Source of the DNA: an uncultured Bacillota bacterium
GTDB taxonomy: Bacteria > Bacillota_I > Bacilli_A > Izemoplasmatales > Hujiaoplasmataceae
Direction of reading: 5' to 3'
DNA length: 63,738 nucleotides
Assembly: GCA_937862575.1 (NCBI GenBank)
Contig: CALMFM010000155.1
Location: 1 to 63,738 of the forward strand
Shown: positions 1-63,738 of the stretch, piece by piece
Numbering within the stretch: position 1 is the stretch's first letter
How the letters are laid out: each line of letters begins with the position of its first letter
Program-made: the position numbers and the translations under genes
Notes under the pieces: generated by a model
Databases searched by the model: none
What the model was told of the DNA's origin: nothing
What the model saw: the letters and a program-made list of their open reading frames with translations, nothing else

Positions 1-148
1 GAATATCTACGTTGATTTCTCCGTCAGCAAATCGCATCACTTCACATTTAGAGATTGGTATACCGATATAATCAGCTATTTCGTCAGCTAATTTGATACT
101 AGCACTTAATGCGAATATTTTGACTTTAGACCCGTGAAAAACTGCCAT
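1..148 (-). CDS. prs: Ribose-phosphate pyrophosphokinase, N-terminal fragment (runs off window)
   Basis: Reverse-strand translation MAVFHGSKVKIFALSASIKLADEIADYIGIPISKCEVMRFADGEINVDI matches the PRPP synthetase N-terminus. Confidence 0.88.
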   Translation of the reverse strand, partial: MAVFHGSKVKIFALSASIKLADEIADYIGIPISKCEVMRFADGEINVDI

Positions 149-255
149 TTTACCACCACTCACGACAAATAAAAAATCAATTTGTCGTTTCCTTTCCTGT
201 TCATTGACTAATGTGTTTTTTCATATATATTATACAACAAAAAATAACAATAAAA

Positions 256-281
256 AAGCACTAACTTGTGCGTCAGTGCTT
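256..281 (-). terminator. Rho-independent terminator at the spoVG stop codon
   Basis: Inverted repeat AAGCACT...AGTGCTT followed by a T-run on the minus strand. Confidence 0.6.
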
Positions 282-555
282 ATTCTTCCTCTGATTGCGT
301 CTCAGGAAGCTGATTGAAAGTATCTAATACGGCTTTTTCGATCATCGCTCTTGTTTCGCTGTTAATTGGATGCGCTACATCTTTGTAATCACCATTCGGC
401 ATCTTACGACTTGGCATCGCGACAAAAAGCCCGTTCTTCCCCTCAATAATTCGCAATTCATGTACAACGAAGCAGTTGTCTATTGTAATGGCAGCTATTC
501 CAACCAAACGATTGTCTCCGTCTATTCTCTTTGCGCGTACTTCTGTAATATTCAC
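280..555 (-). CDS. spoVG: Septation/RNA-binding regulator SpoVG
   Basis: MNITEVRAKRI...VHELRIIEGKNGLFVAMPSRKMPNGDYKDVAHPINSETR is the SpoVG signature. Confidence 0.95.
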   Translation of the reverse strand: MNITEVRAKRIDGDNRLVGIAAITIDNCFVVHELRIIEGKNGLFVAMPSRKMPNGDYKDVAHPINSETRAMIEKAVLDTFNQLPETQSEEE

Positions 556-621
556 ACTACCACCTCTTTAGGTGATTATATCACGAATATTTTTGTCTTT
601 TCAATGGGTTGAACGAAAATT

Positions 622-1473
622 CTATAAAAAATTGTAAATATTGGTAAAATATTTATCTTTATAGGTCCTGACAAAATCTGCGGCTTTTTCGTCGTCCGAT
701 TTTATTATCTTAATAAATGTAGAGCCAGAGCCAGTCATAGTTAAGCCGTCTTCTCCAAGTTCATTTTTTATATGTTCAAATGTGTGCTTTACTTTTTTAT
801 TATTGTTTATTGCCAAGTTTTGGAGTGAGTTGTGTATGTTTTTAACAAATTCGTCCGGTTTATTTTTTGCGATTGACTTACGTATTTTTTTGTCGTCAAC
901 ATTGTCAAATCCAAATCTGTCGCCTAGCGTGAAGATATCGGCGGTAGATATGTATTCATGCGGATTCACAAGTAATATTGAATACCCTTTAAGGTTTAAT
1001 TCTATCGGGGTAACGATGTCTCCAATCCCTTCAACAATAGCTGGAATATCAATCAAGCAATATGGAATATCCGCTCCAAATTTTACTCCAATCTCTTGCA
1101 TTTGTCTTATAGATAACTTGAGGTCGAAAATACGATTAATTCCTCTAATTATAGCCGCTGCATCAACTGAATTTCCAGCTAATCCCGCTCCAAAAGGTAT
1201 AACTTTTTCTATAGTTACCCTTACGCCTTTATCCGGAGCGTATTCATTCAAAACATATCTCGCGGATTCAATGACAATATTATTTTGATTTGATAAAAAC
1301 AGATCGTTGGATCTGATGATTACAATTCCGGGAGAATCTATTTCCTCTATTTTTATAGTGTCATACAAATCTATTTTTGCATTGATCATTTCTAAATCGT
1401 GATAACCGTCTCTTCTGGTCCCAATCACGTTTATGAACAAATTTACTTTGGCATAAGCTTTTTCTATAATCAT
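622..1473 (-). CDS. ispE: 4-diphosphocytidyl-2-C-methyl-D-erythritol kinase
   Basis: GHMP kinase motifs: AYAKVNLFINV, PFGAGLAGNSVDAAA, TMTGSGSTF. Confidence 0.93.
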   Translation of the reverse strand: MIIEKAYAKVNLFINVIGTRRDGYHDLEMINAKIDLYDTIKIEEIDSPGIVIIRSNDLFLSNQNNIVIESARYVLNEYAPDKGVRVTIEKVIPFGAGLAGNSVDAAAIIRGINRIFDLKLSIRQMQEIGVKFGADIPYCLIDIPAIVEGIGDIVTPIELNLKGYSILLVNPHEYISTADIFTLGDRFGFDNVDDKKIRKSIAKNKPDEFVKNIHNSLQNLAINNNKKVKHTFEHIKNELGEDGLTMTGSGSTFIKIIKSDDEKAADFVRTYKDKYFTNIYNFL

Positions 1474-1550
1474 TACATATTTCTCCTAACTTATTTGCTT
1501 TATGTAAATTGTTATGTCAGTGTTTATATTTTACCACAAAAATCCGATTT

Positions 1551-1880
1551 TCAGATTATTTCTATTGATAGCACGTCGCCGGCAACTATTTTTTCTCTTG
1601 TGGTCATAACTATTATATGATAATCATAGTCTAACTTCTTTATTCTACCAAAAGTTGTTTTTGAATATCCGTCTTCATAATATGCAATGGCAACCTCAAG
1701 GTTCTGAGAAATGGCTTTTTGCAAAGTTAAGTCTAAGGTATTGAAATCGTCATCGCTTAAAATTGGCTTTTCGGCTTTGCTAAGTCTGTATTTCATTTCC
1801 TTAAGCATTGAATTGAATCCGTTCAACGCATCGAACGCCGCCCATTTTATTATTCCGCGGTCTTGATATGCATTAAGCAT
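1551..1880 (-). CDS. YolD-like family protein
   Basis: RGIIKWAAFDALNGFNSML plus small beta domain; overlaps the upstream Y-family polymerase gene as in YolD/UvrX operons. Confidence 0.75.
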   Translation of the reverse strand: MLNAYQDRGIIKWAAFDALNGFNSMLKEMKYRLSKAEKPILSDDDFNTLDLTLQKAISQNLEVAIAYYEDGYSKTTFGRIKKLDYDYHIIVMTTREKIVAGDVLSIEII

Positions 1881-3138
1881 GATGTCCGCCTATCATATCG
1901 TTGCGCGCTTTAATTGTGGATGATTTTAATTCGCTAGACGCTCTGTTTACAATGTTTTTGCCATATTTTTCTTTTATCTCATCCATCGCGGCGAAAACGG
2001 CTTGTTCTTTCAAGACTTCATTTACATCTTCAAAAAGATTGGTTTGATATCCTTTTTTATCAACAAAATTGGTTACGGCAATCCTAACCACTCTTATTGG
2101 CGAGTTGTCATAAAACTTATCCATCAAAGATAAACAGGCTTTATAAACGTGAGATTCATTTTGGGTTGGACTTTCGAGTTTCATCTGACGACCAAACCCA
2201 CCCCCAACATCTTTGCTATAAGCTAATCCAAAATGGACGGTGCCGGCAAGTTTCTTTCCTATTCTAAGTCTTCTGCAAACGTCATCAACCATTTCTCTAA
2301 TTATTTGATATATGTCCGGTTTGTAATAATCATGAAAAAGAGTTTGTCCTATTCCATAACTTTTGCTGGTCGGTTTGATATGCATTTTCTCTTGGATCAA
2401 ACTCATGTCTATTCCATGAGTGTGATAATATAATTCCTCGCCGATGATTCCAAATTTTTTTTGAAGTTTTTTTACATCATATTTTGCAATGTCTCCAACT
2501 TTATATAGACCCAAACTGTTTAAACTTCGTTCCATGTTTCGACCAATGCCCCACATCTTTGAAAGCGGGGTAGTAGGCCATAATTTTGTAGGTATATCTT
2601 CGTAATTCCACTTGGCAATAAAGTCGGGAGAGTGTTTCGATTCTATGTCTAGCGCTAGTTTGGCCATAAGCATGTTTGGACCAATTCCACATGTAGCATA
2701 AATCTTTGTTTCATCATACACGGTTTTTAGAATTTTTTTTGCAAATTCGTAATCTGTCATTTTGTAATATTTTAAATACTCGGTAAAGTCGATAAACACT
2801 TCGTCCACTGAATAAACGTAGATGTCGTCTTCAGAAACAAAGCGCAAATAAATCTCAACTATCTTTGTGGAGTACTCTAAATACCTTTCCATCTTAGGCT
2901 TTCTATATATGATGTCAATCGTTTTCGGCAGTTCATAAATACGACATCTATTAGGTACTCCAAATTGTTTTAGATATGGAGAAACCGCTAAAACTATGGA
3001 TCCTCCGCCTCTTTCCTTATCAGCCACAACTAAAGGAGTCTTGAATGGGTCTAAGCCTGATATTGCGCATTCGACAGAAGCATAGAAGCTTTTTAAGTCA
3101 ATGCATAAAATGTTCTTGTGCAACTTGTATTCTTCCAT
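1873..3138 (-). CDS. Y-family DNA polymerase (UmuC/UvrX-like)
   Basis: CIDLKSFYASVEC, YSVDEVFIDFTEY, IGRNMERSLNSLG HhH; Y-family signature. Confidence 0.9.
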   Translation of the reverse strand: MEEYKLHKNILCIDLKSFYASVECAISGLDPFKTPLVVADKERGGGSIVLAVSPYLKQFGVPNRCRIYELPKTIDIIYRKPKMERYLEYSTKIVEIYLRFVSEDDIYVYSVDEVFIDFTEYLKYYKMTDYEFAKKILKTVYDETKIYATCGIGPNMLMAKLALDIESKHSPDFIAKWNYEDIPTKLWPTTPLSKMWGIGRNMERSLNSLGLYKVGDIAKYDVKKLQKKFGIIGEELYYHTHGIDMSLIQEKMHIKPTSKSYGIGQTLFHDYYKPDIYQIIREMVDDVCRRLRIGKKLAGTVHFGLAYSKDVGGGFGRQMKLESPTQNESHVYKACLSLMDKFYDNSPIRVVRIAVTNFVDKKGYQTNLFEDVNEVLKEQAVFAAMDEIKEKYGKNIVNRASSELKSSTIKARNDMIGGHHA

Positions 3139-3328
3139 TTCAATACCTCCTTCAAAAATATTATACTATGGTTGATTTGAAAAAACTATTGAAATCAAGC
3201 AAATGGGTTTATAAAAAAATCTAACTTTTTTTGTTTAGAAAATTTCCAATTAATATGAATGATTTTAATATTCTTTTTATTATATTTTAATTTGTATTCC
3301 ATTCTTGATTCAAAATAAAATAAACAAA

Positions 3329-3351
3329 AAAGCCATTCAAAAGATGGCTTT
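3329..3351 (-). terminator. Rho-independent terminator downstream of the PspC-domain gene
   Basis: AAAGCCAT...ATGGCTTT followed by a T-rich tract on the minus strand. Confidence 0.6.
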
Positions 3352-3371
3352 ATTTGAAACAATCATCGTAT

Positions 3372-3647
3372 TTATTTATCATATTTTGCAAATGGGTCAT
3401 CGTCTTGTTCTACGGTCTTGTTATCTTCCTCTTTTTTGGCTTCTCTTGCCAAAACAACCGCTTTTGGTTCGACAACAATGGCCATGATGATATAAGCTAT
3501 TAGTCCGCCGCCGCCACAAAGCAAGAATATGATCCAGATAACTCGAATCAGCGTCACGTCAATATCAAAATAATCCGATAGCCCGGCGCAAACTCCTGCT
3601 ATTTGTTTGTTTTCCAAATCTCTGTATAATCTTCTTTTGGTTGTCAT
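3372..3647 (-). CDS. PspC-domain envelope stress protein
   Basis: RRLYRDLENKQIAGVCAGLSDYFDIDVTLIRVIWIIFLLCGGGGLIAYIIMAIVVE is a PspC domain. Confidence 0.9.
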   Translation of the reverse strand: MTTKRRLYRDLENKQIAGVCAGLSDYFDIDVTLIRVIWIIFLLCGGGGLIAYIIMAIVVEPKAVVLAREAKKEEDNKTVEQDDDPFAKYDK

Positions 3648-3662
3648 AATAGTTCCCCTTCC

Positions 3663-5852
3663 TTATTTTTTCTTAAATATGCTCGAGATAATCTTCCACA
3701 ATTGAACCCAAGTATCTTTTCTAATGTAAATCATTGCTGCGCCAATTCCAACACTTGTAACTGGCAGAGTGAACGCCAATACATAAACCGTAGTGTTTAC
3801 TTTGGCCTTGACATGAATATCAAGTATCTCGATATATCCATTACTTAATTCTATATATACTTTGGTTTTCCCAAAAGCAATACCGGTAATTACTCCTTGA
3901 TTATCTACACCTAGAATTGAGGCATCATCCGTATAATATCTAATAACTGTTGCTTGCCCCAAAGTTACGTATTGATTTACATCTAAGGTTTGTTCCTCGA
4001 AAATATAAATAGTTTCAGCCTTTCGACTCAAATTGGTAATGGCATCTTCCAATAACGCTACAGCCTGAGCTACCATGTCTTCGTCGGCATTATTGTTTTC
4101 GATAACTGACATAGCATTTGCTTTTGCTGTTTCCAGAGCGCCATAAGACGAAATTGAATAATCTTCATTACGATAAATATTCGAGGAATCATAGAGGACT
4201 ATCAATTCGCTGAAGTCTGGAAGAAGAACCAACAAGTCTGGAATTGTTTGAAAATCAATTAAAACTTGAAGGGCAGCGTCGGCATTTAATTCTTTTCCGG
4301 TTATGATTGCATATAATCTGTCTAATTCCGCGTTGTATAAGTCTTGAGAGTTTTGTGTATATTCAGATAAATCCAGATTGCTATAATTCATGTGTACCAA
4401 AAGCAATTCGGTATTATCAATCAATAAATCTAGAAGCCCTAATGCATCACTTAATATTGATGCAAGGTTATCTACTGTGCTTTGAGATACATTATCGTTT
4501 GCTATCACCGAATTTACATAAAGATAAGATCCATAGGCATTTACAGCTGTGGTAAATTGTAAATATGAAGAATCGGTATATAATATCTTATTTTCATAGT
4601 AAGCTTTAATTACTAGTTGATTCAAAATCAACAACTCGCTTCTATCGGCTTTCAATATTAACAAATTTACCGATAATCCTAGATCAATCAATGCTTGGTC
4701 GGCTTCTTCCTGTGTTGAGTCATTGGCTGATATAATTTCATTTATTCTTTCCAATTCGTCCAAATATTCTGTAGCAGAATCTGGTGTATATATTGTCAAA
4801 TCGAGAGCTATGGCCGCGTCATAAGCCGCTTCCAACGCGGTTAAGTCGGCTTTAAGAATCAAAACGTCATACAACGCAGCTAAATCAATCAACGCTTGAT
4901 TAACTTCGCTTTGTGTCGCTTCGACATCATTTATAATTGCTGATATATTGGATAATCCTTGAGCAAATTCGAAAGATGATGCAGAAGTATATAAAATCCA
5001 GTTTATCGACATCGCATCGGCATAATCGTTAATCAAAGTGGTTTTGTCTGGCGCGTCTATCAATACTGCCAATACTTCGTTTAATCTGTCTTCTGCAATC
5101 GAAATTTCTTCAACAATCGCATCAATATCGTCAATTAATTGTTGCAAAGTCATGCCAATATCAACCATTAATACATTATCTATGTCTTCATACGAATCTT
5201 GAAATGCTATAAATGAACTTGGAATATAACCGGAGCCATCACCGATGTATATTGTTTCAACTTGATTCTTGATATCCAAAAGAGTGGTTTTGTCTCCCCT
5301 TAATACTAATAAGTCCGCCGCAAGATCAATATCATCATTCAAATCAGCTATCGCCTGGTCCCCGGCAGTTGGGTTATCAAGTATTGCCTCTATTCTGTCC
5401 ATTTCGCTATTATAAAGCGTTTGAGAATCAGAAGTATATAAATCCATATCTATTGCTTTTGCAATGAAAAAATTAGCATGTGTAGAATTATATGTATCAC
5501 TTGTAATTAATCCGGCAATAGCCGTATTTATGTCACTAGTCATATTGTCAACATCTAATTGTGTCGCCAATGGATCATCAATCATTGCTTGAATACCCGC
5601 GGTTCCGCCCAAAGCCGTTATTGCATCAGAAAACGCTTGATATGACGCCTCTTCATAATAAGGATCCAAAGGCGTGGTATCTTGCAAGGTTATTATTGCT
5701 TGAACTTCGTTATAAGCTGTTGTTAATGCTGTTTTATCAGAATCAGCTGAAACTATAAATCCAAAAAAGCCTACATATACCATGAAGGCTAACGATGTGT
5801 ATAGAAGTAGTTTACCAAGTTTTTTCATCTTTCTCCTATCTCTTGTCAGCAA
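3663..5852 (-). CDS. Large secreted/anchored surface protein with multiple FIVAR-like helical repeats, C-terminal Big-like domain and TM
   Basis: Signal peptide; recurrent motif YT.dS...Y..El.rI..Ii....t...ad.Ai.dL; C-terminal YFEEQ..LDVNQYVTLG..GVITGIAFGKTKVYIE-type beta domain and TM helix. Confidence 0.75.
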   Translation of the reverse strand: MLTRDRRKMKKLGKLLLYTSLAFMVYVGFFGFIVSADSDKTALTTAYNEVQAIITLQDTTPLDPYYEEASYQAFSDAITALGGTAGIQAMIDDPLATQLDVDNMTSDINTAIAGLITSDTYNSTHANFFIAKAIDMDLYTSDSQTLYNSEMDRIEAILDNPTAGDQAIADLNDDIDLAADLLVLRGDKTTLLDIKNQVETIYIGDGSGYIPSSFIAFQDSYEDIDNVLMVDIGMTLQQLIDDIDAIVEEISIAEDRLNEVLAVLIDAPDKTTLINDYADAMSINWILYTSASSFEFAQGLSNISAIINDVEATQSEVNQALIDLAALYDVLILKADLTALEAAYDAAIALDLTIYTPDSATEYLDELERINEIISANDSTQEEADQALIDLGLSVNLLILKADRSELLILNQLVIKAYYENKILYTDSSYLQFTTAVNAYGSYLYVNSVIANDNVSQSTVDNLASILSDALGLLDLLIDNTELLLVHMNYSNLDLSEYTQNSQDLYNAELDRLYAIITGKELNADAALQVLIDFQTIPDLLVLLPDFSELIVLYDSSNIYRNEDYSISSYGALETAKANAMSVIENNNADEDMVAQAVALLEDAITNLSRKAETIYIFEEQTLDVNQYVTLGQATVIRYYTDDASILGVDNQGVITGIAFGKTKVYIELSNGYIEILDIHVKAKVNTTVYVLAFTLPVTSVGIGAAMIYIRKDTWVQLWKIISSIFKKK

Positions 5853-7137
5853 ATACCCTATCGTAGATAATTTGGATGTTTCGCTTGTAGTAATTCAAAT
5901 CAAATAATTCAGTTAATTCAGTTTCATTGAAAATAGCTTTCATATTATAATCGTTTTTGATTATTTCCATAAAATCTTTGTTTTCTTCATAACAATAATT
6001 AGCCAACGGCTGAATTATATCATAGGATTCTTCTCTGGACATCCCTTTATCAACCATTGCTGTAAGAATTCTTTGTGAGAATATCACTCCGTTGGTGAGG
6101 TAGATATTCTTTTTCATGTTTTCGGGATAAACAACAAGATTTTTTATTACATCCAAATATCTATTGAACATATAATCAATCAGTGTTGTTGCATCAGGAA
6201 TAATTATTCTCTCAACTGAAGAATGCGATATGTCTCTTTCGTGCCATAAAGCTATATTTTCAAAAGCCGGAGTCAAATATCCCCTTAAAACTCTTGCGAT
6301 GCCACAAATGTTTTCACTTACGATGGGATTCATTTTGTGTGGCATGGCTGAAGAACCTTTTTGATTTTTGGAAAAAGGTTCTCTGACTTCGTTGACTTCC
6401 GTTCTTTGAAGGTTTCTGACTTCAAACGCTAACTTTTCTAGAGTGGAAGCTAACAACACTAAAGAACTAATGTAATTTGCGTGCCGATCTCTTTGCAAGG
6501 TTTGCGTGGAAATATTTACTGTAGATAAACCTAAATTGTAACAGATGTATTCTTCGACTTCTGGATTTGTGAAAGCATAGTTGCCAACCGCTCCGCTGAT
6601 TTTACCAACTTCAATTTCTGAAGCAGCTTCTAAAAACCTTTTATAGTTGCGTCTTAATTCATCATAATATAAAACAAACTTCAATCCAAAAACGGTTATA
6701 TCTGCATGAATGCCATGAGTTCTGCCAATGCAGAAAGTATCTTTATATTTCATTGCCATGGCTTTCAAAACATCTAAAAATGCAAAAACGTCTTGTTTTA
6801 TCACTTCATTGGCTCTTTTTATCAAAACCCCCATGGCGGTATCTACAACATCAGTAGAAGTCAATCCATAATGTATGTAGCGTTTTTCCTCACCTAAAGA
6901 TAAGGATAAGGCTCTTGTAAAAGCAATCACGTCATGTTTGTATTCTTTTTCCAGTTCATAGATTTTCTTAATGTCATATTTTGCGTTTTCTTCAATTGAT
7001 TTTAAATCCTTTGAACTAACTATGCCTAATTTATTCAAGGCTTCGATATTTAGCAACTCAATTTGCATAAAAGCATCAAACCTTGACTTGTCAGACCAAA
7101 TATCTTTCATGATTGAACGAGAATAACGATCTATCAT
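5836..7137 (-). CDS. purB: Adenylosuccinate lyase
   Basis: MIDRYSRSIMKDIWSDKSRFDAFMQIE, HYGLTSTDVVDTA, SSAMPHKMNPIVSENI fumarase/ASL signature. Confidence 0.97.
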   Translation of the reverse strand: MIDRYSRSIMKDIWSDKSRFDAFMQIELLNIEALNKLGIVSSKDLKSIEENAKYDIKKIYELEKEYKHDVIAFTRALSLSLGEEKRYIHYGLTSTDVVDTAMGVLIKRANEVIKQDVFAFLDVLKAMAMKYKDTFCIGRTHGIHADITVFGLKFVLYYDELRRNYKRFLEAASEIEVGKISGAVGNYAFTNPEVEEYICYNLGLSTVNISTQTLQRDRHANYISSLVLLASTLEKLAFEVRNLQRTEVNEVREPFSKNQKGSSAMPHKMNPIVSENICGIARVLRGYLTPAFENIALWHERDISHSSVERIIIPDATTLIDYMFNRYLDVIKNLVVYPENMKKNIYLTNGVIFSQRILTAMVDKGMSREESYDIIQPLANYCYEENKDFMEIIKNDYNMKAIFNETELTELFDLNYYKRNIQIIYDRVFADKR

Positions 7138-7991
7138 CTTTTTCCTCCTTCAATGTTTCTATAACAAATAAGGGTGTTTTCTAGAAGACACGTGATTGTC
7201 ATTGGTCCAACCCCTCCCGGAACGGGTGTGATATACCCGGCAATCTTCTTTGCATCTTCGTAATCCACATCTCCTCTTAAGGTATCATCTACTCTATTGA
7301 TTCCAACGTCGATTACAACGGCTCCTGGTTTAATATATGAGGAATCAACCATATTAGCTCTGCCTATAGCAACAATTAAAATGTCGGCTTGTTTTGATAT
7401 GGATTTTATATCTTGTGTTTTTGAATGGCATATTGTAACGGTGGCATTTCTTTTTAACATTAAAGCCGCCATCGGTTTACCTACTATCTGGCTTCTTCCT
7501 ATGATGACACAATGTTTACCAAATGCATCGATGTCATATTCGTCAAGTATTCTTGTAATCCCTAACGGCGTGCAAGGAACCATAGATTCTTGTCCCTTAT
7601 TCAATTTTGCTATATTTTCATTACAAAATCCATCAACGTCTTTTCTCGGATCAATTAAATTAATAACTCGATCCTCGTTGATGTGTTTTGGAATTGGTAA
7701 CTGTAAAAGAATTCCATGTACGGAGTCATCGTTATTCAATTCGTTTATTATGTCTATTAATTCGTTTTCAGATATGTCTTCAGTTCTTTTAATAACGGTG
7801 GATTTAATCCCCGCTTTTATGCAAGCTTTTTCTTTTGAACTTACATAATATTTACTTGCTGGGTTATCACCAACAAGAACAACCGCTAAATGCGGAATCT
7901 TATTAAATTCTTCGATTAGTTCTTTTGTTGCCACGCGAATGTCTTCTCTTATTTTTGAAGCTAATTCTTTACCATCTAGTATTTTTGCCAT
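7134..7991 (-). CDS. folD: Bifunctional methylenetetrahydrofolate dehydrogenase/cyclohydrolase
   Basis: VVLVGDNPASKYYVSSKEKACIKAGI, GILLQLPIP, PVPGGVGPMTITCLLENT. Confidence 0.97.
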   Translation of the reverse strand: MAKILDGKELASKIREDIRVATKELIEEFNKIPHLAVVLVGDNPASKYYVSSKEKACIKAGIKSTVIKRTEDISENELIDIINELNNDDSVHGILLQLPIPKHINEDRVINLIDPRKDVDGFCNENIAKLNKGQESMVPCTPLGITRILDEYDIDAFGKHCVIIGRSQIVGKPMAALMLKRNATVTICHSKTQDIKSISKQADILIVAIGRANMVDSSYIKPGAVVIDVGINRVDDTLRGDVDYEDAKKIAGYITPVPGGVGPMTITCLLENTLICYRNIEGGKR

Positions 7992-7993
7992 AA

Positions 7994-8521
7994 TTATTTA
8001 TCCTTTTCAAAAATATATTGATCAAGAATTTCTCCAAAATAAACTGTATGGTTTGCGTTGTTAGAAGAAGCTTCATTGTAATATTTGGTTTTAACAGCTC
8101 CAGGGACTTTATCTTGATCCAAAGTTTGTTTGTATATAACTTTGCATTCATAATGTATTTTGGCCTCGCCAATTATAGGGGTGTCTATTGTCCTGCCAAT
8201 AACCGGCGTCAAATTACAATAATCAAATTTGTTAATTTCCCTAAGCGATTTTGTTCCACAGATTTTTATTGCTCCTTGAAGATTGTCTCCCATCGGAACG
8301 CTGACCGTGAACTCTCCGCTTGATTCAATTAAGTCATAAGTTGCCCTTGAGTCTCTGACCAATACCATAAAAACGGGACGGCCCCATACGATATTTATAC
8401 CACCCCAACCAATAATCATTGTATTGATTATATCTCCCTTTTTTGTTGTTAAAAAAAGTCCCGGGATCAACTTTTCAAGTACTACATTTCCATATTCAAA
8501 TACGCCTATTTCTTTATACAT
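7994..8521 (-). CDS. Flavin reductase family protein
   Basis: Flavin-reductase-like fold with TMIIGWGGINIVWGRPVFMVLVRDSRATYDLIESSGEFTVSVP; start chosen at MYKEIG. Confidence 0.75.
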   Translation of the reverse strand: MYKEIGVFEYGNVVLEKLIPGLFLTTKKGDIINTMIIGWGGINIVWGRPVFMVLVRDSRATYDLIESSGEFTVSVPMGDNLQGAIKICGTKSLREINKFDYCNLTPVIGRTIDTPIIGEAKIHYECKVIYKQTLDQDKVPGAVKTKYYNEASSNNANHTVYFGEILDQYIFEKDK

Positions 8522-8675
8522 AATTATCACCTGTCCAAGGACAATTATATCACAAATGAGACAATCAAAAAAGTTGCCTTTTCATATATTAGAATATAAT
8601 ATATCAAAAAATAGTAATATTAACAAAAAATATTATTTTGTGATACAATATATAAACATAAAAAGAGGTGTTCTT

Positions 8676-9527
8676 ATGAAAATAGGAATTGTTGGCCTTG
8701 GTTTGATCGGTGGGACGATTGCTAAAGCCCTTAATACAAAGCATAATATCTCGGCGTATGACATTTCAAATGAATCGTTATCATATGCTCTTAAAAACCA
8801 AATAATACATAAAGCATATACTAATTTACATCTTTTTCTTCAGGAAAATGAGGTCATATACCTATGTCTATATCCTAATTCTCTAATAAATTTTATTTTT
8901 GAAAACAAGGTTTTTATCCCTAAAAATAGCGTTATTATAGAAATTTCAGGAATCAAACAGCATATAATATCAAGCGTGGAACAGCTTGGTGAGCTAGAAT
9001 TTGAAATGGTCTATTCTCATCCTGTGGCAGGCAGAGAAAAATCTGGTGTATGGTTCTCTGACAAAGATATTTTTTCAAAGGGAAACTATGTAATCACCCC
9101 TACAAAAAATAATAACGAGACTACATTAAAACTTGCTGAAAAACTTGCGAAGGAAATGGGTTTTAATAACATTTCATATGTATCGCCAAAAGAGCATGAT
9201 GATATAATTGCTTATACTTCACAACTTACTCACGTTTTGAGTATATCGCTAGTTAACGCGCTTTCTACAAATCTAGACACATCCAGATTTATAGGTGATT
9301 CATATAGAGATTTAACTAGAATATCTATGATAAATGACACTCTTTGGTCCGAGTTGTTTTTATATAATAGGGATGCCTTGTTAGAACAAATCAACCACTT
9401 CAGAGTTCAATTAGACCATATTCAGCATGCTTTATTAATGAACGATAAAGAAAATCTAATGAATTTAATGCAATCATCCACACAAATAAGGCAGTCAATA
9501 GAGGAGGGAAAAACACATGATCGTTGA
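8676..9527 (+). CDS. tyrA: Prephenate dehydrogenase
   Basis: MKIGIVGLGLIGGTIAKAL, YSHPVAGREKSGV, DSYRDLTRIS; start moved from the ORF-track 8424 to the ATG behind an aaaagaggtg SD. Confidence 0.88.
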   Translation: MKIGIVGLGLIGGTIAKALNTKHNISAYDISNESLSYALKNQIIHKAYTNLHLFLQENEVIYLCLYPNSLINFIFENKVFIPKNSVIIEISGIKQHIISSVEQLGELEFEMVYSHPVAGREKSGVWFSDKDIFSKGNYVITPTKNNNETTLKLAEKLAKEMGFNNISYVSPKEHDDIIAYTSQLTHVLSISLVNALSTNLDTSRFIGDSYRDLTRISMINDTLWSELFLYNRDALLEQINHFRVQLDHIQHALLMNDKENLMNLMQSSTQIRQSIEEGKTHDR

Positions 9528-10773
9528 TATATATCCATCAACAATTTCCGGAAGCATAACACCTCCTCCTTCAAAATCAATTTTACATCGGGCTATTATT
9601 TCTGCGTGTATGTCGAGAGGCTTGTGTAAAATTCATAACGTCATTTATTCTGATGATATCCTCGCAACCATGGATGCTTTTACCTCTTTAGGCGTAAGAT
9701 TCATTAACTACGAATCCTATGTGGAAGTAGACGCTAGACATCTCAACTTGGAACACTCCAAAGTCGAGGTAGATTGTAAGGAATCCGGTTCCACAATTCG
9801 CTTTCTAATTCCATTACTAAGCAATGATGATTTTGCCTTATTTAAGGGAAAATCCAGTCTTATTAAAAGACCAATGGACATTTATGATGAAATATTTAAA
9901 AGACATGGTTTTACATTTTATCAGGATGATAATTTCATTAAAACAAAAGGCTCTTTAACGCCTGGAAACTACGTTATTAAAGGTGATATTAGCTCACAAT
10001 TCATATCGGGATTGATGTTCAAATTACCGTTGTTAAATGCAGATTCGACGATTGAAGTTGTCGGTAATTTCGAATCCTCAGAATACGTGGATATTACCAT
10101 TGATGTTCTCAAAGCATTCGGAATCAAAATTATTAAAGACAATAATCTATTTCTCATTCCAGGAAATCAAACTTATATTGCTAATGATTACACAGTCGAA
10201 TCCGATTTCTCTCAATTAGCATTTTATGCAGTTTTAGGAATCGTGAACGCCGATTTGGTTATACATCAAATTAATCACCTGTCTTTACAGCCAGACCGAA
10301 GAATTTTAAACATTATTTCACAAATGGGCGGCCGAATTTCCTATTTTGACGATAGCATTTTGATAAAAAAATCTAAAACACATTCTAGCGTGATTGATGT
10401 TAGTCAGTGTCCTGATATAGCACCGATTATTGGATTGTTAGCCGCTTGTTCAGAAGGAGAATCGAAAATTGTAAATGCAAAAAGACTCACTATGAAAGAA
10501 TCCGATCGGTTAAAAACCACATACGAAACATTGAAGTCTTTTGGTGTGAAAGTTGTAATTGAAGACGATAGTTTAACAATCAATGGATCACCATATTTAT
10601 CTGGTAACGAATTTGATTCTTTCAACGATCATCGAATTGCTATGATGATTGCAATTGGTGCTACTGTCGCAAATGAGAAAGTAACTATAAATAATGCCGA
10701 ATCTATTAACAAGTCATATCCTAATTTCTATAAAGATTTGCAATCTCTTGGTGCTATAATAGAATACAGATAG
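9517..10773 (+). CDS. aroA: 3-phosphoshikimate 1-carboxyvinyltransferase (EPSP synthase)
   Basis: PPSKSILHRAII, ESGSTIRFLIPL, GDISSQFISGLM, KESDRLKTTYETL, DHRIAMMIAI. Confidence 0.95.
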   Translation: MIVDIYPSTISGSITPPPSKSILHRAIISACMSRGLCKIHNVIYSDDILATMDAFTSLGVRFINYESYVEVDARHLNLEHSKVEVDCKESGSTIRFLIPLLSNDDFALFKGKSSLIKRPMDIYDEIFKRHGFTFYQDDNFIKTKGSLTPGNYVIKGDISSQFISGLMFKLPLLNADSTIEVVGNFESSEYVDITIDVLKAFGIKIIKDNNLFLIPGNQTYIANDYTVESDFSQLAFYAVLGIVNADLVIHQINHLSLQPDRRILNIISQMGGRISYFDDSILIKKSKTHSSVIDVSQCPDIAPIIGLLAACSEGESKIVNAKRLTMKESDRLKTTYETLKSFGVKVVIEDDSLTINGSPYLSGNEFDSFNDHRIAMMIAIGATVANEKVTINNAESINKSYPNFYKDLQSLGAIIEYR

Positions 10774-10781
10774 GAGATAAA

Positions 10782-11777
10782 ATGAAAACCATAAACATAA
10801 AATCAAAACTCAAAGAGTATAAAGTCTATATTGATAACCATCTTTTGGATAATCTAAACGATTTTTTGGACACGGACAGATTTTATGTTATCGTTTCTGA
10901 CAACCAAATTCCTGTTCAATATATCAAGAAAGTTCAATCCGCTCTTCCAAAAAATCTTGTTATTACCTTCCCCGCCGGGGAGAATTCAAAATCGTTATCA
11001 CAATTTGAATCAATTATTTTAACACTTCAAAAAAATAATATTAAAAGAGACGCTTGTATCGTCGCCTTAGGTGGTGGCGTAACAGGAGACCTTGCGGGAT
11101 ATGTAGCGTCGGTTTACTTGCGCGGTATTGATTATATTCAAATACCTACTACTTTGCTCGCTCAAATAGATTCATCTGTCGGCGGAAAAGTTGCTATTAA
11201 TACCGTTAATGCCAAGAATTCAATTGGATCAATATATCCCCCTTCACTAGTTATAATCGATCCATCGACTCTAGACACACTCGATTCAAGACAATTTAAT
11301 AATGGTATGGCTGAAATGATTAAGTACGGAATGATTCATTCTAAAGTTCTTTTTGATGAAATACTCTTTTCGGATATCAAATCAAATATAACCCATTTTA
11401 TTTATGAATCTGTTTTAATAAAAAAATATTATATTGAGAACGACGAATTCGATACCGGCATTAGACAGAAGCTAAATTTTGGTCACACTTATGGCCATGC
11501 ATATGAAGCTTTATATAATTATGAAAAATATCTTCATGGAGAATCTGTTGCGTTGGGAATGTTAAAAGTATCTAATTTTGATGGAGTTAAAGGCCCGCTT
11601 ATAAAGGTTCTAACTAAGTATAATCTTCCAATTAAGGATGACGCTACCGATAAAGACTTGATTTCATACATAATAAATGATAAAAAGAGCACTCGAGATT
11701 CCATCAATTTAATTACGGTTAATGAGATTGGAAAGGCTGAGATTGTTAAAAAGAATATTCAGGAGGTGTTGATATGA
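10782..11777 (+). CDS. aroB: 3-dehydroquinate synthase
   Basis: ALGGGVTGDLAGYVASVYLRGIDYIQIPTTLLAQIDSSVGGKVAIN, NFGHTYGHAYE. Confidence 0.96.
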   Translation: MKTINIKSKLKEYKVYIDNHLLDNLNDFLDTDRFYVIVSDNQIPVQYIKKVQSALPKNLVITFPAGENSKSLSQFESIILTLQKNNIKRDACIVALGGGVTGDLAGYVASVYLRGIDYIQIPTTLLAQIDSSVGGKVAINTVNAKNSIGSIYPPSLVIIDPSTLDTLDSRQFNNGMAEMIKYGMIHSKVLFDEILFSDIKSNITHFIYESVLIKKYYIENDEFDTGIRQKLNFGHTYGHAYEALYNYEKYLHGESVALGMLKVSNFDGVKGPLIKVLTKYNLPIKDDATDKDLISYIINDKKSTRDSINLITVNEIGKAEIVKKNIQEVLI

Positions 11778-12868
11778 ACACCATTGGTAATAATATCAAA
11801 ATCACTTTTTTTGGAGAATCACATGCTCCTGTAATAGGCGTTACAATAGACAATCTTCCGGTTGGGCTTGCGATTGACGAAAATCTTCTTAAATTTAATC
11901 TTGAAAAGAGAAGACCAGTAAAAAAAATTAGCACTACCAGGGTAGAACCCGATAATTATCGATTCACATCCGGCTATAAGGATGGAAGAACAACTGGCGG
12001 TCCGCTGACAATAGAAATTGATAATGTTAATACCCTAAGTGGGGATTATGATAATCTTCGAGTTATTCCTCGGCCTTCTCACGCCGATTATCCCGCATAT
12101 ATCAAATATAAAGGATTGAATGACCATCGCGGCGGCGGATTTTTTTCTGGCAGAATGACTGCTTTATGGATTGTTGTAGGATCTATCTCTGAACAAATAT
12201 TAAAGGACGAAAACATTGTAATCGCTTCCCACATTTTGAGTTTAAAAGATATAAAAGACGATGTTTTTGACTATAATTCTGATAACGAAGATCAATTGTT
12301 GAAACTTAAAAAATCATATTTTCCAGTCATCAATAAATCAATTGAAGATAAGATGATCTCTCTAATCGAAAGCACCAAAATGTCTTTAGATTCAGTCGGA
12401 GGAATTATTGAAGCCAAAGCAATTAATATACCGGTGGGATTAGGAGAACCTTACTTTTTATCTACAGAAAGCTATATATCGTCTTTGCTTTATAGTATTC
12501 CGGGTGTAAAAGGAGTTGAATTTGGTTTAGGATTTGATATTTCTACGATTAATGGTTCAATAGCTAACGACCAATATATAATCCGGAATGGAAAAATTTC
12601 TACGATGTCCAATAACAATGGTGGAATCTTAGGTGGATTGACAACCGGCAGACCCTTAATCGTTAAGGTAGCATTCAAGCCGACCTCTTCAATTGCCAAA
12701 CCTCAAAGGTCCGTAAACTTGGAAACCGGCGAAGAGGTTGAACTAATAGTGAAAGGAAGACACGACCCTCAGATTGTTTCTAGAGCATCTCATGTAGTTG
12801 ATGCTGTTCTACATTTCGCTGTTTTGGATCTTCTTCTCTTTCTAAAAAAGAAAGATGCGCACACGTAA
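11774..12868 (+). CDS. aroC: Chorismate synthase
   Basis: FFGESHAPVIGVTIDNLP, DHRGGGFFSGRMTA, NNGGILGGLTTGRPL, KGRHDPQIVSRASHVVDAV. Confidence 0.96.
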   Translation: MNTIGNNIKITFFGESHAPVIGVTIDNLPVGLAIDENLLKFNLEKRRPVKKISTTRVEPDNYRFTSGYKDGRTTGGPLTIEIDNVNTLSGDYDNLRVIPRPSHADYPAYIKYKGLNDHRGGGFFSGRMTALWIVVGSISEQILKDENIVIASHILSLKDIKDDVFDYNSDNEDQLLKLKKSYFPVINKSIEDKMISLIESTKMSLDSVGGIIEAKAINIPVGLGEPYFLSTESYISSLLYSIPGVKGVEFGLGFDISTINGSIANDQYIIRNGKISTMSNNNGGILGGLTTGRPLIVKVAFKPTSSIAKPQRSVNLETGEEVELIVKGRHDPQIVSRASHVVDAVLHFAVLDLLLFLKKKDAHT

Positions 12869-14129
12869 TATGTATGGTTTAGTAGGAAAGAAACTAAAAC
12901 ACAGTTTCTCTAAGGAAATACATAATTATCTAGGCAATCCAGAATACCAACTATATGAAACCAACTCAATCGAACATTTTTTAAAGACCAACGATTTTGA
13001 TGGAATAAATATCACCATTCCTTTTAAAACCGATATAATTCCTTATTTAGATGAACTTGACCAGGTAGCTCAAGAAACCTACTCAGTAAATACAGTAGTC
13101 AAACGGAACGGTAAGTTAATTGGATATAATACCGATTATATGGGACTTGAATCCGCTTTTCGCTATTTCAATGTAGACGTCGCTAATAAGAGCGTTCTTA
13201 TTTTAGGTAACGGATCTGTTTCAAAAACAGTTAGTAAACTCTTATCTGATTTACACGCAAGAAGCATTATTAGACTTTGTCGTTCAGTAAAATCAAACAT
13301 CGATCATGTTTTTGAAGATTATACCCGCTATCTCAACTATGATATAATCATTAACACCACGCCTGTTGGTATGTACCCCGACAACGACGCGGAGTTGTTG
13401 ATAGATTTATCTGTTTTCACCAAGTTAGAAGTTGTAATTGATTTGGTGTATAATCCTTTGAGAACAAAACTGCTTATTGAGGCTAAAAATAGAGGGATAA
13501 GGATTGTAGATGGTTTGTATATGCTTATTATGCAAGCAATTAAAGCCCATGAACTTTTCTTTGATAAGATAATTCCACAAAACATCGCAAACAAGATCTA
13601 TACAAAAACCTATCGGAAACATTTAAATGTTGTGTTTGTCGGGTTGCCTTTAAGTGGAAAATCAAAATATACAAGGTTACTAAGCGAATCAATTCACAAG
13701 AAAGGCCTTGATATCGATCAAATTATTGAAAAAGAAGCCAAAATGACGATCCCTGAAATCTTTGAGTCAAAGGGAGAAAAATATTTTCGTGATTTTGAAT
13801 CGAAAATAGTACAAGATCTTTACAAGTTAAATGGTTTAATTATATCTACTGGTGGGGGTTTGGTTGAAAATCAAGCAAACATTGATTTACTTAAGCAAAA
13901 TGGGGTTATAATATTTCTAAACAAAGATCCGGAAATCATTTCCCAAAAAACTATTTATGGGCGTCCTTTGCTTAAACAAGGAAAAGACATTTTGGAATTG
14001 GCAAAAAGAAGAGTGCCTATGTACTTGAAGAATTCGGATATAGTTATCGACATAAACAAAGATACCGATACTCATCTAAAGGAGATAAAGGAGAAAATAG
14101 ATGAATATATTAGTGGTCAACGGACCTAA
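12855..14129 (+). CDS. aroE-aroK: Shikimate dehydrogenase-shikimate kinase fusion (AroE-AroK); alternative start at 12870
   Basis: N-terminal AroE (KHSFSKEIHN, NITIPFKTDI, NTDYMGLESA) followed in frame by shikimate kinase (GLPLSGKSK Walker A, STGGGLVEN, RPLLKQG, RVPMYLKNSD). Confidence 0.92.
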   Translation: MRTRNMYGLVGKKLKHSFSKEIHNYLGNPEYQLYETNSIEHFLKTNDFDGINITIPFKTDIIPYLDELDQVAQETYSVNTVVKRNGKLIGYNTDYMGLESAFRYFNVDVANKSVLILGNGSVSKTVSKLLSDLHARSIIRLCRSVKSNIDHVFEDYTRYLNYDIIINTTPVGMYPDNDAELLIDLSVFTKLEVVIDLVYNPLRTKLLIEAKNRGIRIVDGLYMLIMQAIKAHELFFDKIIPQNIANKIYTKTYRKHLNVVFVGLPLSGKSKYTRLLSESIHKKGLDIDQIIEKEAKMTIPEIFESKGEKYFRDFESKIVQDLYKLNGLIISTGGGLVENQANIDLLKQNGVIIFLNKDPEIISQKTIYGRPLLKQGKDILELAKRRVPMYLKNSDIVIDINKDTDTHLKEIKEKIDEYISGQRT

Positions 14130-14532
14130 TCTCAATTTTTTAGGAATAAGAGAACCAGAAATATATGGAAAACAATCCTATTATGATTTGGTTAATTTTT
14201 TGTTGGCATACGGCGAGATGAATGATTTACATATTGAAGTATATCAATCCAACTCAGAGGGTGAAATTATCGATATAATTCAAAATAATTATTCAAGATT
14301 CGATGGGTTGGTCATAAACCCTGCCGCTTATACTCATTATTCATACGCAATATATGATTGCATAAAGTCAATTTCTATTCCCGCTATCGAGGTTCATCTT
14401 TCAGATATATATTCTAGAGAAGATTTCAGGAAAAGTTCGGTAATCGAGCCGGCGTGTGTAGCTAAATTTTATGGAAAAGGATTCAACTCTTACACAGAAG
14501 CAATAAATTACTTAATAAAAGGACGAAATTAA
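14101..14532 (+). CDS. aroQ: Type II 3-dehydroquinate dehydratase
   Basis: NILVVNGPNLNFLGIREPEIYG, QSNSEGEIID, GLVINPAAYTHYSYAI, EVHLSDIYSREDFRK. Confidence 0.96.
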   Translation: MNILVVNGPNLNFLGIREPEIYGKQSYYDLVNFLLAYGEMNDLHIEVYQSNSEGEIIDIIQNNYSRFDGLVINPAAYTHYSYAIYDCIKSISIPAIEVHLSDIYSREDFRKSSVIEPACVAKFYGKGFNSYTEAINYLIKGRN

Positions 14533-14533
14533 A

Positions 14534-15550
14534 ATGATTATTAAATTAAAGAATACCGCTTCAGAAGAACAGGTATCAAAATTAAAAAACAAATTACTCA
14601 ATCAAGGTTTTGAATTGCACGAGAGTATTGGTGAGTCTACACATATTCTCGGTGTTATCGGCGATACTAGTGGGTTTGACATCAATAGTCTATACGCTTA
14701 TGAATTTATCGATACGGTTTTACGCGTTCAAGAACCTTTCAAGAAAGTCAATCGCAAGTTTAAACCAGATGATACTATTGTAAATGTCTCCGGCATTGAA
14801 GTTGGAGGAAAAAATATCGTTATTATGGGCGGTCCTTGTGCGGTAGAATCAGAAGATCAAATAGATGAAATTACACCCCTTGTTAAAGCTGCTGGAGCCA
14901 AAATACTTCGAGGCGGCGCTTATAAACCGAGAACTAGCCCGTATTCATTCCAAGGGTTAGGTCTTGAAGGTTTGGATATTCTTGAAAGAGCCAAGATAAA
15001 ATACAATATTCCCATCGTGAGTGAGATTATGAGTGTTGATGAACTTCCTTACTTCATCGAAAAGGTAGATTTAATCCAAGTTGGCGCAAGAAATATGCAG
15101 AATTTCAATCTTTTAAAAGAACTCGGCAAAACCAATAAACCGATATTACTGAAACGCGGCTTGGCCAGCACCATTGAAGAATGGTTGATGTCGGCCGAAT
15201 ATATTTTGGCCGGAGGCAATTCCAATGTAATCCTTTGCGAAAGAGGAATTCGGACATACGAAACTTCAACCAGAAGCACGCTAGATATCTCTTCTGTCGC
15301 GGTTTTGAAGAAATTGACACACCTACCAGTCGTTGTCGATCCAAGTCACGCTGCGGGAAGATGGGAATACGTAGAATCTTTATCAAGAGCTGCAATAGCC
15401 GCTGGCGCCGATGGATTGATTATCGAAGTTCATCAAACGCCGGAACTTGCATTAAGTGACGGTCAACAATCCTTAAAGCCGGTTAGATTCAAAAACTTGG
15501 TCGATAGTTGTAAAAAAATTGCCAATGCAATTGATAGAACTCTTGAGTAA
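14534..15550 (+). CDS. aroF: 3-deoxy-7-phosphoheptulonate synthase with N-terminal ferredoxin-like domain
   Basis: IVIMGGPCAVESEDQI, ILRGGAYKPRTSPYSFQGLG, LKRGLASTIEEWL, VVDPSHAAGRWEYV; N-terminal ~70 aa regulatory-type domain. Confidence 0.94.
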   Translation: MIIKLKNTASEEQVSKLKNKLLNQGFELHESIGESTHILGVIGDTSGFDINSLYAYEFIDTVLRVQEPFKKVNRKFKPDDTIVNVSGIEVGGKNIVIMGGPCAVESEDQIDEITPLVKAAGAKILRGGAYKPRTSPYSFQGLGLEGLDILERAKIKYNIPIVSEIMSVDELPYFIEKVDLIQVGARNMQNFNLLKELGKTNKPILLKRGLASTIEEWLMSAEYILAGGNSNVILCERGIRTYETSTRSTLDISSVAVLKKLTHLPVVVDPSHAAGRWEYVESLSRAAIAAGADGLIIEVHQTPELALSDGQQSLKPVRFKNLVDSCKKIANAIDRTLE

Positions 15551-15554
15551 AAAA

Positions 15555-15580
15555 AAGAAACTTCATTTTCGAAGTTTCTT
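15555..15580. terminator. Bidirectional Rho-independent terminator between DAHP synthase gene and aminotransferase
   Basis: Perfect repeat AAGAAACTTC-attttc-GAAGTTTCTT flanked by A-run and T-run. Confidence 0.85.
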
Positions 15581-15587
15581 ATTTTTT

Positions 15588-16826
15588 TTATATGTGTTTT
15601 TTGATTTTTCGTACTAATTCAGGAATATCTTTCAAAGCTAATGACGATATCGCTACACGAATCAACCCTTGCATCGGTATTACGAATACGTGATCTTCTG
15701 ATAAATCCTTGAATATGGTTTTATTTTGGGTAGGAATACTTATAAAGAACCCGCCACAATAAGGATAAATTTCTAAATCATGCTTTTTAGCTTCTTCAAG
15801 GAATAATGCCGCCCTGTCTTTAAGAAGTTGTTTGCCGACACATAATTCTTCGATGAATTGTGCTTTGTATTCTGGCGTAGAGAATATTTTCTCAATAATA
15901 TTCATACCTGGTTGTGATACGCTTGAAAACCGTCCGCGAACCGAATAATCACCCACGCGAGTAAAATTATCTATTACTTCTTGTGATTTTGAAATTCCAA
16001 TTTGTGCGCCAACGCGGAATCCATAAAGAGAGAAGGTTTTGGATCCAGAAAACACAACTATCGCCAAAATCTCTTCATTCAAATCTTCATAGGTAGTAAA
16101 TATATCTCGCGAATGTTCTACTGGAGTCAATTGATAATCGATATATGCTATATCATGAATTAAAATAACCGGTATGTTTAAATTGTTTACTTCATTCAAG
16201 GTTTTAATTACATCGCGCCAATTATCCATAGTCATACACAATCCGGTAGGGTTGTTACTAGGGTCATTAAGTAAAACACATAATCTTCCTTGTTCTTGAG
16301 CTAATTTGAAAGCCTCTTTACGGAAATCTTCGACATTGAATTTATAATTTTCGTCATACATCAAAAAAGTGTGTAGATCAATATTTGCTTCCAAGGCGAA
16401 GTTTTTGTAAGGAGACCAATAAATATTTGGTAACAATACTTTTTGGTTGAAATCATTGAAATTGTAGAAAGAGTTGCTGACAGCGCCGGACCCTCCAGTA
16501 GTAGGTATAACACTGTATTTGAATTGTTTTCTCAAAGTATCGGCATGTTTTCCAAATACCCAATCAAATACTCCTTCGCTGAATTTTTTTGTTCCTCTTA
16601 CGGGAGCATATAGGTATGTTTCATTATCGCTTAAAGCATGTAGGGATTTTTCAACCACCCCAAATTTGAAAACATTTCCTTGTTCGTGGTGCAACATTCC
16701 TACAGTAGCATCAATCACATCGTCATATTGTTTCTTAAGAGCTTTTGCTTCTTGAGAAATCTGAAGGATGTTTGATTCTAATTTTTTGTACTGAGCATGT
16801 TTACCAACTATTGAATTTTGCATCAT
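15588..16826 (-). CDS. Class I/II PLP aminotransferase (possibly aromatic/aspartate type)
   Basis: TTGGSGAVSNSFYNF, LLNDPSNNPTGLCMTMDNW, VFSGSKTFSLYGFRVGAQIG (PLP lysine). Confidence 0.85.
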   Translation of the reverse strand: MMQNSIVGKHAQYKKLESNILQISQEAKALKKQYDDVIDATVGMLHHEQGNVFKFGVVEKSLHALSDNETYLYAPVRGTKKFSEGVFDWVFGKHADTLRKQFKYSVIPTTGGSGAVSNSFYNFNDFNQKVLLPNIYWSPYKNFALEANIDLHTFLMYDENYKFNVEDFRKEAFKLAQEQGRLCVLLNDPSNNPTGLCMTMDNWRDVIKTLNEVNNLNIPVILIHDIAYIDYQLTPVEHSRDIFTTYEDLNEEILAIVVFSGSKTFSLYGFRVGAQIGISKSQEVIDNFTRVGDYSVRGRFSSVSQPGMNIIEKIFSTPEYKAQFIEELCVGKQLLKDRAALFLEEAKKHDLEIYPYCGGFFISIPTQNKTIFKDLSEDHVFVIPMQGLIRVAISSLALKDIPELVRKIKKHI

Positions 16827-16842
16827 TTACACCTTTTCCTTT

Positions 16843-18129
<1,287 letters not shown>

Positions 18130-18199
18130 TCAGCACCCCTGAACATTAAACATTATAACATATGTAAGCGTTTTTATAAAGAAAAATAGAAACTGTTTT

Positions 18200-19627
18200 T
18201 CATAATTTATTAGTAGATTTTAGCACTATATCTCTAGCAATCCAAATTCCGTTTGCATTCGCTTGTGCGAGCCCTCTTGTAATACCGGCTCCGTCGCCAC
18301 CAAAATATAGATTTTTTATTTGTGACTCAAATTTATTGTTTACTTCCGGTCTGGCCGAGTAAAATTTTGATTCGACTCCATATAATAACGTGTGCTCAGA
18401 TGCAACTCCTGGAGTTATGTTATCCAACGCTTCAATCATCTCAATTATTGATTTCATTGTTTTATATGGAAGAACCAATCCTAAGTCTCCTGGTATTGCT
18501 TCTTTTAAGGTCGGTGTTACAAATCCTTCGCTTATTCTTTTTTCAGTGGATCTTCTGCCTTTTTTCAAATCTCCAAATCTCTGTACTATTATAGCTCCGT
18601 TACTAAGCATGTTCGCTAGTTTAGATACTCCATGAGCAAACTCGTTTGGCTGATTGAAAGGTTCAGTAAATTTATGCGAAACCAACAAAGCAAAATTGGT
18701 GTTTCTTGATCCTTTGCTTGAATCTTTATATGCATGTCCGTTTGCCAACATTGTTCCACTATGATTTTCAATTACCACATGTCCACTTGGGTTTGAACAA
18801 AAAGTTCTTACTGTTGATCCAACGTTAGTTCTGTAAATAAACTTACCTTCATAAAGGTTTTCGTTGATTTCTTCCATTATTTCATTGTTTGTTTCAACGC
18901 GAACACCAATATCTACATGATTAGATTTCATTTCAATATTGTGTTCCAAAGCAAGGTTACTAAGCCATGTTGATCCGTCTCTACCTGGTGTTATGACTAC
19001 ATATTTAGCTTCTATTCTTTTGTTCTCATCAAGAATTATACCTTGGACTTTATTTTCTTCCACAATAATATTTTTGACTTCGGTTTTATAGGCCATATCA
19101 ATTTTGCTATTTAGATGTTCGTAGATATTTTTTAATACTTGAAGATTAACTTCCGTACCTAAATGTCTGACTTGTCCTCTTAATAATTTTAATCCGACCG
19201 CTAATCCTCTTTTTTCTATCTCTTTTACTTTATCGGTGTTTGGATCGGTAATTTCTTTAGGGGCTCCAAATTTAAGATTAATGGAATCGGCATACTTAAT
19301 TAAATCAAGTATTGTATCATCGTCAAGATATTCATTCATCCATCCGCCATATTCACTGGTAATATTGAATTTTCCATCCGAGTAAGCTCCAGCTCCGCCA
19401 AATCCGTTAGTAATGGAACAATAAGGGAGACATCCAATCATGCCGTTTTTTTGAACAGGACATTTACTTATTTTTTTTTCGATGATAGGGCATCTTCTAT
19501 GGTAAATATCGTTTCCTTTATCAACTAAAAGAACGTCTAGATTCTCGTTTTTTTCAGATAGTTCATATGCACACATTAATCCTGCTGGTCCGGCACCAAC
19601 TATTACCACATCGTATTTTTTTTTCAT
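18200..19627 (-). CDS. NAD(P)/FAD-dependent oxidoreductase (COG2509-like uncharacterised dehydrogenase)
   Basis: KYDVVIVGAGPAGLMCAYEL dinucleotide-binding motif, Cys cluster RRCPIIEKKISKCPVQKNGMIGCLPYC, C-terminal YFGGDGAGITRGLAQANANG; start set at MKKKYD. Confidence 0.85.
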   Translation of the reverse strand: MKKKYDVVIVGAGPAGLMCAYELSEKNENLDVLLVDKGNDIYHRRCPIIEKKISKCPVQKNGMIGCLPYCSITNGFGGAGAYSDGKFNITSEYGGWMNEYLDDDTILDLIKYADSINLKFGAPKEITDPNTDKVKEIEKRGLAVGLKLLRGQVRHLGTEVNLQVLKNIYEHLNSKIDMAYKTEVKNIIVEENKVQGIILDENKRIEAKYVVITPGRDGSTWLSNLALEHNIEMKSNHVDIGVRVETNNEIMEEINENLYEGKFIYRTNVGSTVRTFCSNPSGHVVIENHSGTMLANGHAYKDSSKGSRNTNFALLVSHKFTEPFNQPNEFAHGVSKLANMLSNGAIIVQRFGDLKKGRRSTEKRISEGFVTPTLKEAIPGDLGLVLPYKTMKSIIEMIEALDNITPGVASEHTLLYGVESKFYSARPEVNNKFESQIKNLYFGGDGAGITRGLAQANANGIWIARDIVLKSTNKL

Positions 19628-19724
19628 AATCTTCCCCTTTTGAAACCATAAAGATTTTAACATTTATTGAGGTTAAAATCAATGAATTCAAAAAAATAAT
19701 GGAGTATTTAACTCCATTAGATTT

Positions 19725-20849
19725 TTATTCAGTTCTGACTGGTAAAATTAGTTGTACCAACCCTGCATCTTCGTTACCTTCAATTACAAATGGTCTTATT
19801 TCGCCTGTAAATTTTACATATACTTCTTCTGAAGTGAATGTTTTTAAAGCATCAAGGAAATATTTAGAACTAAAGGCAATTTTCAACGGTGTGCCTATTG
19901 CTTTTTCAATCGGATAGACTTCTTCAACAACTTTACCTATTTCTGGCGAATTCGAAGTTATTTCAACAACATTGTCAGGTTTCAAGAATAATTTTACAAT
20001 ACTGTTTAGATTATCTTTTGTTGAAAGTAAAGATGCTCTTTCTATCGCAACTGACAGATCATTTGTTTTAAATTTGATTATAATAGGAAAATCAGTTGGT
20101 ATCAATCTGGTTGTTTCGGGGAAATTACCTTCTAAAAGTCTTGATTGAAATAAAATGTTTCCATATTCAAAAAGAATAGTTTTATGATTCAAGTGAACTA
20201 ATATTTCTTCCAAATCAAGTTCTAAAATTTTAATCAATTCATCCAAACTTTTACCAGGTATTACAACATTCATATTCTCAAAATTACTTGGAATTTCGAT
20301 AACTTTTTGACTCAATCTAAAAGAATCGGTAGCTATGGCTATCAATTTGTTTCCATCGACTTTGATGTTGACTCCTGTCAATATTGGTCTGTTTTCGATG
20401 TTTGAAGTCGCAAATGTGGTTTGTCTAATCACTGATTTCATTATCTTTGATTCTAATTTGATTGGTAATTCGCTTGTAACAAAATTGATTTCCGGATAAT
20501 CATCAACATTTTGCAAATTTAAAGAAAGATCTGTGTTGTGAGAATGTATTCTTAATACATTGTTATCGACTACAGAAATATCAACTTGCCCTTTGTCTAA
20601 CTTTCTAATAAAGTCCACAAATACCCTTCCAGGTATTAACGCTTCACCAGTTGTTTCGATATTTAAACTTTCGTCTTTAATGACAATTTTTATAGCTATG
20701 TCGGAATTACTTGTAATCAAAACTAATTCATTTTGATATACTTCCATTTTAATGCCTTGTAAATAAGGGGCTGGAGTTTTTGTTGACAAAGCTTTCTGGG
20801 AAATCAATAAATTGTTAAGCAAAACATCTGTGTCTATAGAGAAATTCAT
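19725..20849 (-). CDS. dnaN: DNA polymerase III beta sliding clamp
   Basis: MNFSIDTDVLLNNLLISQKALSTKTPAPYLQGIKMEV..., C-terminal VQLILPVRTE. Confidence 0.96.
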   Translation of the reverse strand: MNFSIDTDVLLNNLLISQKALSTKTPAPYLQGIKMEVYQNELVLITSNSDIAIKIVIKDESLNIETTGEALIPGRVFVDFIRKLDKGQVDISVVDNNVLRIHSHNTDLSLNLQNVDDYPEINFVTSELPIKLESKIMKSVIRQTTFATSNIENRPILTGVNIKVDGNKLIAIATDSFRLSQKVIEIPSNFENMNVVIPGKSLDELIKILELDLEEILVHLNHKTILFEYGNILFQSRLLEGNFPETTRLIPTDFPIIIKFKTNDLSVAIERASLLSTKDNLNSIVKLFLKPDNVVEITSNSPEIGKVVEEVYPIEKAIGTPLKIAFSSKYFLDALKTFTSEEVYVKFTGEIRPFVIEGNEDAGLVQLILPVRTE

Positions 20850-20865
20850 AAAAATGCCTCCTATG

Positions 20866-20931
20866 TTTTATTTTATTTATATAATTTTTAATATTTATTG
20901 TTATTATTTAGGGTTGTTGATATGTGGATAA
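20866..20931 (-). other. Candidate origin unwinding element: adjacent DnaA-box-like sites plus AT-rich tract between dnaA and dnaN
   Basis: Consensus box TGTGGATAA (20923-20931, = TTATCCACA on minus strand), abutting TGTTGATAT (20915-20923), then an almost pure A/T tract 20866-20910. Confidence 0.55.
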
Positions 20932-21012
20932 AACCTATTTAAACCACTAATATTATACCATATTTAGCGAAAAAAGTATAGTTTATTAACTGTTTATAAC
21001 TATATAAAAACC

Positions 21013-22389
21013 TTATTTTTTTCCACACTTTATCAACAATTTATCAACATCGTTTTTCTTTGTTTTATCAATCTGTAAATCATTGGAAATCTGTTCGATG
21101 CTGTATATTACAGTTGAATGATCGCGGTTATTAAATATCTGTCCAATTTTCTTATAAGTCAAATCATATATATCCTTTAATATATACATACCTATTTGTC
21201 TTGGAAAAACATATTTCTTTTGTCTGTTTTTTGATAATAAATCTGATGTAGATATATTATAATAGTTACTAACAATATCTAATATATTCATATAATTGAT
21301 TGTATCAACTTTATGATTACCTGCATTTTTTGAATTCAACAAACTTTTAAGTGCTTCTTGTGCGTTTTCTACAGAAAATTTATAATCGAAAGCGGTACAA
21401 TAGAATAAAACTCTTTTGAGTGCTCCTTCAAGTTCCCTAACATTGTTATCAAAAACGCTGGCTATATATTCAAGAATTTCATCTGAAATAAGATCAGGAT
21501 CTTGAGTTTCAGCGTGAAGTTTTTTCTTAAGAATCAATATTCTGTGTTCTAAATTAGGTCTATTTATATCAACCGATAGACCCCATTCAAATCTACTTGT
21601 CAGTCGAGACATAATATCGAAGAGTTCTGAGGCTTTACGATCGGAAGTTATAACTATTTGCTTATTATTTTCTTCATGTTTTTCAAATATCTTAAAAAAT
21701 TCAAGTTGAGTTTGATTCTTTCCTGACAAAAACTGGATATCATCAACCAAAAGCACATCAATATCTTCGTATTTTTTTGAGAAATCATCATAAGACTTCT
21801 TTTGAGCAGCTTTGCCGAAATCTTCTATAAACTGATCTGTTTTTACATAAAGAACTTTTTTATTTACATCGTTTTCTAAAATATAATTTCCAACGCATTG
21901 CATAAGGTGTGTTTTTCCTAAACCAACTTCACCAAATATATATAAAGGATTGGCAAAGCCGCCAGGTTGATCTGCAACCTTCATAGCTGAAGTATATGCT
22001 AATCGATTTGAAGAACCAACAACAAAATTCTCAAAAGTGTATGAGTTGTTTAATCCGGTCTTATATTTTTCTTCCAAATCTTTCTCAGGAACATTAATTG
22101 CGTAAGGTCCTTCTCTTTTTGCTAACTCTTCCGCCGCTTGATCTTTTGTAATAATCTTGAACATGTGTTTTTCTTGTACATATTCATTCAACAGCGCATT
22201 CAAACGGTTGAGATAGAAGGATTCAATTTTATTCTTTACGAACGAATTTGGGGCAATCAGGTAGACATAGTTGTTAACAACTTTAAACACATTAGAAATA
22301 TGTGCGAAATGTTCGTTGTAAACATCTGTATCCAGACTGATTTGTAATCTGGATTTAATCTGGCTCCATATTTTTTCGAACTCTTCCAT
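21013..22389 (-). CDS. dnaA: Chromosomal replication initiator DnaA
   Basis: PLYIFGEVGLGKTHLMQCVGNYI, LLVDDIQFLSGKNQTQ, RDHSTVIYSIEQI. Confidence 0.99.
   Translation of the reverse strand: MEEFEKIWSQIKSRLQISLDTDVYNEHFAHISNVFKVVNNYVYLIAPNSFVKNKIESFYLNRLNALLNEYVQEKHMFKIITKDQAAEELAKREGPYAINVPEKDLEEKYKTGLNNSYTFENFVVGSSNRLAYTSAMKVADQPGGFANPLYIFGEVGLGKTHLMQCVGNYILENDVNKKVLYVKTDQFIEDFGKAAQKKSYDDFSKKYEDIDVLLVDDIQFLSGKNQTQLEFFKIFEKHEENNKQIVITSDRKASELFDIMSRLTSRFEWGLSVDINRPNLEHRILILKKKLHAETQDPDLISDEILEYIASVFDNNVRELEGALKRVLFYCTAFDYKFSVENAQEALKSLLNSKNAGNHKVDTINYMNILDIVSNYYNISTSDLLSKNRQKKYVFPRQIGMYILKDIYDLTYKKIGQIFNNRDHSTVIYSIEQISNDLQIDKTKKNDVDKLLIKCGKK
21019..21049. promoter_or_regulatory. Cluster of three DnaA-box-like sites overlapping the dnaA 3' end
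   Basis: TTTTCCACA (21019-21027), TTATCAACA (21030-21038), TTATCAACA (21041-21049); starts spaced exactly 11 bp. Confidence 0.5.
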
Positions 22390-22434
22390 TCCATCCTCCT
22401 GATTGTTAAATATAATATATCATAAATAAGAAAA

Positions 22435-22552
22435 TGTGGATAAATAAGTTTTCCACAAAATATGTGGATAACTATTTTTGATTAAGGGTTATCAACGTAG
22501 CAAATGTGGAAAATTAATGGCTAAATATAAATAAAATAGCTTATTTTCCACA
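22435..22552. other. oriC-region DnaA box cluster between dnaA and rpmH
   Basis: TGTGGATAA at 22435 and 22463; near-consensus TTTTCCACA 22449, TTATCAACG 22489, TGTGGAAAA 22505, TTTTCCACA 22544; lies in the divergent dnaA-rpmH spacer. Confidence 0.8.
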
Positions 22553-22621
22553 AATTAACATTATGTCATTTCAACACAAATGTAGATAAAAAATTTTATA
22601 AAATCCGACAATAAAAAATAG

Positions 22622-22650
22622 TTGACATGGCATATAAAATTAAGTATAAT
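22622..22650 (+). promoter_or_regulatory. Consensus sigma-70/A promoter for rpmH operon
   Basis: TTGACA - 17 nt - TATAAT. Confidence 0.85.
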
Positions 22651-22692
22651 TAGATAGCATGGTTTTTGATTATCACGTAGGAGGTGTTGATT

Positions 22693-22839
22693 ATGAAGAA
22701 AACATATCAACCTAGTAAACTTAAAAGAGCTAAGACTCATGGGTTCAGAGCCAGAATGGCAACTGCAAATGGTCGTAAAGTATTAGCTAGAAGAAGAGCA
22801 AGAGGCCGTAAGGTCCTGACAGTATCTGATCAACTGTAA
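22693..22839 (+). CDS. rpmH: 50S ribosomal protein L34
   Basis: [48 protein letters not shown] (48 aa; too short for the supplied ORF track); SD aggaggtg upstream. Confidence 0.97.
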
Positions 22840-22877
22840 TTAAATAAAAACAACACCAAAAATATATTTGTACTTGA

Positions 22878-22914
22878 AATCACCGGAATAATATATGTCA
22901 TGGTGGTTTTTTTG
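22878..22914 (+). terminator. Possible weak terminator/attenuator between rpmH and rnpA
   Basis: AATCACC...GGTGGTT (one G-U pair, long loop) followed by T-run. Confidence 0.35.
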
Positions 22915-22932
22915 TTTTTTTAGGAGGCAATT

Positions 22933-23274
22933 TTGAAGAAGGAATACCGAATCAAAAAAAATGATGAGATTCAACAATTGATAAGCAAAAAGACAACTGT
23001 TGGAAACGGTTATTTCATCTTGTATTACCATAAAAACCATGATAACAAGCATTTCAGATTTGCCGTAAGCGTTCAAAAAAAATATGGAAACGCAGTTGAA
23101 AGAAACTTAATGAAAAGAAGAATCAGGGAAGTTGTGAAGGTAAATGCCTTCAAAAACGAGTCGGAGTTCTTTATCGTAGCTAAGATTAAGTCAAAAGATT
23201 TGTCTTTCGCAGATATTGAAACTCATTTGAAAAATCTATTCGCTCAAGCGAAAATACTAGGAGAAAAAGAATGA
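22933..23274 (+). CDS. rnpA: Ribonuclease P protein component (TTG start)
   Basis: KKEYRIKKNDEIQQLISKK...RFAVSVQKKYGNAVERNLMKRRIREVV. Confidence 0.93.
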   Translation: MKKEYRIKKNDEIQQLISKKTTVGNGYFILYYHKNHDNKHFRFAVSVQKKYGNAVERNLMKRRIREVVKVNAFKNESEFFIVAKIKSKDLSFADIETHLKNLFAQAKILGEKE

Positions 23275-24389
23275 AATTAAGAAATAAGATATTGATGTTG
23301 ATTGCAGCTCTGTTTCTGGTTTTAGGAACGGTATCCTGTGGAACCAAAACAGGTGAGTTATCCTATAATAACTACATCAACATAATAACAGTAGCCAATG
23401 CCCAAGATGGGCAAGACGCTTCTAACAAAGACGAAGTCGAATTGTTGCTTGGAACTGCAGATGGCGGGGACTATGACATAGCGACAGGAGACGGATATTT
23501 AGAGTGGAATGGCGAAGAAGGAGAATATGTTAAGGTAACGTTTGTTGATACGTACGCTACTGAAATAACTCCGCTGGAAGATACCGGATTGTATCAATCA
23601 ATCTATACAACGCCAATTGGAGTAAAAACCGGCGTTTGGAACTGGATTATTTTGCAATTAGGTTATTTTACATTTTATGCAAGTAATCTATTTGGACTTT
23701 TAGGAGATACATACCTATATTGGTTAGGTTTGTTAATCATGACTTTGTTAATCAGAACAATCGGTTGGCCAATCTATGCTAAAACCAATGATATGTCCTT
23801 GAAAATGCAACTTGCTCAACCAGAAATTACTAAAATTCAAGAGAAATACAAAGGCCGCCAAGATCAAGCTTCGCAACAGAGAATGCAAATGGAAACGATG
23901 GATATCTATAAAAAATATAAGATTAATCTTTTTGGATGCTTGATGCCATTATTGCAGATGCCGATTTTCATCGCCATGTATCAAGTAGTTCAAAGATTTC
24001 CGTTGACAGATTTATCTACTTTCTCTAGCGAATCGGTCTTTATGAATACCAACTTCTTATGGACAAACCTTGGCAATACAGATTGGCTTCCTAATTTACC
24101 ATTGGCAATAGCTGTTTCCGTATTAATGTTCTTAAGTCAATATCTGTCAACTCACAGAGCCAAAATGCAACAAAGACCAAACCAATATCAAGACGCCAAG
24201 GCTCAACAAAGTCAAAAAACTATGAAGTATATGATGTATTTTATGGTATTCTTCATGGGTTATATTTCGCTAAGAAGCGCGGGTATCGCGTTCTATTGGA
24301 CAATTGGTACGGCTTATCAATTATTGCAAAGTTATATTAGTTTCAAGAATATGAAGAAGCGCCAAGATCAATTGCGTAGACAATTTTAG
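23271..24389 (+). CDS. yidC: Membrane protein insertase YidC/SpoIIIJ with lipoprotein signal
   Basis: Lipobox LGTVSCG; LMTLLIRTIGWPIYAKTNDMSLKMQLAQPEITKIQEKYK; core TM region MPLLQMPIFIAMYQVV. Confidence 0.93.
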   Translation: MKLRNKILMLIAALFLVLGTVSCGTKTGELSYNNYINIITVANAQDGQDASNKDEVELLLGTADGGDYDIATGDGYLEWNGEEGEYVKVTFVDTYATEITPLEDTGLYQSIYTTPIGVKTGVWNWIILQLGYFTFYASNLFGLLGDTYLYWLGLLIMTLLIRTIGWPIYAKTNDMSLKMQLAQPEITKIQEKYKGRQDQASQQRMQMETMDIYKKYKINLFGCLMPLLQMPIFIAMYQVVQRFPLTDLSTFSSESVFMNTNFLWTNLGNTDWLPNLPLAIAVSVLMFLSQYLSTHRAKMQQRPNQYQDAKAQQSQKTMKYMMYFMVFFMGYISLRSAGIAFYWTIGTAYQLLQSYISFKNMKKRQDQLRRQF

Positions 24390-24397
24390 GAGGGATT

Positions 24398-25021
24398 TTG
24401 ATGAAAAGCATTAGATTTGAAGCAAAAGCATTAAATGACGCAACAATACAATATGCAGCACAAGAGTTAAGAGTGAACAAGGATTTTGTAGAAATCAACG
24501 TTGTTGAAGAGAAGAAATCCATGTTAGGCTTGAACAAAACCTATATTGTTGAAGCAACAATTGATTTTGATGTTATAAGAGATGGAATTGAATATTTAAA
24601 ATCCCTATTGGAAAACATGGAAATCGAAGCGGTTATCGAAGCTAAGCAATTGGATCAAAGACAGATAATGTTTATGATCGAAGCTAAAGAAAATCCAATT
24701 CTTATAGGAAAAAACGGGAAAACTCTAGAGGCTATTCAAACACTTTTGAAAAACTATATAAACCTTTACACAGAAGACTTCTATATGGTTTTAATCGATG
24801 TTGGTGGCTATAAAGAACAAAGAAGAAAGCAATTAGAAATTCTTGCGACAAAGACTGCTATGGATGTTGTTAAAACAAAAGTTGCGACTAAATTAAGCAA
24901 GATGAACGCTTATGAAAGAAGAATAATTCACACGAAACTTTCTGACTGGAGAGATGTGACAACCGAATCTGAAGGAGAAGAACCAAACAGATACGTTGTT
25001 ATCAAACCATCAAAGAAATAA
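24398..25021 (+). CDS. jag: Jag/KhpB RNA-binding protein
   Basis: Jag-N domain plus LIGKNGKTLEAIQTLLKNYINL KH and R3H-like YERRIIHTKLSDWRDVTTESEGEEPNRYVVIKP. Confidence 0.93.
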   Translation: MMKSIRFEAKALNDATIQYAAQELRVNKDFVEINVVEEKKSMLGLNKTYIVEATIDFDVIRDGIEYLKSLLENMEIEAVIEAKQLDQRQIMFMIEAKENPILIGKNGKTLEAIQTLLKNYINLYTEDFYMVLIDVGGYKEQRRKQLEILATKTAMDVVKTKVATKLSKMNAYERRIIHTKLSDWRDVTTESEGEEPNRYVVIKPSKK

Positions 25022-25569
25022 TGAAACTGATTGTAGGTCTGGGTAATCCAGGCAAGAAGTATTCAGACTCCAAACACAACATCGGATTCATGGTCTTAGA
25101 TACCTTCGCTAAGGCAAATAAAATAAATTACAAAAAATCAATAAGATTTATTTCTGAAATTGCTGTTCTTAACGAATGCATTTTATTAAAGCCAAAAACA
25201 TATATGAACAACTCGGGTTTGGCTATCAGAAAAGTATGTGATTTTTATAAAATTCCATCGGAGGATGTTTTGGTTGTATTTGATGATCTTAATCTACCTT
25301 TTGCTAAACTAAGATTGAGAAGAACCGGAAGCGCCGGGGGGCACAACGGAATTAAATCCTTGATAGCTCATCTGGGAACCGAAGATTTTAATAGGTTGAG
25401 AGTTGGCATCGGACGCAACGACAACAAAGAAATGAAGGATGATGTCCTTAGCAATTTTTCAAAGTCTGAGATGAAAATTTTGAATGAATTACAAACTGAA
25501 ATTTGCAGTATAATTGAAGAATTTATTAAAGATAACGACTTCGAAAAAATCATGAACAAATATAATTGA
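25021..25569 (+). CDS. pth: Peptidyl-tRNA hydrolase
   Basis: MKLIVGLGNPGKKYSDSKHNIGFMVLD, KPKTYMNNSG, GSAGGHNGIKSLI. Confidence 0.97.
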   Translation: MKLIVGLGNPGKKYSDSKHNIGFMVLDTFAKANKINYKKSIRFISEIAVLNECILLKPKTYMNNSGLAIRKVCDFYKIPSEDVLVVFDDLNLPFAKLRLRRTGSAGGHNGIKSLIAHLGTEDFNRLRVGIGRNDNKEMKDDVLSNFSKSEMKILNELQTEICSIIEEFIKDNDFEKIMNKYN

Positions 25570-25591
25570 AATATTTAAACTAAATTAAAAC

Positions 25592-25626
25592 AAAAACGAC
25601 CAATATCCCTACATATGGTCGTTTTT
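25592..25626. terminator. Bidirectional terminator between convergent pth and GH13 gene
   Basis: AAAAACGACCA...TGGTCGTTTTT. Confidence 0.8.
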
Positions 25627-25642
25627 ATATTGTTTTAATTTT

Positions 25643-27460
25643 TTAATTTTTCAAAATTTTAAATTCATATCCTTCGATTTCTAATTGTAAATTTAGTTGT
25701 AAATCATGATTTTCAAAGAGATCAACAACGTTCTTGCCAATCAAGTTATCTGGTAAATCAATAGTCTTTGAATCTTCATTGTTATTAAGAAAGAAGTAAA
25801 TTGAACCCTTATTATATATTAAAACATTCTGGGAGTTTTCCAACCAATTTAGTTCAACTTGTTTGAACTCGGTGTTTTCTTTTCGTAACTTTATCATATT
25901 TTTGAAAAAATTATACATCGATAAATCTTGCCTATGATCCCAAATCATTGGCTGTCGAGGGTCTTTATCCTCTAATTGAGACAATCCAACCTCATCGCCA
26001 TAGTATAATGCTGGAGAACCGCCAAAACTAAGCAAAAAAGTATAAGCTAGTTTAACTAGATTAGGATTATTACTGCACTTTTGAAGAATTCGCGAAGTAT
26101 CATGTGAACCAATCATATTAAACATATTCACTGCTATGTTTTCTGGATAAGATACAAGCAGTTTATTGATTTTATAAATAAAAGAATAAATTGAAATATT
26201 TAGCATAGATTTGTCTCTGCCAAAATATTGCCAAATTGGATATGCGACCTCATAGTTCATTACAGCATCAAACTGGTCGCCTCTCAGCCACGGCGTAGAG
26301 TCGTCCCAATTCTCTCCCAAAATATAAAAATCGTGTTTTATATTTCTTACTGCTTCCTTAAATTTTCTCCAAAAACGATGGCTTACTTCGTTAGATACAT
26401 CTAGTCTCCAACCATCAATATCATATTCTTTTATCCAATATGTCGCGACATCGAGAAGGTATTCTTCTGCGATAGGATTATCTGTATTCCATTTGGGCAT
26501 CATCGGAGTGAATGCGAACGTTCTATAGTTTGGTTTAATGTTCAAATGCTTATAAATTGGGTAACCTTTTTCATCTAGTTTGAAGTTAATGAAGTTGTCA
26601 TCCTCTATGAAAAAGCAATCCCAATACATTGAATCCCTTTTGTTTTTAACAACATCTTGAAAATATGGATGGTCAAATCCACAATGATTAAATACCGCAT
26701 CCAACATTACTTTGATATTATTCTTGTGGCATTCCTTAATCATAACACCCAAGTCTTCTTTTGATCCAAAAGATGGATCAATTTCATAATAATCTGATAT
26801 ATCATATTTGTGTGAAGATACTGACTTAAAAATAGGAGTAAAGTATATCCCGGTAATTCCAAGTTCTTTTAAGTATGGAATTCTTTTGGTAATACCTTTA
26901 ATTGTGCCTCCAAAAAAATAATCATTTAGATCAGTGGCTTTGAAATATTCTTGTTCTTTTAAATAAAAATTATCATCATCTCTACTAAATCGATCTGGAA
27001 ATATCTGATACCAGACGATGTCTTTGGCCCATGAAGGAGAATCAATAAGATCGCCTTCATTAATGTAAGGATAATTAAAATATCCAAACAGGTTAGATAC
27101 ATATGAATTTTTGTTTTCTGTTGTCAATTTTACTAAGTCTCTACATCCATAGAAATAATCTTCAAAGCCGTCATTTATGATGAAGCTATATTTACTACGG
27201 GTTGTTATTGTTTTTATGGATATAAAATAATAATCAAATAACTCAGTAGTATATTTGAGCTTCATCTCGTTATTAGTCAATGAATCACCACTCCAAACAT
27301 ATTTTCCGTCTTTGAAATGCCATTCGAAAGGATCGCCAAGTAGTAATTTTACTGACTTGACATCATTTTTAGCCGTTTGTAAAATGATATGCATGGTGTT
27401 TGCGTCAAACGCATACGCCATATGACTTTTAGGGATGTGATTGATTGCTTCTAGTTTCAT
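25643..27460 (-). CDS. Cytoplasmic GH13 alpha-glycosidase (neopullulanase/maltogenic amylase type)
   Basis: No signal peptide; DIVWYQIFPDRFSRDD, LDAVFNHCG, DGWRLDVSNEV, ILGENW, MIGSHDTSRI. Confidence 0.9.
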   Translation of the reverse strand: MKLEAINHIPKSHMAYAFDANTMHIILQTAKNDVKSVKLLLGDPFEWHFKDGKYVWSGDSLTNNEMKLKYTTELFDYYFISIKTITTRSKYSFIINDGFEDYFYGCRDLVKLTTENKNSYVSNLFGYFNYPYINEGDLIDSPSWAKDIVWYQIFPDRFSRDDDNFYLKEQEYFKATDLNDYFFGGTIKGITKRIPYLKELGITGIYFTPIFKSVSSHKYDISDYYEIDPSFGSKEDLGVMIKECHKNNIKVMLDAVFNHCGFDHPYFQDVVKNKRDSMYWDCFFIEDDNFINFKLDEKGYPIYKHLNIKPNYRTFAFTPMMPKWNTDNPIAEEYLLDVATYWIKEYDIDGWRLDVSNEVSHRFWRKFKEAVRNIKHDFYILGENWDDSTPWLRGDQFDAVMNYEVAYPIWQYFGRDKSMLNISIYSFIYKINKLLVSYPENIAVNMFNMIGSHDTSRILQKCSNNPNLVKLAYTFLLSFGGSPALYYGDEVGLSQLEDKDPRQPMIWDHRQDLSMYNFFKNMIKLRKENTEFKQVELNWLENSQNVLIYNKGSIYFFLNNNEDSKTIDLPDNLIGKNVVDLFENHDLQLNLQLEIEGYEFKILKN

Positions 27461-27611
27461 AATATGTCCTTTCAGGTGACTTATGTCTTAATTTTACCAC
27501 CTTTTTAACTTTTTTCAATGTTTCATAATGTGATAAGGATTACATAATATTTTGATTTTTTATATAATGGCGATTGTAGTATAATGGTAATATATGAAAT
27601 AGGGTGACATT

Positions 27612-28106
27612 ATGCATAATTTTGAACGAAGAGTCAGAAGTTTCTCGATTGATCTGTCTTTGGCGACGCTAGTATTTTTTCTTTTTGTTATGTTGTTAAA
27701 TAGTCTTGAGTGGGGAACTGATTCAATAAAATTACTTATTGCGGCTACGATTGCCTATTTTGGAGCGCTGATTGTGCCTAATTTTTTCAGCAAGGGACAA
27801 TCATTTGGTAAGAGAAATCAAAAAATGATGGTTGTTGATGTGGTTACCAATAAACCACCCAAAATGATTGTTGTTATAGCCCGTGAAATATTCAAAGGAA
27901 TGCTTCTTATTTGGACTTATGGGGCGTATATGGTTGTTTGTGGCATAATGGTCAATGCTAGAAAAGACGGGAGAGTCGTTCATGATCTAGTTTTTAAAAC
28001 AAAAGTCATATGCCTGACAACATATGTGACAGATAAGGAACAAGGCAATGTGTTAGGTACCACCGAAACAATGAAAAAACATTTGGAGGGATCGGGAAAT
28101 GAGTAA
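27612..28106 (+). CDS. RDD family membrane protein
   Basis: MHNFERRVRSFSIDLSLATLVFFLF... several TM segments, GQSFGKRNQKMMVVD typical of RDD proteins. Confidence 0.75.
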   Translation: MHNFERRVRSFSIDLSLATLVFFLFVMLLNSLEWGTDSIKLLIAATIAYFGALIVPNFFSKGQSFGKRNQKMMVVDVVTNKPPKMIVVIAREIFKGMLLIWTYGAYMVVCGIMVNARKDGRVVHDLVFKTKVICLTTYVTDKEQGNVLGTTETMKKHLEGSGNE

Positions 28107-29694
28107 AAAAACGTTTGTTCTATTGATATTTTTGCTGCTTGTATTTGGAGTAGTATCTTGTGCGAGTGAAGAAAAGGTTTTTGAAGAAGCCTATCCTGAA
28201 AACGATACTTATTATGAATTATTGGTTCGTAGTTTTGCGGACAGCGACGGAGATGGGATTGGAGACTTCAACGGAATCACTGCCAATTTGGACTATTTTG
28301 TTGACTTGGGTATAACGGCTTTATGGTTGATGCCAATACATCCATCGCCATCATATCACGGTTACGATGTGATGGATTATTATGATGTTAACCCGGATTA
28401 TGGAACGATGGAAGATTTTGATAATTTAGTTAGTTCGGCGAATGAAAAAGGGATAAAAATAATGTTGGACATGGTTTTCAACCATACTTCAAATGAGCAT
28501 CCTTGGTTTCAAGAGGCTTTAACAGGAGACGAAACTTCCATGTCTTATTATGAGTTTATTGAGAATACCATCGACACACAGAGCAAGCTCGGGTCATGGA
28601 ACCAAACCATTTGGCATACTACGAGTGTAGGAAAATATTGTGGATATTTCTCTTATACTATGCCTGATTTGAATCTTAGCAACCCGGTAGTGTTTGATGA
28701 AATTGTAAATATAAGTGAGTTTTGGATAGATAAGGGTGTAATGGGATTTAGATTGGACGCCGCATTACATTTCTTTGGAGAGAACGAAATAATAGGCGAA
28801 ACGACATCTTATTTAGACAATATCATTTGGCTAAAAGATTACATTAAGGCAATTGATGAATACAAGTCGGGAATATATGTGACAGCCGAAGTGTATGAAG
28901 AAATGTTATATCAAGTAGTCGGGGATTTCTTTGGAGCCGTTGACTCTCCTCTTGATTTCCCGGTTGCGGCTTTAATTAGAGGCGCTTCTCAAAATTATAC
29001 AAACAGAAGATACGCTACGGTTTTGGAAGATATGTATGATTATTATAGAAGGATTGACAAAAACTTCATTTCGGCTCCGTTCATTGTAAATCATGATATG
29101 AACAGATTTGCAACACAAGTGCTCGGAGACGAAGATATGCTTAGGTTAAGTGCCGAAATGTTATTGACTTTGCCTGGAAATCCAATAATTTATTATGGAG
29201 AAGAACTTGGCATGTTTGGTTATAAAGCTTCGGGGCCTGATATTTGGGACGAAACAAGAAGGTTGCCTTTCCTTTGGAATAACGATTATCAGACAGATTG
29301 GGTTGTTTCAAGCAATCAAGCTTTGATAGCTTTGAATGCACAAAATGCAGATGTGGATTCTGTTTCTGATCAGATGGCTGATCCAAATTCGCTTTGGTCG
29401 ATATATGAAGTTTTATTGAGATTAAGAAACGAAAATATTGCATTGAAATACGGAAACAGTTTTGTAAGATGGGATGCATCTACAGATTCTCTTCAAGGGT
29501 TTTATAGAGAAATTACTTATGATAAATACCATCAAAAACTTTTGATACTTCACAACTTCAGTCAAGACGATGTTGATATGATTGAATTCAACGGACAAAT
29601 TATTTATGCCAGCAACACCGCAATCGAAGACCTTTCCGGGTTGACCATCATACCAGGTAGGTCAACAGTTATTATTGAAATATACGGAGACTGA
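28099..29694 (+). CDS. Lipoprotein alpha-amylase (GH13)
   Basis: Lipobox GVVSCAS; YYELLVRSFADSDGDGIGDFNGI, LDMVFNHTS, GFRLDAALHF, VTAEVYEE, FIVNHDMNR. Confidence 0.92.
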   Translation: MSKKTFVLLIFLLLVFGVVSCASEEKVFEEAYPENDTYYELLVRSFADSDGDGIGDFNGITANLDYFVDLGITALWLMPIHPSPSYHGYDVMDYYDVNPDYGTMEDFDNLVSSANEKGIKIMLDMVFNHTSNEHPWFQEALTGDETSMSYYEFIENTIDTQSKLGSWNQTIWHTTSVGKYCGYFSYTMPDLNLSNPVVFDEIVNISEFWIDKGVMGFRLDAALHFFGENEIIGETTSYLDNIIWLKDYIKAIDEYKSGIYVTAEVYEEMLYQVVGDFFGAVDSPLDFPVAALIRGASQNYTNRRYATVLEDMYDYYRRIDKNFISAPFIVNHDMNRFATQVLGDEDMLRLSAEMLLTLPGNPIIYYGEELGMFGYKASGPDIWDETRRLPFLWNNDYQTDWVVSSNQALIALNAQNADVDSVSDQMADPNSLWSIYEVLLRLRNENIALKYGNSFVRWDASTDSLQGFYREITYDKYHQKLLILHNFSQDDVDMIEFNGQIIYASNTAIEDLSGLTIIPGRSTVIIEIYGD

Positions 29695-29698
29695 TTAA

Positions 29699-30541
29699 AT
29701 GCTTAAATTCTTTGTGGATAGCCTCCGTGTCAAGAGAATCTATAATCTTAAAGATGCAAAATGGTCTTCAGTGATATTTTATTTTCTACTATTAGTATTG
29801 ATAATCAGTTTTCCTTTGAATTTACAAATCATAAGATCTGGAGGGTGGGATTTATATGACTTCACCGCCGGAATCAGGCAACAGTACCCAGATTGGTTAC
29901 CAGATGAGTTGCCTGAAGATATAGAGATTTCTTATACTGGGATGTATTATGAAAACACTGATAATTCGGTATTTACGACGACAAATTTGGATGGCGATAA
30001 TCTTTACATAGTATTTTCTCCGTTGGCGGATTATGTTCCTAATGACAGAACACTGGTTTTTGAGGAAAATCAAATCAGTTATTATGACGAAAACGGAACA
30101 TATATGTTTTCAGCTGATTATTCTAGAGTTTCGGGAATTGTCAGGTTCTATGATTTGAAGTTGGGAACACAATCCAATGCGGTAGATAAATTCGCTTCAA
30201 TTATTGAAAATTCATTTAGCGGCTACGCTCAGTTCAAATCGATAATTCTTAACATTGTTATAAATTTAGTGATGAATATTTTGTTGGTTCTTGTGGTATC
30301 GTTCCTGTTTATTTTCATAAGAATTAAATTCCAAAAAGTTACTACTTTCTCAGATAACATCAAGATAGTCATATCTTCTATGACGCTACCAGCTTTGGTT
30401 GGTATGGCATTTGGATTCATAGGCGTAATGGAACTTAGCGCGTTCACGGTGGTCATATTTCAGTTCATGACGCCTATCATTGCGTATGTTGCAATTTATC
30501 AGGGGTCAAAAGGCAAACCGATATCCGGTAAATATTTATAA
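29699..30541 (+). CDS. DUF1189-like membrane protein (YvdJ-like, maltodextrin-locus associated)
   Basis: N-terminal FFVDSLRVKRIYNLKDAKWSSVIFYFLLLVLIISFP and C-terminal TM cluster; genomic context resembles the B. subtilis mdx/yvd locus. Confidence 0.6.
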   Translation: MLKFFVDSLRVKRIYNLKDAKWSSVIFYFLLLVLIISFPLNLQIIRSGGWDLYDFTAGIRQQYPDWLPDELPEDIEISYTGMYYENTDNSVFTTTNLDGDNLYIVFSPLADYVPNDRTLVFEENQISYYDENGTYMFSADYSRVSGIVRFYDLKLGTQSNAVDKFASIIENSFSGYAQFKSIILNIVINLVMNILLVLVVSFLFIFIRIKFQKVTTFSDNIKIVISSMTLPALVGMAFGFIGVMELSAFTVVIFQFMTPIIAYVAIYQGSKGKPISGKYL

Positions 30542-30545
30542 AATA

Positions 30546-30580
30546 AAAGGGATTCGCTTTCAAACGAATCCCTTTCTTTT
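30546..30580. terminator. Bidirectional terminator between convergent DUF1189 gene and pullulanase gene
   Basis: AAAGGGATTCG-ctttcaaa-CGAATCCCTTT then TCTTTTT. Confidence 0.85.
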
Positions 30581-30589
30581 TGTATGAAT

Positions 30590-33415
30590 TTAGAATTTTC
30601 TTCTATATACGAAGAAGCCGACTAAGGCTAACATTCCAAAGAATATTGTTGAATATGTTAATGAATCACAAGAGCCACAACCAGTAGGTGTATCATCAAC
30701 GGGATTTACTACTACACCTTGATAAAACACTAGTGTTTCGTTTTCCAAAGCTATGAAATCCGAACCGTCTACGTATGTTTTGATGACTTCGTTAGATATT
30801 CCAGATGAATTACCAACTAAATTCCACTCACCTTCAGGTAAAGGATATTTGGCAAAATCATCTGTGTTATGAATGACTAGGATTGTGTCGAATGAATCGC
30901 CGTTTGCATAACTTGAAATAGTATAAGCAATTACTGAATCATCTTCATAATCAATGAAGTCGATCGCTGCTAAAACTTCATCTGCCGTGGTCATTCTAAA
31001 TGCAGGGTGTCCAAGTCGGAATGCAATCATTTCTTTATAATATTGATAAACTTCATAGTTTGTTTCTTGAACCATCAAATCCCATCTCAATTGGTTGGTT
31101 GAATCAGGAGATTGATAAGAATTTGAATCAAAACCACCGGATACTGCCGGTTTGGATCTCATAAATTCGGCACCGGCATGGATGAATGGAATACCTTGAG
31201 ACAAAAGCACAATTGCATTAGCTTGTTTTATCATATCTGGGATGAACTCTCTTTGAGCGGTGCTTGTAGATAATTTGATTTTGTCATAAAGAGTATTATT
31301 ATCATGTGCGGATACATAGTTGATGACTTGTGTAGGATTATTTCCCCAGAACATATTGTAAGACAAGTAACTGTCATCAATGCCAGGAAATTCAGTTCCG
31401 CCGACGATACCGTATTTGATTTTGTTAATAATTGAAGCGTTGACGTCCCATTGAACGAATCCGCCTTCGGATGCGTTGAATACAGACCCTTTAACTCCGT
31501 CTCTTATTTCATCGTTGAAAGCCGCAACACCAGGCATATCTTCGAGATTAACTTTGTTAGCTGTAAGAGTTGAAGATAGCGGAGATGTACCGCCTGTCCA
31601 AGGCTCTCCATAAACCAAAATTGTTGGATCAATTTCATGTAAAGCGGCTACAATCATGTTCATTGTGTCAACATCATGTAATGCCATAAGATCGAATCTG
31701 AATCCGGAGATATTGTATTCTGATGCCCAGAATGTAACTGAGTCGACCATGAATTTTTGCATCATTGCTCTTTCAGAAGCTGTTTCATTTCCGGTTCCAG
31801 AACCATTACTGAAAGAACCATCTGCGTTCATTCTGTAATAATATCCAGGAAGGATAAGGCTGAAATTAGAATCGGCACTTTGTCCCGTGTGATTATAAAC
31901 AACATCCATGACTATTCTCAAGTCATTTTCTGTGAAAGTCGTTACTACTTGTTTAAATTCATTGATTCTGACTGAGCCATCATATGGATTGGTTGAATAA
32001 TATCCTTCCAAAACGTTGAAGTTAAGAGGCATATATCCCCAGTTGAATTGAGAACTTGATCCGGATTCATCTACTGCGTTTCCATAATCAAAGAATGGCA
32101 ACAATTGAACGTGGGTAACTCCCATATCGATGATGTGGTCTAACCCGGTGGCTATACCACTATAAGTAGTTCCTCTTACAGTTAGTCCAAGGAATTTTCC
32201 CCTATAGGATTCATATTCTTGGTCGACTACCCAACTGTTATGAGTGGTCAAGTCGCGGACGTGCAATTCGTAGATAACTGAATCGGTATAATTTTCAATA
32301 GTATCTGGTCTTACTCCGTATTCAAAACCATCAGGATTTGTTTGTGAGAAGTCAACAATCATACCTCTGATTCCGTTAATTCCAGAACTCTTGGCATAAG
32401 GATCTATCACTTCATTGGTACTAATTCCGTTTGTAACTGTGTATGTATAATAATTCCCATGAAGATTTTCATCTACAGTTGCGGTCCAAGTACCTTTAAG
32501 GCTTTTTGTCATCTCAATGCTTTGTGTAGGTGTGTCTGTAGCGGTAGAATCTTTGGCAATCAAATATTCTGGAGTTCCGGAATCGTAGATATTTAAAATG
32601 ACGCTGCTTGCAATAGGAGCCCATAGTTTAAATTCTGTAGAATTTCCATCAACAACAGCTCCTAAATCATCACCTTCATAGAAATAAGCATCTTCAAATT
32701 GAGTAGTATCATATATTCCGTCAAAAGTAACAATATAATCTTTGATTAACCCAGAGAAATCAACCTCTAAAACATATGTTTTTGTCAAATCCACATTACT
32801 GGTCAATCTCATAGTTCCCGAATTGTAAGACAACGTGATTGACTGAGGAGCGGTAATGATGTCGTTGACTTTAAGTGTAATATCACTTTGTTCAACTATT
32901 GAAGTTAAAGTAAATTTGATTGTTTGAACGTCAGTGAAATAAGCGTTGATAACCTTGTCAGATTTATCTGGACCATCAGGATCGTCGATTGAATAACCGA
33001 TTCTTTCGTCACCTTGAACAAAATATACATGTAATTCGCCGTTTTCAACTGCGGTTGGAACAATTATGTATCGATCTTTGTCGATGTCTTTGGCTGCCCA
33101 TTCATTCAATCTTACAATGACACCAATTTGACTTACCTCAGTCATTCCGTTAGCAACCATATCGATGGTAGCGACGGCGCCCCAACTATCGGTTACAATA
33201 GTTCCGCCATCTTCGTCAAAGCCATATCCGGCGCCATTACCACCTTGCGGCCATAACCATAAATTCCACCCATCGTCATAGTCGTTATTATATCTGAAGT
33301 AATGCACAATCAACGTATCTGGGGCTGTTTCCAGCGCTTCAACGTTGTCCATGCTTATAATAGTAAATATTGCAAATGCACTAAATGTTATAAATAACAA
33401 TATTTTTTTAAGCAT
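30590..33415 (-). CDS. pulA: Secreted type I pullulanase (CBM41 + CBM48-like + GH13) with C-terminal TGCG-TM-RRK anchor
   Basis: Signal peptide; CBM41 LIVHYFRYNNDYDDGWNLWLWP; FNWGYMPLNFNVLEGYYSTNP; SGFRFDLMALHD; LVYGEPW; SAHDNNTL; tail PTGCGSCDSLTYSTIFFGMLALVGFFVYRRKF. Confidence 0.92.
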   Translation of the reverse strand: MLKKILLFITFSAFAIFTIISMDNVEALETAPDTLIVHYFRYNNDYDDGWNLWLWPQGGNGAGYGFDEDGGTIVTDSWGAVATIDMVANGMTEVSQIGVIVRLNEWAAKDIDKDRYIIVPTAVENGELHVYFVQGDERIGYSIDDPDGPDKSDKVINAYFTDVQTIKFTLTSIVEQSDITLKVNDIITAPQSITLSYNSGTMRLTSNVDLTKTYVLEVDFSGLIKDYIVTFDGIYDTTQFEDAYFYEGDDLGAVVDGNSTEFKLWAPIASSVILNIYDSGTPEYLIAKDSTATDTPTQSIEMTKSLKGTWTATVDENLHGNYYTYTVTNGISTNEVIDPYAKSSGINGIRGMIVDFSQTNPDGFEYGVRPDTIENYTDSVIYELHVRDLTTHNSWVVDQEYESYRGKFLGLTVRGTTYSGIATGLDHIIDMGVTHVQLLPFFDYGNAVDESGSSSQFNWGYMPLNFNVLEGYYSTNPYDGSVRINEFKQVVTTFTENDLRIVMDVVYNHTGQSADSNFSLILPGYYYRMNADGSFSNGSGTGNETASERAMMQKFMVDSVTFWASEYNISGFRFDLMALHDVDTMNMIVAALHEIDPTILVYGEPWTGGTSPLSSTLTANKVNLEDMPGVAAFNDEIRDGVKGSVFNASEGGFVQWDVNASIINKIKYGIVGGTEFPGIDDSYLSYNMFWGNNPTQVINYVSAHDNNTLYDKIKLSTSTAQREFIPDMIKQANAIVLLSQGIPFIHAGAEFMRSKPAVSGGFDSNSYQSPDSTNQLRWDLMVQETNYEVYQYYKEMIAFRLGHPAFRMTTADEVLAAIDFIDYEDDSVIAYTISSYANGDSFDTILVIHNTDDFAKYPLPEGEWNLVGNSSGISNEVIKTYVDGSDFIALENETLVFYQGVVVNPVDDTPTGCGSCDSLTYSTIFFGMLALVGFFVYRRKF

Positions 33416-33492
33416 AATAAACCTCCTTTAAAATAAAACCCTTTCATACAATTATTTTACCATAAATGCCGTTATTTACATATTATAAAGCC

Positions 33493-33506
33493 TGTAACCG
33501 ATTACT
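33493..33506. promoter_or_regulatory. Candidate LacI-family/CcpA (cre-like) operator 1
   Basis: TGTAACCGATTACT, dyad GTAA-CCGA-TTAC, close to the TGNAANCGNTNNCA consensus. Confidence 0.45.
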
Positions 33507-33519
33507 TTTTAATTAAAAA

Positions 33520-33533
33520 CTAAAGCGCTTGCA
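33520..33533. promoter_or_regulatory. Candidate LacI-family/CcpA (cre-like) operator 2
   Basis: CTAAAGCGCTTGCA with palindromic AAGCGCTT core. Confidence 0.45.
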
Positions 33534-33630
33534 TAAATAAGTTTCAAGTAGTAAAATAAAGTTACAATACTGTTTTTATGTTAAAGATAGTATAAAAACT
33601 TTATATATATAATAAAATTAGGAGGAAAAA

Positions 33631-36033
33631 ATGAAGAAAAAATTGTTTTTACTGTTTTTTTCTGCACTAGCTTTGCTAGGGTTCGTCTCGGTTTCGGTTG
33701 TTAACGAAGTCAAGGCCGCAGCTGCTGGCGAAGTCGTATTCCACTACCAAAAATGGTATGAAGATTATGATACTGCAGGCCTTTGGGTCTGGGGCACTGG
33801 CACAGACGGAACAGCTAATGGCGTTGAAAAAGCCGGCATCGACGATTTTGGAGCTTACTTCAACATCGCAATCGGTTCAGACGCAACATCCATGGGTGTG
33901 ATTCCTATTGCTCAGTCAATTGCGACTGATGACAGATGGAATAACAAAGACAGTTATGAAGGAATGGATCTTACGCTTGACGTAACAGCGGCAGCCGCTG
34001 GCGGAACAATGGACGTATACTTCTTTAGCGGAAGCGATACTATATTTGTAGCCGATCCAAACTATATCAACTTGTTTGTTGTTTACTTCACTGCAACAGA
34101 AGAATACGAGACAAACCTTGGTATTCATGCATGGGGTACTGACTGGTACACAGACGAAGCTTACGGCGATTGGAGTATTTGGGGAACCCCAACTACAATC
34201 TTCTCTGCTAACTTCACTACACCAGAAGGCAAACTTGGTAAACTTGGTATGGTTCAAGCCACAGGTTCAGATGCAAACTTCTTAGTTTACGCCGGTAATG
34301 ACGCAACTAAGAAAACTGGCGACGTAGCCGGTTTGTTGACAGACTTCTCTCTTGGCGATGTTACAGCAGTTTATATCGCTGGTGATGTTTACAAGGGTCT
34401 GGACAAAGTTGGTTTGTTCGCAGATTCATCATTTGCTTTCAAATTTGTTCCATTTGACAATACTGACAATGTATTGAGTGGAACATATGCTTCTAAACCA
34501 AATACAATTTTGGTTAAATTCTCTGCAGACGTTCCAGTTGCTTTCTATGACGAAACTCAAGAACCAGAACAAATCGAATATCAAGAATATGAGATCGTAG
34601 GTTATGAGTGGGTACTGAAAGAGAATCCAGTTGTACAAGACGATACAGTATATGATGCTTATGTCGCAACAGCAATTCCTGCTGGTATGGCGAGATTGGT
34701 CATTCACTATCAAAAATGGGATGGAGACTATTCTGACGTAGGTTTCTGGACTTGGGGAACTGGTACTGGCGGAGCTTCTGCTCCAGTATTGAAATCAGGC
34801 GTTGATGATTTCGGTGCCGTATTCGAACTAGATCTAGGTTTGGATGCAACTAGCGTAGGATTGATTCCTATTGCTGACAGCATCAATACAGATGATCGTT
34901 GGGGATACAAAGACTCATTCGGCGGAGCTGACATGGGTTATGATGTTACCGGAATTACAGACGGGCAACAAATCGACATTTACTTCTTCAGTGGTGGTGC
35001 CGTATTCTATACAGCAGATCCAACTAAAGCTAACGTGATCGTAATTAACATGAACACAGCTGGCGAATACGAGGAAAACCTTGGTGTTCACTGCTGGGGT
35101 TGGGATCAAGCTCCTGCTTGGGGAACTCCATATCCAATGACTCATGCTTTGACATCTCCGGATGGCGTACAAGGGCGTGGTGTTCTATTAACAGCTGACG
35201 CTGCTAATCTTGGTAGTGCTGGATTGCTGGTTTATGCTGGCGATGACGCAACTAAGAAAACTGGCGACATCAGCGGCAGCATCTTTGGTGCAGCTTCTGC
35301 TGGCGATGTATTCGTAGTTTACACTACTGTTGATGCAGACGGACATGATTACACTTTGGATAGAGTTACTTTCGTAGATCAATTGATGACTTATGAAAAA
35401 GGCGACCCAATTTGGGATTATGTGACATACTATGAAGATTCATATCCTCGCGTTGAAATCGACTTGACACCATTCTTTAGTTTATGGGATGGCGATACAG
35501 AATTAACAGACGCTATCGAAGAGTTGAACTACAACGTAGAAGATGATGCAATTACAGAATTAGTAGTTGTTTTGGCCGACGGACAAGAACTTGAAGCCGG
35601 ACACGAATATGTTTTGAAATATAACAATGGAGAAGAAGATCCATTGAAAGAACAAGTAGCTGAAATAGCAGTTGCTATCGATGAAGAAGCTCCAGTAATC
35701 ACATTCATCAGCGATCAAGAAGTAACAATCACCGCTGGCGAAGGCTGGGATTCTGAATTGTGGCCAGTTATGAGAGCTGAAGATGATCGTGATGGAAACG
35801 TTACTGACCGCATCTATGTAAAAACTGGTGACGGCACAGTAGATATGAATGAAGTTGGCGTTCACGAAGTAATTCTTACAGTATTTGACAACTGGGGCAA
35901 TGAATCAACCGCTACATTCACAATTAACGTTATAGCACCTGAGACTGGCTGCGGCGCTGCAAGCGCAAGTATTGCCGGAATCGGTCTGTTTGGAATCATT
36001 CTCTTCTTTGTAAAAAGAAAAGAATGGATTTAA
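33631..36033 (+). CDS. Surface alpha-glucan-binding protein: two CBM41-containing repeats, Ig/HYR-like C-terminal domain, TGCG-TM-KRK anchor; no catalytic domain
   Basis: Signal peptide; EVVFHYQKWYEDYDTAGLWVWGTG and RLVIHYQKWDGDYSDVGFWTWGTG repeats; tail ETGCGAASASIAGIGLFGIILFFVKRKEWI. Confidence 0.82.
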   Translation: MKKKLFLLFFSALALLGFVSVSVVNEVKAAAAGEVVFHYQKWYEDYDTAGLWVWGTGTDGTANGVEKAGIDDFGAYFNIAIGSDATSMGVIPIAQSIATDDRWNNKDSYEGMDLTLDVTAAAAGGTMDVYFFSGSDTIFVADPNYINLFVVYFTATEEYETNLGIHAWGTDWYTDEAYGDWSIWGTPTTIFSANFTTPEGKLGKLGMVQATGSDANFLVYAGNDATKKTGDVAGLLTDFSLGDVTAVYIAGDVYKGLDKVGLFADSSFAFKFVPFDNTDNVLSGTYASKPNTILVKFSADVPVAFYDETQEPEQIEYQEYEIVGYEWVLKENPVVQDDTVYDAYVATAIPAGMARLVIHYQKWDGDYSDVGFWTWGTGTGGASAPVLKSGVDDFGAVFELDLGLDATSVGLIPIADSINTDDRWGYKDSFGGADMGYDVTGITDGQQIDIYFFSGGAVFYTADPTKANVIVINMNTAGEYEENLGVHCWGWDQAPAWGTPYPMTHALTSPDGVQGRGVLLTADAANLGSAGLLVYAGDDATKKTGDISGSIFGAASAGDVFVVYTTVDADGHDYTLDRVTFVDQLMTYEKGDPIWDYVTYYEDSYPRVEIDLTPFFSLWDGDTELTDAIEELNYNVEDDAITELVVVLADGQELEAGHEYVLKYNNGEEDPLKEQVAEIAVAIDEEAPVITFISDQEVTITAGEGWDSELWPVMRAEDDRDGNVTDRIYVKTGDGTVDMNEVGVHEVILTVFDNWGNESTATFTINVIAPETGCGAASASIAGIGLFGIILFFVKRKEWI
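33730..34450 (+). repeat. Intragenic repeat unit 1 (CBM41 + 'NLGIHAWGTDW' module)
   Basis: Shares with unit 2 HYQKW.(E/G)DY, I(D)DFGA, ATS.G.IPIA.SI.TDDRW..KDS, DATKKTGD; boundaries approximate. Confidence 0.75.
34693..35380 (+). repeat. Intragenic repeat unit 2 (CBM41 + 'NLGVHCWGWDQ' module)
   Basis: Same conserved blocks as unit 1; boundaries approximate. Confidence 0.75.
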
Positions 36034-36055
36034 TGGGTGAAAGGAGAATATGATT

Positions 36056-37354
36056 ATGAAAAAGTTATTAACTATACTAATATCAGTGTTCGCACTTTTC
36101 GCTTTAGTTAGTTGTACAGAAGAATTGCAACCAGATATCGTTGACTTCAGTTTAAGTCAAGAAAAAGTCACAACAATAACCGTTTGGATGGATGACACTG
36201 ATGGTGTCTTCATGGATCAATTGATTCCGGCATTCAACGCTGTTTATCCGAATATCGAAGTTAACTTCCAACACATGGGAGCTTTGGATTCACGTGACAG
36301 ACTCAAAACATACGGTCTATCTGGAAATGGTGCAGACGTGTTTATGTTCCCACATGACCACTTGTCATTAGCCATTCTTGAGGATTTGGTATACGAGTTA
36401 CCTAACGACCTTTATGAAGAATTGAATGATACGATTCTTGATGTCGCAATGGATATTGCCACAGCAGGATCAAGAGGATCAGCAAACCCTACATTGTATG
36501 CCGTTCCATTATCAATCGAATCAATCTTTATTATGTATAACAAAGACCTTATTTCTGACGAAGAAGTAGCCGCTTTGGAAACATGGCAAGATGTTATTGA
36601 ATATTCAGCCACATTCGCTACTGAAAATCCTGGAAAACAATTATTGACTACCAATTCACATTGGGCAGACAACTATTATCTAGAAGCTTTCTATTCAGCA
36701 TTTGGTTGGAGACCTCATGGAACAGATGGTACTGATGGTACTTTGGTTGGGTTCGAGAGCACAAACCTTACAAATGCTTTGGAATGGATTTATAACGATC
36801 TGAAACCGATAGTAACCGGTAACGACTCTTATAACTCTGTTGGTACATCAGCATTTGAACAAGGTCAAGCTGCGATGATTATTACTGGACCTTGGTCAAT
36901 CACAACTTTCGAAGGCAAATTAGATAATCTTGGAGCAACAACTCTTCCTGGCTTTGCCGAAGATACTCCTGGAGTTGTCGACGAAGTAAGAACATTTGCA
37001 GGATCACAGATGGTTGCAGTTTACAAATATTCACCGAATAAAGAAGCAGCAATCAGCTTTGTATCATTCTTGGCAACAGAAGAAGCTCAACAACTTCTTT
37101 ACACAACTTCAAATGACTGTCCAGCTCTGAAAGACCTGAGCAATATCGAAGGAATTTCAACTGACGTTTACATGCAAGTTATGTTGCAACAATTACAAAC
37201 TTCAATTCCAATGCCTACCATCGCTGAAGTCACATATTACTGGGCTGCAGCACAAACAATGGTAGTCAACATTTGGGATAGTGCCGCTGACATTGTTACA
37301 GAACAAAAGAAAGCCGAAGCATCATTCCTTGCTTCAAAAGCATTGGCCCAATAA
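36056..37354 (+). CDS. Maltodextrin-type ABC transporter substrate-binding lipoprotein
   Basis: Lipobox FALVSCTE; family 1 extracellular solute-binding protein pattern (TITVWMDDTDG..., GQAAMIITGPWSITTFE, FAGSQMVAVYKYSPNKEAAISFVSFLATEEAQ). Confidence 0.9.
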   Translation: MKKLLTILISVFALFALVSCTEELQPDIVDFSLSQEKVTTITVWMDDTDGVFMDQLIPAFNAVYPNIEVNFQHMGALDSRDRLKTYGLSGNGADVFMFPHDHLSLAILEDLVYELPNDLYEELNDTILDVAMDIATAGSRGSANPTLYAVPLSIESIFIMYNKDLISDEEVAALETWQDVIEYSATFATENPGKQLLTTNSHWADNYYLEAFYSAFGWRPHGTDGTDGTLVGFESTNLTNALEWIYNDLKPIVTGNDSYNSVGTSAFEQGQAAMIITGPWSITTFEGKLDNLGATTLPGFAEDTPGVVDEVRTFAGSQMVAVYKYSPNKEAAISFVSFLATEEAQQLLYTTSNDCPALKDLSNIEGISTDVYMQVMLQQLQTSIPMPTIAEVTYYWAAAQTMVVNIWDSAADIVTEQKKAEASFLASKALAQ

Positions 37355-37375
37355 AGACTTAGTGATAACTAGAAT

Positions 37376-37404
37376 GGCCTTCCGTAACAAGAAGGCCTTC
37401 TTTT
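37376..37404 (+). terminator. Hairpin/partial terminator between binding protein and permease genes
   Basis: GGCCTTC-cgtaacaa-GAAGGCC followed by TTCTTTTC. Confidence 0.65.
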
Positions 37405-37438
37405 CTAGGCATCTTGAATCAAATTTAGGAGAAGAATT

Positions 37439-39895
37439 ATGAAAAATAACGGAAAACACATATTAAAATCGATAGTCTCGGCTATTATTCCCGGATTGGG
37501 ACAGATTTTTAACAAACAATTCATTAAAGCAGCGTCTTTCTTTTTATTGTTTGCTATTTTCGTTGGTATTGAACTCTCCACCAGCCATTATTTCGTTACT
37601 GTAGATCCTTACGATAAATTAACTACTGAAACCGGCGAACTTTTCACTGACGATTTCTCGAGAAATTTCTATAACAACTATCTATACCAGCAATCTCGAG
37701 GGGAAGTAGATTTTCCTGACTTTGAAGTCTATCATGATGAAGTTAGTGCCGATGGCGTATTCTCTATGCATGAATTGCTTGATTACGTAGCTGAACAAAT
37801 TGTAGGCTCTTCGACTTCAAGATATTTTGTGCTATCGACCGATTTGGTAGTTGAAGGTACAGGGTTAAGCACATCAAATACAGGGGTGCTTAAAGATACC
37901 GATTTAATAATCGGAACCGATGACGCCGAAATTGAAACATTTGATTTCACTGATGTTAAGATTGGAATCACAATCTATATGAGCAATGATGTCGAATACT
38001 ACAGAGTTATAGCTGGGTCTGACGAGACTAGAGAAGTCTATTATGTTAATGTTAATGATAAGACAGACATCATCACTGATGTTGCCGGGTTTACCGAATA
38101 CAAGCGAGGCGATTCTTTGTATTATGATTCAACATTAGGAATCGTATTCATCAAATCGACCATCAGCGATTCTGTATTAGGCTCTTCTGATTATCGCTAT
38201 ACTAACATTCTTGACAGTTCGGATTATTATGATGCGACTGATTCCAATAATTTTACATATTTCAGTTCTTTGAAGAGATTGGATATCAAAGGAGATTTAG
38301 TATTCAGTTCAACAGGAGAATTATATGTAAGATATATACCTGAATTATCATACGAAATGGTGCATGGGTACAATGGAACAGAATTTACTGATTATTTCAG
38401 AAATTATGTAACCATGAGATACAATGCCAACACCAGTTTTGATTCCGGCAATTATAACAGAATGTTAATTGAGGTATATTTCTCAATCCATCCTGAATTA
38501 AGAACCGCATTCGAAACAGAGTTTTACAATTTCTTCTACGATAAAGCCGGGGCCTTTACGAGAGGCATCTGGTCACTAATTACACTTGGAACTACCGATA
38601 AAGTGGTTTACAATTATAAGAGTCTTCATGATCCGTTAAAGTCCGTGTCTTTCACCGAAGACAATATCACTTATGCGGCGGTATCAGGAATTCTTGATGA
38701 ATCCCCGCTTATCGGACATGTTTCATCATACTTGTTGATTCAAGGTTTGATTTATACATTGTTGCTGGCATATTTTATTCTAATTTATATTTGGAATATC
38801 ATTGATGCCTACAAAACAAGTAAAAATTATGCTTTGACTCAAAAGCATGTTACTGATAAAGAATGGTTCCACAACATCTTTACTCATGGATTTGAGTATT
38901 TCATGATGTTACCGGCACTATTCGTAATTACTTTCATTACAGTTATGCCAATTCTGTTCGGATTCCTGATCGCATTTACCAGTTATAGTGGGTTTGACTC
39001 CGATTCAGGCTTGTTTACTTGGGTTGGATTTTCCAACTTCACGAGAATATTCAGCTTCGGTGAAGGAATTCCATTTGCCGAAACCTTCTGGAGTGTATTG
39101 AGTTGGACAGTGATTTGGGCTATTTGTTCAACCGCCACCGTATTCTTCGGAGGTATGTTCTTGGCTGTCGTCATCAATTCGGAAAGAGTGCCTTTCAAGA
39201 AGTTCTGGAGAACTTTCCTGATTCTTCCTTGGGCAGTACCGGCATTGATTTCACAAATGGCTTTCTCGGTGATATTTAGCGATCGAGGGGTTATTAATTC
39301 CATCTTCAGCAAATTAGGGTTATATGAAGTCTTCCAAAACTGGGGGATTCTCGGACGAGCCTATGATGAAGCTTCAATGACGATTTTTCAAAAGTTGTTC
39401 TATCTTGGTTATAACAACATTCAATGGTTCTCGAACGCCAATAATATTTGGTTTGTTCGTATAGCTTTGATTATAATCAACATTTGGTTAGGGGCTCCAT
39501 ATTTCATGGCATTGATGACCTCAATCATGACCTCAATCGACCGTACTCTATATGAAGCGGCCGATATTGATGGAGCAACCAAGCAACAAAAATTCAAGTT
39601 TATCACCTTCCCGTTGGTAATGTATTCAACTGCACCAATTCTTGTTATGACCTTCTCAGGTAACTTTAATAACTTTGGTGTTATTTACTTCATTACCCAA
39701 GGAGGTACCGGTGCCGGAGACATTGATACGGCGTTCGCCGGTAGCACTGACATTCTGATTTCGTGGATGTATACCTTGACCGTAAGTAAACGGGTATATA
39801 ACATGGCTTCAGTGTTCTCAATCTTGATATTCCTTCTTGTCGGATCTATTGCTGCATGGAACTTCTCGCAGACAAGAGCGTTTAAGGAGGACTGA
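37439..39895 (+). CDS. Maltodextrin ABC transporter permease (MalF/MdxF family) with large insertion after TM1
   Basis: N-terminal IPGLGQIFNKQ TM; C-terminal permease with EAADIDGATKQQKFKFITFPLV EAA loop; ~385 aa between first and second TM regions. Confidence 0.88.
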   Translation: MKNNGKHILKSIVSAIIPGLGQIFNKQFIKAASFFLLFAIFVGIELSTSHYFVTVDPYDKLTTETGELFTDDFSRNFYNNYLYQQSRGEVDFPDFEVYHDEVSADGVFSMHELLDYVAEQIVGSSTSRYFVLSTDLVVEGTGLSTSNTGVLKDTDLIIGTDDAEIETFDFTDVKIGITIYMSNDVEYYRVIAGSDETREVYYVNVNDKTDIITDVAGFTEYKRGDSLYYDSTLGIVFIKSTISDSVLGSSDYRYTNILDSSDYYDATDSNNFTYFSSLKRLDIKGDLVFSSTGELYVRYIPELSYEMVHGYNGTEFTDYFRNYVTMRYNANTSFDSGNYNRMLIEVYFSIHPELRTAFETEFYNFFYDKAGAFTRGIWSLITLGTTDKVVYNYKSLHDPLKSVSFTEDNITYAAVSGILDESPLIGHVSSYLLIQGLIYTLLLAYFILIYIWNIIDAYKTSKNYALTQKHVTDKEWFHNIFTHGFEYFMMLPALFVITFITVMPILFGFLIAFTSYSGFDSDSGLFTWVGFSNFTRIFSFGEGIPFAETFWSVLSWTVIWAICSTATVFFGGMFLAVVINSERVPFKKFWRTFLILPWAVPALISQMAFSVIFSDRGVINSIFSKLGLYEVFQNWGILGRAYDEASMTIFQKLFYLGYNNIQWFSNANNIWFVRIALIIINIWLGAPYFMALMTSIMTSIDRTLYEAADIDGATKQQKFKFITFPLVMYSTAPILVMTFSGNFNNFGVIYFITQGGTGAGDIDTAFAGSTDILISWMYTLTVSKRVYNMASVFSILIFLLVGSIAAWNFSQTRAFKED

Positions 39896-39897
39896 TT

Positions 39898-41211
39898 ATG
39901 CTTACATTTATCATTTTGGCAATTATTTGTCTGGCATTGTGGGCTTTATGGTTGTACTTTGACGTAAAAGCTATGATTAGAGAGTTAAACGAGAATTTGT
40001 ATGAAAACATGGTTCCTGATTTTCATGAATTTTGGCACCGATACAAATGGACTTTGCTATTAGCGATTATTAAAAGAGCTTTAATGGTTGTTCTCATTGT
40101 TGGCGGAATTTATGCTGTTATATATTTCTCAATACATTCAACTTTATTTAGATCGCTTACTATTGTATTCTTGGTTGTTGTTATATGGTTAACACATAGT
40201 GGGATTACAGGTGAGATATTTGAGAAAAAAGGGTATAAGAAACTAGCCGGAAATCTTGTTGGTTTAATTCCTGGATATGGAATTTATAGAGCAATCAAGC
40301 TTGAACCGAGAAAACAGATTCTAATAGGAGCTTTCAAAGAGATTGTAGGATTCAAAGAAATCATTATGAAGATGATCACTTTCGGATTCTTGACTTTAGC
40401 AGCTATTATTGTGGCATTCCCAGTGGTATATTTGATTGGAAGTTCTTTCACGGACACATCAGATCTTCCAACACTGCTATGGCCAACAAAAGACCTCTTT
40501 ACTTTCCAAAATTATGTATCTTTATTTGAAGACACCCAATTCTTTGTCTGGTATAAGAACACCTTTATCATTGCGATATTATCAATGTTGCTTGGTGTAG
40601 TTTTCGTTACCGGCGCTGGATATGTCTTCGCCAGATTCAAATTCAAAGGAAAGAAAGCTGGACTGATGACGATATTGGTTCTCCAAGTATTCCCTTCATT
40701 CATGGGACTTATTGCGATGTTTACGTTGTTCCAAGTCTTTGGATTATTAGGTAAACCTACTTGGTTGACAATTCTATATGTTGGAGGTAGCGTTCCAGGT
40801 AATATTTGGTTGATTAAAGGATATCTCTCGCAGATTCCTAAGGATTTAGATGAATCCGCCATGCTTGACGGAGCTAACAAATTCCAGATATTCTTCCAGA
40901 TCATCATGCCGTTGTCGGTTCCAATTCTGTCATTTGTGGCAGTGGGATTGTTTATGGCGCCTTGGATGGACTATATGCTTCCAAAATACCTATTGGACGT
41001 TCAGTTGGCAGGCTCGACAGACCCGGATTCGGTCCAAAAACAATGGACAATCGCCGTTGGTTTGTTCTCAATGATTCAAAATCCGCAATCGTCCAGCTAT
41101 ACGATGTTTGCATCGGGAGCTTTGATTGTGGCTGTGCCGATTACAATACTTTATATGATATTCCAAAGATATTTAATCGAAGGTATCGCAGCCGGTGCTA
41201 CAAAAGGATAA
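39898..41211 (+). CDS. Maltodextrin ABC transporter permease (MalG/MdxG family) with N-terminal extension
   Basis: ESAMLDGANKFQIFFQIIMPLSVPILSF EAA loop; ~155 aa TM-containing N-terminal extension. Confidence 0.88.
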   Translation: MLTFIILAIICLALWALWLYFDVKAMIRELNENLYENMVPDFHEFWHRYKWTLLLAIIKRALMVVLIVGGIYAVIYFSIHSTLFRSLTIVFLVVVIWLTHSGITGEIFEKKGYKKLAGNLVGLIPGYGIYRAIKLEPRKQILIGAFKEIVGFKEIIMKMITFGFLTLAAIIVAFPVVYLIGSSFTDTSDLPTLLWPTKDLFTFQNYVSLFEDTQFFVWYKNTFIIAILSMLLGVVFVTGAGYVFARFKFKGKKAGLMTILVLQVFPSFMGLIAMFTLFQVFGLLGKPTWLTILYVGGSVPGNIWLIKGYLSQIPKDLDESAMLDGANKFQIFFQIIMPLSVPILSFVAVGLFMAPWMDYMLPKYLLDVQLAGSTDPDSVQKQWTIAVGLFSMIQNPQSSSYTMFASGALIVAVPITILYMIFQRYLIEGIAAGATKG

Positions 41212-41224
41212 TATTAATTTTGTC

Positions 41225-41267
41225 AAAGATGTTGATTTTGCTTTTAGAGCACTGTCAGCATCTTTTT
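41225..41267 (+). terminator. Terminator at end of glycan transport operon
   Basis: AAAGATGTTGA...TCAGCATCTTT then TTTTT (one G-U pair). Confidence 0.7.
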
Positions 41268-41356
41268 TATTTGCGAAAAGGGTATTTATATATGATAACT
41301 ATGCTGCATATGTTATAATTTATAGTAAGTTATTTAAAGCATAAGGAGATGTTACT

Positions 41357-42157
41357 ATGTACCCATATTTATTACCTGATGTCTTCGGATATAATGTGCC
41401 AATGTATGATGTTTTAATCATGATTGGTATATTTGCCATGTTAGTATACACCGCCAGAAGATTTGAAAAAAACGATGGTTATACAAGAAAACAAACCAAT
41501 AGAATATTGTTATTGATTGTTGCCAGTTTGCTATTTGCATTGTTGACATCATATCTTTTTGACGGCTTGTTTCATACAATCGCCGAAGGAGAACCAACTT
41601 TTGGTTCGGTTACTTTCATCGGTGGATTGATTGGTGGTCTTGTTGCTTTTGTAATATTAATGAAGTATTTTTATAAAGAAGAAAACAAAGATATGAGAAA
41701 AATACTGAACACCGTAATAACCGGAGTAGTTTTAGCTCATGCTTTTGGAAGAATAGGTTGTTTTGCGGCCGGGTGTTGTTTTGGAATACCTACCGATTCT
41801 TTCTTGGGAGTGGTATTTCCTCAAGGACATGCCGCTGAAGCTTTTCCTGGAATCGCAATATTTCCTACTCAACTATTCGAATCCGCATTCTTGTTTATAC
41901 TGTTTTTCCTATTAAATAAGGTTAAGTCATTTAAATATATCGAATTGGAAGTATATTTAGTGGCTTATGGCACATGGAGATTCTTGGTGGAATTCATTCG
42001 TGGAGATGATCGCGGGACTTTATTCGGGTTCATTACAACACAATACAATGTATTTCCAACTCCTTCTCAATACCTCAGTTTGTTAATGATAATTTTCGGA
42101 GTTTATCTAATTATAAAGAGAAAAAAAGCAGATAAAAAAGCAGAGGCGATATTATAA
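41357..42157 (+). CDS. lgt: Prolipoprotein diacylglyceryl transferase
   Basis: FGRIGCFAAGCCFG, GTWRFLVEFIRGDDRG, TQYLSL-type C-terminus (TPSQYLSLLMI). Confidence 0.92.
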   Translation: MYPYLLPDVFGYNVPMYDVLIMIGIFAMLVYTARRFEKNDGYTRKQTNRILLLIVASLLFALLTSYLFDGLFHTIAEGEPTFGSVTFIGGLIGGLVAFVILMKYFYKEENKDMRKILNTVITGVVLAHAFGRIGCFAAGCCFGIPTDSFLGVVFPQGHAAEAFPGIAIFPTQLFESAFLFILFFLLNKVKSFKYIELEVYLVAYGTWRFLVEFIRGDDRGTLFGFITTQYNVFPTPSQYLSLLMIIFGVYLIIKRKKADKKAEAIL

Positions 42158-42900
42158 TGTATGTCTTGATTACTGGAGCCAGTTCTGGAATCGGAAAAGA
42201 ACTTGCTCATCTATATGCCAAAAATGGCGACAACCTAATACTGGTCGCTAGAAGCCAAGAAAAACTGACCGAACTAGCCAAAGATTTAAAACCTAACGGA
42301 ATTGAAGTTCTCGTTAAACCTTATGATCTTTCATCATTAGATAACTGTAAAAAGTTGATAGATGAGATCAAAGGATATGAAATCAGGGTATTTATTAACA
42401 ATGCAGGGTATGGTAATCTTGGTTTTTTCCAAGACACCGATCTCGATTTGGAAATAAATATGCTCAATCTTAACATTTTAGCCGTTCATGTTCTAACAAA
42501 ACTGTATCTTCAGAACTTTACCGCTGGAGATGTTGTAAACATTAGTTCAATGGCTGCCTTTTTGCCAACACCAACTTTTGCGACATATGCCGCATCTAAA
42601 TCATATGTCAATTATCTTTCAAGAGCTGTCGATTACGAATTAAGAAGAAGAAAAAGCTCGATGAGAGTTTTGACAGTTAATCCTGGACCAGTTAAAACTA
42701 ATTTCAATGAACGCGCCAAGGCCAATATCAACAGAGGAATGGATGTAAAGAAATGCGCGCAAAAGATTTATAAAGGCATAAAGAAAAGAAAAGCTTTTAT
42801 AATCCCGGGATTTCAAATGAAATTAGCCTATTTATTTACAAAAATCACCCCAATTAACTGGCTGTTGAAGGCATCATATCACATTCAACAGAGCAAATAA
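42157..42900 (+). CDS. Short-chain dehydrogenase/reductase family protein
   Basis: VLITGASSGIGKELAHLYA, INNAGYGN, ISSMAAF...YAASKSYV. Confidence 0.9.
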   Translation: MYVLITGASSGIGKELAHLYAKNGDNLILVARSQEKLTELAKDLKPNGIEVLVKPYDLSSLDNCKKLIDEIKGYEIRVFINNAGYGNLGFFQDTDLDLEINMLNLNILAVHVLTKLYLQNFTAGDVVNISSMAAFLPTPTFATYAASKSYVNYLSRAVDYELRRRKSSMRVLTVNPGPVKTNFNERAKANINRGMDVKKCAQKIYKGIKKRKAFIIPGFQMKLAYLFTKITPINWLLKASYHIQQSK

Positions 42901-42966
42901 GAAAAATATCAAAATTGTATATAACCCCAGCGAGTATATTACTCGCGAAAAGCACGTGGAGGGAAC

Positions 42967-45900
42967 ATGAACAATATATTGAAGTTTTTGGAATCTAATA
43001 ATTATATGAGAGAGGTCATAAGTGCTATTGAATTAAACAGACATCTCTATATAAATAACACAAACGAGGAAAATGCCTTGTTGGTTTTAATGGAATATTA
43101 TTCCAAAACGGACAAGACATTGTTTTTAGTAACGCCAAACTTATACAAAGCACAATTGATATATGATAAATTATGCCAAGTTATGGACACTGACAACGTT
43201 TGTTTCTTTCCTCAAGATGAATTTGTTACAAACGAACTACTTGTATCATCAATGGAGTTTCGGATTGAAAGAATTAATACGATTAAAAGAATCATTCATA
43301 ATCCACATAAAATCATTGTCATAAATCTGTATGGCTTGTTAAAACCCGAATTACCAATAGAAAATTGGACTAAATCTTTGTTGAGGCTGAAAAAGGATCA
43401 AGATTATCCTATTTCCAAATTGGCCGAACAATTAATGGAATATGGTTACAAAAAAGAGTATACAGTTGAAAAAATCGGTGACTTCTCAATTAGAGGAGGA
43501 ATCGTTGATGTTTATCCTTTGGGCTCGAAAAACCCGTTCAGGCTAGATTTTTTTGGTGACACTTTGGACGTAATAAAAGAGTTTGATGTCGATACTCAGA
43601 TTTCCATTACCAAAATTCATGAAATTGAGCTATTACCGATGGTTGAATTTTTCTATGGAGAAAAAGAGTATCAAATCATAAGAAACATCATGGAAACAAA
43701 AATCCAAAACAACAACTTTTCTGATGATACAATTGAATTGATATATAAGGATATGGAAAAACTCAATAACCACGATGAACTAGACAGATTGATTAGATAT
43801 CTTCCTTTTGTTACCGATAAACACTACACATTGATTGATCTGGTTGAAGACAAATCATTATTTTTTTTGGATTACCATAGAATTATTGAGCAAAACAAGA
43901 TATTGATTGAAGAAATTAAAGATTGGTATCTATCTTCCGGCGATTATCCGAAAATCAATTTCAGTATGCTTTATGACTTCAATGAAATTTTAGGTAACAA
44001 ATCCGTGATGGTTGACTACCTGGAATATAGGTATAAACACGAAGGCGCCAAGGTTTTATCGATATTTGGAAAAGAAGTAATGACTTACACAGAAAATATA
44101 AATCTGTTATACACCGAACTATCTAGAAATTTAGGAAAAAAAACACAGATTATTGCGTTTAAGTCCAAAGATTCATTGGATAAATTTACATCAGTATTAA
44201 AGGATAAATCAATCAATTATGTTACTTGCGCAAAAAATACCATAACTGAATATGCAATAAATCTAATAGTATCTGAAAAAGTATATGATGTGTATTCAGA
44301 CAGTTTTGAAATAAACATAATTACCGAAGAAGCAATAACCAAAAAATATATATCACGCAAAAGAGGCGACTATGTATCTGTATATCGCAAATCTCAGAGA
44401 GTAAATGATATAAATGATTTGGAAAAAGGCGACTACGTAGTACATTATGATTATGGAATTGGCAAGTTCCTAGAAATAAAAACCATGACATTTGGGAATG
44501 TCACAAATGATTATATCCATATAGAATATAGAGGGGGAGACAAACTATATGTCTCTTTGGATGCAATCGACCAAATTCATAAATATTCAGGAAGTGAAGG
44601 ATTTTCTCCCCAATTATCAAAACTTGGTGGACAAGATTGGAATAGAGCCAAGAAAAGAGTAAGAGAGCAAGTACAAGAGATCGCCGATCAATTGATAAAA
44701 CTATATGCAGAAAGAGAACATTCGGTTGGTTTTGTTTATGAAGAGTTTCCGACGATAGAGGAAGCCTTCCAAGAGAGTTTTCCATACCACGAAACTCCGG
44801 ATCAACTAAAGACAATTAATGATGTATATAAAGACATGTCCAAGTCAACACCAATGGATAGATTGGTTTGCGGAGATGTGGGTTTTGGGAAAACAGAGGT
44901 CGCTATGCGAGCAGCTTTTAGAGCGGTACTTAATGGCAAACAAGTAGCATATTTAGCCCCTACAACAGTTCTTTCCAAACAGCATTACAATACCTTCTCT
45001 GAGCGAATGAATGAGCACGGAGTAAATATTGCGCTTATGAATAGGTTTGTGACCAAGAAAACTCAAAAAGAAATTCTCAAAGGCCTTGAGGAAGGAACCG
45101 TGGATATTTTAATTGGAACGCACAGAATACTTAGTGACGACATAAAGTTTAAAAACTTAGGTTTGCTGGTGATTGACGAAGAACAAAGATTTGGAGTTAT
45201 GCATAAAGAGAAAATCAAAGAATTGAAAGTCAACATTGATGTAATGTCATTGTCGGCAACACCAATTCCGCGGACATTACATATGGCAATTATGGGTGTG
45301 AAGAATATGTCGATCCTTGAAACCGCACCAGAAAACAGATACCCGATTCAAACATATGTTCTAGAGAGAAACGACATCATCATAAAAGATGCTATCGAAA
45401 GAGAACTGGCACGAAACGGGCAAGTGTTTTACTTGTATAATCGAGTAGAGGATATTGATTTTATCGCTGACAAATTACAAAATCTAGTGCCTGAAGCAAG
45501 AATGGACATAGCTCATGGGAAAATGCGAAAAATGGACCTCGAGAACGTAGTTGACAGCTTTATAAACAGGGATTTAGATGTGCTTATATCTACAACCATA
45601 ATAGAAACAGGTATAGATATACCAAATGCGAATACTTTAATCGTCCACGATGCCGATTTATTGGGATTATCTCAACTTTATCAGATCCGCGGTAGAGTTG
45701 GTAGAAGCGATAAAATTGCATATGCATATTTAATGTACAAAAAAAATAAATTATTAACAGAAGATGCAGAAAAACGACTCAAGGTCATCAAGGAATTTAC
45801 CGAACTAGGATCGGGATTCAAGATAGCGGTAAGAGACTTGTCCATTAGAGGCGCCGGGGATGTTTTGGGAAGAGAACAATCTGGTTTCATGGATTCTGTT

Positions 45901-46431
45901 GGTATAGATATGTACATGAAAATCTTGGAAGAAGAGATTGAGAAGGCTCAAAACAAGTCAGAAATCAAAAAACAGAAACAAGGCGTTAAGGCCCACGTAT
46001 CGAAGTTTATCGATGAACGATATATAGAAGATGACTATGTCAAGATTGAAATGCACAAGAGAATCAAAGACATACAATCAATTGGAGAAGCTTATGCTCT
46101 TCTAGAAGAATTGAGAGATCGATTTGGCACGTATGATGTCCAGCTTGAGATATATATTTATGAGAAACTATTTGAATATTTGACCAGAGAAATACAAGTA
46201 GAGAAAATCATTGAAAACAAAACAAATATATCATTAATATTAACTATAGAAGGAACGCTAGCGGTTGCCGGAGACAAGATTTTTAAATCTGGTGTAGAGA
46301 TATCAAGATACATTAGATTTGCTTATAAAAAAGATCGCATTCATATAATCCTTGACACAATCAAATTAGATAGACATTGGTTATATACGATGGTAGAGTT
46401 TCTTCAAAGCGTTGTTGATAATCGGAAATAG
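42967..46431 (+). CDS. mfd: Transcription-repair coupling factor
   Basis: CarD-like RID KGDYVVHYDYGIGKFLEIKTM; helicase motifs GDVGFGKTEVAMRAAF, DEEQRFGV, LSATPIPRTLHMA; TRCF C-terminus. Confidence 0.97.
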   Translation: MNNILKFLESNNYMREVISAIELNRHLYINNTNEENALLVLMEYYSKTDKTLFLVTPNLYKAQLIYDKLCQVMDTDNVCFFPQDEFVTNELLVSSMEFRIERINTIKRIIHNPHKIIVINLYGLLKPELPIENWTKSLLRLKKDQDYPISKLAEQLMEYGYKKEYTVEKIGDFSIRGGIVDVYPLGSKNPFRLDFFGDTLDVIKEFDVDTQISITKIHEIELLPMVEFFYGEKEYQIIRNIMETKIQNNNFSDDTIELIYKDMEKLNNHDELDRLIRYLPFVTDKHYTLIDLVEDKSLFFLDYHRIIEQNKILIEEIKDWYLSSGDYPKINFSMLYDFNEILGNKSVMVDYLEYRYKHEGAKVLSIFGKEVMTYTENINLLYTELSRNLGKKTQIIAFKSKDSLDKFTSVLKDKSINYVTCAKNTITEYAINLIVSEKVYDVYSDSFEINIITEEAITKKYISRKRGDYVSVYRKSQRVNDINDLEKGDYVVHYDYGIGKFLEIKTMTFGNVTNDYIHIEYRGGDKLYVSLDAIDQIHKYSGSEGFSPQLSKLGGQDWNRAKKRVREQVQEIADQLIKLYAEREHSVGFVYEEFPTIEEAFQESFPYHETPDQLKTINDVYKDMSKSTPMDRLVCGDVGFGKTEVAMRAAFRAVLNGKQVAYLAPTTVLSKQHYNTFSERMNEHGVNIALMNRFVTKKTQKEILKGLEEGTVDILIGTHRILSDDIKFKNLGLLVIDEEQRFGVMHKEKIKELKVNIDVMSLSATPIPRTLHMAIMGVKNMSILETAPENRYPIQTYVLERNDIIIKDAIERELARNGQVFYLYNRVEDIDFIADKLQNLVPEARMDIAHGKMRKMDLENVVDSFINRDLDVLISTTIIETGIDIPNANTLIVHDADLLGLSQLYQIRGRVGRSDKIAYAYLMYKKNKLLTEDAEKRLKVIKEFTELGSGFKIAVRDLSIRGAGDVLGREQSGFMDSVGIDMYMKILEEEIEKAQNKSEIKKQKQGVKAHVSKFIDERYIEDDYVKIEMHKRIKDIQSIGEAYALLEELRDRFGTYDVQLEIYIYEKLFEYLTREIQVEKIIENKTNISLILTIEGTLAVAGDKIFKSGVEISRYIRFAYKKDRIHIILDTIKLDRHWLYTMVEFLQSVVDNRK

Positions 46432-46445
46432 CAACATTTAATATA

Positions 46446-46476
46446 CGCCACCAAAATCGTTTTGGTGGTGTTTTTA
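46446..46476 (+). terminator. Terminator after mfd
   Basis: CGCCACCAAAA-TCG-TTTTGGTGGTG then TTTTT. Confidence 0.85.
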
Positions 46477-46609
46477 TATTATATTGCTACCTAAAAGAGG
46501 GTAAGTCAAAAAAAGCGGTTATATGGCAATAATTTGTGTTTTATCAATTGTAATTTCTGTATATTTATTATATAATATATATATAAATATAATATCAGGG
46601 GTATAAATT

Positions 46610-46828
46610 ATGAATAGAGTCTCGATAAAAACTGAAAATATCACTTTAGGACAATTGCTGAAGTTGGTTAACCTTATCGGCTCTGGCGGAGAAGCCAAAA
46701 TCTATCTGGCCTCAAATACTGTCTTTGTCAACAAAAAACTTGAAGATCGCAGAGGAAGGAAATTGTATCCTGGTGATGTCATTAAGTTTGGCACAACCGA
46801 ATACACGATAGAATCAAATGAAAATTGA
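46610..46828 (+). CDS. yaaA: S4-domain RNA-binding protein (YaaA-like)
   Basis: ITLGQLLKLVNLIGSGGEAKIYLASNTVFVNKKLEDRRGRKLYPGDVI; immediately upstream of recF. Confidence 0.9.
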   Translation: MNRVSIKTENITLGQLLKLVNLIGSGGEAKIYLASNTVFVNKKLEDRRGRKLYPGDVIKFGTTEYTIESNEN

Positions 46829-47912
46829 CAACATTACCTTAAACAATTTTCGCAATTATTCCAAACAAGAATTGGAGCTGGGGAAAAAAGTCAATTTTTT
46901 TATTGGAAATAATGGAAGCGGCAAAACCAATCTACTAGAAGCTATTTATGTTGTCGCTTTAACCAAGTCCTATAAAACCGCTGACATTAACCTGATAAAA
47001 TATGGAGAAGACTACGCGAGAGTTATTGCGTCTGTGAATAACAAAAACAGAAAATTTCAACTTAAACTTATCGTTTCGGAACAAGGCAAGAAAGCAATGG
47101 TCAACAGTTCAGAAATTAAGAAATTAAGCGATTATATCGGAGCGTTCAACGTTTTATCGTTTTTCCCTGAAGATCTGATGATTATTAAGGGGTCTCCAAG
47201 AGAAAGAAGATACTTCATCGATATCATTTATGGCCAAATTGATAAGAATTATTTATCTGAACTATCAAATTACAAATTAATTTTAAAACAAAGGAACGAA
47301 TTATTAAAAAAAATATCCGAATCTAACGAGCCGGACATGACTTTACTTGATGTTTTGACCGAACAAATAGCCACCTCTGCAAAACAAATTGTATCAATGA
47401 GAGAGTTATTTGTTAATCAAATTAATTCTTCACTAAAATCAATGTATAGGTTCTTAACGGACAGGAACGTAGATTTCATATTCAGGTACAACCCATCAGT
47501 ATATGAGGATATTGAGAATGCTCTAAAAAGCAAATATAAGTCGGATATTATCCTAAAGACAACAAATATCGGACCGCATCGAGACGACTATGATTTTTTG
47601 ATTGACAATCTACAGGCAAAAGACAACGCTTCACAAGGTGAGCAGAGATTGATGGGGCTTGCATTAATTCTGGCTATAGGAGACATAATATATAAAATCA
47701 AGAATGAAAGGCCGGTTTTATTGCTAGATGACGTTTTTAGCGAGCTAGATCACAATAGACAAAACAGGCTTATAAAATATCTTAATGAATTGGACTCGCA
47801 AACAGTAATAACAACTACAACTTTGAATAACATAGATAAAAGCATCTTAAAAGGCTCCAAGATATTTAGAGTACAAAACAACACCGTTAGGGAGGAACAC
47901 ATATATGAATGA
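46818..47912 (+). CDS. recF: DNA replication/repair protein RecF
   Basis: [63 protein letters not shown]. Confidence 0.96.
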
Positions 47913-49812
47913 AAATAAGAAGTACGATTCCAGCAATATTCAAATTCTTGAAGGACTTGAGGCGGTAAAAAAGCGCCCTGGAATGTATATTGGAACCACA
48001 AGTTCCCGAGGATTGCATCACCTTGTTTGGGAAATTGTAGATAACTCGGTAGATGAAGCTCTAGCCGGTTTTTGCACTGACATTTTCGTGGAAATATTAC
48101 CTGGAGAAGTCATTAAGGTTACTGATAACGGAAGAGGAATACCTGTTGATATCCACCCAAAAACAGGCAGACCATCTGTTGAAACGGTATATACCACTTT
48201 GCATGCCGGCGGTAAATTTGATCACAACTCATACAAGGTATCCGGAGGCTTGCACGGAGTAGGCGCCTCGGTAGTTAACGCATTGAGTCAATATATGATC
48301 GTGGAAATTCATAAAGATGGCAAAGAATACAGAATAGAATTTGACCACGGGTTCCTAAAAAAAGAACTGGTTACTTTAGGCGACACCGATAAATCCGGTA
48401 CTATTGTGACGTTTCTTCCTGATCCTGAGATTTTCAAAGAGTCTCAACACTTTGAATTTGAAATCTTACGAACCAGAATTCAACAATTGGCATTTCTTAA
48501 TAAGGGAATTAGATTCTCTATCATAGATAAACGTCAAGAAGACAAATTCGTTGAGAAGAAATATTGCTATGAAGGCGGAGTAAAAGAGTATGTAAGGTTT
48601 CTTAACGAAGGAAAAGAAGTACTCCATCAAGATGTAGCTTATTTTGAAGGACAGGTTGACGATATAATCGTCGAAATCGCAATGCAATACAATAGCGGTT
48701 ATGCTCAAAGCATATATCCTTTTACTAACAACATCAACAATTTAGAAGGCGGAACTCATGAAGAAGGCTTCAAGAGAACCTTAACTACTATATTGAATAA
48801 TTATGGTAAATTGATAAACATGTATAAGAAAGACGAATCCTTAATGGGTGAAGATACCAGAGAAGGATTGGTCGCGATTGTTTCCATAAAACATCCGGAT
48901 CCTCAATTTGAGGGGCAGACAAAGTCAAAACTCGGAAGCAGCGATGCGAGAGTAGCTGTTTCTCAAGTTATGAAAGACGGACTGGAAAGGTTCCTTTTAG
49001 AAAACCCTAATGCCGGTAAAATAATTATCGAAAAAGCTTTAATGGCTCAAAGAGCTAGAATAGCAGCTAAAAAGGCTAGAGAAGCTACTAGAAGAAAATC
49101 ACCTTTGGATGCACTCGGATTTGCATCCAAACTTGCCGATTGCCGTACAAAAGACGCGACTAAATCAGAAATATACATAGTCGAGGGTGATTCTGCCGGT
49201 GGCTCCGCCAAACAAGGCAGGGACTCAGAATATCAAGCCATTCTTCCTTTGAGAGGCAAGGTTTTGAATGTAGAAAAGTCAAGATTGGATAAAGCTTTGC
49301 AAAACAAAGAAATACTTTCGATGATTCAAGCATTTGGAACTGGTATAGCTGAAGAATTCCAACTTGAAAGTCTACGTTATCATAAAATAATAATTATGAC
49401 CGATGCCGACGTCGACGGGGCGCACATTAGAACGCTACTATTGACATTCTTCTTCAGATATCTCAAAAATTTGATAGAAAAAGGTCATGTATTCATTGCT
49501 CAGCCGCCTTTATTTAAAGTTCAATCAGGAAAAACAATCAAATATGCATATGAAGAGCATGAACTTGACAAGATATTGGCTGAATTTAATACAAAACCAA
49601 TTATTCAAAGATATAAAGGACTTGGAGAAATGAACCCTGAACAACTTTGGGAAACAACAATGGATCCGGTTCAAAGAACACTTCTTCAGGTAACCCTAGA
49701 AGATGCAATGGAAGCAGATAGAATTTTCTCAATGTTGATGGGCGACGACGTTCTCAGCAGAAGAGAATTCATTCAAGATAACGCTGAATACGTTAAGAAT
49801 CTGGATGTATAG
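47905..49812 (+). CDS. gyrB: DNA gyrase subunit B
   Basis: [63 protein letters not shown]. Confidence 0.98.
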
Positions 49813-49823
49813 GAGGGTAGATC

Positions 49824-52421
49824 ATGGCAGACAATTTTATTAATGACAATATGAACAACAATACTACCAGTAAAGTCGTGGAGATCAATATTTCCAAAGA
49901 AATGAAAACCTCTTTCCTTTCTTACGCGATGAGCGTTATTGTATCCAGAGCCTTACCTGACGTCAGAGACGGACTTAAACCGGTTCACAGAAGAATCCTA
50001 TATGGAATGGATGAGCTCGGAGTATATCCTGACAAACCTTTCAAGAAATCAGCGCGTATCGTCGGAGACGTCATGGGTAAGTATCATCCTCATGGTGATG
50101 CAGCCATCTATGACACGATGGTCAGAATGGCCCAAGATTTCAGTTATAGATATCCTTTGGTTAACGGACACGGAAACTTTGGGTCGATTGATGGCGATCC
50201 AGCCGCGGCTATGCGTTATACAGAAGCCAGAATGGAGAAAATTACACTTGAGATTTTAAAAGATCTTAAGAAAAATACTGTTGATTTCAAAGACAACTAT
50301 GACGGTTCCGAACAAGAACCAATAGTATTGCCGACAAAAATACCAAACCTGCTAATTAACGGTACTACCGGCATAGCGGTCGGTATGGCTACAAATATAC
50401 CGCCTCATAATCTCGGGGAAGTAATAGATGGATATATTGCCTATATCAATAATCCTGAAATAGAACTTGAAGAAATGATGGAATATATAAAAGGCCCCGA
50501 TTTCCCTACCGGAGGAGTCATTTTAGGACAATCAGGAATCTTGCAAGCATATGCAACTGGTAGAGGAATCATTAGAGTTAAAGCCAAGGCCGAAGTCAAA
50601 GAAATGGCAAATGGAAAAAAACAAATCATAATAAAGGAAATACCTTATCAAGTAAACAAAACAACCCTTATCGAAAGAATCGCTGACCTTGCAAAAGATA
50701 AGAAAATCGAAGGCATAACCGATTTGCGAGACGAATCTAACCTTAAAGGGATGAGAGTTGTAATGGAATTGAGAAAAGACATCAATCCTGAAGTCTTCCT
50801 CAATAACTTATATAAAAACTCACAGTTACAGATGTCTTTCGGGGCTAATATGTTAGCCTTGGTCGATGAGAAACCAGAAATTCTTGGATTGATTGACATT
50901 ATCAAACACTATTACAATCACCAAGTCGAGATATTGGTAAGAAGATGCCGTTTCGATTTGGAGAAAGCCGAACAAAGACTACATCTGCTTGAAGGGTTCA
51001 TAGTTGCTTTGAATAACATTGAAGAAGTTATACGAATTATTAGAAATTCTTATGATGATACAGAACAACAATTGATTGCCACCTTCAATTTCAGCGACGT
51101 GCAAGCCAAAGCTATCCTGGCAATGCAATTAAGAAGATTGTCAGGTTTAGAAAGAGACAAGATAGACAACGAAGCGAAAGAGCTTCACGTACAAATAGAC
51201 GACTTGAACGAAACTTTGGGAAACCCTGAGAAACAAAACAGGCTTTTAATAGAAGAAGCGTTGGAAATCAAAGCCAAATACGGCGATGAAAGAAGAACTG
51301 AAATTGATCTCTTTGGTGATTACGATATTGAAGATGAAGATCTCATTCCTGTTGAAGACGTTATAATAGCTGTAACAACCAATGGTTATGTAAAAAGGAT
51401 GAATGTCGACGTCTATCGCGCTCAAAACCGCGGTGGAAGAGGCAAGACAGGCATGAATTTGAATGAGGATGATGTAATAGACTCGATTATTTCAGCTCAA
51501 ACTCATGATTATTTGTTGTTCTTCACTACCCTAGGCAGAGTTTATAAGATGAAAGGCTATAAGATTCCTCGTTATGGAAGAAATTCCAAAGGATTGCCAA
51601 TCGTCAACTTACTTAATCTTGCCGAAGGAGAAGCTTTAGCCGCAGTAATGACACTTAAGGATTTCGAAGAAGGTTATCTATTTTTCACAACTTCCAAAGG
51701 CGTTGTCAAGAGAACAAAGGTATCCGATTTTCAAAATATTCGTGTCAATGGAATTAAAGCAATAACTTTAAGAGATGGCGACTTCTTACATTCTGTTAAA
51801 TTAACAGACGGATCAAGAGACATTATCATTGGCGCATCCAATGGAAAAGCCATCCGATTCCAAGAAACAGATGTTCGCTGCATGGGAAGAACCGCATCAG
51901 GCGTTAAGGGTATCGAACTAGAAAATGATGAAGAAGTTATTGGCGTAACATCAGTGGACGAAGACCGCACTCAAATACTCGCCATCACCAAACTTGGTTA
52001 TGGAAAGAGGACTGAAGTGGATGAATATCGTTGCCAAATACGTGGTGGAAAAGGCGTCAAGACAATCAACGTCACTGAAAAGAATGGACATCTGGCCAAA
52101 TTGATAAGTGTAACCGAAGGCGAAGACCTTCTGGTTGTCAGTGATAAAGGAATAATTATTAGAACACCTATCCAACAAATTTCAATCCTGAAAAGAGCTA
52201 CTCAAGGTGTCAAGATAATCAACCTTTTGGAAGATCACATAGTATCAACAGTTGCTTTGATAGATTCCGAACCCGAAGAAGATGAAGAACCAATTATCGA
52301 GCAAAAACAGGAACACATTCCTTTAATGCCGATTGATTCTCCAGTAATTGACGAGGAAGAGGAAGAAGAAGTCAATGAAGAATCGGCCGAAATCGACGAT
52401 ATATTGAATGACAGTTTTTAA
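49824..52421 (+). CDS. gyrA: DNA gyrase subunit A
   Basis: [58 protein letters not shown]-terminal beta-propeller [11 protein letters not shown] box. Confidence 0.98.
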
Positions 52422-52429
52422 CTAAAAAT

Positions 52430-52463
52430 AAAAGGATGTTGACTTAATTGCCAACGTCCTTTT
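52430..52463. terminator. Bidirectional terminator between gyrA and HIT gene
   Basis: AAAAGGATGTTG...CAACGTCCTTTT. Confidence 0.7.
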
Positions 52464-52475
52464 TATTATATTTGA

Positions 52476-52886
52476 TTACAGATTCTCGATTATGCTCTTC
52501 TGAATATCTTTATACATCTCTTGGCTTGTATTGCCTTGATTGTTGATAAAATCGATGTCAACGCCATCTTGATAGTATCTAGGAATGATATGCAGATGGA
52601 AGTGAAAAACGCTTTGAAGCGGCTTCTCCGTATTTACAAGCACATTCAAACCAATAGGATTAAAAGCATTTTTAATTGCGTTAGCAATCTTTGGAACCAC
52701 TTTAAAGATATTACCAGCCAATTCCTCGTTGATATCATATAGATTTTTGAAATGTTGTTTAGATATCACGATTGTATGTCCTTTAGTGGCTTGAGAAATG
52801 TCAAGTATCGCTAAAACATTCTCATCTTCGTAAATCTTGTATGACGGAATATCTCCGTTTAAGATTGAGCAAAATACACAACTCAT
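52476..52886 (-). CDS. HIT family protein
   Basis: CVFCSILNGDIPSYKIYEDENVLAILDI, HFHLHIIPRY. Confidence 0.93.
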   Translation of the reverse strand: MSCVFCSILNGDIPSYKIYEDENVLAILDISQATKGHTIVISKQHFKNLYDINEELAGNIFKVVPKIANAIKNAFNPIGLNVLVNTEKPLQSVFHFHLHIIPRYYQDGVDIDFINNQGNTSQEMYKDIQKSIIENL

Positions 52887-52888
52887 TT

Positions 52889-53557
52889 TTATTCCTCCTC
52901 ATTATAATCGTCGATTACTTTTAATAAATCTGAAAAATCATTTATCCAAAAATCCGGATTTAGATTTTTAATCAATTCTCTTTTGATAGACCAATTCACA
53001 CCACAAGTTAGCACAGAAGCGTTTCTACCAGCCAAAATATCGGAAGTGTTATCTCCAACGAATACGACTTTGTTGTAGCTTTTTAGCTGCTTCAAAGCAT
53101 AGAAGACAGGCTCGGGATGCGGTTTGTGTTCTCTTATGTCGTCCAAAAAACAATATGTATTGAAGTATTTATCCATTCCATAATGCTTTATTGAAGGCAT
53201 GGCTGATCGACTGAATTTAGTTGTGACAACGCCGAGATTGAACCCACGGTCATATAGATTCTTCAATGTTGACAAAACTTCAGGATAAATGCTGATATAG
53301 TCAAATTCATGACTTATGTAGTAGTCACGATAATATTCAATCATTTCCTGGATGACGACAGGGTCTTTGGATACAATCGCAAAGGTTTCTTTCAACGGCG
53401 GCCCGACCATTTCAACTAATTCTTCATTTGAGAAGTTTCTTTCAGGCATGTACTTACGAAATGTCAGTTCGAAACATTTGACAATTAATTCATTTGAATC
53501 AATCAACGTTCCATCCAAATCAAATAATACTGTATCTATTTTACGCAATTTAATCAC
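52889..53557 (-). CDS. HAD family hydrolase (PpaX/phosphoglycolate phosphatase-like)
   Basis: VLFDLDGTLIDSNELI, VVTTKFS, VFVGDNTSDILAGRNA. Confidence 0.9.
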   Translation of the reverse strand: MIKLRKIDTVLFDLDGTLIDSNELIVKCFELTFRKYMPERNFSNEELVEMVGPPLKETFAIVSKDPVVIQEMIEYYRDYYISHEFDYISIYPEVLSTLKNLYDRGFNLGVVTTKFSRSAMPSIKHYGMDKYFNTYCFLDDIREHKPHPEPVFYALKQLKSYNKVVFVGDNTSDILAGRNASVLTCGVNWSIKRELIKNLNPDFWINDFSDLLKVIDDYNEEE

Positions 53558-53678
53558 CGAGTATATTATATCAAATTTTTTAATTATCTTGATAACGTAT
53601 TTAAATTTGCTTAATACAATTCAAAATTCAAATGTTTAATTTTGAGTTTCGCTGTGCTATAATTAGTTAGGTGATTTT

Positions 53679-54593
53679 GTGAAAAAAGCAATCTTGATTT
53701 ACAATCCCAAAAGCGGAAACCAGAAATTTGAAGATAAGCTTGATTTCGTCCTAGATTCCTTGAAGGGAGACTATGGCGATGTTTCTGTTTATAGAACCAC
53801 TTATCCCGGTCACGCAATCGAATTAGCCTCAAAAGCTTGTGAGGAACGTTATGAGATGCTTATAATTGTTGGTGGCGACGGAACTTTCAACGAATGCGTA
53901 AACGGTATGATGGACCACGAATATCGACCGACCATTGGTTATATACCAGCAGGAACCTGTTGTGACATTGGAATGAGCTTAGGATTGTCAAAAAATGTTG
54001 AAAAGGCTACAAAAAATATCCTTAACAACACAAGAGCAAAAATGGATATAGTTAAATCTAACAATAGGTATTTCTGTTATGTATCTGGTAACGGAGCTTT
54101 TATTGACATCAGCTATGTAACAGATTCAAATCTAAAAAAGAAAATCGGGTACTTGGCTTATTTGATTCGTGGAGCGGTAGAGATGTTCACAATACCGAAA
54201 ATGAAAATGAAAATCCGACACGACCACGGGTATGACAGCGGAACTTATTCTCTGGTTTTAATAATTAACTCAAAGAGAGTCGCCGGAATCAATATGATAT
54301 ATAAACCTTGTTTGGATGATGGCTTAGTAGACGTAGTTTTATACAGAAGCTTGCCTCCTTTCAATAGTTTGATTTATATAATATCCATGATTTTACCTTT
54401 CTGGTCAACACCTTTGGTGCGGAGATTCAAGTCTAGTCATTTGAAAATTAAAACTAACACAAAAGCTAGATGGAACATCGACGGAGAATCCGGTGGAACA
54501 GGAAATCAATACATTGAAGTGGCCAAACAAGCCATTGAGATAATAATACCAGACAAGATAAAGAGCAGATATTTCCATAATCAAAATGAGTAA
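53679..54593 (+). CDS. Diacylglycerol/lipid kinase (YegS/DgkB family)
   Basis: ILIYNPKSGNQKFEDKL, IIVGGDGTFNECVNGMM, YIPAGTCCDIGMSLGL. Confidence 0.9.
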   Translation: MKKAILIYNPKSGNQKFEDKLDFVLDSLKGDYGDVSVYRTTYPGHAIELASKACEERYEMLIIVGGDGTFNECVNGMMDHEYRPTIGYIPAGTCCDIGMSLGLSKNVEKATKNILNNTRAKMDIVKSNNRYFCYVSGNGAFIDISYVTDSNLKKKIGYLAYLIRGAVEMFTIPKMKMKIRHDHGYDSGTYSLVLIINSKRVAGINMIYKPCLDDGLVDVVLYRSLPPFNSLIYIISMILPFWSTPLVRRFKSSHLKIKTNTKARWNIDGESGGTGNQYIEVAKQAIEIIIPDKIKSRYFHNQNE

Positions 54594-55131
54594 ATATAAC
54601 CAAGTCATAGTTGTCGAAGGTAGACACGACGAACAAAAAATCAAAAGTATTTATCCTGACGTGGAATGTATTGTCACGGGAGGTAGTGAGATTTCCGAAC
54701 AGACTTTGAATCTGATATATCAAACAAGTTTACATAGAGAAATCATATTATTTTTAGATCCGGATTACCCTGGAAAAAGAATAACAAATAGAATATTGGA
54801 AACAAAAGGCAACTATAAAATAGCATTTTTGAGTAAAGAAAAAGCTATTAGCAAGAACTATAAAAAGGTAGGAATCGAACACGCTAGCAGGAAAGACATA
54901 ATTGCTAGTCTCAATTCATGCTTTACGATTAATAAAAATACTAATAAAGTACAAATTAGAGACTTGATGCATCGCAAATTAATTAATGGCGAAGGAGCAT
55001 CAAACAATAGAAGAAATCTGTGTAAATCGCTAAATTTACCGATTTTAAACGGAAAAGCATTTTTAAAAACAATTAATATGTTAGGAATAAATCTAGAAAG
55101 GATTGATGAATTAATTGGCCGACAACAATAG
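54586..55131 (+). CDS. rnmV: Ribonuclease M5
   Basis: TOPRIM VIVVEGRHDEQKIKSIYPDVECIVTGGSEIS, FLDPDYPGKRIT, GIEHASRKDI. Confidence 0.93.
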   Translation: MSKYNQVIVVEGRHDEQKIKSIYPDVECIVTGGSEISEQTLNLIYQTSLHREIILFLDPDYPGKRITNRILETKGNYKIAFLSKEKAISKNYKKVGIEHASRKDIIASLNSCFTINKNTNKVQIRDLMHRKLINGEGASNNRRNLCKSLNLPILNGKAFLKTINMLGINLERIDELIGRQQ

Positions 55132-55975
55132 TAACAGAATAAGGAAAGCAATTGTCAGCCAAGACGATTTTTCAGTCAAGAAAAAATTTAGTCAAAACTT
55201 CTTGCTTGATGAAAACATCATTCATAAAATAATCGACTCAGCAAAGATAGATAATACAACTTGTGTGATAGAGATCGGTCCCGGACTCGGAGCTTTAACA
55301 AAAGAGATTGTAAAACTAGCAAAATCTGTGATAGTTTATGAGATAGATGAAGACTTAATTCCCCATTTACAGCGCTTAATAGGCAGTTTTAAAAATTTGA
55401 TTTTGCTCAATAAAGATATATTAAAAGCCAATGTTGAAGAGGATATTTTGAATCATTTTGACGGTTGCGAAAGGACTGTAGTCATAAGCAATCTTCCCTA
55501 TCATATAACCACGCCAATCATAATGAAGTTTCTTGAAGAGTTAAAAAATATAGATTCAATGGTGCTTATGATGCAATTGGAAGTGGCGCAAAGAATTACA
55601 TCTAAGCCAAATACTAAAGATTATAATGCGCTAAGCGTTATAATTCAGCATCAAACGATCGCCAAATACCTTTTCAAAGTCCCGAAAGCTGTTTTCTATC
55701 CTCAACCAAACGTCGACTCGGCTGTGATCAGGTTGGACATTATTAAAGAGGTTAACCAAACGGATAACACAGAGTTTTATAATTTCGTTCACAAATGTTT
55801 TAGTCAGAGAAGAAAAACCTTGGTAAACAATCTGGCTAACGGTTATAATAAATATGCAAAAGATGAGTTGATTGAAATATTGTCAAAAGAAAAAATCAAT
55901 CCCCAGACCAGAGCCGAAGTACTTGGTCTTGAGGAGTTTATGAAATTATATCAAAATTATTTCAGAGAAAGTTGA
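55115..55975 (+). CDS. rsmA: 16S rRNA dimethyladenosine transferase
   Basis: KKKFSQNFLLDENIIHKII, VIEIGPGLGALTKEI, ISNLPYHITTPII. Confidence 0.96.
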   Translation: MADNNSNRIRKAIVSQDDFSVKKKFSQNFLLDENIIHKIIDSAKIDNTTCVIEIGPGLGALTKEIVKLAKSVIVYEIDEDLIPHLQRLIGSFKNLILLNKDILKANVEEDILNHFDGCERTVVISNLPYHITTPIIMKFLEELKNIDSMVLMMQLEVAQRITSKPNTKDYNALSVIIQHQTIAKYLFKVPKAVFYPQPNVDSAVIRLDIIKEVNQTDNTEFYNFVHKCFSQRRKTLVNNLANGYNKYAKDELIEILSKEKINPQTRAEVLGLEEFMKLYQNYFRES

Positions 55976-55987
55976 TAGGAGTAAAAA

Positions 55988-57226
55988 ATGGAATTGAAAA
56001 GAACAGACAATGAACTTTATGAAATCGTTCAAAAAGAACTGCACAGACAAGAGTCACATCTAGAACTGATTGCCTCAGAAAATTTTGTGTCTAAATCTGT
56101 ATTGGAAGCAGACGGCAGCGTATTGACAAACAAATACGCTGAAGGCTATTCTGGCAAGCGGTATTATGGTGGTTGCGAATTTATTGACGAAGCCGAAAAC
56201 TTAGCTATTGACAGAGTTAAAAAATTGTTTAATGTACAATTCGCAAACGTTCAACCTCATTCTGGTTCGACTGCCAATATGGGAGCGTACCGAGCAATTC
56301 TAAAACCAGGTGACAAAGTTTTAGGAATGGCATTGGATCAAGGTGGACATCTAACTCATGGGCATCCGTTAAGTTTCAGTGGCATCGATTATGAGTTTCA
56401 TCCATATTTTGTGAATAAGGAAACAGAAACCATTGATTATGAAGAATTAGAGAAATTGGCATTGGAAATTAAGCCGCAATTAATAGTTGCTGGAGCCAGC
56501 GCCTATCCGAGAATTATCGATTTCAAGAGATTTAGAGAGATTTGCGACAAGGTAGGGGCTCTATTTATGGTTGATATGGCTCACATCGCGGGATTGGTCG
56601 CAGCTAAGTTACATCCAAATCCTTGTGATTACGCTGATATAGTAACATCGACCACTCATAAGACTTTACGCGGCCCAAGAGGCGGAATCATTCTGACAAA
56701 TAACGAAGAAATAGCGGCGAGCGTTAACAGAGTTATCTTCCCTGGTATTCAAGGCGGACCGTTAATGCATATAATTGCCGCAAAAGCAGTCGCATTTGGA
56801 GAAGCTTTGACAGACGAGTTTAACGATTATCAAAAACAGGTATTGAAAAATTCAAAAGCTTTCGCACAGAAGTTCATGGATCTAGGATATCATGTAGTAT
56901 CCGGCGGAACAGATAATCATTTAATGTTGTTGGACGTTCTCTCAAAAACAAATTTAACAGGAAAAAAAGCTGAAAATTTATTGGATACTGCCAATATCAC
57001 CTGTAATAAGAACACGATTCCATATGACACAAAGAAACCCTTTATCACTTCTGGAATCAGATTGGGTACCCCAGCCATGACCACAAGAGGATTCAAGGAA
57101 GCCGACTTTGAAGAAGTAGCCATCTTGATTGATCTTATATTAAGCAATCCAGAAAACGAGGACGTTTTCGCGGAAGTTAAGTCAAGAGTCAAGAAACTAA
57201 CGGATAAATATCCTCTGAATTACTAG
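55988..57226 (+). CDS. glyA: Serine hydroxymethyltransferase
   Basis: [68 protein letters not shown]. Confidence 0.98.
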
Positions 57227-57227
57227 T

Positions 57228-57782
57228 ATGGCAAATGTGCTTGTCTGTCTAGATGACGGGCTACTTAAGAACCGCATTATAAGAATTCTTACGGAAAAAA
57301 GCATATCATTTACCATCACTGAAAAACCTATAAGTCGTAGTGATTTATACCAATATAGCGTAGTTATTATTCATTCATCTTATAAACTTAACGACCTTTA
57401 CTCATTTATAGAAAACGTTGTTATTCAAAAAGCAACAACAATCTTGTATTTGACTTCAAATATCGGATCAAATCCATTTCGGAAATTTATCAACCATTCG
57501 AATTTGATTTTCGTTGATGAAGCTAAAATGGATGTTGAACTGCCATATGCTTTGGAACTATATCAAAAGTATTCGCAGCAAATTGATAATTTGAACAAGG
57601 AAAATGCCAAGTTGGCAAAAAAAGTAAAGGAATCAAACAACTTAGCCAAGTGCAAAAGGAAATTGATTAGCGAAGGTTACTCTGAAGAAGAAGCGCATAA
57701 GTATATTCTGAAATATGCAATGGACAATCACATAGACAAGTTAGAAGCATGTAATAGGTTACTCGGACTCGATTCCGAGTAA
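57228..57782 (+). CDS. ANTAR-domain RNA-binding antiterminator with degenerate receiver domain
   Basis: N-terminal receiver-like fold lacking the usual phospho-acceptor context; C-terminal [42 protein letters not shown] pattern; adjacent to glnA. Confidence 0.75.
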
Positions 57783-57788
57783 CCTATT
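57753..57788 (+). terminator. 15-bp perfect hairpin spanning the ANTAR stop codon, followed by T-rich tract
   Basis: AATAGGTTACTCGGA-ctcgat-TCCGAGTAACCTATT then gaTTTTT. Confidence 0.8.
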
Positions 57789-57815
57789 GATTTTTATATC
57801 CGATAAGAATATAAT
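57787..57815 (+). promoter_or_regulatory. Predicted glnA promoter
   Basis: TTGATT - 17 nt - TATAAT. Confidence 0.65.
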
Positions 57816-57822
57816 TTATCGA

Positions 57823-57836
57823 AAGCAAAGGCGCTT
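57823..57836 (+). promoter_or_regulatory. Candidate ANTAR-type stem-loop at 5' end of glnA leader
   Basis: AAGC-AAAGGC-GCTT: 4-bp stem and hexaloop with A at position 1 and G at position 4. Confidence 0.4.
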
Positions 57837-57903
57837 AAAAAGAAAGGTTATGTTCATATCGGAGATGCATCGCATTGTTTCGGATGTTCATAAGAAGATT
57901 AGA

Positions 57904-59244
57904 ATGAAGAAATATACAAAAAGCGATATTTTAAGAATCGCAAAGGAAGAAAATGTTAGGTACATTAGATTGATGTTTACGGACATCATGGGAACGATTA
58001 AGAGCGTTGAGATTCCGGTCACTAGATTAGAAACAGCACTAGATGGGAAGGTCATGTTTGACGGCTCTTCAATTGAAGGATTTGTCAGAATCATGGAAGC
58101 GGACATGTATCTGAGACCTGATTATGACACATGGTTGATTCTTAGTTGGGAAGAAACTAGTTATGGAAAGGTTGCCAGACTGATTTGCGACGTGTATACC
58201 CCTGATGGAAAACCATCTTTAGCCGATCCGCGTTCAAATCTTAAAAGAGTAGCTAAAAAAATGGAGAAATTAGGGTTCTCCGCACTCAATATAGGGTTTG
58301 AACCAGAGTTCTTTTTGTTCAAATTAGATAACGAAGGCAATATTACAATGGATGTGAAGGATGAAGGCGGATATTTTGACTTATCGCCTATCGACGGGGC
58401 CGGCGATTGTCGCAGAGACATCGTTTTGGAACTCGAACGAATAGGATTTACTATGGAAGCCAGCCATCATGAGGTAGCTCCCGGGCAAAACGAGATTAAT
58501 TTTGAGTTTTCAAATATTGTCGAAGCTTGTGATAATGTTCAAACCTTCAAGTTGGTTGTAAAGAACATAGCCAGAAGACATGGATTACATGCGACATTCA
58601 TGCCGAAACCGATTGCCAACATAAACGGATCAGGCATGCATACGAATTGCTCGTTATCAGACTTAAATGGTAACAACGCATTTTATGATGCCGAAGATCC
58701 TCAAGGCTTGAGTTTGATTTGTCGCAGATGGCTAACAGGGATTTTGACACATTCACGTTCGTTCTGCGCAATTACAAATCCGACAGTGAATTCATATAAA
58801 AGGTTAGTTCCTGGATATGAAGCACCTTGTTATGTGTCTTGGTCTGAACATAATCGATCCGTAATGGTTCGTATTCCAGCCACAAGAGGGCGAACCACTA
58901 GAACAGAAATCAGAAGTGTTGACACATCCTCAAATCCTTATTTGGCGATGGCAGTAATATTGGCTGCTGGGTTAGATGGTATAGAATCGGAATTGCCATT
59001 GATTTCTTCAATAAATGAGAACCTATTTGCATTGACACATGAACAAAGAGAAGAATTAGGCGTAAAAAACCTTCCAGACAATCTTAAAGAAGCAATAGAT
59101 CTTCTAAAGGAAAGCGAACTAATGAGAGAATCACTTGGTGATCATATATTTAATAAATTTATCGAACTCAAAAGCAAAGAGTGGGATGAGTTTAGAAAAA
59201 CAGTAACAGAGTGGGAAATAAAGAAATATATTAAATTGATATAA
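57904..59244 (+). CDS. glnA: Glutamine synthetase type I
   Basis: [58 protein letters not shown]-like [39 protein letters not shown]; start at 57904 by homology (ORF open back to 57787). Confidence 0.95.
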
Positions 59245-59251
59245 AAGAAAA

Positions 59252-59285
59252 AGCGACGAGTTCATTGACTCGTCGCTGTTATTTT
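59252..59285. terminator. Bidirectional terminator between convergent glnA and hslO
   Basis: AGCGACGAGT-tcattg-ACTCGTCGCT. Confidence 0.85.
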
Positions 59286-60156
59286 ATTTACTTTCTTTTT
59301 CTAATTTGATAAGTTCGCCTATTGTGAACTCATATTTCTTTTTGCAGAAATGACAAACGATTTCAATAGAGGAATCATCGGTTATCATTTCTCCTAATTC
59401 TTGTTTACCTAAAGAGATAAGCCCTTTTTCGAATCTTTCTTTTGTGCAGTCACAAAGATAACTAAGTGGCATCTCTTCAACGAATTCATGATCCCCCTTG
59501 GTAATCATTTCAATTATGTCTTCAGGTTTTTTATTTTCGCTGATTAATTCGGATATTGGTCTCATTTTTGAAATATTCTGTTCAATTTTCTGTAATGTTT
59601 CCTCTTTAGCCCCCGGCATTACTTGTAATATAAAACCACCACTCGCAAAAACTTCATTATTCTCGTTGACAAGAACTCCAACGCCGACTGAAGAAGGAAT
59701 CTGCTCGCTAACGGCAAAGTAATATGCAAAATCATCACCTATTTCACCAGTCTGTAGTTTTGCACTTGAAGTAAAAACGTCACGAATTTTCAAATCCTTG
59801 GTTACATGAATGAATCCATCGTTTCCAACGACCAACCCAACCGCCAGTTTATCTTTTTGTGAGAAATGAACCTCTGGATTTTCCACAATTGCCTTGACAC
59901 TACCGTGCGCATTGGCTACAGAAACGATTTCGCCGATTGGCCCGCCACCATTAATTCTTATGGTGAGTGTTTGATCGCCTTTATACATGGCGCCCATAAT
60001 CAAAGAAACGGTAAGGACTCTTCCTAATGCGGCGCTAGCTGCCGGCCATGTACCGTGTATCTGTCTGGCTTCGTCTACAAGCTTTGTCGTTGTGGCGGCG
60101 TATATTCTTACTGTACCATCAAATGCATAAGCCTTAACCAAATAATCATTCATCAT
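59284..60156 (-). CDS. hslO: Redox-regulated chaperone Hsp33
   Basis: YLVKAYAFDGTVRIYAATTTKLVDEARQIHGTWPAASAALGR; zinc cysteines CDC...CHFC. Confidence 0.96.
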   Translation of the reverse strand: MMNDYLVKAYAFDGTVRIYAATTTKLVDEARQIHGTWPAASAALGRVLTVSLIMGAMYKGDQTLTIRINGGGPIGEIVSVANAHGSVKAIVENPEVHFSQKDKLAVGLVVGNDGFIHVTKDLKIRDVFTSSAKLQTGEIGDDFAYYFAVSEQIPSSVGVGVLVNENNEVFASGGFILQVMPGAKEETLQKIEQNISKMRPISELISENKKPEDIIEMITKGDHEFVEEMPLSYLCDCTKERFEKGLISLGKQELGEMITDDSSIEIVCHFCKKKYEFTIGELIKLEKESK

Positions 60157-60265
60157 ATCACTTCCTGCAAGGTATTATAACATATTTCAAAAAATATTCT
60201 ATTGTTTTGTTTTTGGCTAAAATTATTATATAATATTATTTGATTTTAGAGAAAGAGTGATTGTT

Positions 60266-61249
60266 ATGAAATGGAAAATCCGCGATTTGGAAATCGATAA
60301 TCAAGTGCTTGTGGCTCCAATGGCCGGCGTAACAAATATGGCTTATAGAATGATTCTTAAAGAATTTGGTGCCGGACTCATTTATACCGAAATGATATCG
60401 GATAAAGGATTGTTATTTGAAAATCAAAAGACACAAGATATGACAGAAATTCATGAATACGAGAAACCGATTGCTTTACAACTTTTCGGAAGTGAAGTTG
60501 AAACCATGGTTAAGGCCGCAATATATATAGATGAATTTACTGATGCGAGTATAATTGACATAAACATGGGTTGTCCAGTGCCTAAAGTTGTCAAATCCGG
60601 AGCCGGTAGTAAACTAATGACAACGCCAGAATTAGCGATAGATATCGTATCAGAAGTAGTAAAGTCCGTTAAAAAACCTGTTACAGTCAAAATAAGAAGC
60701 GGATGGGATCATAAAAGCATAAATGCTGTTGAGTTGGCCAAGAAGCTTGAAGCGGTTGGAATAAGTGCAATAGCCGTGCACGGAAGAACCAGATCGGATA
60801 TGTACTCAGGGTCGGCGGATTTGGAAATTATCAAAAAAGTCAAAGAAGCAGTTAAGATTCCCGTTATCGGAAATGGAGATATCAGATCTCCCGAAGACGC
60901 AAAACACATGTTGGAATACACTGGTTGTGACGCAGTTATGATTGGCCGTGGTTTATTGGGGAATCCATTCTTAATTAAACAAATTATTGAGTTTCTTGAC
61001 ACAGGCACTTACGAAAAAGAAATTCCTTTTGAAAAAAGAGAAGAATATATCTTAAAACACCTTTCAAAACTTGAATCTCTTAAAGGAGAACATATCGCCA
61101 CTTTGGAGATGCGAAGTCATGGGGCTTGGTATTTAAAAGGATTGCCAGGGGCTTCCAAAACAAAATCACTAATTGTCGGCGCTGAAAACGCCGAGCAGAT
61201 ACGAAAAATAGTTATTGAATTTTTTGAGGGATTAAAAAAACAGGATTGA
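60266..61249 (+). CDS. dus: tRNA-dihydrouridine synthase
   Basis: LVAPMAGVTNMAYRMILKEFGAGLIYTEMIS, DINMGCPVPKVVKSGAGSKLM, AVHGRTRSDMYSG, VIGNGDI. Confidence 0.95.
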   Translation: MKWKIRDLEIDNQVLVAPMAGVTNMAYRMILKEFGAGLIYTEMISDKGLLFENQKTQDMTEIHEYEKPIALQLFGSEVETMVKAAIYIDEFTDASIIDINMGCPVPKVVKSGAGSKLMTTPELAIDIVSEVVKSVKKPVTVKIRSGWDHKSINAVELAKKLEAVGISAIAVHGRTRSDMYSGSADLEIIKKVKEAVKIPVIGNGDIRSPEDAKHMLEYTGCDAVMIGRGLLGNPFLIKQIIEFLDTGTYEKEIPFEKREEYILKHLSKLESLKGEHIATLEMRSHGAWYLKGLPGASKTKSLIVGAENAEQIRKIVIEFFEGLKKQD

Positions 61250-61259
61250 TTTCCTGTTT

Positions 61260-62510
61260 TTATTTTATAAATGAGTGATATTTGTTGAAGTGATAGTTAT
61301 TTAATTCCACAACAATTCTGATACCGTTATCCAAATACTCCGTTTCCAAAACATTTGAATTTTCCTTAAGTTCTGAGTAAATTTCCGCTTTGTCAAACGG
61401 AATAAGCATTTCAACTTTAGTTATTGTTTTATAGAGTTCAAAATCGATTAAATCTAGCAATCTTGGAACATTGTAATTATTGATTGCGGAGATGAAAATT
61501 GAATGATCTCTGCTATTTAAAGGTATGTCTTTCAATAAATCGGTTTTATTGTATACATGTACTATCGGGATATCGCTTACTCCGATATCTCTCAATACAT
61601 CTTCAACAACATGTATTTGATTTTCGTGGTTAGGATTAGAAATATCTATAACGTGTAGAATTAATGATGCCTCGGAGATTTCTTCCAAAGTTGATTTGAA
61701 CGCTTCGATAAGGTGATGTGGTAATCTATCGATGAACCCTACCGTATCAGTGAGAAGGAATATATGATTGTTATCAAGATGGATTCTGCGAGTTTTTGTC
61801 TCCAGGGTAGCAAAAAGCATATTTTTTTCAAAAGCATACTTGTCTTTATGTGTAGAAGACACATCGATAATCGAATTCATCAAAGTTGATTTTCCGGAGT
61901 TAGTATAGCCGGTAAGTGCAACAGTGAAAACTTCATTCTTTTTACGTTTATCTCTCTGAGTTCGTCTTATTTGAACCAAATCCTTGAGATCGTGTTTCAA
62001 TTTAGTTATTTTATCTCTTAAAATACGACGGTCGAGTTCTAACTGTTGTTCACCAGGGCCCTTTGAGCCGGTTCCTGATTTTTGACGCGACAAATATTTA
62101 TAAGCGCCGACGATTCTTGGCATAAAATATTCCGCTTGGGCTAATTCCACCTGTAACATAGCTTCTTTGGTCTTAGCTCTCCGTGCAAAAATGTCTAGAA
62201 TTAATACCGTTCTATCGATTACTTTTATTTCAAGCGCCGTTTCGAGGTTTCTTATATGGCTTGGGCTGAGTTCATCATTAAAAATAACCAAATCTGCATC
62301 AAGAGCAACTGCGGCTTCTTTTATTTCTTGTACTTTTCCTTCTCCTACATAATAATTAGGAGTTGGAGCTTCCTTATTTTGTGTTATTGTACCAATGACA
62401 TTGACTTCACACGCCTCTGCGAGGTTGGCCAGTTCGATCATTGAATTATCAAAATTAGGATCGTCGTTGATGTTTAAACCAACCAATATAGCTTGTTCCA
62501 ATTGCATCAC
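61260..62510 (-). CDS. hflX: GTPase HflX
   Basis: NYYVGEGKVQEI, FNDELSPSHIRNLE, KSGTGSKGPGEQQLELDRRILRDKI, VALTGYTNSGKSTLMN, TDTVGFIDRLPHHLIEAFKSTLEE. Confidence 0.96.
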   Translation of the reverse strand: MMQLEQAILVGLNINDDPNFDNSMIELANLAEACEVNVIGTITQNKEAPTPNYYVGEGKVQEIKEAAVALDADLVIFNDELSPSHIRNLETALEIKVIDRTVLILDIFARRAKTKEAMLQVELAQAEYFMPRIVGAYKYLSRQKSGTGSKGPGEQQLELDRRILRDKITKLKHDLKDLVQIRRTQRDKRKKNEVFTVALTGYTNSGKSTLMNSIIDVSSTHKDKYAFEKNMLFATLETKTRRIHLDNNHIFLLTDTVGFIDRLPHHLIEAFKSTLEEISEASLILHVIDISNPNHENQIHVVEDVLRDIGVSDIPIVHVYNKTDLLKDIPLNSRDHSIFISAINNYNVPRLLDLIDFELYKTITKVEMLIPFDKAEIYSELKENSNVLETEYLDNGIRIVVELNNYHFNKYHSFIK

Positions 62511-62633
62511 CTGTTAAATATTATATAATATTATTTGTAATAATGTAGCATTTATCTGTCATTTCTGGCTTTTTTTGATTAAAAACATGTGATATAATAT
62601 AACGACAATGTGTAGTAGTGTGCAGAGGGCTTA

Positions 62634-63738
62634 ATGAAGAAGATAAAAGAATTCATTACCAATGTAAAAACTTGGTTCACAGCAATGATTGAAAACACAT
62701 TTTCAGATCGGAAGAAGACATTCAAAGCAATTGCGTTGATTGTTTTTTCGGTTTTATTTTTGATTGAGACCGGTATGATTCTAATCCATAATAGTTTCTA
62801 TAATAACGCCTCTGATGATATTTTACAGTATTATACGATTATGGTTGACTTTATCGGCGGACTAAAGGACGGCACGGTTTCTTGGTTTAATTTGAATAAC
62901 TATTTAGGCGCATCATTCTTTTCTGATGTTTATTACATACCTATTGATATCTTTACCGGGATTACATTCCTTTTAAGTTATTTGATGCCAATCGAAGTGG
63001 CATATTCTGTAACCGAATTGGTTAAAATATTAACAGGAGTCATGTTGTTTGCCTATTATTTATCTCTTAAAGGCATGAAGAACAGAACTATCTTCTGGAT
63101 GAGTATAATTTATTTCATCGGTGGAGGAACAGTAAGTTTCATGGCTTTCCCGGTTTTCTTGTCCTTGACCGTTTATATGCCTGTTGCCTTAGTGGTTATC
63201 CATTATTTCTTTAGGAAAAACAGATGGATTGTACCGCTGTTTGCAATGGCTAGTATTCTTTATGATTTCTATTTGGGATATACATTGCTTGCATTTATTT
63301 GTTTTGCTTATCTTATTGAATATTTCAAAGAACCGGACTTCAAATTTTTCCGTTTCGTAAAGGAAACAGCAATTTTCGTTGTTCTGCTTTTGTTGGGAGT
63401 GGTTATGGCTGCGGTCATCGCCTATCCGTCAATTCTATTTATATTTGAGGAAACGTATAGACGAACAGTAGATTTCACGGACAAAGCTTGGATAATCAAT
63501 GTTTTTGGATATAATATGGAATTCTTCCAGCCAAATATTTATATTAGAATATTAGCTAAGATATTTGTTGAACAGAAACCTATTGGATTCTATGGGTTTG
63601 AAAATAGCTATGCAACCGAACATTTCTCTTTGTATATATCAGTAATTGGATTTGCTTATATGAATTATATTTTCTTCATGAAGGACAAGATTAGCAAAAT
63701 ATACAAATTCGCTATATTGGCAGCCATAATCTTTATGA
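62634..63738 (+). CDS. YfhO-like multi-TM membrane protein, N-terminal part (runs off window)
   Basis: Open frame from ATG 62634 with SD gagggc; MKKIKEFITNVKTWFTAMIENTF...FNLNNYLGASFFSDVYYIPIDIFTGITFLLSYLMP, many TM segments. Confidence 0.7.
   Translation, partial: MKKIKEFITNVKTWFTAMIENTFSDRKKTFKAIALIVFSVLFLIETGMILIHNSFYNNASDDILQYYTIMVDFIGGLKDGTVSWFNLNNYLGASFFSDVYYIPIDIFTGITFLLSYLMPIEVAYSVTELVKILTGVMLFAYYLSLKGMKNRTIFWMSIIYFIGGGTVSFMAFPVFLSLTVYMPVALVVIHYFFRKNRWIVPLFAMASILYDFYLGYTLLAFICFAYLIEYFKEPDFKFFRFVKETAIFVVLLLLGVVMAAVIAYPSILFIFEETYRRTVDFTDKAWIINVFGYNMEFFQPNIYIRILAKIFVEQKPIGFYGFENSYATEHFSLYISVIGFAYMNYIFFMKDKISKIYKFAILAAIIFM

Follow-up and report, generated by a model that had tools for sequence, protein, structure and literature searches.

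Introduction

The best-known non-catalytic proteins that keep starch at the cell surface belong to the Bacteroides outer membrane and to the amylosome of Ruminococcus bromii. In Bacteroides thetaiotaomicron, SusE and SusF are non-catalytic outer-membrane lipoproteins that bind starch at multiple surface sites and are encoded together with an importer, which is TonB-dependent. For the R. bromii protein RBR_09240, gene context implies no function (PMC9112005). Izemoplasma is wall-less, and environmental Tenericutes carry the pullulanase PulA (PMC7301438). A description of stand-alone CBM41 proteins of the kind reported here was not found in the open-access papers searched for Mollicutes-type bacteria.

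We analyzed a 63,738-nucleotide stretch of DNA (the window; contig CALMFM010000155.1 of assembly GCA_937862575.1) from an uncultured Bacillota bacterium of the order Izemoplasmatales, family Hujiaoplasmataceae. It encodes a protein, hereafter the array, that is in our judgment quite likely to be a surface alpha-glucan tether feeding a pullulanase and a maltodextrin ABC importer.

Domain organization of the array protein

An 800-aa open reading frame with a signal peptide, two CBM41 repeats, an Ig-like segment and a C-terminal transmembrane (TM) segment had originally been predicted at this site, and Pfam, phmmer and hydropathy analyses bore this out. The features are as follows.

33631..36033, + strand: array ORF, 800 aa, non-catalytic CBM41-array surface protein
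33631..33723, + strand: signal peptide (about aa 1-31), from sequence and hydropathy; no lipobox seen
33733..34047, + strand: CBM41 module 1 (aa 35-139), by Pfam PF03714 and a match of its AlphaFold model to 2j71
34060..34455, + strand: X1, putative diverged CBM41-type module, the first "WG" module (aa 144-275), by a profile chain via relatives and the strand order of the model, at moderate confidence
34456..34686, + strand: linker or small beta segment between units (aa 276-352), by alignment; no Pfam match
34693..35007, + strand: CBM41 module 2 (aa 355-459), by a second PF03714 stretch and phmmer to 2j71
35014..35394, + strand: X2, putative diverged CBM41-type module, the second "WG" module (aa 462-588), by hhalign to X1 and the profile chain
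35428..35688, + strand: Y domain (aa 600-686), beta-type, shared with one-unit relatives (hhalign Yb-sY 88%)
35698..35931, + strand: Ig-like stalk domain, Bact_surface_Ig/HYR-like (aa 690-767), by Pfam PF16403
35941..36030, + strand: ETGC motif, TM segment and RK-rich cytoplasmic tail (aa 771-800), by hydropathy and sequence

Hydropathy placed the N-terminal signal segment at aa 3-27 and a single C-terminal TM segment at aa 773-796, followed by RK residues. Each unit consists of a CBM41 module, a module X with the motif NLG(I/V)H-x-WG and a linker, and an extra beta-type domain of ~90 aa (Y) lies between the "WG" modules and the Ig domain. The PF16403 match to the latter (E 6.9e-6, 26.5 bits) fell just under the cutoff of 27. 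We also considered the linker and Y domain as parts of a pullulanase N-terminal region, which was unsupported (Yb-PulY 0.4% by hhalign).

The original prediction also held that GH13 catalytic motifs are absent, and this was confirmed: neither Pfam nor NCBIfam gave a glycoside hydrolase match in the array protein, and none of four GH13 regular expressions matched it (0/4). Two of these, CSR1 and CSR2, do find the neighboring pullulanase; the remaining two are negative for both proteins. No hidden catalytic domain emerged from the Pfam, NCBIfam and motif searches tried.

The canonical modules have a CBM41 fold and aromatic pair

Both the profile comparison of the repeats and the structure prediction that had been proposed as checks upheld the CBM41 relation. 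PF03714 (PUD/CBM41) matched the array protein in two stretches with a whole-protein E value of 4.5e-27. Among solved structures, the Thermotoga PulA CBM41 2j71 matched aa 355-415 by phmmer (E 3.4e-5), and a small profile of the array repeats also retrieved 2wan and streptococcal pullulanases. The AlphaFold model of module 1 has the CBM41 fold, aligning with 2j71 at Z 12.4 (2.9 A over 97 residues) and with 2j43 at Z 12.2 (about 100 residues); it also resembles the SpuA CBM41s, and unrelated structures scored Z 7-8 against it. Module 2 was assigned to CBM41 by sequence only, the model of aa 353-772 (mean pLDDT 38.6) being excluded from use. Taken together, these data leave little doubt that modules 1 and 2 are CBM41 modules.

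The W-x-W pair, whose residues we take to be those that touch the glucan in the 2j71 group, is present in 19 of the 20 canonical modules of the window's family, including both copies in the window. This is consistent with canonical modules that would bind alpha-glucan.

The "WG" modules are linked to CBM41 through relatives

The "WG" modules (X1 and X2) had been proposed as a separate undescribed fold. We dropped this reading because relatives from the class gave a profile chain to CBM41 with clean controls. X1 and X2 matched each other at 99.4% by hhalign, and the first direct comparison of X with CBM41 gave 0.9%. The chain runs through intermediates from other families of the class: the window-family X modules (fX) matched the second modules of one-unit relatives (shortX) at 95.6% in profile comparison, and these second modules in turn matched the pullulanase CBM41 at 98.5% and a pooled CBM41 set at 99.4%. 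When the X set was pooled as well, its comparison with pooled CBM41 gave 84.8%; the controls stayed low, at 0.2% for reversed sequences and 0.04-0.2% for the Ig and Y domains.

Pfam gave no direct match to the X modules of the window protein. Its PUD profile directly matched the second module of one relative (L090), and another relative, built of two units like the window protein (L092), has four PUD stretches. In the AlphaFold model of unit 1, X shares both the strand order and the short helix of CBM41, with block pLDDT values of about 47-73 as against 73-94 for the CBM41 module. Foldseek rows to tandem CBM41s cover about 245 columns of this model, and the structure-comparison (VIA) rows cover almost only residues 1-111. 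From the profile chain it is likely that the X modules are diverged CBM41-type modules, and the array protein would then probably comprise four such modules, of which two are canonical and the other two diverged. X has His in place of the first Trp of W-x-W in 19 of 20 copies, with the second Trp kept; because of this replacement, the X modules may be weak binders or mere spacers.

The array gene is conserved next to a maltodextrin importer

We then placed the array in its gene neighborhood. The gene order in the window is GH13 (-), RDD protein, GH13, DUF1189, pullulanase (-), array, MalE, MalF, MalG and Lgt, with the following neighbors and elements.

25643..27460, - strand: GH13 with an alpha-amylase N-terminal domain (neopullulanase/cyclomaltodextrinase type)
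28099..29694, + strand: GH13 enzyme
29699..30541, + strand: DUF1189 membrane protein, a conserved neighbor at the array locus
30590..33415, - strand: type I pullulanase with CBM41, CBM48 and a C-terminal GC-TM tail, divergent from the array
36050..37354, + strand: MalE-like solute-binding lipoprotein (SBP_bac_1)
37376..37397, + strand: terminator-like hairpin between malE and malF
37439..39895, + strand: MalF-like permease, 818 aa
39898..41211, + strand: MalG-like permease

The length of the MalF-like permease is unusual; its N terminus matches DUF5683, and a large insert precedes the permease domain. MalF-like permeases of relatives range from about 490 to 880 aa. Sister genera (L038, L040-L044) have an additional GH13 gene downstream of malG, close to lgt and the SDR gene; the window lacks this GH13 gene.

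Nine further genomes of the order encode full-length array orthologues with 53-68% identity, so the protein is not a chance reading frame. Several genomes of the family had no array match, including one of the same genus with 97% completeness (G002). A profile of the one-unit form found the array family in further families of the class, and in a 392-genome sample of the phylum, matches at E 1e-14 came from 13 genomes, each of them in this class, though distant relatives may exist outside it. Neighborhoods were covered for 39 loci, 36 of them with enough sequence for an adjacency test. A search for array orthologues beside maltodextrin-importer genes had been proposed as a check, and such genes do adjoin it: malE follows directly on the same strand in 33 of the 36 loci, spanning seven family groups, with gaps of 5-24 bp in many of them. 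Of the three exceptions, one (L101) is a short contig end, and the other two (L087 and L091) are genes located elsewhere in f10 genomes. A divergent pullulanase gene lies upstream within 1.5 kb of the array in 20/36 loci.

These positions bear on whether the array could instead be an adhesin or biofilm protein that attaches to host or environmental glycogen-like polymers and does not serve feeding. Adhesins commonly combine an Ig stalk with a C-terminal TM segment, the streptococcal SpuA group that the array model matches has tandem CBM41s, and the paralogues L087 and L091 lie outside mal operons. However, the array directly precedes malE-malF-malG in the 33/36 loci and its operators are often common to the pullulanase, and we regard an adhesin as improbable compared with a tether that feeds the importer. 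The two paralogues (L087 7783-9093 and L091 7975-9630) are themselves CBM41 arrays with TM tails, encoded in large f10 genomes.

Relatives of the array have gained modules

Among independent relatives, one (L054) carries a CBM26 module (Pfam, E 1.4e-15), and two others have stretches below cutoff that are CBM20-like (L103, E 0.005) and X25-like (L102, E 0.003). The CBM26 and the weakly matched CBM20- and X25-type modules point to starch as the target. In a tree of the units, the second units of all ten window-family proteins formed one clade with 0.99 support, and the first-unit clade was weak (0.57); the tree thus indicates that the unit duplication is older than the radiation of the window's family.

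Homology of the array CBM41 modules to those of the neighboring pullulanase (hhalign) would also be expected if the array were a decayed pullulanase that no longer has its GH13 domain or any function. To this we give practically no credence, because the open frame is conserved across the class, modules were duplicated and extra starch-binding modules gained; retention of W-x-W in 19/20 canonical modules of the window's family also speaks against decay and for a functional tether.

The array operon and the pullulanase share a promoter region

The divergent promoter region between array and pullulanase is 215 bp long and contains two operator-like elements.

33493..33505, no strand assigned: operator-like palindrome TGTAACCGATTAC in the divergent promoter
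33523..33557, + strand: second operator-like box AAGCGCTTGCAT on the -35, together with the TTGCAT-17-TAAAAT promoter of the array-malEFG operon (33529-33557)

The palindrome TGTAACCGATTAC is identical in the window and in 8/8 of the f1 orthologues that have the promoter region. A near-invariant GCTTGCAT box overlies the -35 in the shared promoter of the window's family; the -35 box has the form (A)CGCTTGCAT, and the version in the window is GCGCTTGCAT. Palindrome and -35 box appear to resemble LacI-type operators, and we infer that a LacI-type repressor would regulate the array operon. The 5' leader of array-malEFG could fold into a hairpin, perhaps an mRNA stabilizer, in the window (33566-33593) and in the orthologues L037-L042; its sequence varies among relatives and its pairing is conserved, and it is strong in L038 and L041 and weak in the window.

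The hairpin between malE and malF would keep array and MalE levels above those of MalFG. The same hairpin could equalize the levels of array and MalE, which would suit a role mainly as an accessory of the ABC importer, in which the array docks MalE or MalFG and passes on long maltodextrins, with tethering secondary. The strict adjacency of malE, with its gaps of 5-24 bp in many loci, fits such a role as well. Against it, no interaction surface is known, CBM41s in known cases bind polymer and act with pullulanase, and the f12 forms described below are, by prediction, secreted and unanchored. We therefore consider a mainly accessory role rather unlikely and favor polymer tethering as the primary function.

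Cell surface and anchoring

Of the 90 genomes of the order, 89 gave no match to the penicillin-binding transpeptidase profile PF00905, in a search that matched 10 of 14 control genomes, and sortase was found in none of the 90. This lack of penicillin-binding transpeptidases (89/90) and sortases (90/90) suggests that the array would be exposed on a single wall-less membrane. The sole transpeptidase-positive genome has a full PF00905 match (G013:C40:12172-13092, E 7.2e-69), which is either contamination or a real remnant.

The C-terminal TM segment is absent in nine f12-type loci (L096-L101, L103 and L105, which are f12, plus L102), where the proteins end right after the Ig domain; these forms may be released or held by partners. 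The proposal of a membrane-anchored surface device for starch capture thus stands as regards the domains, the malEFG adjacency, the shared operators, the gained modules and the lack of transpeptidase and sortase, but not as regards an anchor common to all members.

Unrelated proteins of this sortase-free order share a (P/A)-x-TGC motif that immediately precedes a C-terminal TM segment and an RK tail. Its carriers are the array (35941-36030), the pullulanase (30593-30709, - strand), a GHL10 hydrolase and a coil protein; the sites outside the window are at L122 (G000:C38:5534-5629) and L129 (G000:C175:896-997). This tail may be a Cys-type signal at the C terminus, for sorting or modification, that has so far gone undescribed. 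At L003/L129 (G000:C175), a TGC-tailed protein is encoded directly upstream of another ABC solute-binding lipoprotein, which itself has an Ig-like stalk domain, and the arrangement of surface protein plus solute-binding protein may be repeated there for another substrate.

A model for alpha-glucan capture

Our model builds on the domains, the absent catalytic domain, the operon order, the shared promoter region, the class-wide conservation and the order's lack of transpeptidases and sortase. To these it would add export, anchoring, alpha-glucan binding, capture beside pullulanase and MalE, and LacI-type regulation. The signal peptide would direct export of the array, a single C-terminal TM helix would hold it on the wall-less single-membrane cell, and the Ig and Y domains would form its stalk. 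Two canonical and two diverged CBM41 modules would display repeated alpha-glucan sites, so that starch, glycogen or pullulan could be held by avidity. The co-regulated and likewise TM-tailed pullulanase would cut the held polymer, and the MalE lipoprotein, next in the operon, would catch maltodextrins for MalFG. A tentative and somewhat doubtful extension is that array tether, anchored pullulanase and MalE form a physical surface complex that captures, cuts and imports alpha-glucan, with the X modules as a second binding mode.

Comparison with known systems

By profile and fold, the array belongs to the same module family as the SpuA/PulA tandem (2j43, 2j44, 2ya1) and Thermotoga PulA (2j71), and the SpuA/PulA tandem CBM41s are used for alpha-glucan polymers, as we propose for the array. 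However, the SpuA/PulA modules sit within a GH13 pullulanase, whereas those of the array stand alone, with diverged copies, a stalk, a TM anchor of their own and an importer operon. The neighboring type I pullulanase (30590-33415) shares CBM41, secretion and the GC-TM-RK tail with the array but carries a GH13 catalytic domain and CBM48.

Other parallels are with starch-binding proteins built from different parts. Sas20/RBR_09240 of R. bromii, also from a Gram-positive lineage, is non-catalytic and binds starch at the surface with several domains, as we propose for the array; its modules are different, however, and a dockerin anchors Sas20 in the amylosome (PMC9112005). Cgt of Actinoplanes is a secreted starch-binding protein without an enzyme part and, in contrast to the array, has a single CBM20 module (PMC7275007).

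With respect to SusE/SusF, the array differs in its single membrane, its ABC importer, its SPase I-type signal without a lipobox and its C-terminal TM segment, and phmmer gave no SusE/F row among solved structures at E up to 1. The suggestion of a single-membrane SusE/SusF analogue holds in that the array is encoded with an alpha-glucan importer, of ABC type (33/36); by its signal and TM segment the array is not an outer-membrane lipoprotein. The array would be like SusE/F or Sas20 in role and, by the tests made, appears unrelated to SusE/F. The array family is conserved throughout a wall-less, largely uncultured bacterial class and linked to a maltodextrin ABC importer. Genes that Pfam would label only "pullulanase-associated domain" thereby acquire a testable function, and a polymer-holding route is suggested for cells without a wall or outer membrane. 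If array, pullulanase and MalE do form the surface complex considered above, this wall-less class would possess a counterpart of the Sus system on a single membrane.

Follow-up and report, generated by a model that had tools for sequence, protein, structure and literature searches.

The pullulanase locus and its C-terminal tails

We analyzed a stretch of 63,738 nucleotides (the window) from an uncultured bacterium of the order Izemoplasmatales, whose genome comprises 1.9 Mb and is 87.6% complete; Candidatus Izemoplasmatales and Izimaplasma are named relatives carrying the same genes. Here, a CBM41 surface protein and a type I pullulanase are transcribed divergently (Table 1). The CBM41 protein begins with the signal peptide MKKKLFLLFFSALALLGFVSVSVVNEVKA, matches the PUD model PF03714 (E 4.5e-27), and scores slightly under the cut-off of PF16403. 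Its C-terminus reads APETGCGAASASIAGIGLFGIILFFVKRKEWI, and that of the pullulanase DTPTGCGSCDSLTYSTIFFGMLALVGFFVYRRKF. A sequence-only reading of this DNA had proposed that the CBM41 protein ends in a tripartite tail of a TGCG motif, a TM helix, and a basic terminus, that the tail recurs in the pullulanase, and that it resembles signals of the MYXO-CTERM type. The tail is present where it was placed in both proteins; its layout, its recurrence, and the invariance of the Cys are confirmed, and the likeness is apt. Cys913 and Cys916 are the only cysteines of the pullulanase and both lie within its tail; the CBM41 protein has only Cys488 and the tail Cys774.

A gene for a second, divergent Lgt (lgt2) lies 5.3 kb downstream of the CBM41 gene. 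In other genomes of the same family, the gene after lgt2 often encodes a different enzyme, with the SDR gene sometimes one gene further on. Elsewhere in the window, a FIVAR/Big_2-like surface protein (3663-5852, minus strand) with a C-terminal helix and a KKK tail but no Cys represents a plain TM-anchored protein. A DUF1189 membrane protein (29699-30541) is encoded between an alpha-amylase lipoprotein and the pullulanase, a position that is conserved in relatives (L077, L078, and L088).

Table 1. Positions of the tagged proteins, their tails, and neighboring genes in the window
Feature	Position	Strand	Remarks
Type I pullulanase, 941 aa	30590..33415	-	Signal peptide and TGC-CTERM tag; TIGR02104 670.9 bits vs cut-off 504.5
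TGC-CTERM tag, pullulanase	30590..30694	-	PTGCGSC, helix, RRKF
CBM41 (PUD) surface protein, 800 aa	33631..36033	+	Signal peptide, two PUD domains, Ig-like domain, TGC-CTERM tag
TGC-CTERM tag, CBM41 protein	35941..36033	+	E-TGCG, hydrophobic helix, KRKEWI; Cys in 10/10 orthologues
Maltodextrin-type ABC substrate-binding lipoprotein	36050..37354	+	Ordinary N-terminal lipobox; neighbor, outside the tag system
Lgt2, divergent prolipoprotein diacylglyceryl transferase paralogue, 266 aa	41357..42157	+	GRIGCFAAGCCFG motif; proposed lipid transferase of the tag
SDR oxidoreductase	42157..42900	+	Start overlaps the end of lgt2

Recurrence and conservation of the TGC tag

The sequence-only reading had made its case depend on further copies of the tail and on a conserved Cys, and both were found. 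Two more tagged proteins bring the genome of the window to four copies, one ending in PAETGCGATTGNIPGIEIIGIFALLGTAFFFIRRQH (L014) and one with OmpL47-type domains ending in EPETGCFIFNLFSSIGMGLIAVGSFIITRKRV (L155). Relatives have up to five copies, and one Clostridia genome gave 11 matches. All 10 CBM41 orthologues, the one from the window included, keep [TS]GC at 53-100% identity over the protein. Across the order, the tag is carried by pullulanases and other large secreted proteins that are unrelated to one another. Order-wide profile searches combined with reading of the tails yielded 37 distinct tails from three families of the order, in which G-C is invariant, the preceding residue is usually T or S, and the end is formed by R or K. 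Because the residue after the Cys varies, a search for TGCG tails only undercounted the tag. Judged from these sequences, recurrence and invariance are far beyond chance. A Cys motif, a helix, and a basic tail on several secreted proteins per genome are the hallmarks of a Cys-type CTERM system, and we conclude that the tag is a real Cys-type C-terminal anchor signal for which there is no curated model. A second Cys occurs in some tails (SCDS, SSGACN) and would suit a role of the tag Cys in disulfide bonding or in metal binding by a stalk instead of in anchoring chemistry. We regard such a role as very improbable, since most tails have a single Cys that sits immediately before the helix and always after G, with no matched partner.

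None of the NCBIfam CTERM models covers the TGC tails. The MYXO-CTERM models TIGR03901 and TIGR03382 each matched one tail of 20 (best E 0.004-0.006), short of the score over the model cut-off that marks a member, and no match was reported for member 1 of the set. The generic LPXTG model TIGR01167 weakly matched 16 of the 20 tails, among them member 1, whose 17.3 bits exceed the cut-off of 15.9. However, sortase (PF04203) was absent from all 61 genomes of relatives while control genomes were positive, which rules it out as the processor of the tag and sets the tails apart from LPXTG/sortase systems, defined by a sortase in the genome. Consistent with this search, the lineage of the window's genome has been reported to have lost peptidoglycan and sortases (PMC10868615). 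The rhomboid-like partner envisaged in the sequence-only reading did not materialize: PF01694 found no rhomboid in any of the five genomes of the genus, and rhomboids show no correlation with the tag (p 0.79), so that they were rejected as processors. With no rhomboid protease in the genome, the tag is no GlyGly-CTERM/rhombosortase system either.

The weak LPXTG matches bring up another reading, in which the tail is a plain C-terminal anchor that descends from LPXTG-type proteins and T-G-C is a relic left after the loss of sortase and wall, with the Cys unmodified. It would account for the APETG-like residues, for the TIGR01167 scores, including that of member 1 above the cut-off, and for an order without sortase and, by PMC10868615, without peptidoglycan. 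We nevertheless consider it unlikely. A relic would be expected to retain L-P-x-T-G and lose the Cys, whereas these tails lack the first L, vary at P, and share an invariant G-C in unrelated proteins. Plain TM tails without Cys do occur, but in genomes without Lgt2, and the link of the tag to Lgt2 would be left unexplained.

Lgt2 and CPBP2 as candidate partners of the tag

Our candidate for lipidating the Cys-type signal is Lgt2, which has the motif GCxxxGCC where canonical Lgt has GNxxNxE. Lgt2 scores 115 bits against PF01790 (cut-off 24.9) and belongs to the Lgt family by this score and its predicted fold, but it falls outside the canonical equivalog TIGR00544 (69.5 vs 118.9 bits). The NCBIfam model NF058595, named 'lipo-invert', gave a subthreshold match (12.1 vs 37 bits), and a literature search found no paper on that model. 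An AlphaFold model of Lgt2 (pLDDT 85) predicts an Lgt fold, with E. coli Lgt (5azb) as its sole significant PDB match in Foldseek (E 2.8e-7, TM 0.67). The genome of the window also encodes a canonical Lgt (G000:C13). Among 61 genomes, Lgt is present in all and canonical in nearly all, and the second, divergent copy is found in a subset. Lgt2 retains equivalents of R143, G154, R239, and E243 and has I, L, or Y for H103, C for N146, and C-C for E151-L152; the numbering is that of E. coli Lgt, in which these residues are important. The lost equivalents of H103, N146, and E151 could mean that the chemistry of Lgt2 is different or absent. Alternatively, the changes could reflect another acceptor geometry, with the helix of the tag leaving the Cys in the opposite direction. 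A second type of Lgt2 has a SHOCT-like C-terminal extension, RELFEMKEKGIITEDEFIKKK, and no adjacent CPBP (L221:4565-5575 in G034, L225 in G042, and L251). In G023, a protein ending in KKTSSCFSFGGTAIFVQLAGVFALVWFFRKH is encoded 54 bp upstream of lgt2 (L214:1786-3324) and has a variant of the tag without G before the Cys, the two genes forming a pair of substrate and lgt2.

Acyltransferases had been among the partners suggested from sequence, and this partner appears to be a divergent Lgt paralogue, which co-occurs with the tag and lies downstream in the same window; lipidation or cleavage of the Cys itself is what we infer. Lgt2 was called in 33 of 90 genomes by an order-wide profile search (at least 150 bits), and the tag in 28 of 90 (E <= 1e-3). 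Tag and Lgt2 were found together in 26 genomes, the tag only in 2, Lgt2 only in 7, and neither in 55 (p 4e-14, Fisher, relatedness ignored). The tags had been collected ahead of the noticing of Lgt2, so the tag set was not selected by Lgt2. The association also holds within families (f1, p 6e-7; f3, p 1e-6; Fisher, relatedness ignored). Concordance within genera is a better guard against relatedness than these p-values: in genus g1 the tag is present in three genomes with Lgt2 and in neither of two without it, and presence and absence of the two also co-vary within g6, g10, g11, g14, and g19. The two tag-positive genomes without detected Lgt2 are G068 and G076, the latter 53% complete, and a weaker Lgt2-like match (114-147 bits) exists in five further genomes. 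G037 was counted as tag-positive with TGF instead of TGC; without it the counts become 25, 2, 8, and 55 (p 3e-13). Its pullulanase (L172:622-3537) has the tail STGFFSSTNF..., in which the tag Cys is now Phe, and this genome retains Lgt2 and CPBP2, the protease described below. Among the PUD-type pullulanases, a Cys tag is present in 10 of 13 genomes with Lgt2 vs none of five without it (p 0.007, a small sample). The three Lgt2-positive exceptions are G006, G037, and G056; the pullulanases of the Lgt2-negative genomes end in a plain helix without Cys (G026, G048, G049, and G058) or have no tail (G021). This genome-by-genome tracking of the tag with a second Lgt suggests a role for the tag as a membrane anchor that carries a lipid.

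In family f1, lgt2 lies inside a malEFG cluster next to tagged proteins, and this physical linkage could account for some of the f1 correlation. The same arrangement favors the view that other enzymes, such as the canonical Lgt and another CPBP, process the tag and that Lgt2 correlates by way of co-imported surface-glycan gene clusters. Two published points add to it: in E. coli, which has no myxosortase of its own, MrtX is reported to cleave a MYXO-CTERM substrate, and the ordinary Lgt has been named as the leading candidate (PMC11980579). Still, processing by such enzymes appears distinctly unlikely to us, because canonical Lgt is present in nearly every genome, tagged or untagged, and because the correlation persists when tagged genes linked to lgt2 are left out (18, 2, 15, and 55 genomes, p 3e-8). 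Moreover, the correlation holds in families f2 and f3, where the gene paired with lgt2 is that of CPBP2 rather than any mal gene.

CPBP2 is the candidate protease to accompany Lgt2 in our preferred reading. Generic CPBP (PF02517) is uninformative because it is present in 61 of 61 genomes, and CPBP2 is the only subfamily that correlates: it occurs in 20 genomes, all of them with Lgt2, and is separated from the next match by a clear score gap (243 vs 78 bits). CPBP2 lies directly beside lgt2 in all 16 f2 and f3 genomes that have it, often with overlapping genes; no CPBP was found within about 1.5 kb of canonical Lgt at 30 loci. As expected of a CPBP glutamic intramembrane protease, CPBP2 scores over the PF02517 cut-off and retains EExxxR-, FxxxH-, and HxxxN-like motifs, with ED..Q and HxxxD variants in f2 members. 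It fails the myxosortase cut-offs (MrtX, MrtC, MrtJ, MrtS, and Mrt_core), with 28 vs 75 bits for MrtJ, 21 vs 100 for Mrt_core, and 19-27 vs 130 for MrtS, and its fold search against the PDB gave SagB-SpdC as the sole, weak match. Within the family of the window, CPBP2 is present in 4 of 16 Lgt2-positive genomes, away from lgt2, and missing from 12; the genome of the window has Lgt2 and lacks CPBP2. Therefore, the cleavage step is supported for the wider system and unsupported for the window's genome. The CPBP partner that the sequence-only reading had suggested has a counterpart in one strongly linked subfamily outside the genus, but not in generic CPBP, which is found everywhere, nor in the genome of the window.

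When GTDB genomes were scanned with the Lgt2 profile, Lgt2 was found to adjoin a CPBP in Clostridia and Bacilli (L259, L260, L261, L262, L264, L278, and L301) and in an Acholeplasmataceae-labelled MAG (L247). In L264 (Clostridia), a tagged protein (7022-9889), Lgt2 (9938-10747), and a CPBP (10651-11499) are consecutive, and the 11 tag matches of this genome include EEKKSGCGSFIGGGIVVILSVLGSAWISKRK. Six of 7 genomes with an Lgt2-adjacent CPBP gave tags, compared with 5 of 42 others. A tree of 100 Lgts unites all CPBP-adjacent and Izemoplasmatales Lgt2 sequences in one clade (57 rows, support 100/100), and 10 of 27 searched genomes inside this clade have tags vs 0 of 17 outside. GCC-type Lgts also occur outside the clade, in Acidobacteriota, Bacteroidota, Lachnospiraceae, and Myxococcota (L276, L287, L312, L324, L295, and others). 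No tags were found with those of Acidobacteriota, Bacteroidota, and Lachnospiraceae, and Myxococcota contributed one such Lgt (L295).

Proposed mechanism and related systems

From the observed tag, its conservation and recurrence, and the co-occurrence and linkage of tag, Lgt2, and CPBP2, we infer a scheme for topology, lipidation, the lipid, and the cleavage and its position. A tagged protein would be exported by Sec via its N-terminal signal peptide, and its C-terminal helix would arrest in the membrane so that [TS]-G-C faces outward and the basic tail stays inside. Lgt2 would transfer a lipid, probably diacylglyceryl, to the tag Cys. In lineages with CPBP2, the helix would then be removed distal to the Cys to leave a C-terminal lipoprotein, mirroring Lgt/LspA processing and following the same logic as CAAX/Rce1 and the MYXO-CTERM model. 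Without CPBP2, as in the window's genome, a tagged protein may retain the helix along with the lipid, or cleavage may fall to another CPBP. By analogy with known systems, we judge it fairly probable that the tag is a dedicated C-terminal anchoring signal, with Lgt2 lipidating its Cys and CPBP2, where present, removing the helix. We would give about an even chance to the fuller proposal of a complete Bacillota C-terminal lipoprotein pathway, the inverse of Lgt/LspA, in which a dedicated GCxxxGCC Lgt lipidates an internal tag Cys and a CPBP removes the helix.

With MYXO-CTERM and its myxosortases MrtX and MrtC (and with JDVT-CTERM/MrtJ and Synerg-CTERM/MrtS), the TGC tag has in common the make-up of the signal (invariant Cys, helix, basic tail), its occurrence on surface proteins with a signal peptide, and a processor of the CPBP family, here the candidate CPBP2. 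The published MYXO-CTERM model involves Sec export, helix arrest, lipidation of the Cys, and a CPBP cut distal to it; the CPBP protease is proven for Cys-type tags, whereas the acyl-transferase that goes with it 'remains unidentified' and Lgt is the leading guess (PMC11980579). The TGC tag differs in its motif ([TS]GC, no GCGC), in tails and CPBP2 scoring under every curated cut-off reported for MYXO, JDVT, Synerg, and Mrt, and in having a linked dedicated Lgt paralogue where the transferase of Myxococcus is stated to be unidentified. Its hosts, unlike those of MYXO-CTERM, are wall-less or monoderm Bacillota, which to our knowledge have neither T2SS nor an outer membrane. The TGC tag would work like MYXO-CTERM and yet is no member of it by curated models; the dedicated Lgt paralogue is its strong new feature.

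The N-terminal Lgt/LspA pathway would share with the proposed one the Lgt fold (5azb), a Cys at the outer membrane face, and proteolysis beside the lipidated Cys. However, the TGC tag is C-terminal with inverted topology, C-x4-CC of Lgt2 replaces N146, E151, and L152, and the linked protease is a CPBP and not LspA. The CAAX/Rce1 system likewise has a CPBP/Rce1-type protease, thought to cut off residues C-terminal to a lipidated Cys, but the TGC-tag system would be extracytoplasmic, would remove a whole TM helix, and would use an Lgt-like transferase and no prenyltransferase. LPXTG/sortase systems have a tripartite C-terminal signal and a generic model that matches marginally; they differ from TGC-tag genomes (0 of 61 with a sortase) and tails, which have no L-P and an invariant Cys after TG.

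Lgt2 provides a concrete candidate gene for the lipid transferase that is missing from related tag systems, a specific Lgt paralogue whose phylogenetic profile ties it to the tag and which in other lineages is linked, as in an operon, to a CPBP and a substrate. If this proves true, Lgt2 would, as far as the literature shows, be the first lipid transferase to be linked genetically to a Cys-type CTERM system of any kind. The automatic names 'LPXTG' and 'Lgt' can mislead for TGC-tagged proteins and Lgt2. For the organisms themselves, the system suggests how bacteria without a wall or sortase could keep starch-degrading and other enzymes on their surface.
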